DNA from: an uncultured Bacteroidia bacterium
Lineage (GTDB): Bacteria > Bacteroidota > Bacteroidia > Bacteroidales > UBA932
DNA length: 54,026 nucleotides
Assembly (NCBI GenBank): GCA_902774145.1
Contig: CACYHC010000012.1
Coordinates: 1-54,026, forward strand
Reading direction: 5' to 3'
A program made the translations under genes and the position numbers. Below are positions 1 through 54,026 of this stretch, piece by piece (the stretch's first letter is position 1; the number at the start of each line of letters is the position of its first letter). The notes under the pieces are model-generated. The model made no database searches, had not been told where the DNA came from, and worked only from the letters and a program-made list of their open reading frames with translations.

Positions 1-109
1 TTCGTATAAGTTGAAGAAAATGACGAAGAGCCTTACCTTCAGCAACGAAAAAGCGCGCAAAGAGCTGGGTTGGGAGCCGTTGGATGTGTTGAAGAATTAC
101 AAGATATGA
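1..109 (+). CDS. C-terminal end of an extended SDR (NAD-dependent epimerase/dehydratase), partial
   Basis: Only the last 35 residues are inside the window, read in frame from base 2 to the TGA at 107-109. The tail contains KARKELGWEP, a typical C-terminal signature of extended short-chain dehydrogenases that act on nucleotide sugars. The stop overlaps the ATG of wbuC (ATGA), so the two are co-transcribed. Next to a WecA/WbpL-like transferase, a sugar-nucleotide 4-epimerase or 4-reductase (WbpV-like) is likely, but the Rossmann and catalytic motifs lie outside the window and the exact substrate cannot be read. Confidence 0.7.
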   Translation, partial: SYKLKKMTKSLTFSNEKARKELGWEPLDVLKNYKI

Positions 110-498
110 TCATCACCCGGGAAATACTGGACACCCTCACGGCGCAGGCGAAGGCGAGCCCGCGGCTGAGGATGAATATGGACCTTCGCAATTCGGCGGA
201 GGATAAGTCGCAGCGGATGCTGAATGCGATAGAGCCGGAGTCGCCGCTGCCCATACACCGGCACAGGAAGTCGTCAGAGACGGTAGTCTGCCTGCGCGGC
301 CGCCTGGTGGAGGAGTTTTATGACGGCCAGGGGAAGACCTGCACGGAGTCCATTGAGTTGTCCCCCGGCGGTCCGGTGCCCGCTATCAACATCCCCATCG
401 GCCAGTGGCATACCGTCCGTTCTCTGGAGAGCGGTACGGTGATTCTGGAATGCAAGGACGGCGCCTACGAGCCGCTCGCCCCGGAGGATATCCTGTAA
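106..498 (+). CDS. wbuC: WbuC family cupin-fold metalloprotein
   Basis: The protein has 130 residues and starts MIITREILDTL. The ATG at 106 overlaps the upstream stop; a longer frame starting at 70 would read through the upstream gene's C-terminus and is not preferred. It has the WbuC pattern of a basic, Asn-containing stretch (MDLRNSAEDKSQRML) followed by a single cupin with PIHRHRKSSETVVCLRG, where the His residues and the Glu probably bind a metal. WbuC genes sit in O-antigen and capsule clusters beside fnlABC. Their reaction is not established, so the call is to family only. Cytoplasmic; 10 bases separate it from the next gene. Confidence 0.85.
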   Translation: MIITREILDTLTAQAKASPRLRMNMDLRNSAEDKSQRMLNAIEPESPLPIHRHRKSSETVVCLRGRLVEEFYDGQGKTCTESIELSPGGPVPAINIPIGQWHTVRSLESGTVILECKDGAYEPLAPEDIL

Positions 499-508
499 AG
501 ATGAGAGC

Positions 509-1504
509 ATGTTGACGCAAGGGATTAAATTCATTTTCATCGCAGTCCTGGCCCTGCTGGCAGAGCTGTTGTATTTCCGCGTGGCGGACCGCTTCAATAT
601 CATCGACAAACCGAACCTGCGTTCGTCGCACACGCACATTACCCTGCGCGGCGGGGGCGTGGTGTTCATTTTCGGCGCCTGGCTCTGGGCGGCCTTTTTC
701 GGGCTGCAATATCCCTGGTTCCTGGCGGGGCTGACGCTGATTGCCGCCGTCAGTTTCATCGACGACGTGCATTCCCTCCCGGATTCGCTGCGGTTGGTGG
801 CCCAGTTCGCCGCGATGTTCCTGCTCTTCCGGCAAATCGGCATCCTCCAGTGGCAGCAGTGGTGGGTAGTGCTGGTGGCATGGATTGTCTGCGTCGGCGT
901 CATCAATGCCTATAATTTCATGGACGGCATCAACGGCATTACGGGCGGCTATTCGCTCGCCGTGCTCCTGCCGCTGCTCTATCTTGACGGGAAGCTGGAA
1001 TTTATGTCCCTGCCGCTGCTGCTTTGCGTGCTGCTTGCGGACCTGGTGTTCTGCCTTTTCAATTTCCGCCGGCGTGCCCGGTGCTTTGCGGGCGACGTAG
1101 GTTCCGTGTCGATGGCTTATGTGCTGGTGTTTGCGATCGGGATGCTGATGGTGGCGACGCGGGAATTTTACTGGATTATGCTGCTGGCCGTCTATGGCGT
1201 GGATTCCGTGTTGACGATTCTTCACCGTATCCAGTTGCACGAAAACCTGGGCGAAGCGCATCGGAAACACGCGTACCAGTTGATGGCCAATGAGTTGAAA
1301 ATGCCGCATACGCGGGTGTCGGCGGTCTATATGCTGCTGCAGCTGGCCATATCGGCGGGCTTGATTTTCCTGCCGGTCAACCCGTATGTGTACTCGGCGG
1401 TCGTGCTGGTGCTGCTTTGCGGCGCCTATCTATTGTTTATGAAAAAGTATTATCACCTGCACGCGGAATATCTCGCGCAGGCCGAAAAGAAACGCGAAAT
1501 ATGA
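509..1504 (+). CDS. Polyprenyl-phosphate HexNAc-1-phosphate transferase (MraY/WecA/WbpL family)
   Basis: This 331-residue integral membrane enzyme probably starts the polysaccharide repeat unit by moving a HexNAc-1-phosphate from its UDP form to undecaprenyl phosphate. About ten hydrophobic segments are visible. Family signatures are DKPNLRSSHTHITLRGGG near residues 32-49, the acidic pair in FIDDVHSLPDS, NAYNFMDGINGITGG (around 130-145), GDVGSVSMAY, and a cytoplasmic His-rich loop with HRKHAYQ. The length fits the WbpL/WecA-like branch rather than MraY. Its last codons overlap the ATG of fnlB by 4 bases. The actual sugar donor is an inference from the fnl neighbours (FucNAc or QuiNAc). Confidence 0.87.
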   Translation: MLTQGIKFIFIAVLALLAELLYFRVADRFNIIDKPNLRSSHTHITLRGGGVVFIFGAWLWAAFFGLQYPWFLAGLTLIAAVSFIDDVHSLPDSLRLVAQFAAMFLLFRQIGILQWQQWWVVLVAWIVCVGVINAYNFMDGINGITGGYSLAVLLPLLYLDGKLEFMSLPLLLCVLLADLVFCLFNFRRRARCFAGDVGSVSMAYVLVFAIGMLMVATREFYWIMLLAVYGVDSVLTILHRIQLHENLGEAHRKHAYQLMANELKMPHTRVSAVYMLLQLAISAGLIFLPVNPYVYSAVVLVLLCGAYLLFMKKYYHLHAEYLAQAEKKREI

Positions 1505-2703
1505 AAATTCTGGTGACCGGAGCGAAGGGGTTCGTGGGACGCAACCTTTGCGCGCAATTGAAAAACATCCGCGACGGCAAGGCGCGCAATTACGGCGGCA
1601 TTACCGTCGATGAGGTCTTCGAATACGACCTGGATTCCACGCCGCAGGAACTGGACGCCTGGTGCGCGGCCGCCGATTTCGTCTTCAACCTGGCGGGCGT
1701 CAACCGGCCGAAGGACGCCGCCGAATTCATGACGGGCAATTTCGGCTTCGCTTCTACCCTGCTCGACACGTTGAAAAAGCACGGGAACAGCTGCCCGGTG
1801 ATGCTTTCCTCGAGCCAGCAGGCCTCGCTGAGCGGACGCTTCGGGGACAGCGAATACGGCCGCAGCAAAAAGGCGGGGGAGGATCTTTTCCTGAAGTACG
1901 GAGACCAGACCGGCGCCCGGGTGCTGGTGTACCGCTTCCCGAACCTCTTCGGCAAATGGTGCCGTCCCAACTACAACAGCGCCGTCGCCACTTTCTGCAA
2001 CGCTGTCGCCAACGACCTGCCCTACACGGTCAACGACCCGTCCGTGGAACTGGAACTGCTCTACATCGACGATCTGGTGGACGAGATGATTGCCTGCCTG
2101 TGCGGCGGGGAGCACCGCTGCGAATTCGACGCGCTGACCGTCCTGCCTTCCCCCACTGGCCGCTACTGCTATGTACCTGTGACGCACCGGGCTACGCTGG
2201 GGGAGATTGTGGAGTTGCTCAAGTCGTTTGAGGCGCAGCGGACGACGTTGATTGTGCCGGAGATTCCGGCCGGATCGTTTGCCAAGAAGCTGTACTCGAC
2301 GTTCCTGTCGTATCTGCCTGCGTCCAAGGTGGCGTTTCCGCTGAAGACCAATTCGGACGCGCGCGGGTCGTTTACGGAGCTGGTTAAGACTCTGAATTGT
2401 GGGCAGTTTTCAGTGAACGTTTCGCTGCCGGGCGTGACCAAGGGCCAGCACTGGCACAACACCAAATGGGAATTCTTTATCGTGGTGAGCGGCCGGGCGC
2501 TGATTCAGGAGCGCCGCATCGATTCCGGCAAAGTGCTGGAGTTCGAGGTTTCCGGCGACGCGGTCCAGGCCGTGCATATGCTCCCGGGCTATACGCACAA
2601 TATCATCAACCTGAGCGATACGGAGCCGCTCGTCACCTTGATGTGGGCCAACGAGCTCTTTGACCCGGACCGCCCGGACACGTATTTTGAACCGGTGGAG
2701 TAG
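1501..2703 (+). CDS. fnlB: UDP-2-acetamido-2,6-dideoxy-hexos-4-ulose epimerase/reductase (FnlB/CapF/WbjC)
   Basis: The 400-residue bifunctional enzyme makes UDP-L-PneNAc/TalNAc-type sugars on the way to UDP-L-FucNAc. The N-terminal SDR domain has GAKGFVG at residues 7-13, and Y119/K123 in EYGRSKK as the YxxxK pair. The C-terminal domain (about 290-400) is a cupin with GQHWHNTKWEFF at 315-326; its His residues bind the metal in CapF. The start at 1501 is chosen because MKILVTGAKG is the true family N-terminus and its ATG overlaps the upstream TGA; an earlier in-frame start would extend back into the transferase gene. A second, broken copy of its cupin domain lies at 8811-9001. Confidence 0.9.
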   Translation: MKILVTGAKGFVGRNLCAQLKNIRDGKARNYGGITVDEVFEYDLDSTPQELDAWCAAADFVFNLAGVNRPKDAAEFMTGNFGFASTLLDTLKKHGNSCPVMLSSSQQASLSGRFGDSEYGRSKKAGEDLFLKYGDQTGARVLVYRFPNLFGKWCRPNYNSAVATFCNAVANDLPYTVNDPSVELELLYIDDLVDEMIACLCGGEHRCEFDALTVLPSPTGRYCYVPVTHRATLGEIVELLKSFEAQRTTLIVPEIPAGSFAKKLYSTFLSYLPASKVAFPLKTNSDARGSFTELVKTLNCGQFSVNVSLPGVTKGQHWHNTKWEFFIVVSGRALIQERRIDSGKVLEFEVSGDAVQAVHMLPGYTHNIINLSDTEPLVTLMWANELFDPDRPDTYFEPVE

Positions 2704-2704
2704 A

Positions 2705-2875
2705 ATGTCAAATAGGTTGGAAATAAGCAAGTATCTTCGATTTCTTGATGATGCCGGTTGGTCGGAACTGATTGACAATCGATGGAAGGAGGATGTGTAC
2801 AAGGAGTTGCTTGCTCAGTTCCCGTCAATGACATCCGAAGAGTGGAATCATATAGAAAGAGTTATTTTTGTCTAA
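2705..2875 (+). CDS. Hypothetical 56-residue protein between fnlB and fnlC
   Basis: The ATG follows the fnlB stop by one base and the stop overlaps the TTG start of the next gene, so translational coupling is likely. The product (starts MSNRLEISKYLRFL, ends HIERVIFV) is acidic, probably alpha-helical, rich in Trp and Asp/Glu, and has no signal peptide or membrane segment. The base composition is clearly more AT-rich than fnlB. I do not recognise a family. Position inside the fnl operon suggests either a small accessory protein or a remnant from module shuffling. Confidence 0.5.
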   Translation: MSNRLEISKYLRFLDDAGWSELIDNRWKEDVYKELLAQFPSMTSEEWNHIERVIFV

Positions 2876-4078
2876 AAACAGGAATTCATATTTGCCAAGT
2901 TTTAAGAATAACGGGAAGCTTAAGCTTCTGATTATCGTCGGCACACGTCCGGAAATCATCCGCCTGGCGGCAGTTATCAATAAATGTCGTGAATATTTCG
3001 ATTGTCTGCTGGCGCACACCGGGCAGAACTATGACTACAACCTTAACGGGGTGTTTTTCAAGGACTTGAAGCTCGCTGATCCCGACGTGTATATGGAGAC
3101 GGTGGGCTCGGACCTTGGCGAGACGATGGGCAACATCATTGCCAAGAGCTACCAGCTGATGGTTGAAGTTCAGCCCGACGCTGTACTGGTATTAGGAGAT
3201 ACAAACTCGTGTTTGAGTGTTATCGGCGCCAAACGCCTGCACATCCCCATTTTCCACATGGAGGCGGGCAACCGCTGCAAGGACGAGTGCCTGCCTGAGG
3301 AGACGAACCGCCGCATCGTGGACATCATCTCCGATGTGAATATGGCCTACAGCGAGCACGCGCGCCGCTATCTGGCTGACACCGGTCTGCCGAAGGAGCG
3401 CACGTATGTGACTGGCTCCCCGATGGCGGAGGTGCTCCACAACAATCTGGCTGAGATCAAGGCTTCTGATATTCATACCCGCCTGGGCCTGGAGAAAGGG
3501 AAGTATATTTTGCTTTCGGCTCATCGCGAGGAGAACATCGATACCGAGAAGAACTTCCTGTCGCTGTTCAACGCCATCAACAAGATGGCCGAGAAGTACG
3601 ATATGCCCATCCTCTACAGCTGCCACCCGCGCAGCCGCAAGCGCCTGGAGCAGGCGGCTTGTCATCCTGAGCCAGAGCGAAGGATCTGCCTCGACAAGCG
3701 CGTCATCCAGCACGAGCCCCTCGGCTTCCATGACTACAACTGCTTGCAGATGAACGCCTTTCGCGTGGTGTCCGACTCCGGTACCCTGCCCGAAGAGAGA
3801 GCAGCTTCTTTACCAGCATCGGCCACCCCTTCCCGGCCGTCTGCATCCGCACCTCCACCGAGCGTCCGGAGGCCCTGGACAAGGGCTGCTTCGTGCTCAG
3901 CGGCATCGACACCAAGGGCCTGCTGCAAAGCGTCGACGTGGCCGTGGAGCTCATCCGCGACGGCAACCCCGGCATCCCCGTGCCCGACTACGTGGACGAG
4001 AACGTCTCTACCAAGGTCGTCCGCATCATCCAGAGCTACGTGGGCGTGGTTAACAAGATGGTCTGGAGGAAGTTTTGA
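2868..4078 (+). pseudogene. fnlC: UDP-N-acetylglucosamine 2-epimerase family (FnlC/WbjD/WecB-like), frameshifted
   Basis: FnlC is the last enzyme to UDP-L-FucNAc (C2 epimerisation). The N-terminal part reads KLLIIVGTRPEIIRLAAV, with HTGQNYDY, HMEAGNR, LSAHREENID and SCHPRSRKR, all typical of the non-hydrolysing 2-epimerase fold. At 3794-3801 an (AG)4 run puts the gene out of frame: after GTLPEE the frame drifts, while the expected continuation SSFFTSIGHPFPAVCIRTS is found if two bases are removed, and the C-terminal part (LSGIDTKGLL to MVWRKF) is intact to 4078. Repaired length would be about 402 residues. There is also an in-frame repeat insertion at about 3659-3687. The start is TTG at 2868. 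It could be a real pseudogene, a slippage switch or a sequence error. Confidence 0.82.
3659..3687 (+). repeat. Short dispersed-repeat-like insertion inside fnlC (encodes CHPEPERRI)
   Basis: The segment carries TGTCATCCTGAG and GCGAAGGATCT, the two halves of a short repeat that I recognise from intergenic regions of many bacterial genomes. Here it is in frame, giving residues ACHPEPERRIC between RKRLEQ and LDKRVIQHEPLG. Family members have only four or five residues in that place, so about 8-9 codons are extra. No second copy was noticed in this window. Confidence 0.6.
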
Positions 4079-4095
4079 TTGTTAATCAGAATGAG

Positions 4096-4566
4096 ATGAA
4101 TAAGTCTAAGCCCCAAGCGGTATTGCTGCTGTTATTATTCACTATTGCCGTATCTTCTTGTGATGTCGGTATACACTTGGATGGGGCTAACAGTTTTGCG
4201 GCCATCATTGCTGTAATAGGTGAATATTTATTGGCAATAGTATCAACTATTTTAGTCTTTGTTCTTCATCTATCCCGTCCGTTTTCTATCTCTTTAGTAC
4301 TGCTGAGTATCTTAGGAATGACAAATGCTGTAGATTTGCCAGTATCTCCTTACATTGTATTGACAATTGGCTTAGTGTTGCTCTTCTCTTTTGCAGTCCC
4401 CCTAAAAGCATATAAACCAAAGGTGATAATCGACAAGAATGTGAAGAAGGTTTTCGAGAAGGATACGGAAGAAGAAAAACAACAAATAGGAGTCAAGGGA
4501 ATAGCGATTGAGATAGGTGTGGGAATCTTATTGTTATTTGTTGAGTATTTGTTCTTTGCGAGATAG
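4096..4566 (+). CDS. Small membrane protein of unknown function
   Basis: The 156-residue product has about four hydrophobic segments: one at the N-terminus that ends in AVSSC (lipobox-like or signal anchor), two in the middle (AIIAVIGEYLLAIVSTILVFVL; ISLVLLSILGM) and one at the very C-terminus. A charged cytoplasmic stretch with KKVFEKDTEEEKQQ lies before the last. I chose the ATG at 4096; a TTG at 4075 overlapping the fnlC stop would add seven residues. The DNA is distinctly AT-rich next to the flanking polysaccharide genes, which suggests separate origin. No family recognised. Confidence 0.6.
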   Translation: MNKSKPQAVLLLLLFTIAVSSCDVGIHLDGANSFAAIIAVIGEYLLAIVSTILVFVLHLSRPFSISLVLLSILGMTNAVDLPVSPYIVLTIGLVLLFSFAVPLKAYKPKVIIDKNVKKVFEKDTEEEKQQIGVKGIAIEIGVGILLLFVEYLFFAR

Positions 4567-4607
4567 GAACTGAAATCAGGGTTGTCAAGATAGAATAGTT
4601 TAGTCGT

Positions 4608-4838
4608 ATGACGCAAGACGAGTTGTGGCTAAAGAAATATCAGGAAGTGAAGGCCTTCATCGAGACCAATCGTCGCAATCCTTCCCGCCACAACCCCGAA
4701 GAACGTTTCAAGTACTTCAACTGGCTCAAGCATAACAAAAAACTCCTCAACGCCGGCGAGATGAAAGAAGACAGAGTGGCCCTGTTCCAAAATCTGCTGG
4801 AGAAGGGGAAGTATAGGAGAGTGAATCAGTATAAATGA
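4608..4838 (+). CDS. Helicase-associated (HA)-domain-like small protein
   Basis: The 76-residue basic protein begins MTQDELWLKKYQEV and has the Trp-rich helical pattern W-x(3)-Y ... F-x(2)-N-x(2)-NPS ... YFNWLKHNKKLLNAGEM ... R-x(2)-LF-x(2)-LLE, which resembles the helicase-associated domain. I recall similar stand-alone ORFs at the 3' ends of Bacteroidales polysaccharide loci. Role unknown; nucleic-acid binding is an inference from the domain. It is the last gene before the operon terminator at 4931. Confidence 0.6.
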   Translation: MTQDELWLKKYQEVKAFIETNRRNPSRHNPEERFKYFNWLKHNKKLLNAGEMKEDRVALFQNLLEKGKYRRVNQYK

Positions 4839-4879
4839 TGTAATTATATGTGGAAACGCTTTAAACTTAATCTAAAGCA

Positions 4880-4913
4880 CATTGCTGTCCACAACTTTTA
4901 GTGGACAGCAATG
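4880..4913. repeat. Perfect 13-bp inverted repeat with 8-bp spacer
   Basis: The left arm CATTGCTGTCCAC (4880-4892) is the exact reverse complement of the right arm (4901-4913), around the spacer AACTTTTA. No T-run follows on either strand, so it is not an ordinary intrinsic terminator. It lies 17 bases before the terminator block that forms the left flank of the ATPase-protease island. A regulator operator, an mRNA 3'-end stabilising hairpin, or a core-type recombinase site all fit. Confidence 0.6.
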
Positions 4914-4929
4914 ACTGTCTGAGTTGAAA

Positions 4930-4996
4930 GGGCGTCCTTCGGGACGCCTTTTTCGTGTCTAGGCAAAACAAAACCTCCGGCATTGTCGCGACGGCG
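4930..4996 (+). repeat. 67-bp direct repeat, left copy, flanking the ATPase-subtilase island
   Basis: This block matches 8565-8631 at 63 of 67 positions (differences in the GTGTCTAGG/GTATCCGGG stretch and one in CATTG/CATCG). It contains the plus-strand terminator and the left half of a minus-strand terminator (CCTCCG at 4974-4979). In this copy the pairing arm CGGAGG is missing, because identity stops at 4996. Confidence 0.85.
4931..4953 (+). terminator. Intrinsic terminator of the polysaccharide operon
   Basis: The 7-bp stem GGCGTCC/GGACGCC closes on the stable TTCG tetraloop and is followed by TTTTT. It ends transcription coming from the genes before 4838. Confidence 0.9.
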
Positions 4997-5006
4997 AAGT
5001 CAGAGG

Positions 5007-5090
5007 AAATAGAACATTATTAGCCAATTAACGAACAAAATTCTGGTTAAATCGCACAAAATTTGCATAAAATCGAACATAATCCGTTTT
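5007..5090 (+). repeat. Four 21-bp direct repeats (operator or iteron-like array) upstream of ietA
   Basis: Units start at 5007, 5028, 5049 and 5070, exactly 21 bases apart. The shared core is AAATCGAACA(A/T)AAT: unit 4 AAATCGAACATAAT, unit 3 AAATCGCACAAAAT, unit 2 TTAACGAACAAAAT, unit 1 AAATAGAACATTAT. The remaining seven bases of each unit are not conserved. The array fills the space from just after the left 67-bp repeat to the -7 box at 5098, so the last unit covers the -33 region. A period of two helical turns puts all cores on one face of the DNA. Confidence 0.75.
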
Positions 5091-5097
5091 TTATGGT

Positions 5098-5105
5098 TAT
5101 ATTTG
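5098..5105 (+). promoter_or_regulatory. -7 promoter element for ietAS
   Basis: TATATTTG matches the Bacteroidetes TAnnTTTG -7 consensus. No TTTG is found 19-21 bases upstream; the fourth 21-bp repeat is there instead, which suggests control by a bound regulator. Confidence 0.6.
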
Positions 5106-5169
5106 CCTCTGCTAATAATCATGACAAGACATGCAAACCGAAGTGCTTAGAATCATAGAAGGAGGCTTG

Positions 5170-6240
5170 ATGAGTGACAAGCGTAAGATCCTTGCGTATT
5201 CCGCGCGTTTGGCTGACCGGCTCGAACGTGAGGGTGATATCGCGTTGTCCAAATGCATCAGGCAAAAAATCGAAGAGGGTATGCCGCAGAATGCGGCTAT
5301 TGCTGATGCCATGCGTGTCCTCCCTCTTGATGCTGACAGTCGTTTGCAGATTGTGGAGGTTATTCCAACGGATGAGGAGCGCCATAAAGTGGTACTTACG
5401 CCTGAGGTAGACAAGAAGGTTTCAGAGTTTATAGAAATTGTCAATCATCGTTCAGAGTTGGAATTGGCGGGCGTAGAGATTAAGAAGACTTTGCTACTTT
5501 ACGGCCGTCCTGGCTGTGGAAAGACAAGCGTGGCCCATTATATCTCTGAGAAAACCGGCTTGCCTTTAATCGTCGCACGCCTGGATGGAATCGTGTCTTC
5601 GTTGTTGGGTAGTACGGCTAAGAATCTGAGGAGGATTTTTGATTATGCCAGAAGCGTTCCTTGTATTCTGTTTTTGGACGAGTTTGATGCTATAGCAAAA
5701 GCAAGGGATGATCAGCATGAATTGGGAGAGTTGAAGCGAGTGATTAACAGCCTTCTTCAGAACATTGACTCTATGAGTCCGGAAACCGTTATGATTGCTG
5801 CAACAAACCATGCGGAACTTTTGGATAATGCTATATGGCGCCGTTTTGTTCAGACTGTCGAAATAGGCCTTCCTGGCAAGAACGAGATTATGGAGATGTT
5901 AGACATTTTCTCAGAACCGTTTTCATCGGAAGTGTCGACAGACCTGTCGAAGAAGTCGGCCTTCGCTAAATTAGCTGAGGGTATTTCGCCGTCTGACTTG
6001 AAGACAATTTTTGATAGGGCGAAAGTGAAATGTGTCCTTGGTAACAGCAAAAAAATTTCGATGGGTGACATTTTGGATGGAGTGTATGAGGTGAAAGTGC
6101 AGGACAAGTCGGAACGTGCTTACGTTCATTTCTTGAACGAGTATGGAATGTCACAAATTGCTATCAATAAGAGTACGGGAATCGGCTTGCGTAAGATAAA
6201 GACTTACCTGGCCACTAATGAAATGGAGGAAGCAAAATGA
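5170..6240 (+). CDS. ietA: AAA+ ATPase, IetA-like, of an ATPase-subtilase defence pair
   Basis: The 356-residue protein has a classical AAA+ core: Walker A GRPGCGKT at 112-119, Walker B ILFLDE ending at D170/E171, sensor-1 Asn in ATNH (N213) and paired arginine fingers R224/R225 in WRRF. The pore-side stretch and second region resemble FtsH/Cdc48-type unfoldases. The C-terminus (MSQIAINKSTGIGLRKIKTYL region, about 325-350) looks like a helix-turn-helix. The start at 5170 is preferred for its strong ribosome binding site (GGAGG 5161-5165); an ATG at 5131 would add 13 residues. Its last four bases overlap ietS. An AAA ATPase next to an S8 protease is the IetAS arrangement, known from Agrobacterium plasmids and reported as anti-phage; the match is by architecture, not by search. 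Confidence 0.85.
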   Translation: MSDKRKILAYSARLADRLEREGDIALSKCIRQKIEEGMPQNAAIADAMRVLPLDADSRLQIVEVIPTDEERHKVVLTPEVDKKVSEFIEIVNHRSELELAGVEIKKTLLLYGRPGCGKTSVAHYISEKTGLPLIVARLDGIVSSLLGSTAKNLRRIFDYARSVPCILFLDEFDAIAKARDDQHELGELKRVINSLLQNIDSMSPETVMIAATNHAELLDNAIWRRFVQTVEIGLPGKNEIMEMLDIFSEPFSSEVSTDLSKKSAFAKLAEGISPSDLKTIFDRAKVKCVLGNSKKISMGDILDGVYEVKVQDKSERAYVHFLNEYGMSQIAINKSTGIGLRKIKTYLATNEMEEAK

Positions 6241-8558
6241 ATCAAAGAAATTTACCGATCCAGTTGGTTGAGACTCGGGGTGAACGAGACCAGTTCTTGA
6301 AAGAAGGCATGGGCGATAACTCTTTGCCTAACTGGTCTACTCAGGAATCAATGGCGGAACACGTCAGGATAATGACAGACACATTTGCTGCCGCAGAGCG
6401 TATTTTCGATGCTCGTGAGGAGGAGGGTTTGCCTATCCTTATGGTCGCGACCTTGGATGATAATGCGGTTCGTCGGAAAGCTTTCCGCGCCAATGCACGC
6501 TCGATCTTTGACAGCCGGAACAAGCGTAACATTTTGGGAAAAGACTCGCATAAGGGTCTTCTGGTCAAAGTCGACAATAAAGCGGATGTCCAGTTGATGA
6601 AGAGTAACATCAACATCGCCGGGAACATCAGTAAAGATAAACAATGTGGTGTCGCGGTTATTGATGACCTGCAACTTTTTCATCCCTATGTTGAAGATGA
6701 TTTGGTTGGCAAGCTCTTGAAGGTTAAACTGGTTGATTATCAGGATCAGCGACTTAATGACTTTGCGCGGCAAAGCATGGCTCGGTTTGCGGAACAGAAT
6801 AATGTAACCGTTCGCGCCCTGGACTATTCTCCCGGTTTACATCTCTATGCGGTCGAGGCTGCTACTCAGGAAGCTGTTCATGCGTTAGCCACGATGGATG
6901 CTGTGATATCCGTGAAGAAGATGCCATACTTTGAACTGTCGGTTTCTCCTGAGCCCTTTAATACGAATCTGGATGTTAGTGAGCCGGTGGAGGGGGAGGA
7001 TTATCCGGTAGTCGGGCTTTTGGACTCGGGCGTCGAGCCGATTCCGCATCTGGCTCCATGGCTGGATGCAGAAGAGAATGTGGCTGGCTTGGAAGATGAA
7101 GATATCCGTCGCTTACATGGTACTTCAGTTTCTGGCATTATTTGCTATGGCGATATTCTTGAAGGGGAGCGGCTTACTGGAACTTCGCCAATGCGAATCC
7201 GCTCGTGTATAGTTAATACTGATGACCGTGTTATCAGGGTTTCGGAAGAAGAAATGGTCGAGCATATAAAGACCGCCATCGTCAATAATCCTGATGTCCA
7301 TGTCTGGAATCTTTCTCAAGGTTCATCGAATGAGATTGAGAAAGATGAGTTCTCTGATTTTGCCGTTGCTTTGGATAGAATGCAAAAAGAGCACGGTGTC
7401 CTCATTTGCAAGTCGGCTGGCAACATTGCTCCTGCAGATCCAGGCAAGAATAGGATTACACAGGGTGCAGATTCGGTATTGGCTTTGACTGTCGGCTCGT
7501 ACGCTCACAAGTATGCGGATGAAGGTGATGCTCCTGTCGGTGCCCGCTCTCCTTTCTCTCGTATCGGACCTGGCCCTGCAGGAATCATTAAGCCTGAGCT
7601 CGTCCATGCTGGCGGTAATCGGCACGTTGGTGTGTATTCCTTTTCACATTCTGGTTATCAAGGCAATATTTATTCAGGGACGAGTTACTCAACTCCACGC
7701 GTTTCTGCCTTGGCCGCGAGTCTGGAGCATAGACTTAACCGCCCCTTCGACCCTCTCCTGATAAAAGCACTCTTAATCCATAGTGCAAGTTATCCTCTTC
7801 TGCCGGCAAATGCAGAAAAGTCTTTATTCGAGGAGTTGGGCTTTGGACGTCCCGCCTTGCTCGATGAGATTCTCTTCAATGATCCGAACGAGTTCACTAT
7901 GGTCTGGCATCCGGTCTTCCAGGATGGCGTAGATCTGCAGATTCAGGATATCCCTTTCCCTTCATCGCTGGTTGAGGATGATCATTTCTCGGGAGAGGTC
8001 ACAGTTACCCTCGTTACTTCTCCAGTTTTCAGAAGCGTAGAAAAGAGCGAGTATTGTCAAAGTGATGTTAAGGTTGCATTAACTTCTTATAATGGCATTC
8101 GTTTCTGCCCCCTGGGTGCTGCCGGTACTCCGCCTACGTACAAGAATTCAGAAAGATTGATTGAGCCTGAGAATGTTTTGACAAAGGGTCGTTTCAGCAC
8201 TCCGTCATTCAGGAGCATGAATCCTGCAGAGAGGACAATTATTTGTGGGGACGAATACAGTCCAGTCAAAAAGTATCATGTAGATTTTCAAAAGATGAAA
8301 CCGGCGGAACGAGCTACATGTCTTGGAGCTGGCCGTAAATGGTGTTTGAGCATGGAGGCGACATATAAGGATGCTACGGCAACAGATAAGAGTTCAGGAG
8401 TGAACGTAGGGAACGTTGAAGCCGTTGTTGTCATAACAATACGGGACCCTCGTGGTCAAGGTGTCTTATACGACGAGTGCATACGTGCTTTGGAAGATCA
8501 GAACTTTGTCCACTCTGATATCGCTGTAAGACAGAATATCAACGTAATCAATGAGTAG
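6237..8558 (+). CDS. ietS: S8 family subtilisin-like serine protease, IetS-like
   Basis: The 773-residue protein has no signal peptide, so it acts in the cytoplasm, unusual for a subtilase. An N-terminal region of about 250 residues of unknown fold precedes the catalytic domain. The triad is complete: D263 in GLLDSGVEP, H294 in HGTSVSG, S483 in SGTSYSTPRVSA, with the oxyanion Asn N396 in KSAGN. About 230 residues follow, probably beta-rich. It is translationally coupled to the ATPase (ATGA), which suggests that the ATPase feeds substrates to, or gates, the protease. The stop is followed within ten bases by a terminator. The GC content is lower than that of the neighbours. Confidence 0.88.
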   Translation: MNQRNLPIQLVETRGERDQFLKEGMGDNSLPNWSTQESMAEHVRIMTDTFAAAERIFDAREEEGLPILMVATLDDNAVRRKAFRANARSIFDSRNKRNILGKDSHKGLLVKVDNKADVQLMKSNINIAGNISKDKQCGVAVIDDLQLFHPYVEDDLVGKLLKVKLVDYQDQRLNDFARQSMARFAEQNNVTVRALDYSPGLHLYAVEAATQEAVHALATMDAVISVKKMPYFELSVSPEPFNTNLDVSEPVEGEDYPVVGLLDSGVEPIPHLAPWLDAEENVAGLEDEDIRRLHGTSVSGIICYGDILEGERLTGTSPMRIRSCIVNTDDRVIRVSEEEMVEHIKTAIVNNPDVHVWNLSQGSSNEIEKDEFSDFAVALDRMQKEHGVLICKSAGNIAPADPGKNRITQGADSVLALTVGSYAHKYADEGDAPVGARSPFSRIGPGPAGIIKPELVHAGGNRHVGVYSFSHSGYQGNIYSGTSYSTPRVSALAASLEHRLNRPFDPLLIKALLIHSASYPLLPANAEKSLFEELGFGRPALLDEILFNDPNEFTMVWHPVFQDGVDLQIQDIPFPSSLVEDDHFSGEVTVTLVTSPVFRSVEKSEYCQSDVKVALTSYNGIRFCPLGAAGTPPTYKNSERLIEPENVLTKGRFSTPSFRSMNPAERTIICGDEYSPVKKYHVDFQKMKPAERATCLGAGRKWCLSMEATYKDATATDKSSGVNVGNVEAVVVITIRDPRGQGVLYDECIRALEDQNFVHSDIAVRQNINVINE

Positions 8559-8564
8559 CAACAG

Positions 8565-8631
8565 GGGCGTCCTTCGGGACGCCTTTTTCGTATCCGGGCA
8601 AAACAAAACCTCCGGCATCGTCGCGACGGCG
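8565..8631 (+). repeat. 67-bp direct repeat, right copy, flanking the ATPase-subtilase island
   Basis: It matches 4930-4996 at 63 of 67 positions. Here the sequence goes on into GGAGGTT, completing the minus-strand terminator that is broken in the left copy, so this is probably the ancestral copy. Confidence 0.85.
8566..8588 (+). terminator. Intrinsic terminator of ietAS
   Basis: This is the same GGCGTCC-TTCG-GGACGCC-TTTTT hairpin as at 4931, here placed 7 bases after the ietS stop. Confidence 0.9.
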
Positions 8632-8635
8632 GAGG
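8599..8635 (-). terminator. Minus-strand intrinsic terminator
   Basis: CCTCCG (8609-8614) pairs with CGGAGG (8630-8635) and an inner CGTCG/CGACG pair extends the stem. On the minus strand the hairpin is followed by TTTTGTTTT. It would serve the minus-strand gene whose remnant ends at 8693. Confidence 0.75.
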
Positions 8636-8692
8636 TTGGATGGTTTTGGAACGAATCGGGGTTTGGTGACCGGACCCCGGGCCGGTGAAAGA

Positions 8693-8800
8693 CTACGGCT
8701 CATCAGGATCCGGATCGGCCTCGGTCTGCGCCCACTTGACCATGGTCTGCAGGGGAACGGAGGTCTCGCCGGTGGCGGAGTCCACATAGAAGTACTTGAA
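8693..8800 (-). pseudogene. C-terminal remnant of an unidentified minus-strand gene
   Basis: Read from about 8800 down to the TAG at 8693-8695 the frame gives KYFYVDSATGETSVPLQTM, then VKWAQTEADPDPDEP, which looks like a real protein tail with an acidic end, and a matching terminator lies just downstream at 8599-8635. Upstream the frame runs into the antisense of the capF fragment, so the gene is cut there. I cannot name the family. Confidence 0.45.
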
Positions 8801-8810
8801 GAAGACCTTC

Positions 8811-9001
8811 GGAGCGTTTCCGCTGAAGACCAGCGCCGATGCGCGCGGCTCCTTCACCGAGCTGCTGAAAACCGTCAGCGGCGGGCAGTTCAGCGTGAAC
8901 ATCTCCAGGCCCGGCGCCGTCAAAGGCCAGCACTGGCACAACACCAAATGGGAATTCTTTATCGTGGTGAGCGCCCGGACACGTATTTTGAGCCCGTCTA
9001 A
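8811..9001 (+). pseudogene. Fragment of a second fnlB/capF (C-terminal cupin) with an internal deletion
   Basis: FPLKTSADARGSFTELLKTV and SGGQFSVNISRPGAVKGQ, then HWHNTKWEFFIVVS, match the cupin domain of fnlB (from about 2337). After GTGAGCG (8973) the sequence jumps to the equivalent of the last codons (RPDTYFEPV stop), so about 170 bases are missing and the frame changes. No 5' part and no start remain. From 8925 to 8973 it is identical to 2443-2491 over 49 bases, although the preceding part is clearly diverged. Its stop overlaps the stop of ugd on the other strand. Confidence 0.85.
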
Positions 9002-10221
9002 TCCCGCTTGAAAATATCCCGGGTGTAGACCTTGGCGGCCACGTCGCCCAGCGCTTCTTCATAGCGGTTGGCGATAATGCAGTCCGCAGCGGCCTTGAAG
9101 GCCTCCAGGTCGTTCACCACCTCACTTCCGAAGAAGGTGCTGCCGTCCTCCAGCGACGGCTCATAGACAATTACCGTCGCACCTTTTGCCTTGATGCGCT
9201 TCATGATGCCCTGGATGGCGCTCTGGCGGAAGTTGTCCGAGCCTGATTTCATCGTCAGGCGGTAAACCCCCACCGTTACATTCTTTTCCTTCGCCGTGTC
9301 GTAAGCGCTCGACGCGGTGTAGTAGCCCGCTTTTTCCAGTACGCGGTCGGCGATGTAGTCCTTGCGCGTGCGGTTGGAGTCCACGATGGCCTTGATGAGG
9401 TTTTCCGGGACGTCGTTGAAATTGGCGAGCAGTTGCTTCGTGTCTTTCGGGAGGCAGTAGCCGCCGTAGCCGAAGGAAGGATTGTTGTAGTGCGCGCCGA
9501 TGCGGGGGTCGAGGCATACCCCGTCGATAATCTCCTGCGTATCCAGTCCCTTCACCTCGGCGTAGGTGTCCAGTTCGTTGAAGAAACTCACGCGCAGCGC
9601 GAGGTAGGTATTCGCGAAAAGTTTGACCGCTTCGGCTTCCGTGCTGCCCATAAACAGTACGGGGACGTCTTCTTTCAGCGCGCCAGCCTTGATGAGCGCG
9701 GCGAAGCGTTCGGCTTCCGGGCGGAGGTCGTCGTCGCTGCCCACGATGATGCGGCTGGGATAGAGGTTGTCGTAGAGCGCCTTGCTCTCGCGCAGGAATT
9801 CCGGGGCGAAGAGGATTTTCGCGCCCTTGTATTTCTCCCGTGCGTGGCGGGTGTATCCCACGGGGATCGTGGATTTAATCACCATCACGGCCGACGGATT
9901 GACCTCCAGGACCAGTTCAATGACCTCTTCCACGTGGCGGGTGTCGAAGAAATTCTTCTGCGGGTCGTAATTCGTCGGCGCGGCAATCACCACGAAATCC
10001 GCCTCCTTGTACGCGGCGCGCCCGTCCAGCGTGGCGACCAGGTTCAACGGCTTCTCCGCGAGATAACGCTCGATTTCCGCATCCTGGATCGGGCTGATGC
10101 GGCGGTTGATTTTCTCGACTTTCTCCGGAATGACATCCACGGCCACCACCGCATCCCGCTGCGCGAGCAGCGTCGCGATACTCATGCCCACATATCCGGT
10201 ACCGGCAATTGCAATTTTCAT
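8998..10221 (-). CDS. ugd: UDP-glucose 6-dehydrogenase
   Basis: The 407-residue enzyme oxidises UDP-glucose to UDP-glucuronate with two NAD+. [20 protein letters not shown] is the N-terminal NAD-binding site, followed by [35 protein letters not shown], and the catalytic Cys in [14 protein letters not shown]. It has the short Ugd form seen in E. coli. The start at 10221 is the family N-terminus, and the upstream frame extension of ten residues is rejected. It overlaps the UDP-glucuronate epimerase by 4 bases, so the two act in sequence to supply UDP-GalA. Confidence 0.92.
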
Positions 10222-11192
10222 CGTAAGGGATTTTTCTCTGACAAATACCACTGGGCGAACTGCCCGAGGCCCTCGTGCAGCTGCACAACGGGCTTGTAGC
10301 CTACTTCCCGCTCCAGCAGCGAGGTGTCCGCGTTGGTCTGATAGACGTCGCCCGCCTGCATCGGCAGGAACTCTTTCTTTGCCTCGATGCCCAGTGCCTG
10401 TTCCATTTCTGAAATGAAATCCATCAGCTTCACCGGGTGGCTGCAGCCGATGTTATACACACGCAGCGGCAGTCCGTTGGCGTCCGGCGACGGCACCCGG
10501 TCCAGCGCCCGCGTCGTGCCCTCGACGATGTCGTCGATGTAGGTGAAGTCGCGGATCATATCGCCGTGGTTGAAAACCTTGATGGGTTCGCCTTTGCAGA
10601 TGGCCTTTGCGAAGAGCATCGGTGCCATGTCCGGGCGTCCCCAGGGGCCGTAGACCGTGAAAAAGCGCAGGCCGGTCATCGCGATGCCGTAGAGTTTGCA
10701 GTAGCTGTGCGCCAGCAGTTCGTTGCTCTTTTTGGTGGCTGCGTAGAGGGAGACCGGACTGTCTGTCTTGTCCGCTTCGGCGTAGGGGACCTTGGTGTTC
10801 AGTCCGTACACCGAACTCGACGATGCATAGACCAGATGCTTCACGCCAAAGTTGCGGCAGGCCTCGAGGATGTTCAGGAAGCCCGTCAGGTTGCTTTCCA
10901 GGTAGGTGTAGGGGTGGGTGATGGAGTAGCGCACCCCGGCCTGCGCCGCCAGGTTCACCACTTTGTCGAAGCGCTCCCGCTCGAACAGTGCGTCGAGCGC
11001 GGCCTTGTCGGCGATATTCATCCGCACGAAGCGGCTGGAGGCGCCGAATTCGCGCAGGCGGCCCTCCTTGAGCCGCACATCATAATAGTCGTTTATGCTG
11101 TCCAGGCCCACGACTTCGTCGCCGCGGCGCGAGAGACAGTACATCAATTTGGAGCCGATAAATCCTGCGGCTCCGGTAACCAGAACTTTCAT
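10218..11192 (-). CDS. UDP-glucuronate 4-epimerase
   Basis: This 324-residue extended SDR converts UDP-GlcA to UDP-GalA. The N-terminus [16 protein letters not shown] binds NAD, and [15 protein letters not shown] is the signature that separates this family from Gal[18 protein letters not shown] carries the catalytic Tyr and Lys. [15 protein letters not shown] lies near the C-terminal substrate site. It sits between a membrane protein gene and ugd with 4-base overlaps on both sides, giving a three-gene operon read leftwards. CapI/LpsL-type enzymes are the nearest known relatives. Confidence 0.9.
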
Positions 11193-11635
11193 CCCTTGAA
11201 TTTAGAAGCAATGACAATAACGTCGCGGCTGTGGCCTTCGATATTCCAGCCGCCCAGCGCGTGGGTGAACGTGATGCGGTCCTCAAACATTTTCATCGCC
11301 CGGGAAACCGGCGAGCGGCGGCGGAAGCACAGGCAGCCCGCTTCTTCTTTTTCAAGCTTGTAGCCGGCCTGCTGCATCACTTCCAGCGCACCGGGGCGCA
11401 GCTCCTCGAAGGACCCCGCCAGTGGCACGAATCTTGTCGTATAGCCGAAGCGCGGATAAATCGCCGCGAACACCGCCATCAGCAAAGCAATCTGCCAGAG
11501 CGAATCGCGGCCGTTCACAAAGAGCTTGTCCAGGTCCGATTCCACGAGGTTCAGCTTCATCAGGACGGCAATCATCAGGCTCAGGATGATGAGCAGGTAG
11601 AAAAAGTACTTGACGGAACGAATCAGATAGCGCAT
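11189..11635 (-). CDS. Conserved membrane protein of unknown function
   Basis: The 148-residue protein has two N-terminal membrane segments (about residues 10-27 and 46-60) and a cytoplasmic C-terminal domain with GSFEELRPGALEVMQQAGYK and a basic CFRRRSPVSRAMKMF stretch. I know of no function. It overlaps the UDP-glucuronate epimerase gene by four bases and is first in that operon, with a -7 element just upstream at 11644-11651. Confidence 0.75.
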   Translation of the reverse strand: MRYLIRSVKYFFYLLIILSLMIAVLMKLNLVESDLDKLFVNGRDSLWQIALLMAVFAAIYPRFGYTTRFVPLAGSFEELRPGALEVMQQAGYKLEKEEAGCLCFRRRSPVSRAMKMFEDRITFTHALGGWNIEGHSRDVIVIASKFKG

Positions 11636-11643
11636 ATCAAGTG

Positions 11644-11651
11644 CAAATTTA
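11644..11651 (-). promoter_or_regulatory. -7 element for the membrane protein-epimerase-ugd operon
   Basis: The minus strand reads TAAATTTG here, 8 bases before the ATG at 11635. Confidence 0.5.
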
Positions 11652-11661
11652 AGATTTTTTG

Positions 11662-11669
11662 TACATTTG
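11662..11669 (+). promoter_or_regulatory. -7 element for the coiled-coil protein operon
   Basis: TACATTTG fits TAnnTTTG and lies 22 bases before the ATG at 11692. It is divergent from and only 10 bases away from the minus-strand element. Confidence 0.55.
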
Positions 11670-11691
11670 TGAAATTTAATCTTTTTGCATT

Positions 11692-12621
11692 ATGGAAAGA
11701 GAAGATCCCCTCAGCCGCATTGAGCGCGAAGAGCGTGAACGGGCGGAGCGCCGCGAGAGCGGGCAGCAGACGCAGAAAATCGTCATCGCCATTCTTGCCG
11801 CCCTGGCCGTTGTGCTCGGTATCCTGTTGCTGTTCAACGGAAGCCGTCACAAATCCCTGGTGTCCGAACTGCAAATCGAGAAGCAGGACCTTCAGAGTCA
11901 GATTGAAGCGTTGCAGAATGATTACGACTCCCTGTCTTCCGACTACGAATTCATCAACGCGCAGCTCGACAGTTCCCGCGAGGAAATTGCCCAGCTCGTC
12001 GAGCGGGTCAAGACCGTCAGCGCCACGAACCGCAGCAAAATCCGCCAGTACGAAAAGGAACTCGGCACCCTGCGGAGCATTATGCGCAGTTACATCGTAC
12101 AGATCGATTCCTTGAACAACCTCAACCACAAATTGACCGCCGAGGCGGCTTCCGCCCGCAGGGAAGCCCGCGAAACCCGCGAGCGCAACACCGAACTCGA
12201 AGCGCAGGTGGAAGACCTGAGCGGACAGGTGGCCGTCGGCGCCATCGTCCGGGCCCGGGGCATCAAGGTCACGGCCTACAACAGCGCGGATAAGCCCACC
12301 GACAAGAGCAACAAGGTGGTGCGCCTGCTGGTGAACCTCAGTCTCGTCGAGAATTCCCTCGCGCCGAAGGGCGATATGACCGTCTATCTGCGGGTGACCG
12401 ACCCTTCGGGCGAACTGCTGAGCGACGGCCGCGGCATCACCTTCCCGCTGAACGGGGAAACCGCCGCTGCCACGGCTGCCCGTACCGTCGATTATGAAGG
12501 CGCCGAGGTGGACCTGGGCATCTATGTGAACAATGTAAGCGCCTACGCCAAGGGCCTTTACAGCGTGCAGGTCTATAGCGTACAGGGTCTGCTGGGCTCC
12601 ACCGAGCTGCTGCTCCGCTGA
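11692..12621 (+). CDS. Membrane-anchored coiled-coil protein of unknown function
   Basis: The 309-residue product has a highly charged N-terminus (SRIEREERERAERRES), one membrane segment (about 28-47, IVIAILAALAVVLGILLLF), a coiled coil of about 120 residues (roughly 55-185, heptads such as LQIEKQDLQSQIEAL), and a C-terminal beta-rich domain (about 190-309, ending LLGSTELLLR). The orientation should place the C-terminal domain in the periplasm. Similar proteins are conserved in Bacteroidales, but no role is known to me. Its stop overlaps the first base of hemW. Confidence 0.75.
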   Translation: MEREDPLSRIEREERERAERRESGQQTQKIVIAILAALAVVLGILLLFNGSRHKSLVSELQIEKQDLQSQIEALQNDYDSLSSDYEFINAQLDSSREEIAQLVERVKTVSATNRSKIRQYEKELGTLRSIMRSYIVQIDSLNNLNHKLTAEAASARREARETRERNTELEAQVEDLSGQVAVGAIVRARGIKVTAYNSADKPTDKSNKVVRLLVNLSLVENSLAPKGDMTVYLRVTDPSGELLSDGRGITFPLNGETAAATAARTVDYEGAEVDLGIYVNNVSAYAKGLYSVQVYSVQGLLGSTELLLR

Positions 12622-13631
12622 TGATCTATGTCCACGTGCCCTTTTGCAAGGGCTTCTGCGTTTATTGCGACTTTTATTCCGAGCTCTGCCCCGACGCGAC
12701 GGCCCTCCGGCGTTTCGGGGCTGAACTTTGCGCCGAAGCCCGCCGGCGCGCCGATGAAATCGCGGCCGCTTCCGCCGTCCCGACGCTCTACTTCGGCGGG
12801 GGAACGCCTTCGCTGCTGCCGCTGCCGGTTCTGGGCGATATCGTCGCCGCCTTGGGGAACGGTCCCTGGGAGGAGTTTACCGTCGAGGTGAATCCCGAAG
12901 ACATCGTGCAGCGCGGCGCCGCTTATGTGCAGGGCCTGCGCGCGCTGGGGGTCAACCGCGTGAGTATGGGGGTGCAGTCGCTTTCCGACGAAATCCTGCA
13001 CTGGATGGGCCGTCGGCACAATGCCGAAAGGGCGCGTCGCGCGTTCCGCCTGCTGCGCGAAGGGGGCTTCGACAACCTCAGCGTCGATGTGATTTTTGGC
13101 GTTCCGGGGCTCTCGCTGCAGACTTTGCAGGAGACGGTGGAGGAACTGCTGGCCTGGGCTCCGGAGCACCTTTCCTGCTACCAGCTCAGCATCGAGGAGG
13201 GGAGTGCGCTGGCTGCAATGCTGCGTGAGGGCCGGTGCGCCGAGGCGCCCGAAGAAGACTGCCGCGCCCAGTACGACTGGCTCTGTGCGCGCCTTCGCAC
13301 CGCGGGCTATCGCCACTATGAAATCTCCAACTGGGCGTTGCCGGGGCGGGAATCCCGGCACAATTCCGCCTACTGGAAGCGGGTGCCCTATGTGGGTCTG
13401 GGCCCCGGGGCCCATTCCTTCCGCATCCTGCCGGACGGTACGCAAATGCGCAGCTGGAACAGGGAACAACGCAGCGGCTGGACCGCCGAAAGCGAAACCC
13501 TCAGCCCCGAAGAAATCCGCGAAGAGACGCTGATGCTGGGCCTGCGTACCGCCGAAGGCCTGCCCGACGGCCGCCGCATCGCCGAGCGCGACTGGTTCAT
13601 CGCCGACGCCCTCATCGCCGGGATGCTTTGA
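12621..13631 (+). CDS. hemW: HemW-like radical SAM protein (haem chaperone family)
   Basis: The 336-residue protein starts MIYVHVPFCKGFCVYCDFYS; C9, C13 and C16 form the CxxxCxxC site for the 4Fe-4S cluster. YFGGGTPSLLP, RVSMGVQSLSDEILHWMGRRH and DVIFGVPG are the HemN/HemW SAM-binding motifs. The CDFYS ending and lack of the N-terminal HemN extension favour HemW, a haem-trafficking protein, over coproporphyrinogen dehydrogenase. It is somewhat shorter than the usual 375 or so residues; the missing part is C-terminal. Its stop is one base from the stop of the convergent lipoprotein gene, with no terminator between. Confidence 0.88.
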   Translation: MIYVHVPFCKGFCVYCDFYSELCPDATALRRFGAELCAEARRRADEIAAASAVPTLYFGGGTPSLLPLPVLGDIVAALGNGPWEEFTVEVNPEDIVQRGAAYVQGLRALGVNRVSMGVQSLSDEILHWMGRRHNAERARRAFRLLREGGFDNLSVDVIFGVPGLSLQTLQETVEELLAWAPEHLSCYQLSIEEGSALAAMLREGRCAEAPEEDCRAQYDWLCARLRTAGYRHYEISNWALPGRESRHNSAYWKRVPYVGLGPGAHSFRILPDGTQMRSWNREQRSGWTAESETLSPEEIREETLMLGLRTAEGLPDGRRIAERDWFIADALIAGML

Positions 13632-13632
13632 G

Positions 13633-14796
13633 TTATTCCAGGGCGAAGGTGATGACGACGTCGCCGAAGCGGCCGGAGACCGTGTCTTCGGACTGGAAGA
13701 AGGTGGAGGCGAGCTGGCCGCGCCAGACGATGTCGTCCTTCTCGTTGTAGGGGATATCCATTTCAAAGCCATAGGAGCGGGAATTGTACTTGACCACGGC
13801 GCTGCATTTCCAGCTGGTGCGCGTCCCGCCGTCGTCTTCCGTGACCAGGAAGGCCATCTTCTCCATCGCCGAGGAGAAATCCGTCATCAGAATGGTGCCG
13901 ATTTCCAGCTCCTGCCCCAGTTGTTTGCGCCGTACGACCAGCGTAAAATCCGTAATCGTGGGCTTGTAGTTCTTGAGTTCCGCTTCCGTAGAGGCCTTGA
14001 ACCCGTTGGCCGCCCCACATTGGATGCGGAATTCTGACGCCCCGCCGAACCAGGAATCGTACTGGCGCAGCATCTTGAAACTTTTCAGGTAAAGGGTACG
14101 CATGGACGGTGAGGAGGCTTTTGCGGCCGCCCGGGCGGACGCGTGGGACTTGATGTACAGGTCCACCGGGGTGAACGCGCTGTCGTCATTGCGGTTGATG
14201 ACCCAGACAGGCCGCGTCTGGGCAAGGGCTTCAGTGACGACCACGGAATCCCGGACGATGAGGCGCCCGTCGTCGCCGCGCTCCAGTTCATAGCCGTAAT
14301 TGGACTCGGCCCCGTAACCGGGATCCCAGGTGATGACCGGCAGGGCGCTGCCGTCCCAGTCTTCCGAGTAGGGCCAGTAAATCTGGATGTCGGAGGCCGC
14401 CGTCTCGTCCAGCCAGGCCTGCACATCGGCTGCACCGCCTTCCGCACGGGACCCTGCCTGGGCTTCCAGGTATTCGGCGATGAGTTCCCGCAGGGGCTTC
14501 TCGTAACTGCGCGCAGGCGCTTTGCCCGCATCGCCCACGCCGGCGCCGGGGACGCGCAACAGGTCCCGCATCATATATTCTTCATCGTAGCCGTTTCCCG
14601 ACGATGCGCCCACGGCGTCGCGCACCTCGTTCATCTGCCCTTCCCCGATGGGCAGCGACGAGAGAATCCGGGCCATTTCCGCAAGGGGTGCCCGCTTGTC
14701 AGGGAGGTTGTTTTCAGGGGCCGGCGTTTCGAATTCCCGGCAGGCCGTCAGCGCTACCAGCGCCGCGCAGCAAAGAGTCAGATACCTTTTCATCAT
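13633..14796 (-). CDS. Lipoprotein of unknown function
   Basis: The 387-residue protein starts MMKRYLTLCCAALVALTAC with a clear lipobox (LTAC). The mature part begins with a Pro-rich linker (REFETPAPENNLPDK), then a helical region to about residue 120 and a beta-rich region with YWPYSEDWDGSALPVITW. I do not recognise the family. The Cys lies near residue 19, so outer-membrane anchoring in the Bacteroidales way is likely. It has its own promoter (14821-14828). Confidence 0.75.
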   Translation of the reverse strand: MMKRYLTLCCAALVALTACREFETPAPENNLPDKRAPLAEMARILSSLPIGEGQMNEVRDAVGASSGNGYDEEYMMRDLLRVPGAGVGDAGKAPARSYEKPLRELIAEYLEAQAGSRAEGGAADVQAWLDETAASDIQIYWPYSEDWDGSALPVITWDPGYGAESNYGYELERGDDGRLIVRDSVVVTEALAQTRPVWVINRNDDSAFTPVDLYIKSHASARAAAKASSPSMRTLYLKSFKMLRQYDSWFGGASEFRIQCGAANGFKASTEAELKNYKPTITDFTLVVRRKQLGQELEIGTILMTDFSSAMEKMAFLVTEDDGGTRTSWKCSAVVKYNSRSYGFEMDIPYNEKDDIVWRGQLASTFFQSEDTVSGRFGDVVITFALE

Positions 14797-14820
14797 ACTT
14801 CGGTTTTAAACATTCCGAAG

Positions 14821-14828
14821 CAAAGGTA
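14821..14828 (-). promoter_or_regulatory. -7 element for the lipoprotein gene
   Basis: The minus strand reads TACCTTTG, matching TAnnTTTG, 24 bases before the start at 14796. Confidence 0.55.
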
Positions 14829-14841
14829 ATCGGGAAGGTGC

Positions 14842-14862
14842 CGTTGAAAATTTTTTTCAACG
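14842..14862 (-). terminator. Likely terminator after prmC
   Basis: CGTTGAAAA and its complement TTTTCAACG form an AT-rich hairpin right after the prmC stop. It is nearly symmetrical, so it could work on either strand. Confidence 0.55.
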
Positions 14863-14863
14863 C

Positions 14864-15733
14864 TTATTTTGCGTCCGGCGCGAAAAATTGTACGAAACGG
14901 TCCCGTCCGGAGAGGTCCGGGAGCAGCGCAACGTCCGAAAAACCCGCTTCGGCGAAGATCCGGGCTGTTTCGGGGCCGAGCGCGTCGTTGATTTCCACAA
15001 GCCCGGCGCCACCGGGGGCAAGCTGCTGCAAAGCGATATCGGCAATAGCGCGGTAAAAGACCAGCGGGTCCGCATCCGGCACGAACAGCGCCATCTCCGG
15101 CTCGAAGTCCAGCACGTTGCGCCGCATCTCCGGCTTCTGCCCTTCCAGAATATAGGGCGGATTGGACACCATCACGTCGAAAGCCCCCCCGTCGATGCGG
15201 GGGCGCGCCAGCACGTCGGCCTGCACAAAGTGCGGCGACGGACCGTCCGGGAACTGGCTGCGCGCCAGCTCGAGCGCTTCCGCCGACAAATCCACCGCCG
15301 TCATGCACAGCGAAGGCCTTTCGCGCAGCAGGGTCCAGGCGATGCAGCCGCTGCCGGTGCAGAGGTCCAGCACGCGGAGCCCGGTCCTTCCCGCGGACAG
15401 TGCGTCGATGCAGCCCAGCGCCTTTTCCACCAGCAGTTCCGTCTCGGGCCGGGGAATCAGCACGGCAGGGGAGACCTTGAAGTCCCGGCCGAAGAACGGC
15501 GCGGTGCCCAGCACATACTGCAGCGGTTCGCCGCGCAGCAGGCGCGCCAGGTCTGCGCGCAGTTGCTTCTCTTCTTCGGGAGAAAGTGCGGTTTCCGGGT
15601 GCACGAGCGGCGTATGGGCCGCCAGGCCCAGCCGTGCGGTGAAGAGCCGCGTGACGATGTTTCCCGCTTCCGGGGCGGGATACAAAGCCAAAAGGGCCTC
15701 GCGGCCCTCTTGTATGAAACTGGTCAGCCGCAC
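14864..15733 (-). CDS. prmC: Peptide chain release factor N5-glutamine methyltransferase
   Basis: The 289-residue enzyme methylates the Gln of the GGQ loop in RF1 and RF2 with SAM. VLDLCTGSGCIAW is motif I, and NPPYILEGQ is the catalytic NPPY motif. The N-terminal helical substrate-binding domain (to about residue 90) is present. The start is GTG at 15733, whose last base is shared with the TAG of ddl; this fits tight coupling in a PBP1a-ddl-prmC operon. Length is normal. Confidence 0.93.
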   Translation of the reverse strand: MRLTSFIQEGREALLALYPAPEAGNIVTRLFTARLGLAAHTPLVHPETALSPEEEKQLRADLARLLRGEPLQYVLGTAPFFGRDFKVSPAVLIPRPETELLVEKALGCIDALSAGRTGLRVLDLCTGSGCIAWTLLRERPSLCMTAVDLSAEALELARSQFPDGPSPHFVQADVLARPRIDGGAFDVMVSNPPYILEGQKPEMRRNVLDFEPEMALFVPDADPLVFYRAIADIALQQLAPGGAGLVEINDALGPETARIFAEAGFSDVALLPDLSGRDRFVQFFAPDAK

Positions 15734-16749
15734 TAGGCGCTCTCGATGATGCCGGTCAGGAAATCCGTCATATCCAAGCCGGCCGCCTTGACCATCTTCG
15801 GCACCAGCGATGCGCTGGTCATTCCCGGGATGGTGTTGGCTTCCAGGAAGTAAAGCCCGTCCTGTGCGGCGATGTAGTCGATACGGACGACGCCCGCGCA
15901 GCCTAGGTGGGCGTAGAGCCGGCAGGTGGTGCGCTGGATTTCGTCGCGCAGGGCGTCGGGAATCTCGGCGGGACAGACCTCGCGGCTGTGGCCGTTGTAC
16001 TTGGCGTCATAGTCGAACCACGTCCCCTCCGGGATGATTTCAATTACGGGCAGGGCCTGGATGCCGTCCGCGCTCTTCCATGCGGCGCAGGTCAGTTCCC
16101 GTCCGCTCACGCCCTGTTCCACCAGGACGGTGCGGTCCTCGCGGAAGGCCAGCAGCACGGCGGTTTTCAGCTCCTCGGGTTTCTCCACCCGGCTGATGCC
16201 GAAACTGGACCCGCCCGAAGTGGGCTTGACGAAAACCGGGAACTGCAGTTTCCGGCAAACTTCGGCGCAGGCGGCCTCGATATCGTCCTCCTTGTGAATC
16301 ATTACGTCCGGCGCAAGGTTCACCGCGCCAAGGTCCTTGATATAGGTTTTGCAGGAATACTTGTCGAAGGCGACGGCGCTCGCAAAGGCTCCGCAGCTGC
16401 TGAAGGGGATGCCGAGCATCTCGAGGTAGCCCTGCAGCAGGCCGTTCTCGCCGGGCGCGCCGTGCTGTACGATATAGGCGTATTCGAACTTCACCTTCTG
16501 CCCGTACACCTGCACGGAAAAATCGGTCTTGTCGATTTGCGGACGCGCCCCTTCCGGGAAAGTCACCCGCATCGCGTTGCGCTTTTTCATCGCCACCAGT
16601 TCCCACTTCCCGAAGCGGGCGAAAATCTGGTAGATGTCATACCGGGTCCCGTCGATGCGGGAGGCGACGAATTCGCCGCTCCGGCACGAAACTTCCCATT
16701 CCGACGAGTCGCTGCCGTAAATTACAGCAATAGTTTTATACTTATCCAT
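15733..16749 (-). CDS. ddl: D-alanine--D-alanine ligase
   Basis: The 338-residue ATP-grasp enzyme makes the D-Ala-D-Ala dipeptide of peptidoglycan. Visible motifs are HGAPGENGLLQGYLEMLGIP, DKYSCKTYIKDLG, FVKPTSGGSSFGISRV (ATP-grasp loop), EIIPEGTWFDYDAKY and EANTIPGMTSASLVPKM (Mg and omega-loop part). The start ATG at 16749 overlaps the stop of the PBP1a gene. Both genes act in cell-wall synthesis. Confidence 0.94.
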   Translation of the reverse strand: MDKYKTIAVIYGSDSSEWEVSCRSGEFVASRIDGTRYDIYQIFARFGKWELVAMKKRNAMRVTFPEGARPQIDKTDFSVQVYGQKVKFEYAYIVQHGAPGENGLLQGYLEMLGIPFSSCGAFASAVAFDKYSCKTYIKDLGAVNLAPDVMIHKEDDIEAACAEVCRKLQFPVFVKPTSGGSSFGISRVEKPEELKTAVLLAFREDRTVLVEQGVSGRELTCAAWKSADGIQALPVIEIIPEGTWFDYDAKYNGHSREVCPAEIPDALRDEIQRTTCRLYAHLGCAGVVRIDYIAAQDGLYFLEANTIPGMTSASLVPKMVKAAGLDMTDFLTGIIESA

Positions 16750-19103
16750 TAGTTAAAATATCGGTCTTCTGCCGTTTCTTCTTCTATGATGCCGCCGTCA
16801 CCTACTTTGATGACCCCGCAATCGATGTCCAGGTTGGCGCCTGCAGGCGGGATGAAGCGGTCGGCGGGATCCCAGTCGATGTTCCGGTCCGCGAGGCACT
16901 TCTTTACGAAGAGCGCCCAGATGGGCAGGGCCGCGTTGGCGCCCTGGCCGAGCGCCGTGGAACTGAAGTGGACCTGCCGGTCTTCCGCACCCACCCACAC
17001 GCCGGCGGTGATGTACGGCGTATAGCCGATGAACCAGCCGTCGGAGTTGTCGTTGGTGGTGCCGGTCTTGCCGCCGATCTCGCCCTGCAGGCCGTAAGTA
17101 CCCCGCAGGCGGTAGCCCGTTCCGTTGTTCACCACCCCCTGCATCATATTCACCATTTCGTAGGCGGAGACATCGTCGAAGGCTTCGCGCGAGTGCGTGG
17201 TGAATTCAGAAAGCAGCACGCCCTGGTTGTCCTCTATCCTTTTTACATAGAGCGGCGTGATGAAGATGCCCTTGGAGGGGAAGGTGTTGTAGGCCGCCAC
17301 CATTTCGTACGGCGAGATGTCGGCGGAACCCACGCAGAGGGAATGCACCGCGTCGATGTGGCCGCTGATGCCCAGGCGCCGCATCATCCCCACCACCGCC
17401 TCGGGCCCGAAGGTCTTCATCAGGAAGGCGGAAATGTTGTTCTTGGAATGGGACAGGCCCCATTTGAGCGTGACGGTCGCCCCGGAGGTGCCGCCGTCCT
17501 GCTTGGGCGCCCAGGTTTCGCCGTTGGGCAGGGTAATCAGGTAGGTCTGGTCAATCAGGCGGTAACAGGGCGTCATCCCCTGTTCCATGGCATAGGCGTA
17601 GATGAAAGGCTTGATGGTGGAGCCCACCTGGCGGCGCCCCTGGCCCACGTTGTCATACTTGAAGTAGCGGTAGTTGGGGCCGCCCACATAGGCCTTGACG
17701 TGCCCGGTCCCCGGTTCGATGGCGACGAATCCGGCCCGCAGGATCCCCTTATAATAAAGGATAGAGTCGTCCGGGGTCATCAGGGTGTCGATATACCCCT
17801 TCTGGTTCCACGCAAAGACCCGCATCTTGACGGGCTTGGAGAACTGGGCGAGGATTTCCTGCTCGCTGATGCCCTGCTTCTTCTGGGAACGGTAGCGGTC
17901 GCTCCACTTGCGCGCCTGCATCATCAGGCGGGAAATGGTTTCCTGGCTGATGTCGGCGGCGAAGGGGCGGTTGCGCTTCCAGCGCATTTCCGAATTGAAT
18001 TTGGGCTGCAGGTTCTTCCCCAGATGCTCGGCTACGGCCTCCTCGGCGTACTTCTGCATCCTGAAATCGATGGTCGTGTAGATGCGCAGGCCGTCGCGGT
18101 CCAGGTCGTAGCGGCTGCCGTCGGGCTTTCGGTTTTTGTTCAGCCAGCCGTAGAGGCCGTCCTGCATCCAGCGCAGCGAGTCGGCGGAAAAGAGTTCGCG
18201 CTCGGCGTAATCCGAACGGCGAGGGCGGGAAGCGGACATATCCCGGCGCAGGCGGTCCCGGAAATAGGGCGCCAGGCCGGAGTTGTGGTCGCGGACCGAA
18301 TAGGAGAGCATAATGGGCAGGGCCTTGATGGAGTCCGCCTCGTGCTGGCTCAGGTATTTGGCCTGCCGCATCCGGTCGATCACGAAGTTGCGGCGGGCGA
18401 GGCTGCGGTCGTAGTTGAGCACGGGGTTGTAGCGCGTGGGCTTGTTCACCATCCCGATCAGCGTCGCGCTTTCCTCGACGGTCAGGTCGGCGGGCTCCTT
18501 GGCGAAGAAGGTCTCCGCGGCGGTCTTTACCCCGTAGGCGCCGCTTCCGAAGAAAATGGAATTGAGGTACATGTCCATAATCTCGTTCTTCGTGTAGTCG
18601 CGCTCGAGCTTGACGGCGGTAATCCATTCCCGCATCTTGTTCCACACCATCACCAGCTTGGACCAGCCGGGGATGCGGCTGCCGCCTTCTACGCGGGGAT
18701 AGAGGGTCTTGGCGAGCTGCTGGGTGACGGTGCTGCCGCCGCCCTGGCTCATGTCGCCGCGCAGCAGGGTCTTGAAGAACACCCGCCCGAGTCCGCGCAG
18801 GTCGATGCCGGAATGCCGGTAGAAGCGCTTGTCTTCGGTGGCGACGGTGGCGTGCACCAGGTGGGGGGAGAGGTCTTTATAGGCGACATAGGTGCGGTTC
18901 TCGATGTGGAAGGTGCAGAGCACTTCGCCGCCCTCGGCGATGACCTGGGTGGCCAATTTGTTGTCCGGCCGTTCCAGTTCTTCGAAGGAGGGGATTTTTG
19001 CGAAGATTCCGACCAGGAGCAATAGCAAGGCTATTGCAGCGAACGGAAAGCACAGCAGAATCCAGAACCAGCGTATGATTTTCTTTTGGGTTTCCTCTTT
19101 CAT
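16749..19103 (-). CDS. mrcA: Penicillin-binding protein 1A (bifunctional transglycosylase/transpeptidase)
   Basis: The 784-residue inner-membrane protein has one membrane segment near residues 13-35. The GT51 domain has ATEDKRFYRHSGIDLRGLGR with the catalytic Glu, and QGGGSTVTQQLAKTLYPR. The transpeptidase has GSTIKPFIYAYAMEQG (SxxK), SHSKNNIS (SxN) and GGKTGTTND (KTG). MKEETQKKIIRWF is taken as the start; frame upstream of it reaches back 300 bases through the topA promoter region and is rejected. First gene of the operon with ddl and prmC. Confidence 0.94.
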   Translation of the reverse strand: MKEETQKKIIRWFWILLCFPFAAIALLLLLVGIFAKIPSFEELERPDNKLATQVIAEGGEVLCTFHIENRTYVAYKDLSPHLVHATVATEDKRFYRHSGIDLRGLGRVFFKTLLRGDMSQGGGSTVTQQLAKTLYPRVEGGSRIPGWSKLVMVWNKMREWITAVKLERDYTKNEIMDMYLNSIFFGSGAYGVKTAAETFFAKEPADLTVEESATLIGMVNKPTRYNPVLNYDRSLARRNFVIDRMRQAKYLSQHEADSIKALPIMLSYSVRDHNSGLAPYFRDRLRRDMSASRPRRSDYAERELFSADSLRWMQDGLYGWLNKNRKPDGSRYDLDRDGLRIYTTIDFRMQKYAEEAVAEHLGKNLQPKFNSEMRWKRNRPFAADISQETISRLMMQARKWSDRYRSQKKQGISEQEILAQFSKPVKMRVFAWNQKGYIDTLMTPDDSILYYKGILRAGFVAIEPGTGHVKAYVGGPNYRYFKYDNVGQGRRQVGSTIKPFIYAYAMEQGMTPCYRLIDQTYLITLPNGETWAPKQDGGTSGATVTLKWGLSHSKNNISAFLMKTFGPEAVVGMMRRLGISGHIDAVHSLCVGSADISPYEMVAAYNTFPSKGIFITPLYVKRIEDNQGVLLSEFTTHSREAFDDVSAYEMVNMMQGVVNNGTGYRLRGTYGLQGEIGGKTGTTNDNSDGWFIGYTPYITAGVWVGAEDRQVHFSSTALGQGANAALPIWALFVKKCLADRNIDWDPADRFIPPAGANLDIDCGVIKVGDGGIIEEETAEDRYFN

Positions 19104-19111
19104 AACTTTTG

Positions 19112-19119
19112 CAAAATTA
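19112..19119 (-). promoter_or_regulatory. -7 element for PBP1a-ddl-prmC
   Basis: The minus strand reads TAATTTTG, 8 bases before the ATG at 19103. Confidence 0.5.
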
Positions 19120-19180
19120 CCATTAATTTTTGAAAATTTGAGAGTTTGTGTTTTTCTTTGCAGTTCAAAACTCTTGAGTG

Positions 19181-21478
19181 ATGGCTGAAAATTTAGTGAT
19201 TGTCGAGTCTCCGACCAAGGCGAATACCATCGGAAAGTTCCTGGGGAAGGAGTATGAGGTGAAATCCAGCCGCGGACACATCCGCGACCTGGCAGAGAAG
19301 AAACTGAGTGTGGACATTGCGGACGGTTTCCGTCCCGAATACGAAATCCCCGAAGACAAGAAGCGGCTCGTCGCCGAACTGAAAAAGGCCGCCGATGCGG
19401 CAAAGACCGTCTGGCTGGCTTCTGATGAGGACCGCGAAGGGGAGGCCATCTCCTGGCACCTGACCGAGGTGCTCGGGCTGGACAAGGCCCGCACCCGCCG
19501 CATCGTCTTCCACGAGATTACCAAAAACGCCATTCTGGAAGCCGTGGAGCATCCGCGGGACATCGACTATAATCTGGTGAACGCGCAGCAGGCCCGCCGT
19601 ACGCTGGACCGCCTGGTGGGCTTCGAACTGTCGCCGATTCTGTGGCGCAAGGTCCAGAAGGGCCTGTCCGCCGGTCGCGTGCAGTCCGTGACGCTCCGCC
19701 TGGTGGTGGACCGCGAGCGGGAAATCGCCGCGTTCAAGCCGGAGGCCTATTACCGCGTCGACGCGCAGCTGGAAATCGGCGGCGTGAAAGCGCACGGCGT
19801 GTTGGATACGCGTTTTGCATCGCCGGAAGAGGCGCGCCGTTTCCTCGAGGAGAGCATCGGTGCGCGCCTGAGTGTGGGTGCAATGGAAAAAAAGACCGTT
19901 TCGCGCGCTCCGGCACCGCCTTTCACGACCTCGACGCTGCAGCAGGAAGCCGCAGCCAAACTGCATTTTTCCCTGAGTACGACGATGCGGCTCGCGCAGA
20001 ACCTCTACGAACGGGGTCTCATCACCTATATGCGTACGGACAGCACGAACCTGTCGTCGCTGGCGCTCGGTACCTCCAAGGCGTATATCGTAGAGAACTT
20101 CGGCCCCGAATATGCGCATACGCGGCAGTACAAGACCCATTCCCGCGGGGCCCAGGAGGCGCACGAAGCCATCCGCCCCACCTATGTCCAGCATACGACG
20201 ATTGAAGGGACGGAGCAGGAAAAACGGCTCTACAACCTCATCTGGAAGCGCACGGTGGCCTCCCAGATGGCCGATGCGAGCCTCGAGGAGCGGACGGTGA
20301 ACGTCCTGTCCGACAAGCGGCCGGAGCAGTTCATCGTCAAGGCCCAGAAGGTCCTCTTCGACGGATTCCTGAAACTTTACCGCGATACGCCCGAAGATGG
20401 GGAGACGGAAATCGAAGCCGCGTTCCTGCCGGATGTTGCGCCGGGTACCCCGGTGCAGGCGGATTCCCTGGTGGCGGAGGGCAAGTTTACCCAGCCGCCC
20501 CAGCGCTATTCGGACCGTACGCTCATCAAGAAAATGGAAGAACTGGGCATCGGCCGTCCGTCCACCTATGCGCCGACGGTGACCACCCTGACCGCCGGAC
20601 GCGGCTATCTCGTCAAGGGCGACAAGGAAGGGACCCCCGCACAGGTGAAGGTCCTGCGCCTGGAGAACGGCGTCATCAGCGAGAGCACCCGGACGGAGAT
20701 GATTGGTGCGGAGAAGGGAAAACTCCTGCCGCAGGAAATCGGCATCATCGTCACCGATTACCTCTGTGCCAATTTCCCCGACATTATGGATTACGACTTT
20801 ACCGCCAAGGTGGAGAAGGATTTCGACCTGATTGCCGAGGGCGATCGCATCTGGAACGAAGTGATTGCGCAGTTCTATGAGCCGTTCCACCACAAGGTGC
20901 AGCAGGCGGTCGCGGACCGGCAGTATTCCCGCGTCGAGCGGGAACTGGGCACAGACCCTGCCGACGGGCAGAAAATCGTGGCCAGATTCGGGCAGTGGGG
21001 ACCGTTTGTCCAGAAGGGCGAAGGCGACAGCCGCGTGTGCGCCAGTCTGGGCAAGGGCCAGCTCATCGAGAACATCACCCTCGAGGAGGCGCTCAAGCTC
21101 TTCCGCCTGCCGCGCACCGTCGGAGAATACGAAGGTGTGCCGGTGGTGGCGATGCGCGGCCGCTACGGCCCGTACATCAAGTGCGGGGAGCGCAGCGTGT
21201 CCCTCCCGCGCGGAAAAACCCCCGAAAGCATTTCTCTGGAGGAATGCGTCAAACTGCTCAGCGCCCCGACGGCCGCCGGTACGCCGGAAGTGCTCCGCGA
21301 ATGGGGTGAACTGAAGATTCTCGCGGGCCGCTACGGTCCCTACATCAAGTACGGCGCCTCCAATTACAAACTGCCCAAGGATGCCGACCCGGCGTCCCTG
21401 TCGGAAGCGGACTGCCTGAAAATCATCGGCGAAAGTACACCTACCGCCCGCAAGTTCCGCCGTTTCAGTAAAAAGTAG
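19181..21478 (+). CDS. topA: DNA topoisomerase I
   Basis: The 765-residue enzyme relaxes negative supercoils. The Toprim domain starts MAENLVIVESPTKA and has SDEDREGEAISWHL. The catalytic Tyr is Y283 in LITYMRTDSTNLS. QEAHEAIRPT and GIGRPSTYAPTV follow. The C-terminus has two repeats with GRYGPYIK (about 660 and 720), the basic topoisomerase C-terminal repeat, and no Cys4 zinc ribbons. I chose the ATG at 19181; a GTG one codon upstream is possible. Only three bases separate it from the lrp-type gene. Confidence 0.95.
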   Translation: MAENLVIVESPTKANTIGKFLGKEYEVKSSRGHIRDLAEKKLSVDIADGFRPEYEIPEDKKRLVAELKKAADAAKTVWLASDEDREGEAISWHLTEVLGLDKARTRRIVFHEITKNAILEAVEHPRDIDYNLVNAQQARRTLDRLVGFELSPILWRKVQKGLSAGRVQSVTLRLVVDREREIAAFKPEAYYRVDAQLEIGGVKAHGVLDTRFASPEEARRFLEESIGARLSVGAMEKKTVSRAPAPPFTTSTLQQEAAAKLHFSLSTTMRLAQNLYERGLITYMRTDSTNLSSLALGTSKAYIVENFGPEYAHTRQYKTHSRGAQEAHEAIRPTYVQHTTIEGTEQEKRLYNLIWKRTVASQMADASLEERTVNVLSDKRPEQFIVKAQKVLFDGFLKLYRDTPEDGETEIEAAFLPDVAPGTPVQADSLVAEGKFTQPPQRYSDRTLIKKMEELGIGRPSTYAPTVTTLTAGRGYLVKGDKEGTPAQVKVLRLENGVISESTRTEMIGAEKGKLLPQEIGIIVTDYLCANFPDIMDYDFTAKVEKDFDLIAEGDRIWNEVIAQFYEPFHHKVQQAVADRQYSRVERELGTDPADGQKIVARFGQWGPFVQKGEGDSRVCASLGKGQLIENITLEEALKLFRLPRTVGEYEGVPVVAMRGRYGPYIKCGERSVSLPRGKTPESISLEECVKLLSAPTAAGTPEVLREWGELKILAGRYGPYIKYGASNYKLPKDADPASLSEADCLKIIGESTPTARKFRRFSKK

Positions 21479-21481
21479 GCC

Positions 21482-22000
21482 ATGACGAACTATCTCATCG
21501 ACGATACGGACAAGAAAATCCTGTCTTACCTGACGAAGGATGCGCGGACGGCCCTGAGCGAGATAGCGCAGGGGACCGGCATATCCGCCGCGGCGGTGAA
21601 CCAGCGCATCCGGAAGATGCGGGACACGGGCGTGATTACTGGTTCCCGCGTGGAGGTCAAGCCGGCGGCCCTGGGCCTCAACGTCTGCGCTTTCGTCAGC
21701 GTCTCCCTGTCGGAAGACAACAAGTACGCCGAGGTGGTGGCGGCCCTCAAACTCGTGCCCGAGGTGGTGGAATGCCATTTTGTGACCGGGCGGGCGGCCC
21801 TGCTCATCAAGGTGTTCTGTTACAACAACGAGCACCTGATGGACGTGCTGCTGAACACGATTCAGCGCATTCCCTACATCAGTTCCACCGAGACGCTCCT
21901 CTCCCTGGACGAGGCCTTTGCGCGCCAGGTCTGGGTGAAGGGGGCTAATCCTGAAGCGGCGCCGTCTTTGTCCGCAGCCAAAGGGACTCTGCTTCGCTGA
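21482..22000 (+). CDS. Lrp/AsnC family transcriptional regulator
   Basis: The 172-residue protein has an N-terminal winged helix (DTDKKILSYLTKDARTALSE, then recognition helix SAAAVNQRIRKMRDTGVI) and a C-terminal RAM ligand-binding domain (ALGLNVCAFVSVSLSED, VVECHFVTGRAALLIKVF). These proteins sense amino acids. It follows topA by 3 bases, so is read on the same mRNA. Its last 56 bases overlap the 3' end of the convergent pepP, and the tail after residue 150 may be an extension made by that overlap. Confidence 0.88.
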   Translation: MTNYLIDDTDKKILSYLTKDARTALSEIAQGTGISAAAVNQRIRKMRDTGVITGSRVEVKPAALGLNVCAFVSVSLSEDNKYAEVVAALKLVPEVVECHFVTGRAALLIKVFCYNNEHLMDVLLNTIQRIPYISSTETLLSLDEAFARQVWVKGANPEAAPSLSAAKGTLLR

Positions 22001-23723
22001 GATACGGCGAGAGCGTCGTGTACACCCTTTCCTGATAGGCGTTCAGCCAGCGGATTTCCGCTTCGTCGAGCAGTTCCACCAGCAGGGCGGAGCAGTCGAA
22101 GTGGCAGAGGGTGAGCGGTTCGAAGCGCAGCCAGGCCCCAAAGTCACTTTCCCCGTCCGATACGCACAGGAGCAGGTTTTCGTGCCGTACTCCGTGCTGT
22201 CCTTCCCGGTAGAGTCCGGGCTCGTCCGAGAGGACCATTCCCGCCTGCAGGGGCGTCGGGTTCAGGTCCTGACGGAGGTCTTGCGGCCCCTCGTGTACGC
22301 CCAGCAGGAAGCCTACGCCGTGCCCGGTGCCGTGCCCGAAGTTGCGGTGCGCCTTCCAGAGCGGTTCGCGGGCCAGGGCGTCGATGCGGCAGCCCGGCGT
22401 CCCTTCCGGGAAAACGGCGTCCGCGAGCGCGATGTGCCCTTTCAGGACCAGGGTATAGTCTTCCTTTTCCTGCTGGCTGCATTCGCCGAGCGGAACCGTG
22501 CGGGTGATGTCCGTGGTGCCGCAGAGGTATTGCCCGCCGGAATCGCAGAGGTAGAGGCCTTCCTGCCGGAGCAGGGGAGCGTCCCTCTCCGGCGTGACAT
22601 AGTGGGGCAGGGCGGCGGAAGGGCCGTAGGCGGAGATGGTCTCGAAACTGTCGGACAGGTATTCTTCGCTTTGGGCGCGCAGGGCCCCGAGCCACAGCGC
22701 GGCGTCCCGTTCGCTGACCTCCTGCCCCGCGTCAAGCGCCTTCTCCAGTTTGAACAGGAATTTTTCCATCGCGATGCCGTCCAGCAGGTGGGCCCGCTGC
22801 ATCGCCTCGATTTCATCTTCGGTCTTGACCGCTTTCCGCGCCGCAACGGGGGTTTCGCCCGCGACGATTTCCACGCCCGCATTGCGCAGGGCGTCCCGCA
22901 GGGCGACATTCAGGCTTCTCGGGCAGCAGAACAGCCGTTTCCCCTCCGGAAGGTCGTCCGCGAGCAACTGGGCGGCGCTGTAGTCCTCGATGCGCACTCC
23001 GTCCGCGGCGATGCGCTCCAGCGCGTCTTCCGACCCCGGATCCGCGACGCTGTCCTTGAGAACATACCAGACGGCCTCATTGGCACTGACCAGCAGGTAG
23101 CTGATGACATAGGGGTTGTATTCGATGTCGGAGGCGCGGACGTCCAGGGTCCAGGCCACTTCGTCCAGGGCGCCGAGCAGCAGGGCGTCGCAGTGCCGGG
23201 TGCGGCAGAAGTCGCGCAAAAAGTCCAGTTTGGCGCGGCGGCCCTCCCGCGAATCGACGGTGAAGAGGGGCGTCTGCGGCAGTTCCGGGCAGTCCGGCCA
23301 GAGCGGCGCAAGCAGTTCCGGAACGCCGACGACCTCGCATTCTTCCCCGACGGCTTGCTGCAGCGCGTCTGCAAACCCGGCGGAGGTGGTCAGCGCGTCG
23401 ACGGCGATTCGCGTCAGGTCCCGCTGCTCTCCGAGCCAGCGGGCGAGGTCTTCGCAGCCCAGCCGCTTTTGCGGGTGGAGGGTGATGCCGCTGCCTTCCA
23501 GTGCATGCCGGGCTTCGATGAGGTAGCGGGTGTCGGTCCAGAGACCCGCTTCGTCGGTGGTGACCACGAGGCCGGAAGCCTCGCCGCCGTAGCCGCTGAG
23601 AAAGCGGATCTGCTTGTAGCGTTCGGGGATGTATTCGCTGCCGTGGGGGTCGGAGCCGGTCAGCACGACGGCGTCCCAGTCCCGGGAGCGCATCAGTGCC
23701 CGCAAAGATTCCAGTTTGTTCAT
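21945..23723 (-). CDS. pepP: Xaa-Pro aminopeptidase (M24B), cytosolic long form
   Basis: The 592-residue metallopeptidase removes N-terminal residues before proline. Two creatinase-like N-terminal domains (to about residue 300) precede the pita-bread domain. Metal ligands are seen in LCDSGGQYLCGTTDITRT (two Asp), FGHGTGHGVGFLLGVHEGP (His), LSDEPGLY (Glu) and RHENLLL (Glu). The length and C-terminal extension fit the eukaryote-like XPNPEP1 form common in Bacteroidetes. It has no signal peptide. Confidence 0.9.
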   Translation of the reverse strand: MNKLESLRALMRSRDWDAVVLTGSDPHGSEYIPERYKQIRFLSGYGGEASGLVVTTDEAGLWTDTRYLIEARHALEGSGITLHPQKRLGCEDLARWLGEQRDLTRIAVDALTTSAGFADALQQAVGEECEVVGVPELLAPLWPDCPELPQTPLFTVDSREGRRAKLDFLRDFCRTRHCDALLLGALDEVAWTLDVRASDIEYNPYVISYLLVSANEAVWYVLKDSVADPGSEDALERIAADGVRIEDYSAAQLLADDLPEGKRLFCCPRSLNVALRDALRNAGVEIVAGETPVAARKAVKTEDEIEAMQRAHLLDGIAMEKFLFKLEKALDAGQEVSERDAALWLGALRAQSEEYLSDSFETISAYGPSAALPHYVTPERDAPLLRQEGLYLCDSGGQYLCGTTDITRTVPLGECSQQEKEDYTLVLKGHIALADAVFPEGTPGCRIDALAREPLWKAHRNFGHGTGHGVGFLLGVHEGPQDLRQDLNPTPLQAGMVLSDEPGLYREGQHGVRHENLLLCVSDGESDFGAWLRFEPLTLCHFDCSALLVELLDEAEIRWLNAYQERVYTTLSPYLSEAESLWLRTKTAPLQD

Positions 23724-23728
23724 ATTTG

Positions 23729-23736
23729 CAAAGATA
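23729..23736 (-). promoter_or_regulatory. -7 element for pepP
   Basis: The minus strand reads TATCTTTG, only 5 bases before the ATG at 23723, so the mRNA would be nearly leaderless. Confidence 0.6.
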
Positions 23737-23740
23737 TAAT

Positions 23741-23748
23741 TATTTTTG
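23741..23748 (+). promoter_or_regulatory. -7 element for dusB-lpxK
   Basis: TATTTTTG matches TAnnTTTG and stands 4 bases before the GTG at 23753. It is 4 bases from the pepP element, so the two divergent promoters overlap each other's -33 zones. Confidence 0.6.
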
Positions 23749-23752
23749 CAGC

Positions 23753-24748
23753 GTGAAGATTGGAAACATCAATTTAGGTGACCGGCCGGTGCTGTTGGCG
23801 CCGATGGAGGACGTGACGGACCGCTCGTTCCGGCTGTTGTGCCGGGAACAGGGGGCCGATATGGTCTATACCGAATTCGTGCCCTCGGACGGACTGGTGC
23901 GGGATGCCCGCAAGGCCATCGAGAAGATGTACACCCTGGAGGAGGAGGCCCCGGTGGGCATCCAGATTTACGGGCACATTCCCGAATCGATGGTGGAGGC
24001 GGCGAAGATGGCCGAGGCGGCCGCGCAGCTTGCCGGCGGTCACGGAGCGGACCTGATCGACATCAATTTCGGCTGTCCGGTGAGCAAGATTGCCGGGCGG
24101 GGTGCGGGCTCCGGGATGATGCGCGAGCCGGACAAGATGGTCGCCATTACCCGTGCGGTGGTGGAGGCGGTGAAGCTGCCGGTAACGGTCAAGACGCGCC
24201 TGGGATGGGACGAGGGCTCGAAAATCATCGTCGAGCTGGCCGAGCGCCTGCAGGATGCGGGCATCGCCGCGCTGACCATTCACGGACGGACGCGCTGTCA
24301 GTTGTACTGCGGAAAAGCGGACTGGACGCTCATCGGCGCGGTGAAGAACAACCCCCGGATGCGGATTCCCATTATCGGCAACGGCGATATCGATTCGCCG
24401 CAGAAGGCCCGCGAGGCGTTCGGCCGCTATGGTGTGGACGGCATTATGGTCGGGCGTGCGTCCTTCGGGCACCCCTGGATCTTCCGCGAAATCAAGCATT
24501 TCCTGCAGACGGGAGAGGAGTTGCCGCCGCTGTCGGTGGCGGAGCGCGTGGCCCTGGCGCGGCGCCATCTGGCGCTTTCGCTCGCCGTGAAAGGGGAGCC
24601 GCGCGGGATTTTCGAGATGCGCCGGCACCTGAGCTGCTATTTCAAGGGACTGCCGGATTTCAAGGAGACGCGCATAAAAATGGTGACGACGCTATCGACG
24701 GAGGAACTCGACGCGATTTTTGATTATATTTGCACCCGCTATGCTTGA
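23753..24748 (+). CDS. dusB: tRNA-dihydrouridine synthase (DusB-like)
   Basis: The 331-residue FMN enzyme reduces uridine in the tRNA D-loop. The N-terminus reads VKIGNINLGDRPVLLAPMEDVTD; the GTG at 23753 is taken as start because an upstream extension would cross both promoters. NFGCPVSKIAGRGAGSGMM has the catalytic Cys; TVKTRLGWDEGS, TIHGRTRCQLY and GNGDIDSPQKA are the FMN and tRNA-binding motifs. The stop overlaps the lpxK start by 8 bases. Confidence 0.92.
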   Translation: MKIGNINLGDRPVLLAPMEDVTDRSFRLLCREQGADMVYTEFVPSDGLVRDARKAIEKMYTLEEEAPVGIQIYGHIPESMVEAAKMAEAAAQLAGGHGADLIDINFGCPVSKIAGRGAGSGMMREPDKMVAITRAVVEAVKLPVTVKTRLGWDEGSKIIVELAERLQDAGIAALTIHGRTRCQLYCGKADWTLIGAVKNNPRMRIPIIGNGDIDSPQKAREAFGRYGVDGIMVGRASFGHPWIFREIKHFLQTGEELPPLSVAERVALARRHLALSLAVKGEPRGIFEMRRHLSCYFKGLPDFKETRIKMVTTLSTEELDAIFDYICTRYA

Positions 24749-25829
24749 TACGGTCCTCCTTTTTCCTTACTGGCTGGCGCTGAAATGGCGCCATCGCCGC
24801 TATGACACGGGGAAGGTGAGCATCGAACGCGCCGAGGTGCCGACGGTCTGCGTGGGCAATATCACCGCCGGCGGCACGGGCAAAACCCCGCACGTGGAGC
24901 TGATTCTGCGCCTGCTGCTCAATTCCGACGAATGGGCGATGCGCAATATCGCCGTGCTGTCGCGGGGGTACAGGCGCAAGGGCAGCGGTTTCGCGGAAGT
25001 GGAACTGAACGGCAGCGCCCTCCTTTGCGGCGACGAGCCGGTCCAAATCAAGAAAAAATTCCCCGTCGTGCGCGTGGCCGTCGATGCGGACCGTGTCGAC
25101 GGATGCCGGCGCCTCTGCCATCCGGACGCGAAGGACGTGCCCCCGGCGGACTTTATCGTGCTCGACGATGCCTTCCAGTACCGTCGCCTGCGCGCCGACC
25201 TGAACATTGTCCTCGTCGATTTCAACCGTCCCGTGCACACGGACCTGCTGCTCCCGCTGGGGCGCCTGCGCGATCTGCGCGAACGCCTCTGGGAGGCCGA
25301 TGTCATCGTGGTCACCAAATGCCGGGAGACGCTGGACGAGACGGAGAAGGAGGAGTTCGCCGCGCAGATGGGCCTGCTCGAATACGATTGCTACGACCAC
25401 CTGGCCACCACCCCCACCGGGAAGCGCATCTGGGTGTATTTCACTTGTATCCAATACGAGGCCTGCGAACCCTTGTTCGAGGAGTCCAATCCCCGTTTTA
25501 TCTATTCGAAGAAGGCGGTCCTGATGACGGGAATTGCCCGCAACGCCCTGCTCTGCGACCACCTGGGGGCCCGTTACGAGTTGCTCCGTGTCTTTGATTT
25601 CCCGGACCATCACCGCTTTACCCGGCTGGATTTCGCGCGGATTCTCGCGGTGGTGCGCCGGCACCCCACGGCGGTGGTGCTGACCACCGAAAAAGACGCC
25701 CAGCGCATCGCAAATGCGCCGGACGTCCCTCAGATGCTGCGCGAGCGCCTGTTCTACCTGCCCATCCGGGCGGAGTTCGTGACGCCCTCGGAACGCAGTT
25801 CGTTCCGTGCCCGGATTGTCAGACCGTAA
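24741..25829 (+). CDS. lpxK: Tetraacyldisaccharide 4'-kinase (lipid A)
   Basis: The 362-residue inner-membrane-bound kinase phosphorylates the lipid A precursor. MLDTVLLFPYWLALKWRHR is the usual N-terminal anchor; VGNITAGGTGKTPHVE is the Walker A, and VLSRGYRRKG, GDEPVQIKKKFP, DDAFQYRRL and VVVTKC follow. The start at 24741 sits within dusB. The last 11 bases overlap the 3' end of the convergent frr. Confidence 0.93.
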   Translation: MLDTVLLFPYWLALKWRHRRYDTGKVSIERAEVPTVCVGNITAGGTGKTPHVELILRLLLNSDEWAMRNIAVLSRGYRRKGSGFAEVELNGSALLCGDEPVQIKKKFPVVRVAVDADRVDGCRRLCHPDAKDVPPADFIVLDDAFQYRRLRADLNIVLVDFNRPVHTDLLLPLGRLRDLRERLWEADVIVVTKCRETLDETEKEEFAAQMGLLEYDCYDHLATTPTGKRIWVYFTCIQYEACEPLFEESNPRFIYSKKAVLMTGIARNALLCDHLGARYELLRVFDFPDHHRFTRLDFARILAVVRRHPTAVVLTTEKDAQRIANAPDVPQMLRERLFYLPIRAEFVTPSERSSFRARIVRP

Positions 25830-26388
25830 GGATTTCCTTTTCCTTCGCCGCGACGATTTCGTCGATTGTGGCGATGTTCTTGTCGGTAATCTTCTGTACT
25901 TCCTCCTCGGCTTCCTTTTCGGTGTCCTCGGAGAGGCCGTCGTTCTTCTGGGCCTTGCGGAGCTGGTCCACCGCGTCGCGGCGGGCGTTGCGGACGACGA
26001 TTTTTGCGTTCTCGCCGGAGGCTTTGGCCTTCTTGATCAGTTCGCGGCGGCGTTCCTCGGTCAGGGCGGGAACGGTGCAGCGGATGATTTCGCCGTTGTT
26101 CTGGGGGGTGAGTCCGACATTGGAGTCGATGATGGCCTTTTCGATGGCGGCAATCAGGCTGCGCTCCCAGGGCTGGATGGCCAGGGTCTTGGCGTCCGGG
26201 GTGGTGATGGAGGAAACCTGGCCGATGGGGGTCATCGTACCGTAATAGCTGACCATCACGTTCTTGAAGATGGACGGGTTGGCCTTGCCGACGCGGTAGG
26301 TCTTGAGGTCTTCTTCCAGGAAGAGGACGGCTTCCTGCATCTTCGCGTCGATATTCTCGACAATCTTTTTTGCTTGCTCGGTTAACAT
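25819..26388 (-). CDS. frr: Ribosome recycling factor
   Basis: The 189-residue protein frees ribosomes from mRNA after termination, with EF-G. MLTEQAKKIVENIDAKMQEA is the N-terminus, and YYGTMTPIGQVSSITTPD, IQPWERSLIAAIEKAI and LTEERRRELIKKAK are family motifs of the triple-helix bundle and hinge. The upstream in-frame extension of 27 residues runs into the intergenic gap and pyrH and is rejected. It follows pyrH by 16 bases. Confidence 0.95.
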   Translation of the reverse strand: MLTEQAKKIVENIDAKMQEAVLFLEEDLKTYRVGKANPSIFKNVMVSYYGTMTPIGQVSSITTPDAKTLAIQPWERSLIAAIEKAIIDSNVGLTPQNNGEIIRCTVPALTEERRRELIKKAKASGENAKIVVRNARRDAVDQLRKAQKNDGLSEDTEKEAEEEVQKITDKNIATIDEIVAAKEKEILTV

Positions 26389-26404
26389 ATCCTTTGATTT
26401 GATT

Positions 26405-27109
26405 TTATGCGTGTACCAGGGTGCCGGCCTTGCCGCCGCGCAGGATGTCCAGCAGGGCGTCCGGATCATTGATATTGAAGACCACGATGGGGACGGGCCC
26501 CTGCTCGCAGAGGGCGAACGCCGTGGTGTCCATGACTTTCAGGCGGTCGTTGATGGCTTTCTCGAAAGTCAGTTCGTCGAATTTGACGGCATCCGGGTTC
26601 TTCAGGGGATCTTTGTCGTAAACGCCGTCCACCCGCGTTCCTTTCAGCACGGCCTCCGCACCCAGTTCCAACGCCCGCAGGGCGGCTCCGGAATCGGTGG
26701 AGAAATACGGGTTGCCGGTGCCTCCGGCGAGGAGCGCTACGCCTCCGCGTTTGAGTACGGCGAGCGCCGAGTCGCGGTCATAGTAGCGGGCAATCGGCGC
26801 CATCGGCGTTGCGGTGAAGACCTCCGCCTCGATGCCTTCGCTGCGAAGGGCTCCCGCCAGTGCAAGGGAGTTGATGACGGTCGCGAGCATCCCCATGCGG
26901 TCGCCCGTGACACGGTCGAATCCTTTCCCTACGCCCTGCAAGCCGCGGAAGATGTTTCCGCCTCCGGTGACGATGGCCATCTGGTGACCTTCCCGCACCG
27001 CGGCGGCGATGCGATGCGAGAAAACTTTCAGGTATTCCACATCGATGCCCCGGCCTTCCTGTCCGCCAAGCCGCTCTCCGCTTAATTTCAAAAGGACTCT
27101 TCTGTACAT
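26405..27109 (-). CDS. pyrH: UMP kinase
   Basis: The 234-residue amino-acid-kinase fold enzyme makes UDP. LLKLSGERLGG, VTGGGNIFRG, DRMGMLATVINSLAL, LAGGTGNPYFSTDSGAALRA and KGTRVDGVYDKDPLKNPD are family motifs. The start at 27109 (MYRRVLLKLSG) is the family N-terminus; longer frame is promoter DNA. pyrH-frr is the usual bacterial pair, but here tsf and rpsB, which often come first, are nearby on the other strand. Confidence 0.95.
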   Translation of the reverse strand: MYRRVLLKLSGERLGGQEGRGIDVEYLKVFSHRIAAAVREGHQMAIVTGGGNIFRGLQGVGKGFDRVTGDRMGMLATVINSLALAGALRSEGIEAEVFTATPMAPIARYYDRDSALAVLKRGGVALLAGGTGNPYFSTDSGAALRALELGAEAVLKGTRVDGVYDKDPLKNPDAVKFDELTFEKAINDRLKVMDTTAFALCEQGPVPIVVFNINDPDALLDILRGGKAGTLVHA

Positions 27110-27133
27110 AGTGTCTGGCTTTTGTTCGAAACA

Positions 27134-27141
27134 CAAAAATA
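27134..27141 (-). promoter_or_regulatory. -7 element for pyrH-frr
   Basis: The minus strand reads TATTTTTG, 24 bases before the ATG at 27109. Confidence 0.55.
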
Positions 27142-27173
27142 CCGGAAAATTATGAAACTTGCAAGATATGGCG

Positions 27174-27181
27174 TATATTTG
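27174..27181 (+). promoter_or_regulatory. -7 element for sdhC
   Basis: TATATTTG matches TAnnTTTG, 25 bases before the ATG at 27207. Confidence 0.6.
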
Positions 27182-27206
27182 CAAACCTTATCATATTATT
27201 GACGCG

Positions 27207-27935
27207 ATGTTTATTTTTACTTCTTCCATCGGCAAAAAATTCATCCAGGCCGTCAGCGGAGCATTCCTGATCGTGTTCCTGCTGCTGCACGCCACCATCA
27301 ACTTCTTTTCCGTCATCGATTCCTTTACGGGCAAGTACGGTGCCTGTGCGGGGGACGATGCCCTCTTCTCCGAAGGGGACGGCCTCTTCAAGCTGGGCTG
27401 TGACTTTATGTCCACGCCCGTCATCAGCATCATGGTCCCCATCCTGGCGCTGGGCTTCCTCATCCATATTCTTTATGGTTGCTGGCTCACGGCGCAGAAC
27501 CTGCGGGCGAGGGGCGGCCTGAAGCGCTATGAGGTCTCCAGCCGGGCGGCGGCGGATTCCTGGTCGTCGCGCAATATGCTGGTGCTCGGCGCGCTCATCC
27601 TGCTGGGCATCGCCTGCCACCTGATGGATTTCTGGGCGAAGATGCAGCTCCCCGAGATGTTCGGGATCGGCACTTTCGAGAACAACCCCTACCTGCTGCT
27701 CAATGTCACCTTCGGTTCCTGGTGGCTCCTGGCCCTGTACCTGCTGTGGTTCCTAATGCTGTGGTTCCACCTCTGCCACGGGTTCTGGAGCATGCTGCAG
27801 ACCGTGGGCTGGAACGGCAGCACCTGGTTCGGGCGCATCAAGGTCATCAGCATCATCGTTTCCAGCCTGATTTGCCTGATGTTCGCCGCGGTGGCCGTCA
27901 ACGCCTATATCCAGGCGAATTTCCTTGCCGCCTGA
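27207..27935 (+). CDS. sdhC: Succinate dehydrogenase/fumarate reductase cytochrome b subunit (Bacteroidetes type)
   Basis: The 242-residue membrane protein anchors the complex and binds haem b and quinone. It has about five membrane segments: GAFLIVFLLLHATINFF with a haem-ligand-type His, ISIMVPILALGFLIHILYGC, ILLGIACHLMDFW, LLALYLLWFLMLWFHLCHGFW and ISIIVSSLICLMFAAVAV. The flavoprotein and iron-sulphur genes that normally follow are absent; rplM comes next after 110 bases. The start at 27207 gives the usual MFIFTSSIGKKFIQ. Confidence 0.88.
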   Translation: MFIFTSSIGKKFIQAVSGAFLIVFLLLHATINFFSVIDSFTGKYGACAGDDALFSEGDGLFKLGCDFMSTPVISIMVPILALGFLIHILYGCWLTAQNLRARGGLKRYEVSSRAAADSWSSRNMLVLGALILLGIACHLMDFWAKMQLPEMFGIGTFENNPYLLLNVTFGSWWLLALYLLWFLMLWFHLCHGFWSMLQTVGWNGSTWFGRIKVISIIVSSLICLMFAAVAVNAYIQANFLAA

Positions 27936-27952
27936 GGGCGCGGGAAATGATT

Positions 27953-27984
27953 TTTGGTTAAAAGTAAAATAATTGCTACCTTTG
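27953..27984 (+). promoter_or_regulatory. Complete -33/-7 promoter for the rplM operon
   Basis: TTTG (27953-27956), a 20-base spacer and TACCTTTG (27977-27984) fit the Bacteroidetes primary sigma consensus in sequence and spacing. Confidence 0.8.
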
Positions 27985-28045
27985 CGACCCCTATTTTGTG
28001 TAGGGATCGCAAATTTTTTGTATTAACCAGTTAAAGATCAACACA
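27984..28045 (+). promoter_or_regulatory. rplM leader with a 5' hairpin
   Basis: The 5' end of the expected mRNA can fold CCCTA (27989-27993) with TAGGG (28001-28005), flanked on the DNA by GCGA/TCGC. A T-run (28013-28019) follows. L13 often regulates its own operon through leader RNA, and leaders have been described in Bacteroidia; a covariance search would be needed to assign this one. Confidence 0.4.
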
Positions 28046-28498
28046 GTGGACACACAAAGCTACAAAACTGTATCTCTCAACAAGGAGACAGTGGACAAGA
28101 AGTGGGTCGTCATTGATGCGACGGATCTCGCACTGGGTCGTCTGGCTGCCCGCGTGGCGCTTGTCCTCCGGGGCAAGAACAAGCCCGGCTTCACCCCGCA
28201 CGTGGACTGCGGTGACAATGTCATCGTCGTCAACGCGGAGAAGGTGGCGCTGAGCGGCAAGAAGATGACCGACCGCGTCTACACGCGCTACACCGGATAT
28301 CCCGGCGGACAGCGTTTCACGACGCCCAAGGAGATTCTCGCCAAGAGGCCTACCGAACTCGTCCGGAGAGCAGTGAAGGGTATGCTCCCGAAGACGCGCC
28401 TTGGCAACAAGCTGATCGGTAACCTGTTCATTTACGCAGGTCCCAATCATCCGCACGAGGCCCAGAACCCTAAAACTATCAAGTTGAACGAAATTTAA
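28046..28498 (+). CDS. rplM: Ribosomal protein uL13
   Basis: The 150-residue protein has WVVIDATDLALGRLAARVA, KPGFTPHVDCGDNVIVVNA, YTRYTGYPGG and GMLPKTRLGNKLI, all typical of L13. The start is GTG at 28046 (VDTQSYKTVS). It is the first gene of rplM-rpsI-rpsB-tsf. The Bacteroidetes version has a slightly longer N-terminus. Confidence 0.95.
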   Translation: MDTQSYKTVSLNKETVDKKWVVIDATDLALGRLAARVALVLRGKNKPGFTPHVDCGDNVIVVNAEKVALSGKKMTDRVYTRYTGYPGGQRFTTPKEILAKRPTELVRRAVKGMLPKTRLGNKLIGNLFIYAGPNHPHEAQNPKTIKLNEI

Positions 28499-28507
28499 AC
28501 AGAGCAA

Positions 28508-28897
28508 ATGGAACAGACAAACGCCCTTGGAAGACGCAAGGCAGCTGTTGCTCGCGTTTATCTCGCAGCCGGTAAAGGCAACGTTACGATCAACGACCGT
28601 CCCGTGGAGGAGTATTTCGCCCTCGAGTCGCTCCGTTACATCGTCGCCCAGCCTTTCGAGGTGACGGCCACCGCAGGTCAGTTTGACGTGAAGGTGACCA
28701 TCGCCGGCGGTGGCATTAAAGGCCAGGCCGAGGCCATCCGTCTCGGTATCGCCCGCGCCCTCTGCGAGCTGGATGCAGAAGCGTACCGTCCCGCGCTCAA
28801 GGCCGCCGGTTTCCTCACCCGCGATGCACGCGAGGTCGAGCGCAAGAAACCCGGTCAGCCCGGTGCCCGCAGACGCTTCCAGTTCAGCAAACGTTAG
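28508..28897 (+). CDS. rpsI: Ribosomal protein uS9
   Basis: The 129-residue protein begins [19 protein letters not shown]. It shows [19 protein letters not shown] and ends [11 protein letters not shown], the basic tail that reaches the P-site tRNA. It follows rplM by 9 bases, the standard pair. Confidence 0.95.
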
Positions 28898-29068
28898 AAG
28901 CGAACCGCTGTTTTACGGCACGGATGCGGTTGTAAACTGCCCCTGCAGGTGGTTGCCGCTCCGCGGAAAAGGTCAGGGACCGGTCCCGCTGAAGTCCGCT
29001 ACCCGGACCTTGAAGAAAAGAGTCCGCCCGATGCGGCGGAAAAGGATCAAGAAATCAGAAACAAAACA
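28898..29068 (+). promoter_or_regulatory. Spacer and possible leader before rpsB
   Basis: The 171-base gap has no convincing gene. AACCGC (about 28902) and GCGGTT (about 28927) form an inverted repeat, and several GC-rich complementary stretches follow. An S2-responsive leader is possible, as S2 regulates itself in other bacteria, but nothing here proves it. Confidence 0.25.
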
Positions 29069-29929
29069 ATGTCAAGAACAAATTTCCAAGAACTGCTTGA
29101 TGCAGGCGTACATTTCGGGCATCTGGCCAGGAAGTGGAACCCCAAAATGGCTCCCTATATCTTCGACCAGAAGAACGGAATCCACGTGATTGACCTGCAC
29201 AAGACCATCGTCAAGATTGACGAGGCCGCCGAGGAAATGAAGCAGCTCGCGAAGTCGGGCCGCAAGATTCTCTTCGTGGCGACCAAGAAACAGGCGAAAG
29301 ACGTCGTCTCCGAGAAGGCGACGGCTGTCGGTATGCCTTCGGTGACCGAGCGCTGGGCGGGCGGTATGCTTACCAATTTCCCGACCATCCGCAAGGCGGT
29401 CAAGAAGATGAGCACCATCGACAAAATGAAAGAGGACGGCACCTTCGAGAAACTTGCAAAGCGTGAGCGCCTGCAGGTGGACCGCCAGAGAGCCAAACTC
29501 GAGAAGAACCTCGGCTCCATCCGCGATATGAGCCGCCTCCCTTCGGCCCTTTTCGTGGTCGATATCCAGAAGGAAGCCAACGCGGTGAAGGAAGCCAACC
29601 GGCTCAACATTCCGGTATTCGCAATGGTCGATACTTGTTGCGATCCCACTCCCATTGATTATGTGATTCCGGCCAATGATGATGCCACCAAGTCCATCGA
29701 GTGCATTATGAACGCCCTCTGCGCCGCCATTGCGGAAGGTCTGGAGGAGCGCAAGCTCGAGAAGGACAAGGAAGCCGTTCCCGAGGAAGGCGCTGAGGAA
29801 GTGAAGGAAGCTCCCGCCGGCAAGAAACTCCGTGCCCGCAAGGGTGCGAAGGCTGCCGAAGAGGCTCCCGCCGCCGAGCCCGTCCAGGCCGAGGCCGCTC
29901 CCGCTGAGGAAGCCCCCGCCGCCGAATAA
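29069..29929 (+). CDS. rpsB: Ribosomal protein uS2
   Basis: The 286-residue protein starts MSRTNFQELLDAGVHFGH, followed by KWNPKMAPYIF, RWAGGMLTNFPTI and DTCCDPTPIDYVIPANDDA. After about residue 225 it has a low-complexity extension rich in Ala, Glu and Pro (EEAPAAE at the end), common in Bacteroidales. The start is the canonical ATG; the open frame continues 40 codons upstream without coding signs. Confidence 0.95.
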   Translation: MSRTNFQELLDAGVHFGHLARKWNPKMAPYIFDQKNGIHVIDLHKTIVKIDEAAEEMKQLAKSGRKILFVATKKQAKDVVSEKATAVGMPSVTERWAGGMLTNFPTIRKAVKKMSTIDKMKEDGTFEKLAKRERLQVDRQRAKLEKNLGSIRDMSRLPSALFVVDIQKEANAVKEANRLNIPVFAMVDTCCDPTPIDYVIPANDDATKSIECIMNALCAAIAEGLEERKLEKDKEAVPEEGAEEVKEAPAGKKLRARKGAKAAEEAPAAEPVQAEAAPAEEAPAAE

Positions 29930-29958
29930 TTGTTCCATCGAATAAAAAACTACTGACT

Positions 29959-30954
29959 ATGGCTATTACAGCAGCAGATGTAATGAAGTTGCGCAAGATG
30001 ACCTCCGCCGGCATGATGGATTGCAAGAAGGCGCTGGAGGAGGCCGAAGGCAACTTTGAAAAGGCTATCGGCATCATCCGCGAGAAGGGTAAGCTCGTTG
30101 CCGCCAAGCGTGCGGACCGCGAGACCACCGAAGGTGCGGTGAAGGCCCGCGTCGCCGGGGGCAAGGGCATCCTTGTCTGCCTGGGTTGCGAGACCGATTT
30201 CGTGAGCCGCAACGCTGATTTCCAGACGCTTGCGGAAGCGATCGCCGATGTCGCCATCGCCAATTGCCCCGCCGACCTCGAAGGCCTGAAGGCCTGCAAG
30301 ATGGCGGACGGTTACACCGTGGCCGAGGCCGTCGAGGCCCAGACCGGCAAGACCGGTGAGAAGCACGTTCTCGTAGGCTACGCCCTTGTGGAAGCCCCCT
30401 TCGTGGTGGAATACATCCACAAGATCAACGGCAAGCTCGGCGCGCTGGTGGGCTTCAACAAGGAAGTTCCCGCCGACCTCGCGAAGGGTGTCGTGATGCA
30501 GGTGGCTTCGATGAATCCCGTTTCCCTCTCCAAGGAGGACTGCCCGCAGGCCACCATCGACAACGAACTTGCCGTGGCCGTGCAGAAGACCCGCGAGGAG
30601 CTGGTGCAGAAGGCCGTTGACGCCGCTCTGAAGAAGGTGGGCATCAACCCGAACCTGGTGGACAGCGAGGATCACATCGAGTCCAACATCGCCAAGAAGT
30701 GGCTGACTGCCGAGCAGGCGGACCAGGCCCGCGGCATCATCAAGACCGTCGGTGCCGAGAAGGCCGCCTCGCTGAGCGAGCAGATGGTCCAGGGTATCGC
30801 GAACGGCCGTCTGGCCAAGTTCTTCAAGGAGCAGACGCTCCTCGAGCAGGACTACCAGATGTCCGACGAGAAGATGACCGTCGGCCAGGCTATCGCCGCC
30901 GTCGATCCGGAAGCGAAGGTGGTTGCCTTCAAGCGCTTCTCCCTGAACGACTAA
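29959..30954 (+). CDS. tsf: Elongation factor Ts
   Basis: The 331-residue nucleotide exchange factor for EF-Tu starts MAITAADVMKLRKMTSAGMM, with the UBA-like domain, and has CETDFVSRN, the TDFV motif that contacts EF-Tu. The length exceeds that of E. coli because of a longer second core domain. It is the last gene of the ribosomal operon and is followed by a terminator. Confidence 0.95.
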   Translation: MAITAADVMKLRKMTSAGMMDCKKALEEAEGNFEKAIGIIREKGKLVAAKRADRETTEGAVKARVAGGKGILVCLGCETDFVSRNADFQTLAEAIADVAIANCPADLEGLKACKMADGYTVAEAVEAQTGKTGEKHVLVGYALVEAPFVVEYIHKINGKLGALVGFNKEVPADLAKGVVMQVASMNPVSLSKEDCPQATIDNELAVAVQKTREELVQKAVDAALKKVGINPNLVDSEDHIESNIAKKWLTAEQADQARGIIKTVGAEKAASLSEQMVQGIANGRLAKFFKEQTLLEQDYQMSDEKMTVGQAIAAVDPEAKVVAFKRFSLND

Positions 30955-30970
30955 TCTTTGTCTTTCGTTA

Positions 30971-31007
30971 AAAAAAACCGGCAGCCCCGCGGCTTGCCGG
31001 TTTTTTT
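30971..31007. terminator. Bidirectional terminator between tsf and the flippase gene
   Basis: ACCGGCA (30977-30983) pairs with TGCCGGT (30995-31001). It is preceded by A7 and followed by T7, so it can stop both convergent transcripts. Confidence 0.9.
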
Positions 31008-31011
31008 GTGT

Positions 31012-32439
31012 TTACCGCTGCCGGAGCGACCGGTAAACGCAGAACGCGTAGACGCCCAGCAATCCCGTATTGACGGCGAGCAGCGCCACCGTTCCCAGTC
31101 CGGCGAGCGCCAGCATATTGGAAATTTTGAGCAGCGCGGTGGTCAGGACCACATAGAATACGGCACTGCGCAGGTCGTAGGCCACGGGGTATTTCTTCGC
31201 GCCGATGAAGTAGCTCAGCAGCATCGCCGTTCCGTAACCCGCCAGCCCGGCCCAGGCGCAGCCCATATAGCCGCTGCGCGGCACCAGCAGGATATTGAGC
31301 GCAATCATCACCGCCGCGCCGATGCCGCTGATGACCGCCCCCCAGACGGTCCGGTCCGAAAGTTTATACCAGAACGACAGGTTGAAGTACACGCCCATAC
31401 AGATTTCCGCCGCCATCACCACCGGGACGACCCTGAGCCCTTCCCAGTAGCTGCTGCCCACAAAATACTTGAGCACAGGCAGATAGAACATCACGGCAAG
31501 ATAGGCCAGCAGGCTGAAAATAATAAAATACTTCATCCCGTCGATGAGCGTCTGCGGACTGTTCCTGTCCTTGCTGCTGCCGAACACGATGGGTTCGTAG
31601 GCATAGCGGAACGCCTGGGTCAGGAGCGCCAGGATCATCGCAATTTTCACGCAGGCGCCGTAAATGCCCAGCTGCACCTTTCCCTCCGGCCCGGGCACCA
31701 GCCAAGGGTAGAGAATCTTGTCCGCCACCTGGTTCAGGATGCCCACCAGCGAGAGCAGCAGCAGCGGCCAGGTATAGCGCAGCATCCTCTTTGCCAAAGC
31801 CTTGTCAAAACCGTAGCCCAGGCCCTTCAGTTCGGGGATAAAGTACAGGAACACCGACGCGGTGCAGACCAGGTTCACCCCGAAGATGAAGCCCACGCCC
31901 CCGTCCGGCGCCTGGTAATAACGCGGCAGTACCAGGAACACGAAGAGGTTCAGCAGGATATTGGGGATGATGAAGGCGAACTTGCAGAGCATAAACTTCA
32001 CCGCCTTTCCCGTCTGCCGCAGGCGGCTGAACATAATGGCCTGGAACGCGTCCATCGCCACGATAATGGCCATACAGCCCACATACCAAGGGTGGTCCGC
32101 ATAGCCGAGCGCCGATGCGATGGGCGAGAGCAGCACCAGCACTGCCGCCGCAAAGAACAGCGCCACGCTGCCGACCATCCTGAGGGTCGTGCCGTACACC
32201 AGGCGCGGATCTTCCCCTTCCTTCGACGAGAAACGGAACAGCGTCGTTTCCATGCCGAAGGTCAGCAGCGCCAGGAGCAGCGCGGTATAAGCGTAGAGGT
32301 TCGTGACCGTGCCGTAGCCTCCGCAGGAAGCGGGAATCTTCGTTGTATAGAGCGGCACGAGCAAATAATTGAGAAACCTGCCCACGATGCTGCTCAGGCC
32401 GTAAACGGCGGTATCTTTTGCCAGCGATTTCAGATTCAT
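31012..32439 (-). CDS. Polysaccharide/lipid-linked oligosaccharide flippase (MOP superfamily)
   Basis: The 475-residue protein has about 12-14 membrane segments. MNLKSLAKDTAVYGLSSIVG and RFLNYLLVPLYTTKIPASCGGYG is the typical N-terminus of Wzx-like polysaccharide exporters. It is conserved in Bacteroidales outside variable capsule loci. The start is at 32439; the frame reaches far upstream across lutA only because of GC bias. Substrate unknown; a lipid-linked O-antigen, or peptidoglycan precursor transport of the MurJ type, cannot be told from sequence alone. Confidence 0.85.
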   Translation of the reverse strand: MNLKSLAKDTAVYGLSSIVGRFLNYLLVPLYTTKIPASCGGYGTVTNLYAYTALLLALLTFGMETTLFRFSSKEGEDPRLVYGTTLRMVGSVALFFAAAVLVLLSPIASALGYADHPWYVGCMAIIVAMDAFQAIMFSRLRQTGKAVKFMLCKFAFIIPNILLNLFVFLVLPRYYQAPDGGVGFIFGVNLVCTASVFLYFIPELKGLGYGFDKALAKRMLRYTWPLLLLSLVGILNQVADKILYPWLVPGPEGKVQLGIYGACVKIAMILALLTQAFRYAYEPIVFGSSKDRNSPQTLIDGMKYFIIFSLLAYLAVMFYLPVLKYFVGSSYWEGLRVVPVVMAAEICMGVYFNLSFWYKLSDRTVWGAVISGIGAAVMIALNILLVPRSGYMGCAWAGLAGYGTAMLLSYFIGAKKYPVAYDLRSAVFYVVLTTALLKISNMLALAGLGTVALLAVNTGLLGVYAFCVYRSLRQR

Positions 32440-32446
32440 GGTTGGA

Positions 32447-32454
32447 CAAAGATA
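32447..32454 (-). promoter_or_regulatory. -7 element for the flippase gene
   Basis: The minus strand reads TATCTTTG, 7 bases before the ATG at 32439. Confidence 0.55.
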
Positions 32455-32463
32455 ATAATTTTC

Positions 32464-32471
32464 TAACTTTG
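32464..32471 (+). promoter_or_regulatory. -7 element for lutABC
   Basis: TAACTTTG matches TAnnTTTG, 19 bases before the ATG at 32491. A TTG at 32442-32444 stands near the -33 place. Confidence 0.6.
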
Positions 32472-32490
32472 TGGGAAACCATTCCTGCCC

Positions 32491-33204
32491 ATGAAAGTTG
32501 CACTTTTCGTTCCCTGTTATGTCAGGGCCGTTTCCCCGCAGGTGGCGGAAGCTTGCCTGAAGTTGCTGCGCCACCTGGGCGTCGATGCGGAAATCCCCGA
32601 CAGCCAGACCTGTTGCGGCCAGCCGATGGCCAATGCGGGCTATGAAGCCGATACGGCCGCGCTCAAACGCCGTTTCGAAAAGATTTTTGAAAGTTACGAC
32701 ACGATTGTCGGCCCCTCTTCGAGCTGCGTCACTTTCGTGCGCGACCATTACGGCGACGCCTTCAAGGGGCGCATCTGGGAAATCTGTGAATACCTTCACG
32801 ATGTGGTCAAGCCCACGGCCCTGCCCGGCCGCTTCCCGCACAAGGTCAGCCTCCACAACAGCTGCCACGGGGTGCGGATGATGGGGCTCTCTTCCCCTTC
32901 CGAACAGAATATCCCTTATTATAATAAGTTGCGCGACCTGCTTTCGCTCATCGACGGCATCGAAGTCGTCGAAAGCGAACGGCCGGACGAATGTTGCGGC
33001 TTCGGCGGACTTTTTTCCGTCGAGGAAAGCGCCATTTCCGTCAAAATGGGACAGGACCGCGTACAGCGGCATCTTGCGACCGGCGCCGAATACATTACCG
33101 CCGCCGACAGTTCCTGCCTGATGCACCAGGCGGGCATCATCGCCGCGGAAAAACTGCCCATCAAGACCCTCCACATCACCGAAATCCTTGCCTGCGGCCT
33201 ATGA
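32491..33204 (+). CDS. lutA: L-lactate oxidation complex subunit LutA (CCG-domain Fe-S protein)
   Basis: The 237-residue cytoplasmic protein has two cysteine-rich CCG repeats: SQTCCGQPMANAGY (with CYV upstream) and DECCGFGGLFSV, with SSSCVTF and NSCHG between. This is the LutA/YkgE pattern. LutABC oxidises L-lactate to pyruvate. The stop overlaps the start of lutB by 4 bases. Confidence 0.92.
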   Translation: MKVALFVPCYVRAVSPQVAEACLKLLRHLGVDAEIPDSQTCCGQPMANAGYEADTAALKRRFEKIFESYDTIVGPSSSCVTFVRDHYGDAFKGRIWEICEYLHDVVKPTALPGRFPHKVSLHNSCHGVRMMGLSSPSEQNIPYYNKLRDLLSLIDGIEVVESERPDECCGFGGLFSVEESAISVKMGQDRVQRHLATGAEYITAADSSCLMHQAGIIAAEKLPIKTLHITEILACGL

Positions 33205-34508
33205 GAAAGATCGACTACGCGAAAGTGGACTGGCAGGACGAGACCCTGTGGCTCGTCCGCGGCAAACGGGACCGGCTCGCCAAGGCCATCCCGGAGTGGG
33301 AAGCGCTGCGTGATGCCGCCTCCCGCCTGAAACTCTACAGTAACAGTCACTTGCCTGAACTGCTGGAGCAGTTTGAAGCGAAGGCGACCGCCGCCGGTGC
33401 CGTCGTGCACTGGGCAAAGGATGCGCGCGAATACCGCGAAATCATCGGCGGCCTGCTGACGGGACATGGCGTGAAGCGTTTCGTCAAGAGCAAGTCGATG
33501 CTCTCCGAAGAGTGCGGCCTGGTGCCTTACCTCGAAAGCCTGGGCATCGAGGCCATCGAGACCGACCTGGGCGAGCGCATCATCCAGCTGATGGGAACGA
33601 GCCCCAGCCACATCGTCCTGCCCGCCATCCACGTCAAGCGCGAGGAAGTGGGGCGCCTCTTCGAAAAGGAGATGGGCACCGAGCCGGGCAATGCGGACCC
33701 GACCTACCTGACCCACGCCGCGCGCCGCAACCTGCGGGAAAAATTCCTGACCGCCGATGCGGGGATGACCGGCGCGAATTTCGCCGTCGCCTCTACCGGC
33801 GAGGTGGTCGTCTGCACCAACGAGGGGAACGCCGATATGGGCACCTCCATCCCCAAACTGCAAATCGCCGCGTTCGGCATCGACAAAATCGTCCCGGACC
33901 GCGAGAGCCTCGGCGTATTCACACGTCTGCTGGCGCGCACGGCGACAGGACAGCCCGTCACCACCTATACGACCATGTACAGCGCTCCGCGCGAGGGCAG
34001 CGAATTCCATATCGTCATCGTGGACAACGGACGGAGCCGGATTCTTGCGGACCGCGAGCATTTCCGCCTGCTGAACTGCCTGCGCTGCGGCGGCTGTATG
34101 AATACCTGCCCGGTGTACCGCCGTATCGGCGGATATGCCTATTCCTATTTCATTCCGGGCCCCGTGGGCATCAACCTCGGCGTAATGGCCGACGCGAAGC
34201 GTTACCGCGACAATCTCTCCGCCTGTTCGCTCTGCGCCTCCTGCAGTTCCCTCTGCCCGGCCAAGGTGGACCTGGCCGACCAGATTTACAAGGCGCGGCA
34301 GCATACGCACGCGTCCGCGAAGAAAGCCCTGATGTCCAAGGGGATGGGCCTGGTGATGGCGCGGCCCTGGACCCTGGAGGCCGCCCTCTGTGCCGGGCAG
34401 GCCGGGATGAAGGCGCTGAAAGCCTGCGGCGTCAAGTGGGGCAAGGGACGGGAGCTGCCCGATATCGCTTCCCGGAAATCTTACAAGAAACTGCGCGATG
34501 ACAAGTAA
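33201..34508 (+). CDS. lutB: L-lactate oxidation complex subunit LutB (LUD domain plus 4Fe-4S)
   Basis: The 435-residue protein joins an N-terminal LUD domain (to about 290) to a ferredoxin-like part with CLRCGGCMNTCPVYRRIGG and CSLCASCSSLCPAKVDLADQ, enough Cys for two 4Fe-4S clusters. MRKIDYAKVDWQ at 33201 is the start; frame before this lies within lutA. The C-terminal domain ends at DIASRKSYKKLRDDK. It overlaps lutC by 11 bases. Confidence 0.93.
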   Translation: MRKIDYAKVDWQDETLWLVRGKRDRLAKAIPEWEALRDAASRLKLYSNSHLPELLEQFEAKATAAGAVVHWAKDAREYREIIGGLLTGHGVKRFVKSKSMLSEECGLVPYLESLGIEAIETDLGERIIQLMGTSPSHIVLPAIHVKREEVGRLFEKEMGTEPGNADPTYLTHAARRNLREKFLTADAGMTGANFAVASTGEVVVCTNEGNADMGTSIPKLQIAAFGIDKIVPDRESLGVFTRLLARTATGQPVTTYTTMYSAPREGSEFHIVIVDNGRSRILADREHFRLLNCLRCGGCMNTCPVYRRIGGYAYSYFIPGPVGINLGVMADAKRYRDNLSACSLCASCSSLCPAKVDLADQIYKARQHTHASAKKALMSKGMGLVMARPWTLEAALCAGQAGMKALKACGVKWGKGRELPDIASRKSYKKLRDDK

Positions 34509-35007
34509 AGAACAAATTTTTGAAGCGCTGCGCGCCGCGCGGCCCGAAATCTTTGAAAAACCGGACCTGAGCGCATTGAAGCGAGATTCTCTGCGTTATG
34601 AAGACCCGCTCGCACAGTTTTGCGAGGCGGTAAAGGGAAGCGGCGGGAAAGTGCGCCTTCTCCGGGCCGGAGAGGATGTGCCGTCCGCCGCGCGGGAGCT
34701 CTTCCCGGACGCGGAAGAGATCACCATCGTGCCGGGGCGCTTCGGCGTGGCCGAGAACGGCTGCGTCTATCTTCCTGAGCCGGAAGGACGGCCCCGGGTG
34801 GATTATTTCATCTCCGACGTGCTGGTCCTCGTCATTCCGGCGGACGCCATCGTCCCCAACATGCACGACGCCTTCGACCGCCTGGGCGAGACGCCCACCC
34901 GTTACGGCATCTTCATTTCCGGTCCTTCCAAGACCGCCGATATCGAACAGGCCCTGGTGTACGGCGCCCACGGCGCTCGCTCGGTTGGGGTGCTGCTTGT
35001 GAGATAA
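34498..35007 (+). CDS. lutC: LutC-like LUD domain protein
   Basis: The 169-residue protein begins MTSKEQIFEALRAARPE and has a LUD domain with VYGAHGARSVGVLLV at the end and ISGPSKTADIEQALVYG, the LutC signature. It is shorter than many LutC proteins, lacking part of the middle. It completes the lut operon. No lactate permease (lldP/lctP) gene is next to it. Confidence 0.9.
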   Translation: MTSKEQIFEALRAARPEIFEKPDLSALKRDSLRYEDPLAQFCEAVKGSGGKVRLLRAGEDVPSAARELFPDAEEITIVPGRFGVAENGCVYLPEPEGRPRVDYFISDVLVLVIPADAIVPNMHDAFDRLGETPTRYGIFISGPSKTADIEQALVYGAHGARSVGVLLVR

Positions 35008-35023
35008 TCTAATTGATTTACAT

Positions 35024-35689
35024 ATGAAACGATTTCTTACCAACTTTTTGTATGCGGCTGCGGCGGTGACTGCGGCGGCATCGTGCGGAAATTCCGCGAA
35101 CAAGGGAAAAACGGAAGGGGAGGCGGCTTCGTCTCCGGTGGAAACGCCTGCGGCGGCTTCCGAAAGCGTCGAGGTGGCCGCCGAGCCGGTGTTCGATATC
35201 GTGACGAACCTCGGGACCATCCGCATCAAACTCTTCAGCGACACCCCGCTGCACAGGGATAACTTTGTAAAGCTCGCCAAATCAGGCTTCTACAAGGGGA
35301 TTCTCTTCCATCGGGTGATTGACGGATTTATGATCCAGGCCGGCGACCCGCTGACGAAGAACCCCGCGAACAAGTCCAGTTTCGGCACCGGCGGACCGGG
35401 CTACACCATCCCCGCCGAAATCCTGCCGGAGCACAGGCACAAGAAAGGCGCGCTGGCGGCCGCCCGCCGCGGCGATATGGCCAACCCGATGCGCGAGTCC
35501 TCCGGTTCGCAGTTCTACCTGGTGCAGGACCCCGTTTCCTGCGCGCAACTGGACGGGCAGTACACCGTTTTCGGCGAGACGCTTTCAGGTTTCGACGTCA
35601 TCGATAAAATCGCAAAAGTGCCGCGTGACGGCCGCGACTGCCCCCTCAGCGACGTAAAAATTCTCAAAGTCACCGAGGTGGTGGAATAA
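35024..35689 (+). CDS. Cyclophilin-type peptidyl-prolyl isomerase, lipoprotein
   Basis: The 221-residue protein has a lipoprotein signal (MKRFLTNFLYAAAAVTAAASC) and a Glu/Ala/Ser linker of about 30 residues before the cyclophilin domain. FHRVIDGFMIQAGDP, ESSGSQFYLVQ and FGETLSGFDVIDKI are the active-site and core motifs. The lipid anchor places it in the periplasm or on the outer membrane, where it may help outer-membrane protein folding. Confidence 0.9.
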   Translation: MKRFLTNFLYAAAAVTAAASCGNSANKGKTEGEAASSPVETPAAASESVEVAAEPVFDIVTNLGTIRIKLFSDTPLHRDNFVKLAKSGFYKGILFHRVIDGFMIQAGDPLTKNPANKSSFGTGGPGYTIPAEILPEHRHKKGALAAARRGDMANPMRESSGSQFYLVQDPVSCAQLDGQYTVFGETLSGFDVIDKIAKVPRDGRDCPLSDVKILKVTEVVE

Positions 35690-35694
35690 ATTTC

Positions 35695-35714
35695 AGCTGT
35701 TGAAACAGCTTTTG
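35695..35714 (+). terminator. Weak terminator-like hairpin after the isomerase gene
   Basis: AGCTGT (35695-35700), loop TGAA, ACAGCT (35705-35710), then TTT. Short stem, short T-run. Confidence 0.45.
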
Positions 35715-35728
35715 GCACGGTCCTTGAA
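35712..35728 (+). promoter_or_regulatory. Sigma-54-like promoter
   Basis: TTGGCACGGTCCTTGAA matches the sigma-54 consensus TTGGCACGnnnnTTGCA, with GG at -24 and ten bases between GG and the -12 dinucleotide; that dinucleotide is GA instead of GC. The start of transcription would be near 35738. Confidence 0.5.
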
Positions 35729-35737
35729 TATTTGACC

Positions 35738-35816
35738 TGTGAATAGTTTTTTCATAGGTTAAATTTTAGGTTAGAATGGAAGGCCGCCCGCGATGTGACA
35801 TCGCGGGCGGTTTTTT
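35738..35816 (+). ncRNA. Candidate small RNA of about 79 nt
   Basis: The region between the sigma-54-like promoter and the strong terminator holds no gene. ACCTGTG (35735-35741) can pair with CATAGGT (35753-35759) at the 5' end, an unpaired AU-rich linker follows, and the terminator hairpin ends the RNA. The gene downstream has its own -7 element after the terminator. If the 35695 hairpin does not end the isomerase transcript, the big terminator could simply serve that gene. Confidence 0.4.
35784..35816 (+). terminator. Strong intrinsic terminator
   Basis: CCGCCCGCGATGT (35784-35796) pairs perfectly with ACATCGCGGGCGG (35798-35810) and T6 follows. Confidence 0.9.
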
Positions 35817-35826
35817 GAAAAATCAT

Positions 35827-35834
35827 TAAATTTG
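35827..35834 (+). promoter_or_regulatory. -7 element for the outer-membrane barrel gene
   Basis: TAAATTTG, 20 bases before the ATG at 35855. Confidence 0.6.
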
Positions 35835-35854
35835 TGCCCAGGAGAATCTGCGTC

Positions 35855-37651
35855 ATGAGAAAACTGTTTGTCTTCTGTCTGGCCCTGGTCCTGCATTGCC
35901 TTCCGCTGTGTGCACAGTGGAGCGGGAATCTGGACCTGTCCGGCGGACTGGGGGGAATGGAAGGCAACGAGATTACGCAGAGCGGTCCGATGTACCACGG
36001 GCTGGTGAAAGGCATACTCCAGCTGAACTACAAAAAGGAGAATTTCCAGTGGGCGACAAAGGTGGACGGGAAGTGGGAGCCCAAGACGACGGACAACGGC
36101 CGTTTTTCCTACAAGAACGAGCGGGTCGGACTCGTCTACAAGGCGGTAAGCACGAGCCCCTTGTCCATCAGCGTCAGATCCGATTTCAAGTGGACGCTGT
36201 CGGCGGACAGGTCTTATACGGCCTGGATTCTGTACAAGTATGTCAATGACCGCGCACAAAGCCATTCCGTGAACATCAACGGGAGTACCGAGGAGGTGGA
36301 TAAGTTTTCCTACTACTACGAACTTCCCCACATGAACGAACACACGGTGGAAACCGGGGCCAAGACTTTCCGGACCTTCCGGGAAGGCCGCTACACCCTG
36401 CGGAGCCTCCTCTCCCTCAAGGCGGTGAACAGCCGGAGGGTCAATACCTGGATCGTGTTCAAGACCGACCCGGGAGAGGGCGGAACGGCGATACAGGTTG
36501 AAGATTTGCCCGGATATGCCTGGAAATACCGGATCACCCCCAGCAGTACGGACTTGGACTTGAACGGCGACCTCCATTTTCAGGTACATCCGCTGGAGGG
36601 GGACGTGGACCTGAAATATGGCGTGGGTTCCCGCTTTTCGAGCAATCACTCCATCGACAGGAACAGCGGCGCCAGCTTTATCCCGAAGTCCCCGGACGGA
36701 GAAATCGGCTACTGGCGGGACTCGCTTCGCCTGAGGGAAAACTTCAACTACTTCAGTTTCAAGGCGGACCCGTATCTGACCGCCGATTTCCACTGGAAAA
36801 ACCTCGAGGCCCACGCCGACTATGCCTGTCAGGTGTATGGCCGCCGCCTGAACGACGATACGCACTGGCAGCCGCTGCGCATCAAAGGTGTGTATCCGGT
36901 GGGGAAGGGCAATATCAAATGGACCATATCGCCGCATCATGCCCTCAACCTGAGCAACAAGATGAGCGTAAAGCATCCGGACTACCTCAAGGTCTGCTGG
37001 TATGACCGCACCGCCGGGTACCTGGACCAGTTGTACCGGGGGAATGAGCATCTCTACTCTCCCGTGACGCGGGAATATGCCCTGGAGTATGCGTTCAACT
37101 GGGGCCGTTTCCTGGCGAGCACGGCCGTTTCGTATATCCGTGCGAACAACGAGGTGGACCAGACCTGGAACAATGAGGAAATCGACGGGCGGCAGTACAA
37201 GGTGTTCCGCTGGGTCAATTCCTCCGACAGCCACGGGTTCGGCGTCGTGCAGAAGCTGGGTTGGCACGGCAAGGTCATCACGGCCAATACCGAATTTTCC
37301 TATAAGCAGACGCGGCGCACATCCAAAAAGGACAACACCGTCAAACCCTCTTTCGACTGGCGCCTGAAAACCGAAATCTTCGCCAATCTGGGCAAGGGAT
37401 GGCGTGTGGGAGTAGACACGAAGTACCAGAGCAAAGTGGCGACATTCTTCACGATCTTCAAAGAGTATTGCGAACTGAATGCGCACGTCCAGAAGACCTT
37501 CAAGCGCTTTACATTCTACCTCGACGGGCGTGACCTGCTGGATCAGCCGCGGGAAGCCAGTTTCTATTCCGAAGAGCAGAAGGAGATGTGGGTGGAAGAA
37601 GTCCGGAGTAACCGGCGCGTCGTCGTCCTGGGCTTCAAATGGAATTTCTAA
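35855..37651 (+). CDS. Outer-membrane beta-barrel protein of unknown substrate
   Basis: The 598-residue protein has a signal peptide (MRKLFVFCLALVLHCLPLCAQ) and no plug domain. Alternating hydrophobic and polar stretches with many aromatics run throughout, and the last residue is Phe (VVLGFKWNF), the signal for barrel assembly. It resembles the outer-membrane beta-barrel family found in Bacteroidetes. Translation from the ATG at 35855 gives the signal peptide directly; a GTG at 35834 is inside the promoter box. It ends with its own terminator, so it is separate from the nuclease operon. Confidence 0.75.
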   Translation: MRKLFVFCLALVLHCLPLCAQWSGNLDLSGGLGGMEGNEITQSGPMYHGLVKGILQLNYKKENFQWATKVDGKWEPKTTDNGRFSYKNERVGLVYKAVSTSPLSISVRSDFKWTLSADRSYTAWILYKYVNDRAQSHSVNINGSTEEVDKFSYYYELPHMNEHTVETGAKTFRTFREGRYTLRSLLSLKAVNSRRVNTWIVFKTDPGEGGTAIQVEDLPGYAWKYRITPSSTDLDLNGDLHFQVHPLEGDVDLKYGVGSRFSSNHSIDRNSGASFIPKSPDGEIGYWRDSLRLRENFNYFSFKADPYLTADFHWKNLEAHADYACQVYGRRLNDDTHWQPLRIKGVYPVGKGNIKWTISPHHALNLSNKMSVKHPDYLKVCWYDRTAGYLDQLYRGNEHLYSPVTREYALEYAFNWGRFLASTAVSYIRANNEVDQTWNNEEIDGRQYKVFRWVNSSDSHGFGVVQKLGWHGKVITANTEFSYKQTRRTSKKDNTVKPSFDWRLKTEIFANLGKGWRVGVDTKYQSKVATFFTIFKEYCELNAHVQKTFKRFTFYLDGRDLLDQPREASFYSEEQKEMWVEEVRSNRRVVVLGFKWNF

Positions 37652-37653
37652 AA

Positions 37654-37674
37654 GCCGCCTTCGGGCGGTTTTCT
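37654..37674 (+). terminator. Terminator after the barrel gene
   Basis: CCGCC-TTCG-GGCGG followed by TTTT, three bases after the stop. Confidence 0.8.
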
Positions 37675-37696
37675 TGTAATTTTCAACGAAGTTGAC

Positions 37697-37704
37697 TATC
37701 TTTA
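37697..37704 (+). promoter_or_regulatory. Likely -7 element for the nuclease operon
   Basis: TATCTTTA differs from TAnnTTTG at the last base. TTG at 37674-37676 lies about 20 bases upstream in the -33 place. Confidence 0.4.
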
Positions 37705-37746
37705 CGGAATTATAGCGAAGAATAATTTTTAACACCAGACACGGAT

Positions 37747-40020
37747 ATGAAAACCAAACTGATTGCATTGTTGCCGCTGGCTCTCCTGACCCTTTTCGGT
37801 GCCTGCGACAAGAAGAAGGATCTGGGGCCGGAAGAATTGACGCTCTCCGCCACCGAGCTCACTTTTTCCTCTGCGGCCCAGAGCCAGACTCTGACGCTCA
37901 AATCCACCATCGACTGGGGCATCCAGGGATATACCGACGAGGTCAAGGCCTGGCTTTCCATCGATCCCGAATCCGGCAGCGCGTCCGCCGAGGAAGTGAC
38001 GGTGACCTTCACCGTCTTGTCCAACCCGGACAACGACCGCAGCGCCACCCTTACCTTCTACGGCAACGTCCTGCACAAGCAGACGATTACCGTGGCCCAG
38101 AACGGAGACAAGGGCGATGCCGAAGCGCTGAGCGTTGCGGAATTCATCAGCAAGAAGGACACGGAGAACGAATACAAACTGACGGGCAAGATCGGCAACA
38201 TTTCCACCGGCGCCAAGAAATACGGCTTTATGCTGAAGGATGCCACCGGCGAGGTCTATTGCGCTTTCCCGACGAATTTCGACGAATACAAGGCCCAGCT
38301 CCGCACCGGCGGCACCGTCACCATCAAGGGCAAATACTCCTACTACGAGCAGAACAAGCAGGACCAGATGGCCAATGGCGCAATTTCCGCCGTTACGGCG
38401 CCCGACCTGTCGAATATCCAGAGCAAGACCGTCAAGGAGTTCATCGAAGCCGCCGATGTATACACGCTTTACCGCCTGAGCGGCAAGGTGACCGGCGATG
38501 TGGACGCCACCTACGGCAGCTTTGACCTGAAAGACGCTTCCGGCCAGACCATCAAGGTCTATTCCGGCAGCAACCTCACCGAATACAAGGACAAACTCAA
38601 GAACTATTACAACGTGACCCTGGTGGGCGCCTACCAGCTCTACACCAGCGGCACGAGTTCCACGCACGAAGTCGTCGACGCGCAGATCGAGACCTACTCC
38701 GAGGATACGCCTCCCGTCATCACCGGCACGGTCTCCGACGCGGTCGCCCAGGAGGACGGCACCCTGGTTACGGTCAACGGCGCGCTGGTGACCGCCATCA
38801 CGACCAAGGGCTTCATCATCACCGACGGCAGCGCCAACGCCTATGTGTACATGGACAAGGAGCACGATGTCGTCATCGGCGATGAACTGAAGGTCAATGC
38901 GACCAAGGCTACCTACAACGGCCTTCCCGAGCTGAAGACCCCGGAATACGAAATCGTTTCCCACAACAACCCGGTCAATTATCCTGCTGTGACGGACATT
39001 ACCGCCGGCTTCGATACGTATGCCTCCACGACCGCCGACTATATCAGTTTTACCGGTACGCTGAGCACCAGCAAGGGGAACAACATCACCTACTACAACC
39101 TTGCGGTTCCCGGCGCCACGCTGCAGGGGAGCATCTCCCTGCCGCTGGCCTCCTTCGGCCTCGACGGAATGGAAGGCAAGATGATCAAGGTAACCGGCTA
39201 TTACGGCGGCCTTTCCTCTTCCAAGTATCACAGCATCATCGCCGTGGCGGTGGAACTTTCCGACATGCCCTTCCTTACCGTGGACAAGACGGCCATCAGC
39301 GTTGCGGCATCGGCCCAGACGGCCAGCTTCAAGGTGGGCGGCAACGCTTCCTGGACGGTCAGTTGCGACGACGCTGCGCTTGTGGCGGATCCCACTTCCG
39401 GCAGCGGAGAGGCGACGGTGACGCTGTCCTTCCCGGAGAACACCGATACGGAGAACGCCAAGGTCTATACCGTGAAGGTCAGCACCGAGGACGAAGCCCC
39501 CGTCAAGGAGTTCACGGTGGTCCTCACCCAGAAGAAAGCCTCTTCGGGCGGCGGCGACACCGCGACCTATACCCTGGACTTCGCTACGGCGACCAAGGAT
39601 GCGGTGAACGACTATACCTCTTCCTGGAAGGCCACCTGCGATGATTTCACCTGGACACTCACCAACTTCAACAACTACAAGAACGAGTGGGCTTTTGTGC
39701 GCTGCGGCCGGAAGAACAATGCTTCCGTGGCGTCCATCACCACGGCTGCCGTGATGCCGGAGGCCATCGAGAAGGTCGTCATCACGTTCGACACCTTCGA
39801 TGCTTCGCTGGTGAATTCCGCCAAGCTGCTGGTGGATACTGCCGTCGACTTCTCTTCCGCCGCCTGCCAGACCATCAATGTTGCCGGTGCGGCCGGAACC
39901 GTAACGGTGGAGATTCCCGCCCCTGCAGAGAATTGCTATTACAAGCTCGAACTGGATTGCAAGTCCGGCTCCAAGAACGGCTTCATCCAGATCAGCAAGG
40001 TAGTCTATACCAACGAATAA
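37747..40020 (+). CDS. BACON and OB-fold-like surface lipoprotein
   Basis: The 757-residue protein has a lipobox ending at C20 (LTLFGAC). A BACON domain (about 30-120) is followed by three OB-fold-like units (about 130-225, 228-315, 325-410), seen in the repeated pattern YKLTGKIGNI...FMLKDATGEVY...GTVTIKGKYSYY and YRLSGKVTGDV...FDLKDASGQTIKVY. Further beta-rich and second BACON domains (about 515-600) precede a C-terminal jelly-roll-like domain. OB folds often bind nucleic acid or sugars. It is the first gene of the run with secreted nucleases, 3 bases before the next. Binding of DNA is an inference. Confidence 0.75.
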   Translation: MKTKLIALLPLALLTLFGACDKKKDLGPEELTLSATELTFSSAAQSQTLTLKSTIDWGIQGYTDEVKAWLSIDPESGSASAEEVTVTFTVLSNPDNDRSATLTFYGNVLHKQTITVAQNGDKGDAEALSVAEFISKKDTENEYKLTGKIGNISTGAKKYGFMLKDATGEVYCAFPTNFDEYKAQLRTGGTVTIKGKYSYYEQNKQDQMANGAISAVTAPDLSNIQSKTVKEFIEAADVYTLYRLSGKVTGDVDATYGSFDLKDASGQTIKVYSGSNLTEYKDKLKNYYNVTLVGAYQLYTSGTSSTHEVVDAQIETYSEDTPPVITGTVSDAVAQEDGTLVTVNGALVTAITTKGFIITDGSANAYVYMDKEHDVVIGDELKVNATKATYNGLPELKTPEYEIVSHNNPVNYPAVTDITAGFDTYASTTADYISFTGTLSTSKGNNITYYNLAVPGATLQGSISLPLASFGLDGMEGKMIKVTGYYGGLSSSKYHSIIAVAVELSDMPFLTVDKTAISVAASAQTASFKVGGNASWTVSCDDAALVADPTSGSGEATVTLSFPENTDTENAKVYTVKVSTEDEAPVKEFTVVLTQKKASSGGGDTATYTLDFATATKDAVNDYTSSWKATCDDFTWTLTNFNNYKNEWAFVRCGRKNNASVASITTAAVMPEAIEKVVITFDTFDASLVNSAKLLVDTAVDFSSAACQTINVAGAAGTVTVEIPAPAENCYYKLELDCKSGSKNGFIQISKVVYTNE

Positions 40021-40023
40021 TCG

Positions 40024-41199
40024 ATGAAACGCCTTCTCCCCGCTGCCGCCGCAGTGCTGTCGCTGCTCTGCCTGCCCGCTTGTACCGAGCCGGGCGGGCA
40101 GGTGCAGGATCCCTTGGAACTCTCCGTGTATCAGGTGCTTGCGGACGCGGGGGCCGGTTCCCAGTTCATCCGGGTGAGCGCGCCGGGGGAGTGGACCATC
40201 GATATCGACTGGGGTGCCGCCCAGGCCTGGGGCTCGCTGAGTGTCAGCAGCGGTATGGGCAACAAGAAGAACATCGTTTTCAGTTGGGAAGCGAATCCCG
40301 GCAACGACGAGCGCCAGGCCGTCCTGACCCTCAAGGACAAGAACGGCAGTGTGAGCGAAACCTTCTCGCAGTCCGGGAAGTCCTATGTCCCCCCGACCCC
40401 GACGGTACTCACGCCGGACAGTCCGGGCAAGTGGCTGGAACTTCCCGCCCTGGACCAGAGCGGCTGCTATTTCTTCACCCGCGAGATGACGCTGGGCATC
40501 GCCTACCGGGGACGGAATTATTCCTTCTACCTGGACCCGGATGCCCGCATTTCCCTGTGGGTGGCTTATCCGCTGAACAGGACGCTCATCGGGAGCGGTT
40601 CCCGGGATGACCAGTGGGCCCTGGACCCCAGGGTACCCGAAGAATACCAGTCGGTGATTTATAAGGGCTACAAGGGCGGCAACTATGACCGCGGCCACCA
40701 GTTGCCCTCGGCCGACCGCCTGTCCGAAGGTGTCAACGAGACCACCTTCTACGGAACGAACATTACCCCCCAGCTCTCCAACTTCAATCAGAATATCTGG
40801 GCTCGCCTGGAGGGGATGGTGCGGAACTGGTCCTATCAGTTCGACACGCTGTATGTCGTCACCGGAGCCGATATCCGGGGCGCTACCCAGGTGGCCTACG
40901 ACAACTACGGCAAGGAAATCACCGTCCCCACCGGCTATTACAAAGTGCTGCTGGGTTACAAGCGCAACGGAACCGTCGCCAACACGAACGAGACGGGCGG
41001 CTATGCCGGCGTCGCTTTCTATTTTGAACACAAGAACTACTCCAACACGAAGGAGACCATTTTCGAGCAGTCGTTGAGCATCGATGCCATCGAGCAAAAA
41101 CTGGGAATGGACTTCTTTGTGAACCTCCCCTCGGTGGCGGGCGCGGAATTCGCCGCGAAAGCGGAAACGACCGTGGCCCCCTGGTGGAAATCCAATTAA
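40024..41199 (+). CDS. DNA/RNA non-specific endonuclease (NUC1 family), lipoprotein
   Basis: The 391-residue lipoprotein (lipobox LPAC, C20) has a BACON-like domain (about 30-120) and a beta-beta-alpha-metal nuclease domain. YDRGHQLPSADR holds the DRGH motif at 222-225 with H225 the general base, and NITPQLSNFNQNIWARLE carries the Mg-binding Asn. Such enzymes cut both DNA and RNA. The lipid anchor suggests that it acts on the cell surface or in the periplasm. It lies between an OB-fold lipoprotein and an EEP nuclease. Confidence 0.9.
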   Translation: MKRLLPAAAAVLSLLCLPACTEPGGQVQDPLELSVYQVLADAGAGSQFIRVSAPGEWTIDIDWGAAQAWGSLSVSSGMGNKKNIVFSWEANPGNDERQAVLTLKDKNGSVSETFSQSGKSYVPPTPTVLTPDSPGKWLELPALDQSGCYFFTREMTLGIAYRGRNYSFYLDPDARISLWVAYPLNRTLIGSGSRDDQWALDPRVPEEYQSVIYKGYKGGNYDRGHQLPSADRLSEGVNETTFYGTNITPQLSNFNQNIWARLEGMVRNWSYQFDTLYVVTGADIRGATQVAYDNYGKEITVPTGYYKVLLGYKRNGTVANTNETGGYAGVAFYFEHKNYSNTKETIFEQSLSIDAIEQKLGMDFFVNLPSVAGAEFAAKAETTVAPWWKSN

Positions 41200-41205
41200 T
41201 GTCCT

Positions 41206-42288
41206 ATGAGAAAAAGCCTTCTTTTTTCCGTCTTTTTCCTGCTGGTCTTCAGCGCGCCGGTCTTTGCCCAAAAGGTCAAGGAAAGCTATGTCATTGGCTT
41301 CTACAACCTGGAGAACCTCTTTGACACCGTGCACGACGAGGGGAAGAACGACTACCAGTTCCTCCCGGAGGGCCAGAACAAATGGACGGAAGCCAAGTAC
41401 CGGAAGAAACTCCACAACATGGCCACGGTTATCAAGGCGATGAAGGAGGAGAATCACCACTGGCACACGGTGCTCGGCGTGAGCGAAATCGAAAACCGCC
41501 ACGTGCTGGAGGACCTGGTCAGCCAGCCGGAAATCCTCGAGGCCAATTACCAGATTGTCCACTATGACGGTCCGGACCGCCGCGGTGTGGACTGCGCACT
41601 GCTCTACCGCCCGTCGGAGTTCACGGTCATCGAGAGCCTGACCATTCCGTTCACCTTCTACGGCGTGGCTCTCAACAACCCGATGAGCCCCGAAGAGCGT
41701 CAGCAATTCCGCACGCGTGACATCCTGATGGTGCGCGGTCTCATCGCCGGAGAAATGTTCGCCTTCTATGTGCTGCACCTGCCTTCGCGGCTCGGCGGAA
41801 AAGGCGGCGACCTGCGTGCGCGCGGTGCGGAAATCGTCTACGAGCACGCGCAGCGGCTGGAGCGGCGCTTCCCCGGCGTCAAAATCGTGGTGATGGGCGA
41901 TATGAACGACGACCCCTTCAACGAGTCGATGGCCCAGCTCCTGCACGGACAGAAGACGATGGAGGCGATGACGGAAAAGGATTTCTACAACCCCTATTGG
42001 ACAATGCTGGAGGCGGGTTACGGCTCCAACGCCTATCGCGGGGTCTGGAGCATCTTCGACCAGGAACTGGTCAATTACAACCTGGCGCACGCCCCGGAGG
42101 GGACGCTGAAGCTGCTTCCGCTCATTCACAGACGCCGGCAGACTTTCTACGGCCGCGTCTTCAGCAAGCCCTTCATGACGGTGCAGGAAGGGCAATACAA
42201 AGGCACCCCGTTCCGGACTTTCTCCGGCGGAAATTTTGTCGGCGGCTATTCCGACCATTATCCCACTTATCTGATTGTAGGCAAGTAG
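41206..42288 (+). CDS. Secreted endonuclease/exonuclease/phosphatase (EEP) family protein
   Basis: The 360-residue protein has a Sec signal peptide cut after PVFA. NLENLFDTVHDEG, VSEIENRHVLEDL (catalytic Glu), DRRGVDCALLYR, GDMNDDPFNESM and GGYSDHYPTYL (catalytic His) are the EEP motifs. It should act in the periplasm, probably finishing nucleic acid fragments made by the lipoprotein nuclease. It starts 6 bases after the nuclease stop and ends 4 bases before the receptor gene. Confidence 0.9.
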   Translation: MRKSLLFSVFFLLVFSAPVFAQKVKESYVIGFYNLENLFDTVHDEGKNDYQFLPEGQNKWTEAKYRKKLHNMATVIKAMKEENHHWHTVLGVSEIENRHVLEDLVSQPEILEANYQIVHYDGPDRRGVDCALLYRPSEFTVIESLTIPFTFYGVALNNPMSPEERQQFRTRDILMVRGLIAGEMFAFYVLHLPSRLGGKGGDLRARGAEIVYEHAQRLERRFPGVKIVVMGDMNDDPFNESMAQLLHGQKTMEAMTEKDFYNPYWTMLEAGYGSNAYRGVWSIFDQELVNYNLAHAPEGTLKLLPLIHRRRQTFYGRVFSKPFMTVQEGQYKGTPFRTFSGGNFVGGYSDHYPTYLIVGK

Positions 42289-42292
42289 CAAG

Positions 42293-45229
42293 ATGAAAAA
42301 AACCATTCTAACCTTATTTGTCCTTTTCGCCGTATTCTTTCCCGCGGCGGCGCAACTGCCCGACGGCGGCGTCAAGGGTACCGTGGTCGACCGCGCAGAC
42401 CGCAGCCCGGTGGCGAACGCCCGGGTGGAAATTTTCCGGGACGGCAATTCCGGCGGTCTGTATGACTGTGACGTGGAAGGAAAATTCCTGCTCGCCGGTT
42501 ACGACGACGGGGACTGGTCCCTGCTCGTGATGGCGCCCGGCTATCTGCCCGTGCAGATCAATATCACCATCGCCGGTGCGGTGCGCGACCTCTTTACCAT
42601 CGGCCTGACGCCCATCAAGGCTGCAGAGGCCAAGCGGGACGATTCGGAGCAAATGGAGTTCGACCTGGCGGATACCGGCTACAGCGACGCCCCGACGGTC
42701 CTCTTCGCCAACGATGTCTATTCGAGCATCGCGGGATACAGTTTCGGAAGCGTCCGTTTCAAGAACCGCGGCTACAACTCGGAGACCCAGGATGTGCTGT
42801 TGAGCGGCGTAAGCCTGAATGACGCTCTGACCGGCTACTCGCCCTGGAGCCTGTGGTCCGGCCTTAACGAAATCACCCGCAGCAAGGCCAGCACCCTCTC
42901 GATGGAGGCTTCCGATTTTGCGCTGGGCGGCTACAACGGCGTGACCAACATCTTCGCCAACCCTTCCAGCGTACGCAGCGGCCTGCGCGTGAGCGCGCTG
43001 ACCAACAGTGCGATGTACCGCCTGCGCCTGATGCTCACCTATGCGTCGGGCAAGAAGGACAACGGCTGGAGTTACGCTTTCAGCGCGTCCGGCCGCTTCG
43101 GCGACAACGACTGGGTAAAAGGCGTATTCTACCGCAGCCTGGCCTACTATGCCGGCGTGGAGAAGAGCTTCGGCGACGAGCACACCCTCTCCCTCTTCAC
43201 CTTCGCCAACCCGGGCATTCGGGGAACGCAGAACGCGTCTACGCAGGAGGTGTACGACCTGATGGGGGACAATATGTACAACGCCAACTGGGGCTACCAG
43301 GACGGCAAGCGCCGCAATTCGCGGATGCGCAAGACCTTCGAGCCCGTGACGGTGCTCAAGTATGAATACACGCCCTCCGACCGCTTCACTTCCCGGACGA
43401 CCCTGCTCTGGCGCACCGGCCTGAACGGCTACACCGCCCTGGACTGGTACGACGGACAGGACCCGCGCCCGGACTATTACCGCAACCTCCCCAGCTACGC
43501 CTATATGGAAGAGGAGGATATGGACCGCAGCAATCCCGACAAGGCGGACTGGATGCGCTATGCCTGGACGGCGTCGTCGGCGGAGTTTGAAAAATACCGC
43601 CACGTGGACTGGGACCACCTCTATGACGTGAATGCCGCCAGCCCGGGCGGGCGCAGCAAATACATCCAGCAGGAGCGCCACGTGGACCAGAACGACATCA
43701 ACCTGGCGGAGAGCATCCGCTGGCGTGCCAGCGACCTCTTCACCCTCACCGGGGGTGTCCGGCTCCGCTGGAACCGTTCGGAGAACTACAACCAGGTCTG
43801 CGACCTGCTGGGCGGCAAGTACTTCCTCAACATCGACTCCTTCGCGGAGCGCGATTTCGCGGTGTCCGAAGCCAAGGTCCAGAACGACCTGGACTACTGG
43901 ATTGCGCACGGCGAGGCGGAGAAAATCAAGAGCGGCGGCAAGTACGGCTATGATTACTTGGCGCAGGTGCGCCGGGCGTCCCTTTGGGCGAACGGCCGTT
44001 TTCATGTCGGCGGCTTTGACGCTTCCGTCGGCGTATCGGCGGGCTACGACGCGTTCTGGCGCGAAGGTCTGCTGCGCAAGGGTCTCTTCGCCGGTACGGA
44101 CGACTGGGGCCGCGATATCATCATCGACGGGGTGAACCTCACCACCCGCGACAGCAAGGGCCGCGTGGTCAGTTCCAAGGGCAAGTCCGAGGTCAGCCGC
44201 TTCTTTACGTATTCGGCCAAGGCGATGGCGGCCTACACCCTTGTCGGCGGTCACCGGATCTGGGCCGATGTGGGTTTCTTCAACGACGCCCCCACCTTCA
44301 GCGAAGCCTTCATTTCGCCGCGCACCCGCAACTCCCTGATGGACGGAATCACGACGAAAAAGACCTTCTCCACCGATATCAACTACCAGTTGAGCCACAA
44401 CGGCTACAACGCCCGCCTCAGCCTCTACTACACCCGCATCTGGGACCAGAGCGACGTAATGAGCTTCTACGACGACTCGCAGCACTCGTTCACGAACTTC
44501 GCGATGACCGGCATCAGCCAGCGCCATATGGGGCTCGAGCTCGGGGTCAGCGTGCCGCTGCCGGTGCAGGGCCTGAGCATTTCGGGCGTCCTGAGCCTCG
44601 GCGAGCATATCTACAACAGCACACCGCATATGGTGCAGACCATCGACAACAGCGCGGAAATCATCCGCGACGAAGATGTCACCTGGTGGGACCGCACGCC
44701 GATTTTCAAGATTGCGGGCTATGCCCAGGACGGTTCCCCGATTTACGACCAGGATATCCAGGGCAATTTCATCATCACGGGTTACAAGAAGCATTATGTG
44801 GGCGGCAGTCCGCAGATTGCGGCGGAACTGGCCCTCAATTACAACATCAAGTACTGGTTCATCGAGGTCAACGGACAGTGTTTCGCCCGGACATTCCTGG
44901 AGATGAACCCCCTGTACCGCACGGACTACGCCTGCAAGGGCGGCGACCAGAATCCCGGCATCATCGAGGAGATGACGGCCCAGGAGGAGTTCGCCCCGGC
45001 CTTCATCCTGAACGCCAGCGTAGGCAAGAGCTGGTTCGTCAAGGGGAATCAGCTGGGCTTCTCGCTGAGTCTCAACAATATGACGAACAACCGCAATGTC
45101 CGGACCGGCGGCTACGAGCAGACCCGTCTGATTGCCTCGTCGGGCAAGGACCGCTACTACCGTTTCCCGTCCAAGTACTTCTATATGCCGGGATTTAATT
45201 ATATGTTGAACCTCTATTTCCGCTTCTAG
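42293..45229 (+). CDS. TonB-dependent receptor with N-terminal carboxypeptidase-regulatory-like domain
   Basis: The 978-residue outer-membrane protein has a signal peptide (to about residue 21), a CarboxypepD-like beta-sandwich (GGVKGTVVDRADRSPVANARVEI... LTPIK, about 25-110), a plug (about 140-235, VLFANDVYSSIAGYSFGSVRFKNRG) and a large barrel ending YMLNLYFRF. No SusD-like partner gene is present. The plug lacks a clear TonB box of the usual form. Placed between two nuclease genes and a DUF5689 lipoprotein, it could import nucleic-acid fragments or nucleosides. Confidence 0.88.
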   Translation: MKKTILTLFVLFAVFFPAAAQLPDGGVKGTVVDRADRSPVANARVEIFRDGNSGGLYDCDVEGKFLLAGYDDGDWSLLVMAPGYLPVQINITIAGAVRDLFTIGLTPIKAAEAKRDDSEQMEFDLADTGYSDAPTVLFANDVYSSIAGYSFGSVRFKNRGYNSETQDVLLSGVSLNDALTGYSPWSLWSGLNEITRSKASTLSMEASDFALGGYNGVTNIFANPSSVRSGLRVSALTNSAMYRLRLMLTYASGKKDNGWSYAFSASGRFGDNDWVKGVFYRSLAYYAGVEKSFGDEHTLSLFTFANPGIRGTQNASTQEVYDLMGDNMYNANWGYQDGKRRNSRMRKTFEPVTVLKYEYTPSDRFTSRTTLLWRTGLNGYTALDWYDGQDPRPDYYRNLPSYAYMEEEDMDRSNPDKADWMRYAWTASSAEFEKYRHVDWDHLYDVNAASPGGRSKYIQQERHVDQNDINLAESIRWRASDLFTLTGGVRLRWNRSENYNQVCDLLGGKYFLNIDSFAERDFAVSEAKVQNDLDYWIAHGEAEKIKSGGKYGYDYLAQVRRASLWANGRFHVGGFDASVGVSAGYDAFWREGLLRKGLFAGTDDWGRDIIIDGVNLTTRDSKGRVVSSKGKSEVSRFFTYSAKAMAAYTLVGGHRIWADVGFFNDAPTFSEAFISPRTRNSLMDGITTKKTFSTDINYQLSHNGYNARLSLYYTRIWDQSDVMSFYDDSQHSFTNFAMTGISQRHMGLELGVSVPLPVQGLSISGVLSLGEHIYNSTPHMVQTIDNSAEIIRDEDVTWWDRTPIFKIAGYAQDGSPIYDQDIQGNFIITGYKKHYVGGSPQIAAELALNYNIKYWFIEVNGQCFARTFLEMNPLYRTDYACKGGDQNPGIIEEMTAQEEFAPAFILNASVGKSWFVKGNQLGFSLSLNNMTNNRNVRTGGYEQTRLIASSGKDRYYRFPSKYFYMPGFNYMLNLYFRF

Positions 45230-45232
45230 GCC

Positions 45233-46345
45233 ATGAAAAAGTTCGTTTATTCCCTGGCCCTGGCCTTGTGTGCGGTCCTGTCTTCCTGCGACATCGAGCC
45301 GCTGTACATCGAAACCGACCGCAATTGGAAGCACACCGAACCCCGGACGCTGCAACCCACCCATACCATCCAGGAACTTGCCCAGATGTACAAGACGGGC
45401 AAGCCCTTCGTGGTCAACACGGACCTGATTATCGGCGGGCGGGTGATTTCCACCGACCAGCCGGGCAACTTCTACAAGAGTTTTTACATCCAGGACGAGA
45501 CGGCCGGTATCGAAATCAAGGTCGGCCGCAACGCCCTCTACAACGACTATAAGCAGGGCCAGTGGGTCTATGTCAACTGCCGGGACCTGTATGTAGGCAT
45601 GTATGGCTACAAGGCCGGCAACTATGGCGGTTCCGGAATGGTGCAGATCGGGTTCTCCGACCCCACGGGCGAGTACGAGACTTCTTACATCGAAGCCCCG
45701 CTGCTCATCGACACCCGCATCGTCCGCGGCCTGCAGGACGAGGTCCCCGAGCCCATCGTCCTTTCCCGCCAGTTCCCGTCGTCCTCGGACAGCCAGGCGA
45801 CGTCCTCCCTGCTGGGCAAGCTGGTGACCATCCGGGATATGTACTACACCCGCGAAAACTTCGCGCTGCTGTACCTCGATTCCACCAAGGACAAGAAACT
45901 CTACACGAACCGGGTGTTCCTTTCCGACACCAACGGCGCGTCCGGCGATGACAAGACCCACGGCATCACCACCTGGGCGATGTCCAAGTCCAAAATGACG
46001 GAGTACCTCTGCGCCGGCCTCTGGGACAGCTGCCAGATTGGCAGCGGCAGCACCTTCACCGGGCAGACGCTCGCCGATTTCCGCGGCGACGGCACTTACC
46101 CCGGCGTGGAAAAGGCGGCCTACAGCATCAGCCAGTATTTCAAGGCGGGCACGCAGGAAATCCAGGTCCGTACCAGCGGCTTCTGCAAGTTCGCGGACTA
46201 TGAAATCCCCGCCGACGTGCTCAGCGGGCAGCGTGCACTGGATATGACCGGCGTCCTGACGATGTATCAGGGCAGCCTCCAACTGGTCGTCAATTCCCAG
46301 GACGACTGGCGTTATTCTGATACGGGAGAAAAAATCTATCGATGA
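45233..46345 (+). CDS. DUF5689 domain lipoprotein
   Basis: The 370-residue protein has a lipobox (LSSC, C19). TIQELAQMYKTGKPFVVNTD...IIGGRVISTDQPGNFYKSFYIQDETAGIEIKVG is the DUF5689 pattern, which looks like an OB-like fold (Y/F-x-S-F-Y-I-Q-D-E-T-A-G). It probably works with the receptor before it as a surface binding protein. The stop overlaps the start of the peptidase gene by 4 bases. Confidence 0.85.
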   Translation: MKKFVYSLALALCAVLSSCDIEPLYIETDRNWKHTEPRTLQPTHTIQELAQMYKTGKPFVVNTDLIIGGRVISTDQPGNFYKSFYIQDETAGIEIKVGRNALYNDYKQGQWVYVNCRDLYVGMYGYKAGNYGGSGMVQIGFSDPTGEYETSYIEAPLLIDTRIVRGLQDEVPEPIVLSRQFPSSSDSQATSSLLGKLVTIRDMYYTRENFALLYLDSTKDKKLYTNRVFLSDTNGASGDDKTHGITTWAMSKSKMTEYLCAGLWDSCQIGSGSTFTGQTLADFRGDGTYPGVEKAAYSISQYFKAGTQEIQVRTSGFCKFADYEIPADVLSGQRALDMTGVLTMYQGSLQLVVNSQDDWRYSDTGEKIYR

Positions 46346-48351
46346 AAAATTTTGTAATTTCTGCATTTGCCCTCTTGGCTATGGCATCCTGCACCTCTGT
46401 GAATCCGTTTTTTGAAACCTGGGACACCCCTTACGGGATTCCCCCCTATGACCAGATCAAGGTCTCCGATTATCTGCCCGCCCTGAAAGAAGGGATGAAG
46501 CAGCAAAACGCCAAAATCGACGAGATTCTTTCCTGCTGCGAGGCGCCGACCTTCGACAACACCGTGGTCCCGCTGGAAAACAGCGACGACCTGCTCTCCA
46601 AGGTCGTGGGCGTGCTCTTCAATGTCAGTGAGACCGACCGCAGCGACGCGCTCGACGCCGTGGTGGAGAAGGCCCTGCCGCTGTTGAGCGCCCATGCGGA
46701 CGCCATTTCCTTCAACAAGCAGCTCTATGCACGTGTCGCTTCCGTGATGGAGCGGGAATATGAATACCTGGACCGCGAGCAGCAGATGGTGCTCAAGAAG
46801 CTCTGCGAAGGTTTCGTGCGCGAAGGTGTGAACCTCCCGGAGGACATTCAGGCCGAGCTGAAGGACATCAATGCGCAGATGGCGCTGCTGACCCAGAAAA
46901 TCGGCAACAACATCCTCGCCGAGTCCAATGCCTTCAAGGAGGAATTCGGCTTCAGCGTCAGTGCCTATCCGGACGAGATGACGACGACCCAGGACCGCGA
47001 ACTGCGCCGCCGCTACAATGAATTCTATACTTCGCGCGGCCACCGCGGAAATGAAAACGACAATACGAGACTGATCCTCGAGGTAATGCGCCTGCGCATC
47101 CGTCGCGCGCAACTGCTGGGGTATGCGACGCCTGCCGCCTACGAACTCGCCGACAAGATGGCGGGTACCCCCGAGACCGTCGATGCCTTCCTCGCGCCGA
47201 TCATGGAGGCCGCGCTGCGGTCCGCCGGCCGCGAACTGAAGGATATGCAGGCGGTGATGGACGCCGACATCCAGGCCGGCCTGCTGCCGGAAGGAAGCAC
47301 CATACAGCCCTGGGACTGGTGGTACTATGCGGAGAAGGTGCGCAAGGCGCGCTATGATCTGGACGAGGAGCAGACCAAGCCTTACTTCCAGATAGACAGC
47401 GTGGTGAAGGGAATGTTCCTCGCCGCGAACAAGCTCTATGGCGTGAAGGCGGAAGGACTCTCCGGCGTGCCGGTGTACAATCCCGAGGTGACGACCTACA
47501 AGATTATCGACTCCGACGGCAGCCTGGCGGGCATCTTTACCACCGACTACTTCCCGCGCGCCAGCAAGCGCGGCGGCGCTTGGATGAACAATGTGCGGGA
47601 CCAGTATGTCACGCCCGACGGCGAGGACGTGCGCCCCATCATCGTGAACGTGGGCAACCTGCACGAAAACCTCTCCGTGGATGAGGTCCAGACCGTCTTC
47701 CACGAATTCGGCCACGCCCTGCACGGACTGCTCACCCGCTGCCACTACGCGTCGGTGAGCGGCACCTCCGTCAAGCGCGACTATGTGGAAATGCTCTCGC
47801 AGTTCAACGAGAACTGGGCCTTCCAGCCCGAACTGCTCGCCGCGTACGCCCGCAACGCCGAAGGGGAAGTGATTCCCGCGGAACTGGTGGCGCGCATCAA
47901 CAATGCGCTGAAGTTCAACCAGGGCTTTATGACCACCGAACTCTGCGCAGCGTCCATCCTGGACATGAAATGGCACTCCCTGACGGAGATTCCCGACGAG
48001 GCCTTCTCCGACCCCGCCGCCTGGATCGACGCCTTCGAAAAGAAAGTTTGTGACGAGATGGGCCTGATCCCTGAGATTGCGCCCCGCTATCGCACGACCT
48101 ACTTCAACCACATCTTCTCCAGCGGCTACAACGCCGGCTACTACGGCTACCTCTGGGCGGAGGTGCTGGACAAGGACGCGTTCAGCTTCTTTACGGCGCG
48201 TCCCGACGTATTTGACAAAGAACTGGCCACCCGCTTCAAGGAGACCTTCCTCCAGAAGGGCGGGGCCGAAGAACCGATGGTGCTCTACGAATCCTTTGCC
48301 GGCCGCAAGCCGGACCAGGGAGCTTTTCTTAGGGCGAGAGGCTTAGAATGA
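46342..48351 (+). CDS. dcp: M3 family zinc peptidase (peptidyl-dipeptidase Dcp-like), lipoprotein
   Basis: The 669-residue peptidase has a lipobox (MASC, C17) and a long alpha-helical N-terminal part. The zinc site is [10 protein letters not shown] with H454, E455 and H458; the third ligand is in the helix with [45 protein letters not shown] is the substrate-binding Gly/Tyr loop. Dcp takes dipeptides off peptide C-termini. The lipid anchor suggests a periplasmic place. One base separates it from gpmI. Confidence 0.9.
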
Positions 48352-48352
48352 T

Positions 48353-49870
48353 ATGGAAAGAAAAGTACTGCTGATGATCCTCGACGGATGGGGCGAGGGT
48401 AAACAAGACCATTCCAACGCGATTTATACCCAGGGGACGCCGTTCATCGACTCCCTGCGCGCCAAGTATCCCCACGCCCACCTGCACGCCTGCGGCGAAT
48501 ACGTGGGCCTGCCGGACGGGCAGATGGGCAACTCCGAGGTGGGACACATGAACCTCGGCGCCGGCCGCGTGGTGTACCAGGACCTGGTGAAAATCAATAT
48601 TGCCTGCCGCGAACACGCGCTGATGCAGAACGCGGAAATCAAGGCCGCCTACGACTATGTGAAACAGAGCGGCAAGAAGCTCCACTTCTTCGGGCTCTGC
48701 TCGCACGGCGGTGTGCATTCCTCCCTGAACCACCTCTATGAGTTCCTCGCGGAGGCGCAGAAGGCGGGCCTGAAGGACGTGTTCGTCCACTGCTTTATGG
48801 ACGGCCGCGACACCGACCCCCGCTCCGGCTACGGCTTTGTCAAGGAACTGGAAGAAAAAATGGCGGCGACGACGGGCCGTGTGGCCACCGTCTGCGGCCG
48901 CTTCTATGCGATGGACCGCGACAAGCGCTGGAACCGCGTGAAAGAGGCCTACGATATGCTCGTGGAGGGCAAGGGCGCGCAATTCGCATCGGCGCTGGAA
49001 GGTATCCAGGCTTCCTACGATGCGGAGGTGACCGACGAATTCATCAAACCCATCGTCATTTGCGAGAACGGACAGCCGCTCGCGAAGGTGGAGGCGGGCG
49101 ACTGCGTGATTTTCTACAATTTCCGTAACGACCGCGCCCGCGAACTGACCGCCGTGCTGACGCAGACCGATATGCCCGAAGAGGGGATGCACACCCTTCC
49201 GCTGTACTACTGCTGCCTTACGCCCTATGACGCATCCTTCACCGGACTGCACATTCTCTTCGACAAGGAGGAGGTGCGCGACACGCTCGGCGAGACGGTG
49301 TCGAAGGCGGGGAAACGGCAGCTGCGCATTGCCGAAACGGAGAAATACGCGCATGTGACCTTCTTCTTCAACGGCGGCCGCGAAACGCCGTTCGAGGGCG
49401 AGGACCGCATCCTGGTGAATTCGCCGAAGGTGGCGACCTACGACCTGCAGCCGGAGATGAGTGCCATCGAGGTGACGGACAAGCTGATTGCCGCCATCCG
49501 CAGCGAGCAGGAGGATGTGATTATCCTGAACTTTGCGAACGGCGACATGGTGGGCCATACCGGTGTCTATGACGCGATTCGCAATGCCGTAGGCTGTATC
49601 GACGGTTGCGTGGAGGCGGTGGTGACGGCGGCGCTCGCGCACGGTTACGTGGTGCTGCTGACCGCGGACCACGGCAATGCCGATTATGCGGTGAACGAGG
49701 ACGGCAGCCCGAATACCGCACATTCGCTGAACCTCGTGCAGTTTATCGTCATCGGCGAACCTTCCGTGAAGGAGGTGCGCGACGGGGCGCTCTGCAATGT
49801 GGCGCCCACCATCCTCAAACTGATGGGGATTCCGCAGCCGGCGTCCATGACCGCCGAGCCGCTGATCTAG
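48353..49870 (+). CDS. gpmI: 2,3-bisphosphoglycerate-independent phosphoglycerate mutase
   Basis: The 505-residue enzyme interconverts 3- and 2-phosphoglycerate with two Mn ions. [11 protein letters not shown] is the metal-binding start, S61 in [14 protein letters not shown] the phosphoserine, and [27 protein letters not shown] and [11 protein letters not shown] further ligands. It lies in the same tight run as the nuclease genes. Full length. Confidence 0.95.
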
Positions 49871-49871
49871 C

Positions 49872-50717
49872 ATGTGGGTCTGGCTGGCGGTCGCTTCCGC
49901 ATTACTGCTGGGGTTCTACGATGTAGGCAAGAAGTATTGCCTGCGTCGGAACGGCATCTTGTATGTCCTGCTGGGGATTACGCTGTGCTCGGTGCTGTTC
50001 CTGAGCCCGTTCCTGCAGGCGGGGCGCTGGCCGGACCACCTGACGCTCATCGCCAAGGCGGTCCTGGTGACCGTTTCCTGGGTGAGCGGCCTGGCGGGCA
50101 TCAAGTACCTCCCCCTCACGACGGCCAGTACCCTGAAGGCTTCGCGCCCGGTGCTGGTGGTCGTCCTCTCGATGCTGATTTTCGACGAGCGGCTTTGTGC
50201 GATGCAATGGGCCGGCGTGCTGCTGGTCTTCTCGGCGCTTTTTATGCTGGGGCGCTCCAGCCGGGCGGAGGGCATTTCCTTCGTGCGCAACAAGGGGGTG
50301 CTGTATATGCTGCTGGCTATCCTGAGCGGCGCCGCCAGTGCCCTGTGGGACAAGCACATTATCCGCGGGATGGCGCCGCTCTTCATCCAGAGCTGGACGA
50401 ATGTCTACATCGCCGCGATTCTCTTGCTGCTGATTGCCGGCAAGGCGCTGTTCAGCCGGGAGAAGCCGGAGCCGTTCCGCTTTGACGGGATGCTGCTGCT
50501 GACGGCGCTGGTCATTACCGCGTCGGACGCGCTGTACTTTTATTCGCTGAGCGGCGAGGGCGCGCTGCTCTCGGTCATTACCCTCGTGCGGCGCGCTTCC
50601 GTAATTGTGACCTTCGTGCTCGGCGCCCTCCTCTTCAAAGAACACGGTATCCGCGACAAGGCCGCGGCGCTCGCCGTGATGCTCGCCGGCCTCGTCCTCC
50701 TGGTCCTCGGCTCCTAA
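49872..50717 (+). CDS. EamA/DMT-superfamily transporter
   Basis: The 281-residue protein has ten hydrophobic segments in two homologous EamA halves. KYLPLTTASTLKASRPVLVVVLS and LSVITLVRRASVIVTFVLGALLF are the helix-4/5 motifs. The start is one base after the gpmI stop. Substrate unknown: metabolite export or nucleotide-sugar related transport cannot be told apart. Confidence 0.85.
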   Translation: MWVWLAVASALLLGFYDVGKKYCLRRNGILYVLLGITLCSVLFLSPFLQAGRWPDHLTLIAKAVLVTVSWVSGLAGIKYLPLTTASTLKASRPVLVVVLSMLIFDERLCAMQWAGVLLVFSALFMLGRSSRAEGISFVRNKGVLYMLLAILSGAASALWDKHIIRGMAPLFIQSWTNVYIAAILLLLIAGKALFSREKPEPFRFDGMLLLTALVITASDALYFYSLSGEGALLSVITLVRRASVIVTFVLGALLFKEHGIRDKAAALAVMLAGLVLLVLGS

Positions 50718-50735
50718 GGCGTCTGCCCGTCCCGG

Positions 50736-50838
50736 GGGGGCAGATTTTTCCTCAAAAACACTGGTTTTCAGGCAAAAATCTGCCCCCGAGGGCACATTTT
50801 TTCGTAAATCTCAAGGGAAACGGGCAAAAATCTGCCCC
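50736..50838. repeat. Three-copy palindromic repeat cluster (GGCAAAAATCTGCCCC)
   Basis: The unit GGCAAAAATCTGCCCC is found directly at 50771-50786 and 50823-50838, and inverted (GGGGGCAGATTTTT) at 50736-50749. The inverted copy and the first direct copy (50774-50787) form a 14-bp perfect stem with a 24-base loop, which may act as terminator for gpmI-eamA or for the convergent lipoprotein gene. Confidence 0.6.
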
Positions 50839-50863
50839 GGCCGCCGGCGCCGTCCGGGAACGA

Positions 50864-52543
50864 TCAAAAGTTATAGGTCCCGCTGACGGAGTATTCGGTT
50901 CCTTTGTATTGGATTTTGAAGTGGGCCGTGACGGGCAGATACAAACCACGCACGGGAACGGAAACGCCTGTCAGATGCATGGAGACAACGCGGAGGGCCT
51001 CTCCCAATCCGTTCTTGATAAACCAGTTGAGTTGGGAGCCGTATTGAATCTTTCCGTTGATAACGGTTACGGCACCGCCGCCAAACCAAACGGGAACCAT
51101 ATCGCTGATGGTTTTGACCGTAATCGTGCAGGTCTTGTAGTGCTTTCCGTCGGCGGAATCGACCTCGATTGTCGTGCTGCCCTTGGCGACCGCTGTGACC
51201 AGTCCGTTTTCATCGACGGTGGCGATGCTTTCGTCGGCGCTGGTCCAGGTCACTTCTTGATTGGGGAGCCGGTTGAGAAGTGTAAGTTGGAGCGTCTCAC
51301 CCTCCAGTAGCGTTGCCTCCGTTTCGCTGATGGCAAACAGCTGTTTTTGCGTGACGGTCAGCGTCGCGCTCATTTCATTTTCGCGGGAACGGAGGGTAAT
51401 TGTTCCGATTCTGTCTTCGAAACTTTCGGTCATCGGCTCCGCCTGAAGAATCAGTACGGTCTTGGTGACGGCCTTGGCATCGGCGGGCGCGGCACTGAGC
51501 CAGGATGCGGAACTTTCGATTTCAAAATCCACGTTGTGCGAGAGGGTGAAGGCCGCCTCGCCGCCGTCCTCCTCGAATTCAAAAACGGCTTCGCTGACGC
51601 TGAATACGCCTTCTTCGAAGGTCAAGGCCTTGAAGACCGTGCGGCCGTTGTTGCAGGCAAAGACCAGTACTTTCCCGTCGGGCCCTTCTTCGGGAATGGC
51701 CACGCGAATAAGACCTTCGGTCTCCGAGGTTTTCGCTACGGTGGCTCGCAGGCTCCCTTCGGACAGCGTTTCGATGAGCGTTTCGCCGATGGCGCCACGA
51801 AGAATGTAAGGGACCTCGCAAATGGTGCCGGCGATGCAGATGATATCGGAGCTATGGTCAAACTGGAGTTCCAGTTCAGGAAGTTTAGGGATAGAGATAG
51901 TCTGGCCGCCGGTGAGGGTAAGGATGACGGCATTGTCCGTTTCTTCCACCTTTTCGAAGAAGGAATCCCCGTCTTTTCCGTCCTTGCCGTCTTCTCCGGT
52001 AGCTTTTACGAGCTGGGTCCAGGTCTGCCCATTGTCCATGGACAGCCACCAGTACTCGTTTTCGATTTTCAGTCGCGGCGTAATTCCGTCCTCGCCGTCC
52101 TCGCCGTCTTGACCATCATGACCATCTTGGCCGTCCTTGCCGTCCTTGCCGGTAACGGGAATCTTCTGCCCGTTTGCGTCCAGGAGCCATTCTCCGTCCA
52201 GCGTCCAGTAGAGGATCCCGTCATCGCCGGGCTTCACGCTGATTTTCGGGGAGTGGCCGTCGTTGCCGTCTTTCCCATCGTAGATATAGATGGTTCCGGA
52301 TACGGAAAAATGCAGGCCGTACCCATCATGGAACCGCGTTACGCCCGTGCAGTAATCCTGATCCTGCAACCGTTGCAGGATTTTCTGCATCGCATCAATA
52401 TTGCCGTTCATTTGTTCGCAATACTGTTCCAATGCCTTAATGCGTGATTCGTGATTGTCGAGTCGTGCGGTCAGGGCGCTGTCGTCATAACAGGCTGTGA
52501 GTGCCAGGCAGATGCCGGCGGTGAGAAGTAGTGCGTGTTTCAT
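50864..52543 (-). CDS. Surface lipoprotein with collagen-like, BACON and Big2 domains
   Basis: The 559-residue protein has a lipobox (LTAC, C18), a helical stretch (about 25-62) and DUF4988-like repeats with GxD collagen-like triplets at about 90-97, 132-153 and 183-193. Then come a beta domain (about 215-310), a BACON domain (about 315-405) and a Big2 domain (about 410-485, VTWTSADESIATVDENGLVTAVAKG). The C-terminus ends YSVSGTYNF. It should be displayed on the cell surface. Binding partner unknown; glycan binding or adhesion is an inference. Confidence 0.8.
   Translation of the reverse strand: MKHALLLTAGICLALTACYDDSALTARLDNHESRIKALEQYCEQMNGNIDAMQKILQRLQDQDYCTGVTRFHDGYGLHFSVSGTIYIYDGKDGNDGHSPKISVKPGDDGILYWTLDGEWLLDANGQKIPVTGKDGKDGQDGHDGQDGEDGEDGITPRLKIENEYWWLSMDNGQTWTQLVKATGEDGKDGKDGDSFFEKVEETDNAVILTLTGGQTISIPKLPELELQFDHSSDIICIAGTICEVPYILRGAIGETLIETLSEGSLRATVAKTSETEGLIRVAIPEEGPDGKVLVFACNNGRTVFKALTFEEGVFSVSEAVFEFEEDGGEAAFTLSHNVDFEIESSASWLSAAPADAKAVTKTVLILQAEPMTESFEDRIGTITLRSRENEMSATLTVTQKQLFAISETEATLLEGETLQLTLLNRLPNQEVTWTSADESIATVDENGLVTAVAKGSTTIEVDSADGKHYKTCTITVKTISDMVPVWFGGGAVTVINGKIQYGSQLNWFIKNGLGEALRVVSMHLTGVSVPVRGLYLPVTAHFKIQYKGTEYSVSGTYNF
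52085..52150 (-). repeat. 9-bp tandem repeats encoding Gly-x-Asp triplets
   Basis: Units like GCCGTCCTC and GCCGTCTTG repeat about seven times and code for GKDGQDGHDGQDGEDGEDG. Such arrays can change length by slippage without loss of frame. Confidence 0.6.
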
Positions 52544-52565
52544 AACAAAAGTTTTTATTCGGCGG

Positions 52566-52573
52566 CAAAGATA
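52566..52573 (-). promoter_or_regulatory. -7 element for the surface lipoprotein gene
   Basis: The minus strand reads TATCTTTG, 22 bases before the ATG at 52543. Confidence 0.6.
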
Positions 52574-52643
52574 GATTACGAAAATGCCAGACTCTGACAG
52601 TCTGGCAGTCTATCTTACTTATGTAACCGGAAGTCGGTTTCGG

Positions 52644-53138
52644 CTAAAGAATCCGCAGGGCGATGTGGGCGCAGGCCTCGGCATCGGCGAGCGCGTGATG
52701 ATGCTGCGTAAGGTCGTACCCGCAGGCGGCGGCGACGGTATGGAGTTGATGATTGGGCAACTGCCAGCGGAAATGGCGGCGGGAGGCCGCAAGCGTATCG
52801 ACGAAGCGGTAATCGGGGTAATCCATCTGATATACGCGATGAACGGCTTTCAGGCAGCTTTCGTCGAAGCGGGCATTGTGCGCGACGAGCGGCAGGCCCT
52901 CGAGGCTCGGCGCAATCTTCTCCCAGACCTGCGGGAAAGAGGGTGCTTCGTCCGTGTCCTCTGCGGACAGGCCGTGTACCTGCTGGCAAACATACAGATA
53001 ATAATCCGGCTCGGGATGAATCAGGCTGTAAAAGCGCTGCACGATTTCTTCGTCCCGGACAATGACCACACCCACGCTGCACACACTGGAACGGCACTGG
53101 TTGGCGGTCTCGAAATCAATGGCTGCAAAATCTTTCAT
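52644..53138 (-). CDS. DEDDh 3'-5' exonuclease (DnaQ-like)
   Basis: The 164-residue protein has D8 and E10 in AAIDFETAN, D92 in HNARFDESCL, and H147/D152 in HHHALADAEA: the full DEDDh set. It is a stand-alone proofreading-type domain such as those of DnaQ epsilon or RNase T. It follows the WYL regulator gene with a 23-base overlap, so the two are coupled. No OB or helicase domain is attached. Confidence 0.88.
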   Translation of the reverse strand: MKDFAAIDFETANQCRSSVCSVGVVIVRDEEIVQRFYSLIHPEPDYYLYVCQQVHGLSAEDTDEAPSFPQVWEKIAPSLEGLPLVAHNARFDESCLKAVHRVYQMDYPDYRFVDTLAASRRHFRWQLPNHQLHTVAAACGYDLTQHHHALADAEACAHIALRIL

Positions 53139-54026
53139 AACGCGCTGTCATTTCTTTAATATCTGCGGCGATTTCTTCGCGGAACCAAGCGGGCGCGAGC
53201 ACCTCCACCGACGGTCCGCGGCCGAGCAACTCCTGTTTAAAGTCGAAGGTCGGCACCAGGCAATAGCGGAAAACGGTAAAGTCTTCCTCTTCGGCAATTT
53301 TCTCCTGCGATGCGTGCAGCGGCAGCGATTCGAAGTACCGGACCTGGTCGGCATCGACCTTCAAATCGACAAACTCAGGCTTTCCTTCCGCGGCGATGAC
53401 GCCGAAATAGTGCGAAAAGAACTCCTCCGCGTTGAACTTTGCGGGTATGCGCAAGCGCTTTTTCAGCGGGACGGCGTCCAGCATCCGTTCGTCGAGCGCG
53501 TAGATGCGCGGCGCGTCGTAACCCTCGCTTTTTGCCAACATATACCAGCGCTGCTTGAAAAGTTTCACGCACCAGGGATGTACCTCGAAGGTATTCGGCT
53601 TATCGCGCCAGAAACTCTGATAAGTCAGTTCGATGGCCGTGCCGTCGCGCATCGCGTCAATGATAACGGGCAGCCATTTTTGGCTGGACGGGATTTTTTC
53701 GAAGAGAATGCGGTCGCGCATATTGCGGCTCTCGCTGAGTAGGTTGTTCATCGACAGGGACTCCAGCAGCCAGTTACGGACGCCTGCGCCCTCCGTATCG
53801 CCGCTGTCGGCAAGGTAATAGCCCCGGCTGCGGTCGCATTTGATTTCGATGCCGAAGGTGTCGAAAATCGCATCGATATGATTGAAAAAGGTCCGCTGGG
53901 GCAGTTCGCTCTCCTGTTGGCTGGCGCTGTTGCCGCTGTTGAGGGAACTGTGCGCCCAAGCGTGGCTGATGTCCTCGAAGGGGATGGGGCCGCGCCGGCG
54001 GATTAGGTCGATCAGCCATACATACC
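53116..54026 (-). CDS. WYL domain transcriptional regulator, 5' end outside the window
   Basis: At least 302 residues are present, with the N-terminus cut off by the window edge. The visible N-terminal part has a helix-turn-helix-like region (VWLIDLIRRRGPIPFEDIS), and the stretch GIEIKCDRSRGYYLADS and the WYL core (AIELTYQSFWRDKPNTFEVHPW, then KQRWYMLAKSEGYDAPRIYAL) are typical of the YafY/PafC-like family. The C-terminal extension has PLHASQEK and FRYCLVPTFDFKQELLGRG. WYL regulators sense nucleic-acid ligands and often control DNA repair or defence genes; here the exonuclease gene follows directly. Confidence 0.88.
   Translation of the reverse strand, partial: YVWLIDLIRRRGPIPFEDISHAWAHSSLNSGNSASQQESELPQRTFFNHIDAIFDTFGIEIKCDRSRGYYLADSGDTEGAGVRNWLLESLSMNNLLSESRNMRDRILFEKIPSSQKWLPVIIDAMRDGTAIELTYQSFWRDKPNTFEVHPWCVKLFKQRWYMLAKSEGYDAPRIYALDERMLDAVPLKKRLRIPAKFNAEEFFSHYFGVIAAEGKPEFVDLKVDADQVRYFESLPLHASQEKIAEEEDFTVFRYCLVPTFDFKQELLGRGPSVEVLAPAWFREEIAADIKEMTARYERFCSH

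Follow-up and report, generated by a model that had tools for sequence, protein, structure and literature searches.

Promoter-phased direct repeats upstream of ietAS as a probable operator for the Cdc48-like ATPase IetA

Introduction

Why would a putative anti-phage or toxin-antitoxin operon encoding an AAA ATPase and a subtilase carry, across its own promoter, four direct repeats set exactly 21 bp apart, and which protein would read them? The question is raised by a 54,026-nucleotide stretch of DNA from an uncultured member of the Bacteroidia (hereafter the window, meaning the whole stretch that was analyzed), in which the two genes match the PADLOC models of the IetAS system, or IteAS at NCBI, over nearly their full length. 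IetAS is named in many defense surveys, and in the literature searched, which stops short of the 2009 pTiC58 paper, we found nothing on its control and no description of such an array or of IetA autoregulation. Neither an operator array nor DNA binding by the ATPase features in the accessible parts of PMC8562856, PMC5006074, PMC3339403, PMC3874152, PMC4231840 and PMC10954446. An earlier, sequence-only reading of the window had held that no such array is known for an ATPase-subtilase pair and, with the 2009 paper lying outside the search, our survey agrees. As to nomenclature, the pair is named IteA/IteS elsewhere at NCBI, and the record of the Pseudomonas phage PfAC08 (L092) has the names swapped, with the ATPase called IetS and the peptidase IetA.

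Results

The ietAS cassette

Both genes lie on the forward strand. The first, ietA (positions 5131 to 6240), encodes a 369-residue AAA ATPase (Pfam AAA) that matches the PADLOC IetA model PDLC02196 over residues 1 to 363 (E 7.6e-127), and the next gene in the operon, ietS (6237 to 8558), which overlaps it by 4 bp, encodes a 773-residue subtilase (Peptidase_S8) that matches the IetS model PDLC02201 over residues 1 to 771 (E 2.9e-229). Gene order and 4-bp overlap are as in the ATPase-subtilase pairs described in the accessible part of PMC3339403. Array and gene pair are together bracketed by a forward-strand 70-bp direct repeat: the array starts 8 bp past the end of the left copy (4930 to 4999), and the right copy (8565 to 8634), 93% identical to the left one, starts 7 bp past the ietS stop, while the genome yielded no third copy. 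Because both lie between these repeats, we treat the array and ietAS as one unit. The repeat pair suggests insertion or duplication of the cassette, and recombination between its copies is a possible route of cassette loss; in Mycoplasma, direct repeats around such a pair are presented as recombination scars in the accessible part of PMC8562856.

Short inverted repeats are found inside the 70-bp repeat (at 4930 to 4999 and 8565 to 8634), and a terminator scan of positions 4850 to 5200 returned no site. Just to the right of the cassette, positions 8900 to 9001 repeat the C-terminal coding part (2400 to 2703) of a polysaccharide-type gene at 1417 to 2703, with which they share two peptides, LAQHQMGILYRGERP in one frame and, at the end, DTYFEPV, as if this stretch were the relic of a rearranged duplication.

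Four imperfect cores at an exact 21-bp spacing

The array comprises four forward-strand units, at 5007 to 5027 (AAATAGAACATTATTAGCCAA), 5028 to 5048 (TTAACGAACAAAATTCTGGTT), 5049 to 5069 (AAATCGCACAAAATTTGCATA) and 5070 to 5090 (AAATCGAACATAATCCGTTTT), located between the left flank of the cassette and the octamer TATATTTG at 5098 to 5105, which was read in the sequence and which we take to be a Bacteroidota-type -7 box by the consensus TAnnTTTG. The conserved C of the successive units falls at 5015, 5036, 5057 and 5078, that is, at -83, -62, -41 and -20 from this box. The sequence-only reading had described four cores of one common form, and here the spacing, exactly 21 bp throughout the cores at 5007 to 5083, is as it said, whereas the form was slightly generous: the cores are imperfect, with 2 (5007), 3 (5028), 1 (5049) and 0 (5070) mismatches to AAATCGAACA(A/T)AAT. 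It had further placed the array before a -7 box and over the -33 site; the box is there, and the last core, in the fourth unit, does cover the expected -33 position, but no TTTG is seen at that position under the core.

Among lags 12 to 40, lag 21 gave the best self-match of the array (score 35.3 vs. 12.8 for the next best), and when the 150 bp preceding ietA were dinucleotide-shuffled 5000 times, a single shuffle reached this score. Taken alone, the window array is moderately unusual, yet not extreme: 12 of the best 14 among 1078 window tiles lie elsewhere, with similar or higher scores and, as expected of coding sequence, all at lags divisible by 3, the top-scoring tile (46501 to 46700, lag 21) falling inside a 669-codon ORF. 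Core pairs 21 bp apart occur window-wide only at the array, where three overlapping matches with at most 3 mismatches were found against 0.38 expected, and in the 2.23-Mb genome (96.9% complete) matches with at most 2 mismatches are confined to the array; matches with 3 mismatches elsewhere in that genome number 18, vs. 4 for a reversed control pattern.

Several other assignments were tried and rejected. The array is not a tandem repeat in the usual sense, Tandem Repeats Finder not reporting it; an RNA element was discarded with positions 4800 to 5200 giving no Rfam match at gathering score; of a sigma-70-type promoter over the array nothing was seen, the two pairs reported both lying downstream of it; and a host regulon was dismissed, the genome having no further close copies of the cores.

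The array in other ietA loci

Homologs were drawn from a scan of genome contigs (45 loci, 43 used, the partial loci L074 and L076 being set aside), genome searches, plasmids and phages. Loci L003 and L006, on contigs that equal those of L032 and L038 in length and place, were counted once, the FtsH-like L013 to L031 were not used, and the distant IetA-like L008 to L012 were kept outside the resulting 70. Close homologs turned up in 2 of 395 (phylum) and 2 of 393 (order) in the genome searches, the window's genome being one of the two each time.

Close homologs without the repeats, or without any period, were what the sequence-only reading had named as speaking against it; instead, the best self-match lag (12 to 40) was 20 or 21 in 51 of 70 ietA upstream regions (21 in 33 and 20 in 18), though the array of L033, a 75% identical homolog, is irregular (p 0.199). 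The proportion was 41 of 58 after clustering at 90% amino acid identity, and 26 of 419 for control windows, which were 150-bp intergenic stretches from the same loci and gave about the expectation for 2 of 29 lags. At p ≤ 0.01, with 200 shuffles per ietA region and 100 per control, 27 of 70 upstream regions were called, all at lag 20 or 21; among the 419 controls 16 were called, of which 4 had one of these two lags. L007 and L082 were on the wrong strand in these p-value calls and on the right strand in the lag count. Over an initial 51 loci, z averaged 5.15 at lag 21 and 2.62 at lag 20, all other lags from 14 to 32 staying within 0.5 of zero. Most Bacteroidota arrays repeat every 21 bp, and Lachnospiraceae-type and several gammaproteobacterial ones every 20 bp, a split that possibly arises from IetA assembly or from promoter geometry. 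Viral contigs (80 loci) served as a fresh test, with a best lag of 20 or 21 in 30 of 54 clusters, or 29 of 52 once the two with a match of at least 90% to the first set were removed; among viral clusters less than 45% identical to the first set, the array was found in 0 of 6.

The array goes along with a C-terminal helix-turn-helix (HTH) in IetA, the presence of which was judged by eye on alignments. In HTH-bearing loci the best lag was 20 or 21 in 49 of 66 and another lag in 17; in the eight HTH-less loci (L089, L090, L099 and L101 to L105, of which L089 and L105 are nearly identical at the C-terminus and L104 has no adjoining ietS) it was 20 or 21 in one, and two (L090 and L101) gave p ≤ 0.05 at those lags. 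The HTH-less loci bear on a further suggestion of the sequence-only reading, namely that the iteron look of the array recalls the plasmid-stability origin of IetAS. Direct repeats of 20 to 21 bp do resemble iterons, and IetAS entered the literature as a plasmid-stability system, as cited in the accessible parts of PMC8562856, PMC5006074 and PMC3339403, so the array could be a remnant of iterons, partition sites or other plasmid-maintenance sites. Yet the plasmid-borne pTi-type ietAS (L089 and L105, the two such loci fetched, assumed to be closest to the founding system) show no HTH and, by the lag test (p20/21 of 0.63 and 0.87), no array, and the repeats sit within core promoters at a fixed phase (see below). 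A plasmid relic is thereby largely refuted, and we consider it hardly credible.

Some loci deserve mention in their own right. In L008 and L009, from the family of the window's genome, the best lags are 20 and 21 (p 0.03 and 0.003) and the C-termini carry other HTH-like helices; these two, outside the main counts, are those of the five distant loci L008 to L012 for which a start with enough upstream sequence was located. L073 (Providencia, about 4001 to 4930) has a frameshifted or split ietA, and the 20-bp array upstream of it persists. L045, a Bacteroidetes MAG, carries at about 1617 to 1766, roughly 1 kb upstream of ietA, a different 21-bp tandem repeat that is strongly conserved (its score is 135.5 and its unit approximately GGATATGCGCTTGCGAGTA plus 2). 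Finally, in L104 (a Bosea plasmid) what comes after the HTH-less IetA-like ATPase gene is not ietS but, on the opposite strand, an AbiEii-type toxin gene and a DUF6088 gene; genes like these also adjoin ietAS in L101, and a DUF6088 gene does so in L089.

Core motif and promoter phase

Registering the called arrays (51 loci, some of them poorly registered) revealed a common center, [A/T]C[G/A], followed by A/T-rich positions and spanning Bacteroidota, Bacillota and Proteobacteria, with the C as the best conserved core position (about 0.71 in the smoothed matrix). The core otherwise comes in clade-specific versions: TCGAACA(A/T)AAT in the window's clade, ATTACGTTTTT in the Flavobacterium type, AGAAACG in Hymenobacter, AGCACGAAAT in L038, ATGCTCA in the Lachnospiraceae type and TTCA in Gammaproteobacteria.

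A TAnnTTTG box lies 20 to 70 bp before ietA in 19 of the 21 non-redundant Bacteroidota loci with a called array, and in 16 of these 19 the core C stands, modulo 21, at -9 to -11 from the box; the other three (the window, L032 and L034) have it one turn off, at -19/-20. With a 10.5-bp period the phase R was 0.93 (decoy octamers, 0.35), and with a 21-bp period it was 0.68 (decoys, 0.20); 20000 random box placements reached the real values 0 and 3 times, respectively. Clostridia-type loci with a called array (L057 to L062, L066 and L067, several of them closely related; L064 has no called array) were analyzed with the best -35/-10 pair of the region, and the core C falls exactly 11 bp before the -10 hexamer in 8 of 8, inside the 16-17-bp spacer. 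The core is at -10 in L079 (Enterococcus), with a poorer promoter match, and between -9 and -12, counted from the best -10 match, in 5 of 8 Proteobacteria loci (L071 and L075 being near-duplicates), a placement not found in L072, L073 and L094. This helical phasing of array with promoter fits the earlier suggestion that a two-turn spacing would present all sites on one face of the DNA. An autoregulated operon would carry repeated sites within its own core promoter, as ietAS does; from their fixed helical face in core promoters we infer a role in transcriptional control and, from their place within the polymerase footprint, one in repression.

Phased A/T tracts that merely bend promoter DNA, with no specific protein involved, would also account for the helical phase of the array and for the A/T-rich flanks of its cores. 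The period, however, is two turns and not one, conservation is highest at a C, and the clade-specific cores track the HTH (see below), all of which makes bending a very unlikely account of the array. A second alternative keeps IetA as the bound protein and makes it an activator or scaffold, aiding polymerase or storing IetA without blocking transcription, and conservation, phase and correlation with the HTH fit it equally well. A protein bound in the -35/-10 or -33/-7 spacer usually blocks polymerase, and a core lies inside that spacer in most loci with a recognized promoter, which argues against such a role. The related pair sgiAT gave no killing from its own promoter, and its authors proposed a need for positive activation (PMC5006074, accessible part); as a precedent this is weakened in that SgiA is, in the same source, 50% identical to pTi IetA, a type that lacks the HTH here. 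We hold activation or storage to be unlikely, if worth keeping in mind, and favor repression of ietAS by array-bound IetA.

The C-terminal domain of IetA and covariation with the core

The solved structures nearest to the window IetA are those of p97/Cdc48. Its structural model features an N-terminal helical part, the AAA module and three C-terminal helices (residues 328 to 337, 342 to 349 and 353 to 368), and we propose the predicted HTH that these form (residues 328 to 368, positions 6112 to 6234, forward strand) as the reader of the array. Block pLDDT values are 86 to 91 for residues 321 to 360 and 56 for 361 to 369, and when the last 52 residues are folded alone they rise to 95 to 97 in residues 11 to 40 of the piece. 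PDB matches of the domain folded alone are mostly DNA-binding HTHs (DosR, TrpR, IstA, resolvase, KorB), with one MYST acetyltransferase among the best 50, at weak Foldseek E-values for the 52-residue domain (best 0.95, none below 0.001). Pfam HTH families appear below their cut-offs in 3 of 6 homologous C-termini, and in the window's own domain none appears even below cut-off. A DNA-binding domain in the IetA C-terminus is thus predicted by the models.

Were the HTH the reader, changes in it should be matched by changes in the core. In a partial Mantel test (n = 35), the motif correlated with the HTH given the AAA, N-terminal and lid parts (r 0.39, p 0.0005), the other parts yielding -0.07 (N-terminal), -0.12 (AAA) and 0.12 (lid, p 0.024). 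The loci tested are the 51 with p20/21 ≤ 0.05 minus 16, which were judged ill-registered (L084, L086, L087, L090), near-duplicate (L082rc, L037, L051, L047, L048, L065, L098, L067, L071, L075, L096) or frameshifted in ietA (L073). The viral set (n = 20) gave 0.205 for the HTH (p 0.0075), 0.11 for the N-terminal part (p 0.09), 0.03 for AAA and -0.05 for the lid; it consists of 26 loci with p ≤ 0.05, from which seven were removed by hand (L120, L127, L128, L130, L132, L162 and L169, for poor register, L132 having no visible HTH) and to which L110 (p 0.169) was added. With IetS included (n = 44, omitting L142, which equals L094, nine loci without usable IetS and one with a short IetS), the values were 0.25 for the HTH (p 0.0007), -0.06 for IetS and 0.12 for the lid (p 0.027), so that a small partial correlation remains for the lid, which is next to the HTH.

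At the level of single residues, of the 21 loci with Asn at HTH position 20, in the recognition helix, 19 have more CG than CA units, and of the 14 without it none does (12 have more CA, 2 are tied). Related loci are non-independent, with the Mantel tests controlling for kinship only in part, and on a tree built without the HTH about three independent pairs differ at position 20, two of them concordant and one neutral. Applied to the 13 loci with a recognizable residue among 27 viral loci examined, the rule of Asn for CG and otherwise CA was right in 9, wrong in 3 (L110, L114, L130) and tied in 1. The core sequence thus appears to change with the IetA HTH, and not with IetS or with the ATPase and N-terminal parts of IetA, on evidence that we grade as moderate because independent changes are few.

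The same covariation bears on the identity of the reader. Many regulators bind direct repeats at promoters and binding by IetA is deduced indirectly, hence a host regulator might occupy the array instead; but ietA is accompanied by the array across Bacteroidota, Bacillota, Proteobacteria and prophage contigs, the core follows the IetA HTH and the window's genome has no second close copy, which renders a host regulator distinctly improbable. Self-regulation by IetA through its C-terminal HTH, already proposed in the earlier reading, agrees with the array before most HTH-bearing ietA genes, with its promoter phase and with the core-HTH covariation, as far as sequence comparison can tell.

Discussion

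The array is probably an operator through which IetA represses ietAS, its own operon, with the Cdc48-like ATPase itself as the likely reader. p97/Cdc48-like ATPases form hexamers, and in an IetA oligomer several HTHs could read successive [A/T]C[G/A] cores spaced two turns apart along the same face of the DNA. DNA-bound IetA would then cover the core promoter and repress both ietA and ietS, and when free IetA drops or is engaged elsewhere, for instance in infection or by IetS, the array would be vacated and the operon induced; IetA binding, repression by binding and what relieves it are all steps that we infer. A bolder version would make the array the resting place of the defense machine, where the Cdc48-like ATPase on its own promoter holds IetS off, the DNA-bound state is lost in infection, the operon is induced and IetA and IetS are freed, such that promoter occupancy acts as the sensor; we regard this as an improbable extension.

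Type II toxin-antitoxin operons are autorepressed by their antitoxin, and here, too, the first gene, as antitoxin, would bind the operon's own promoter; it differs in that this antitoxin would be an AAA ATPase with a C-terminal HTH and the operator a series of four to five sites. DnaA and NtrC-type proteins likewise join an AAA module to an HTH with several target sites; unlike them, IetA is by sequence nearest to p97/Cdc48 among solved structures, and we know of no specific DNA binding by AAA proteins of this protein-unfoldase type. Within defense, a close parallel is RptR, the repressor of a defense island and product of the first gene of its operon, which represses its own promoter via three direct repeats overlapping it (PMC12255303, accessible part), much as the window array consists of several direct repeats in the own promoter of a putative defense operon. 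RptR is, according to the same part of that source, a small dimer dedicated to repression whose repeats are 9 bp long and contain 6-bp palindromes, whereas the likely reader in the window is the ATPase itself and its sites are non-palindromic and 20 to 21 bp apart. ietAS is probably a variant of the autoregulated toxin-antitoxin or defense operon.

For a system so often named in surveys, an array that is conserved, in phase with the promoter and predicted to be read by one of the system's own proteins offers a cheap and direct test of ietAS regulation, and the correspondence between HTH and core amounts to a code that is testable by domain swap. The proposed reading of the array also suggests why the ATPase has a C-terminal HTH. 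If true, it would make a p97/Cdc48-like ATPase a sequence-specific DNA-binding regulator, which would be unusual.
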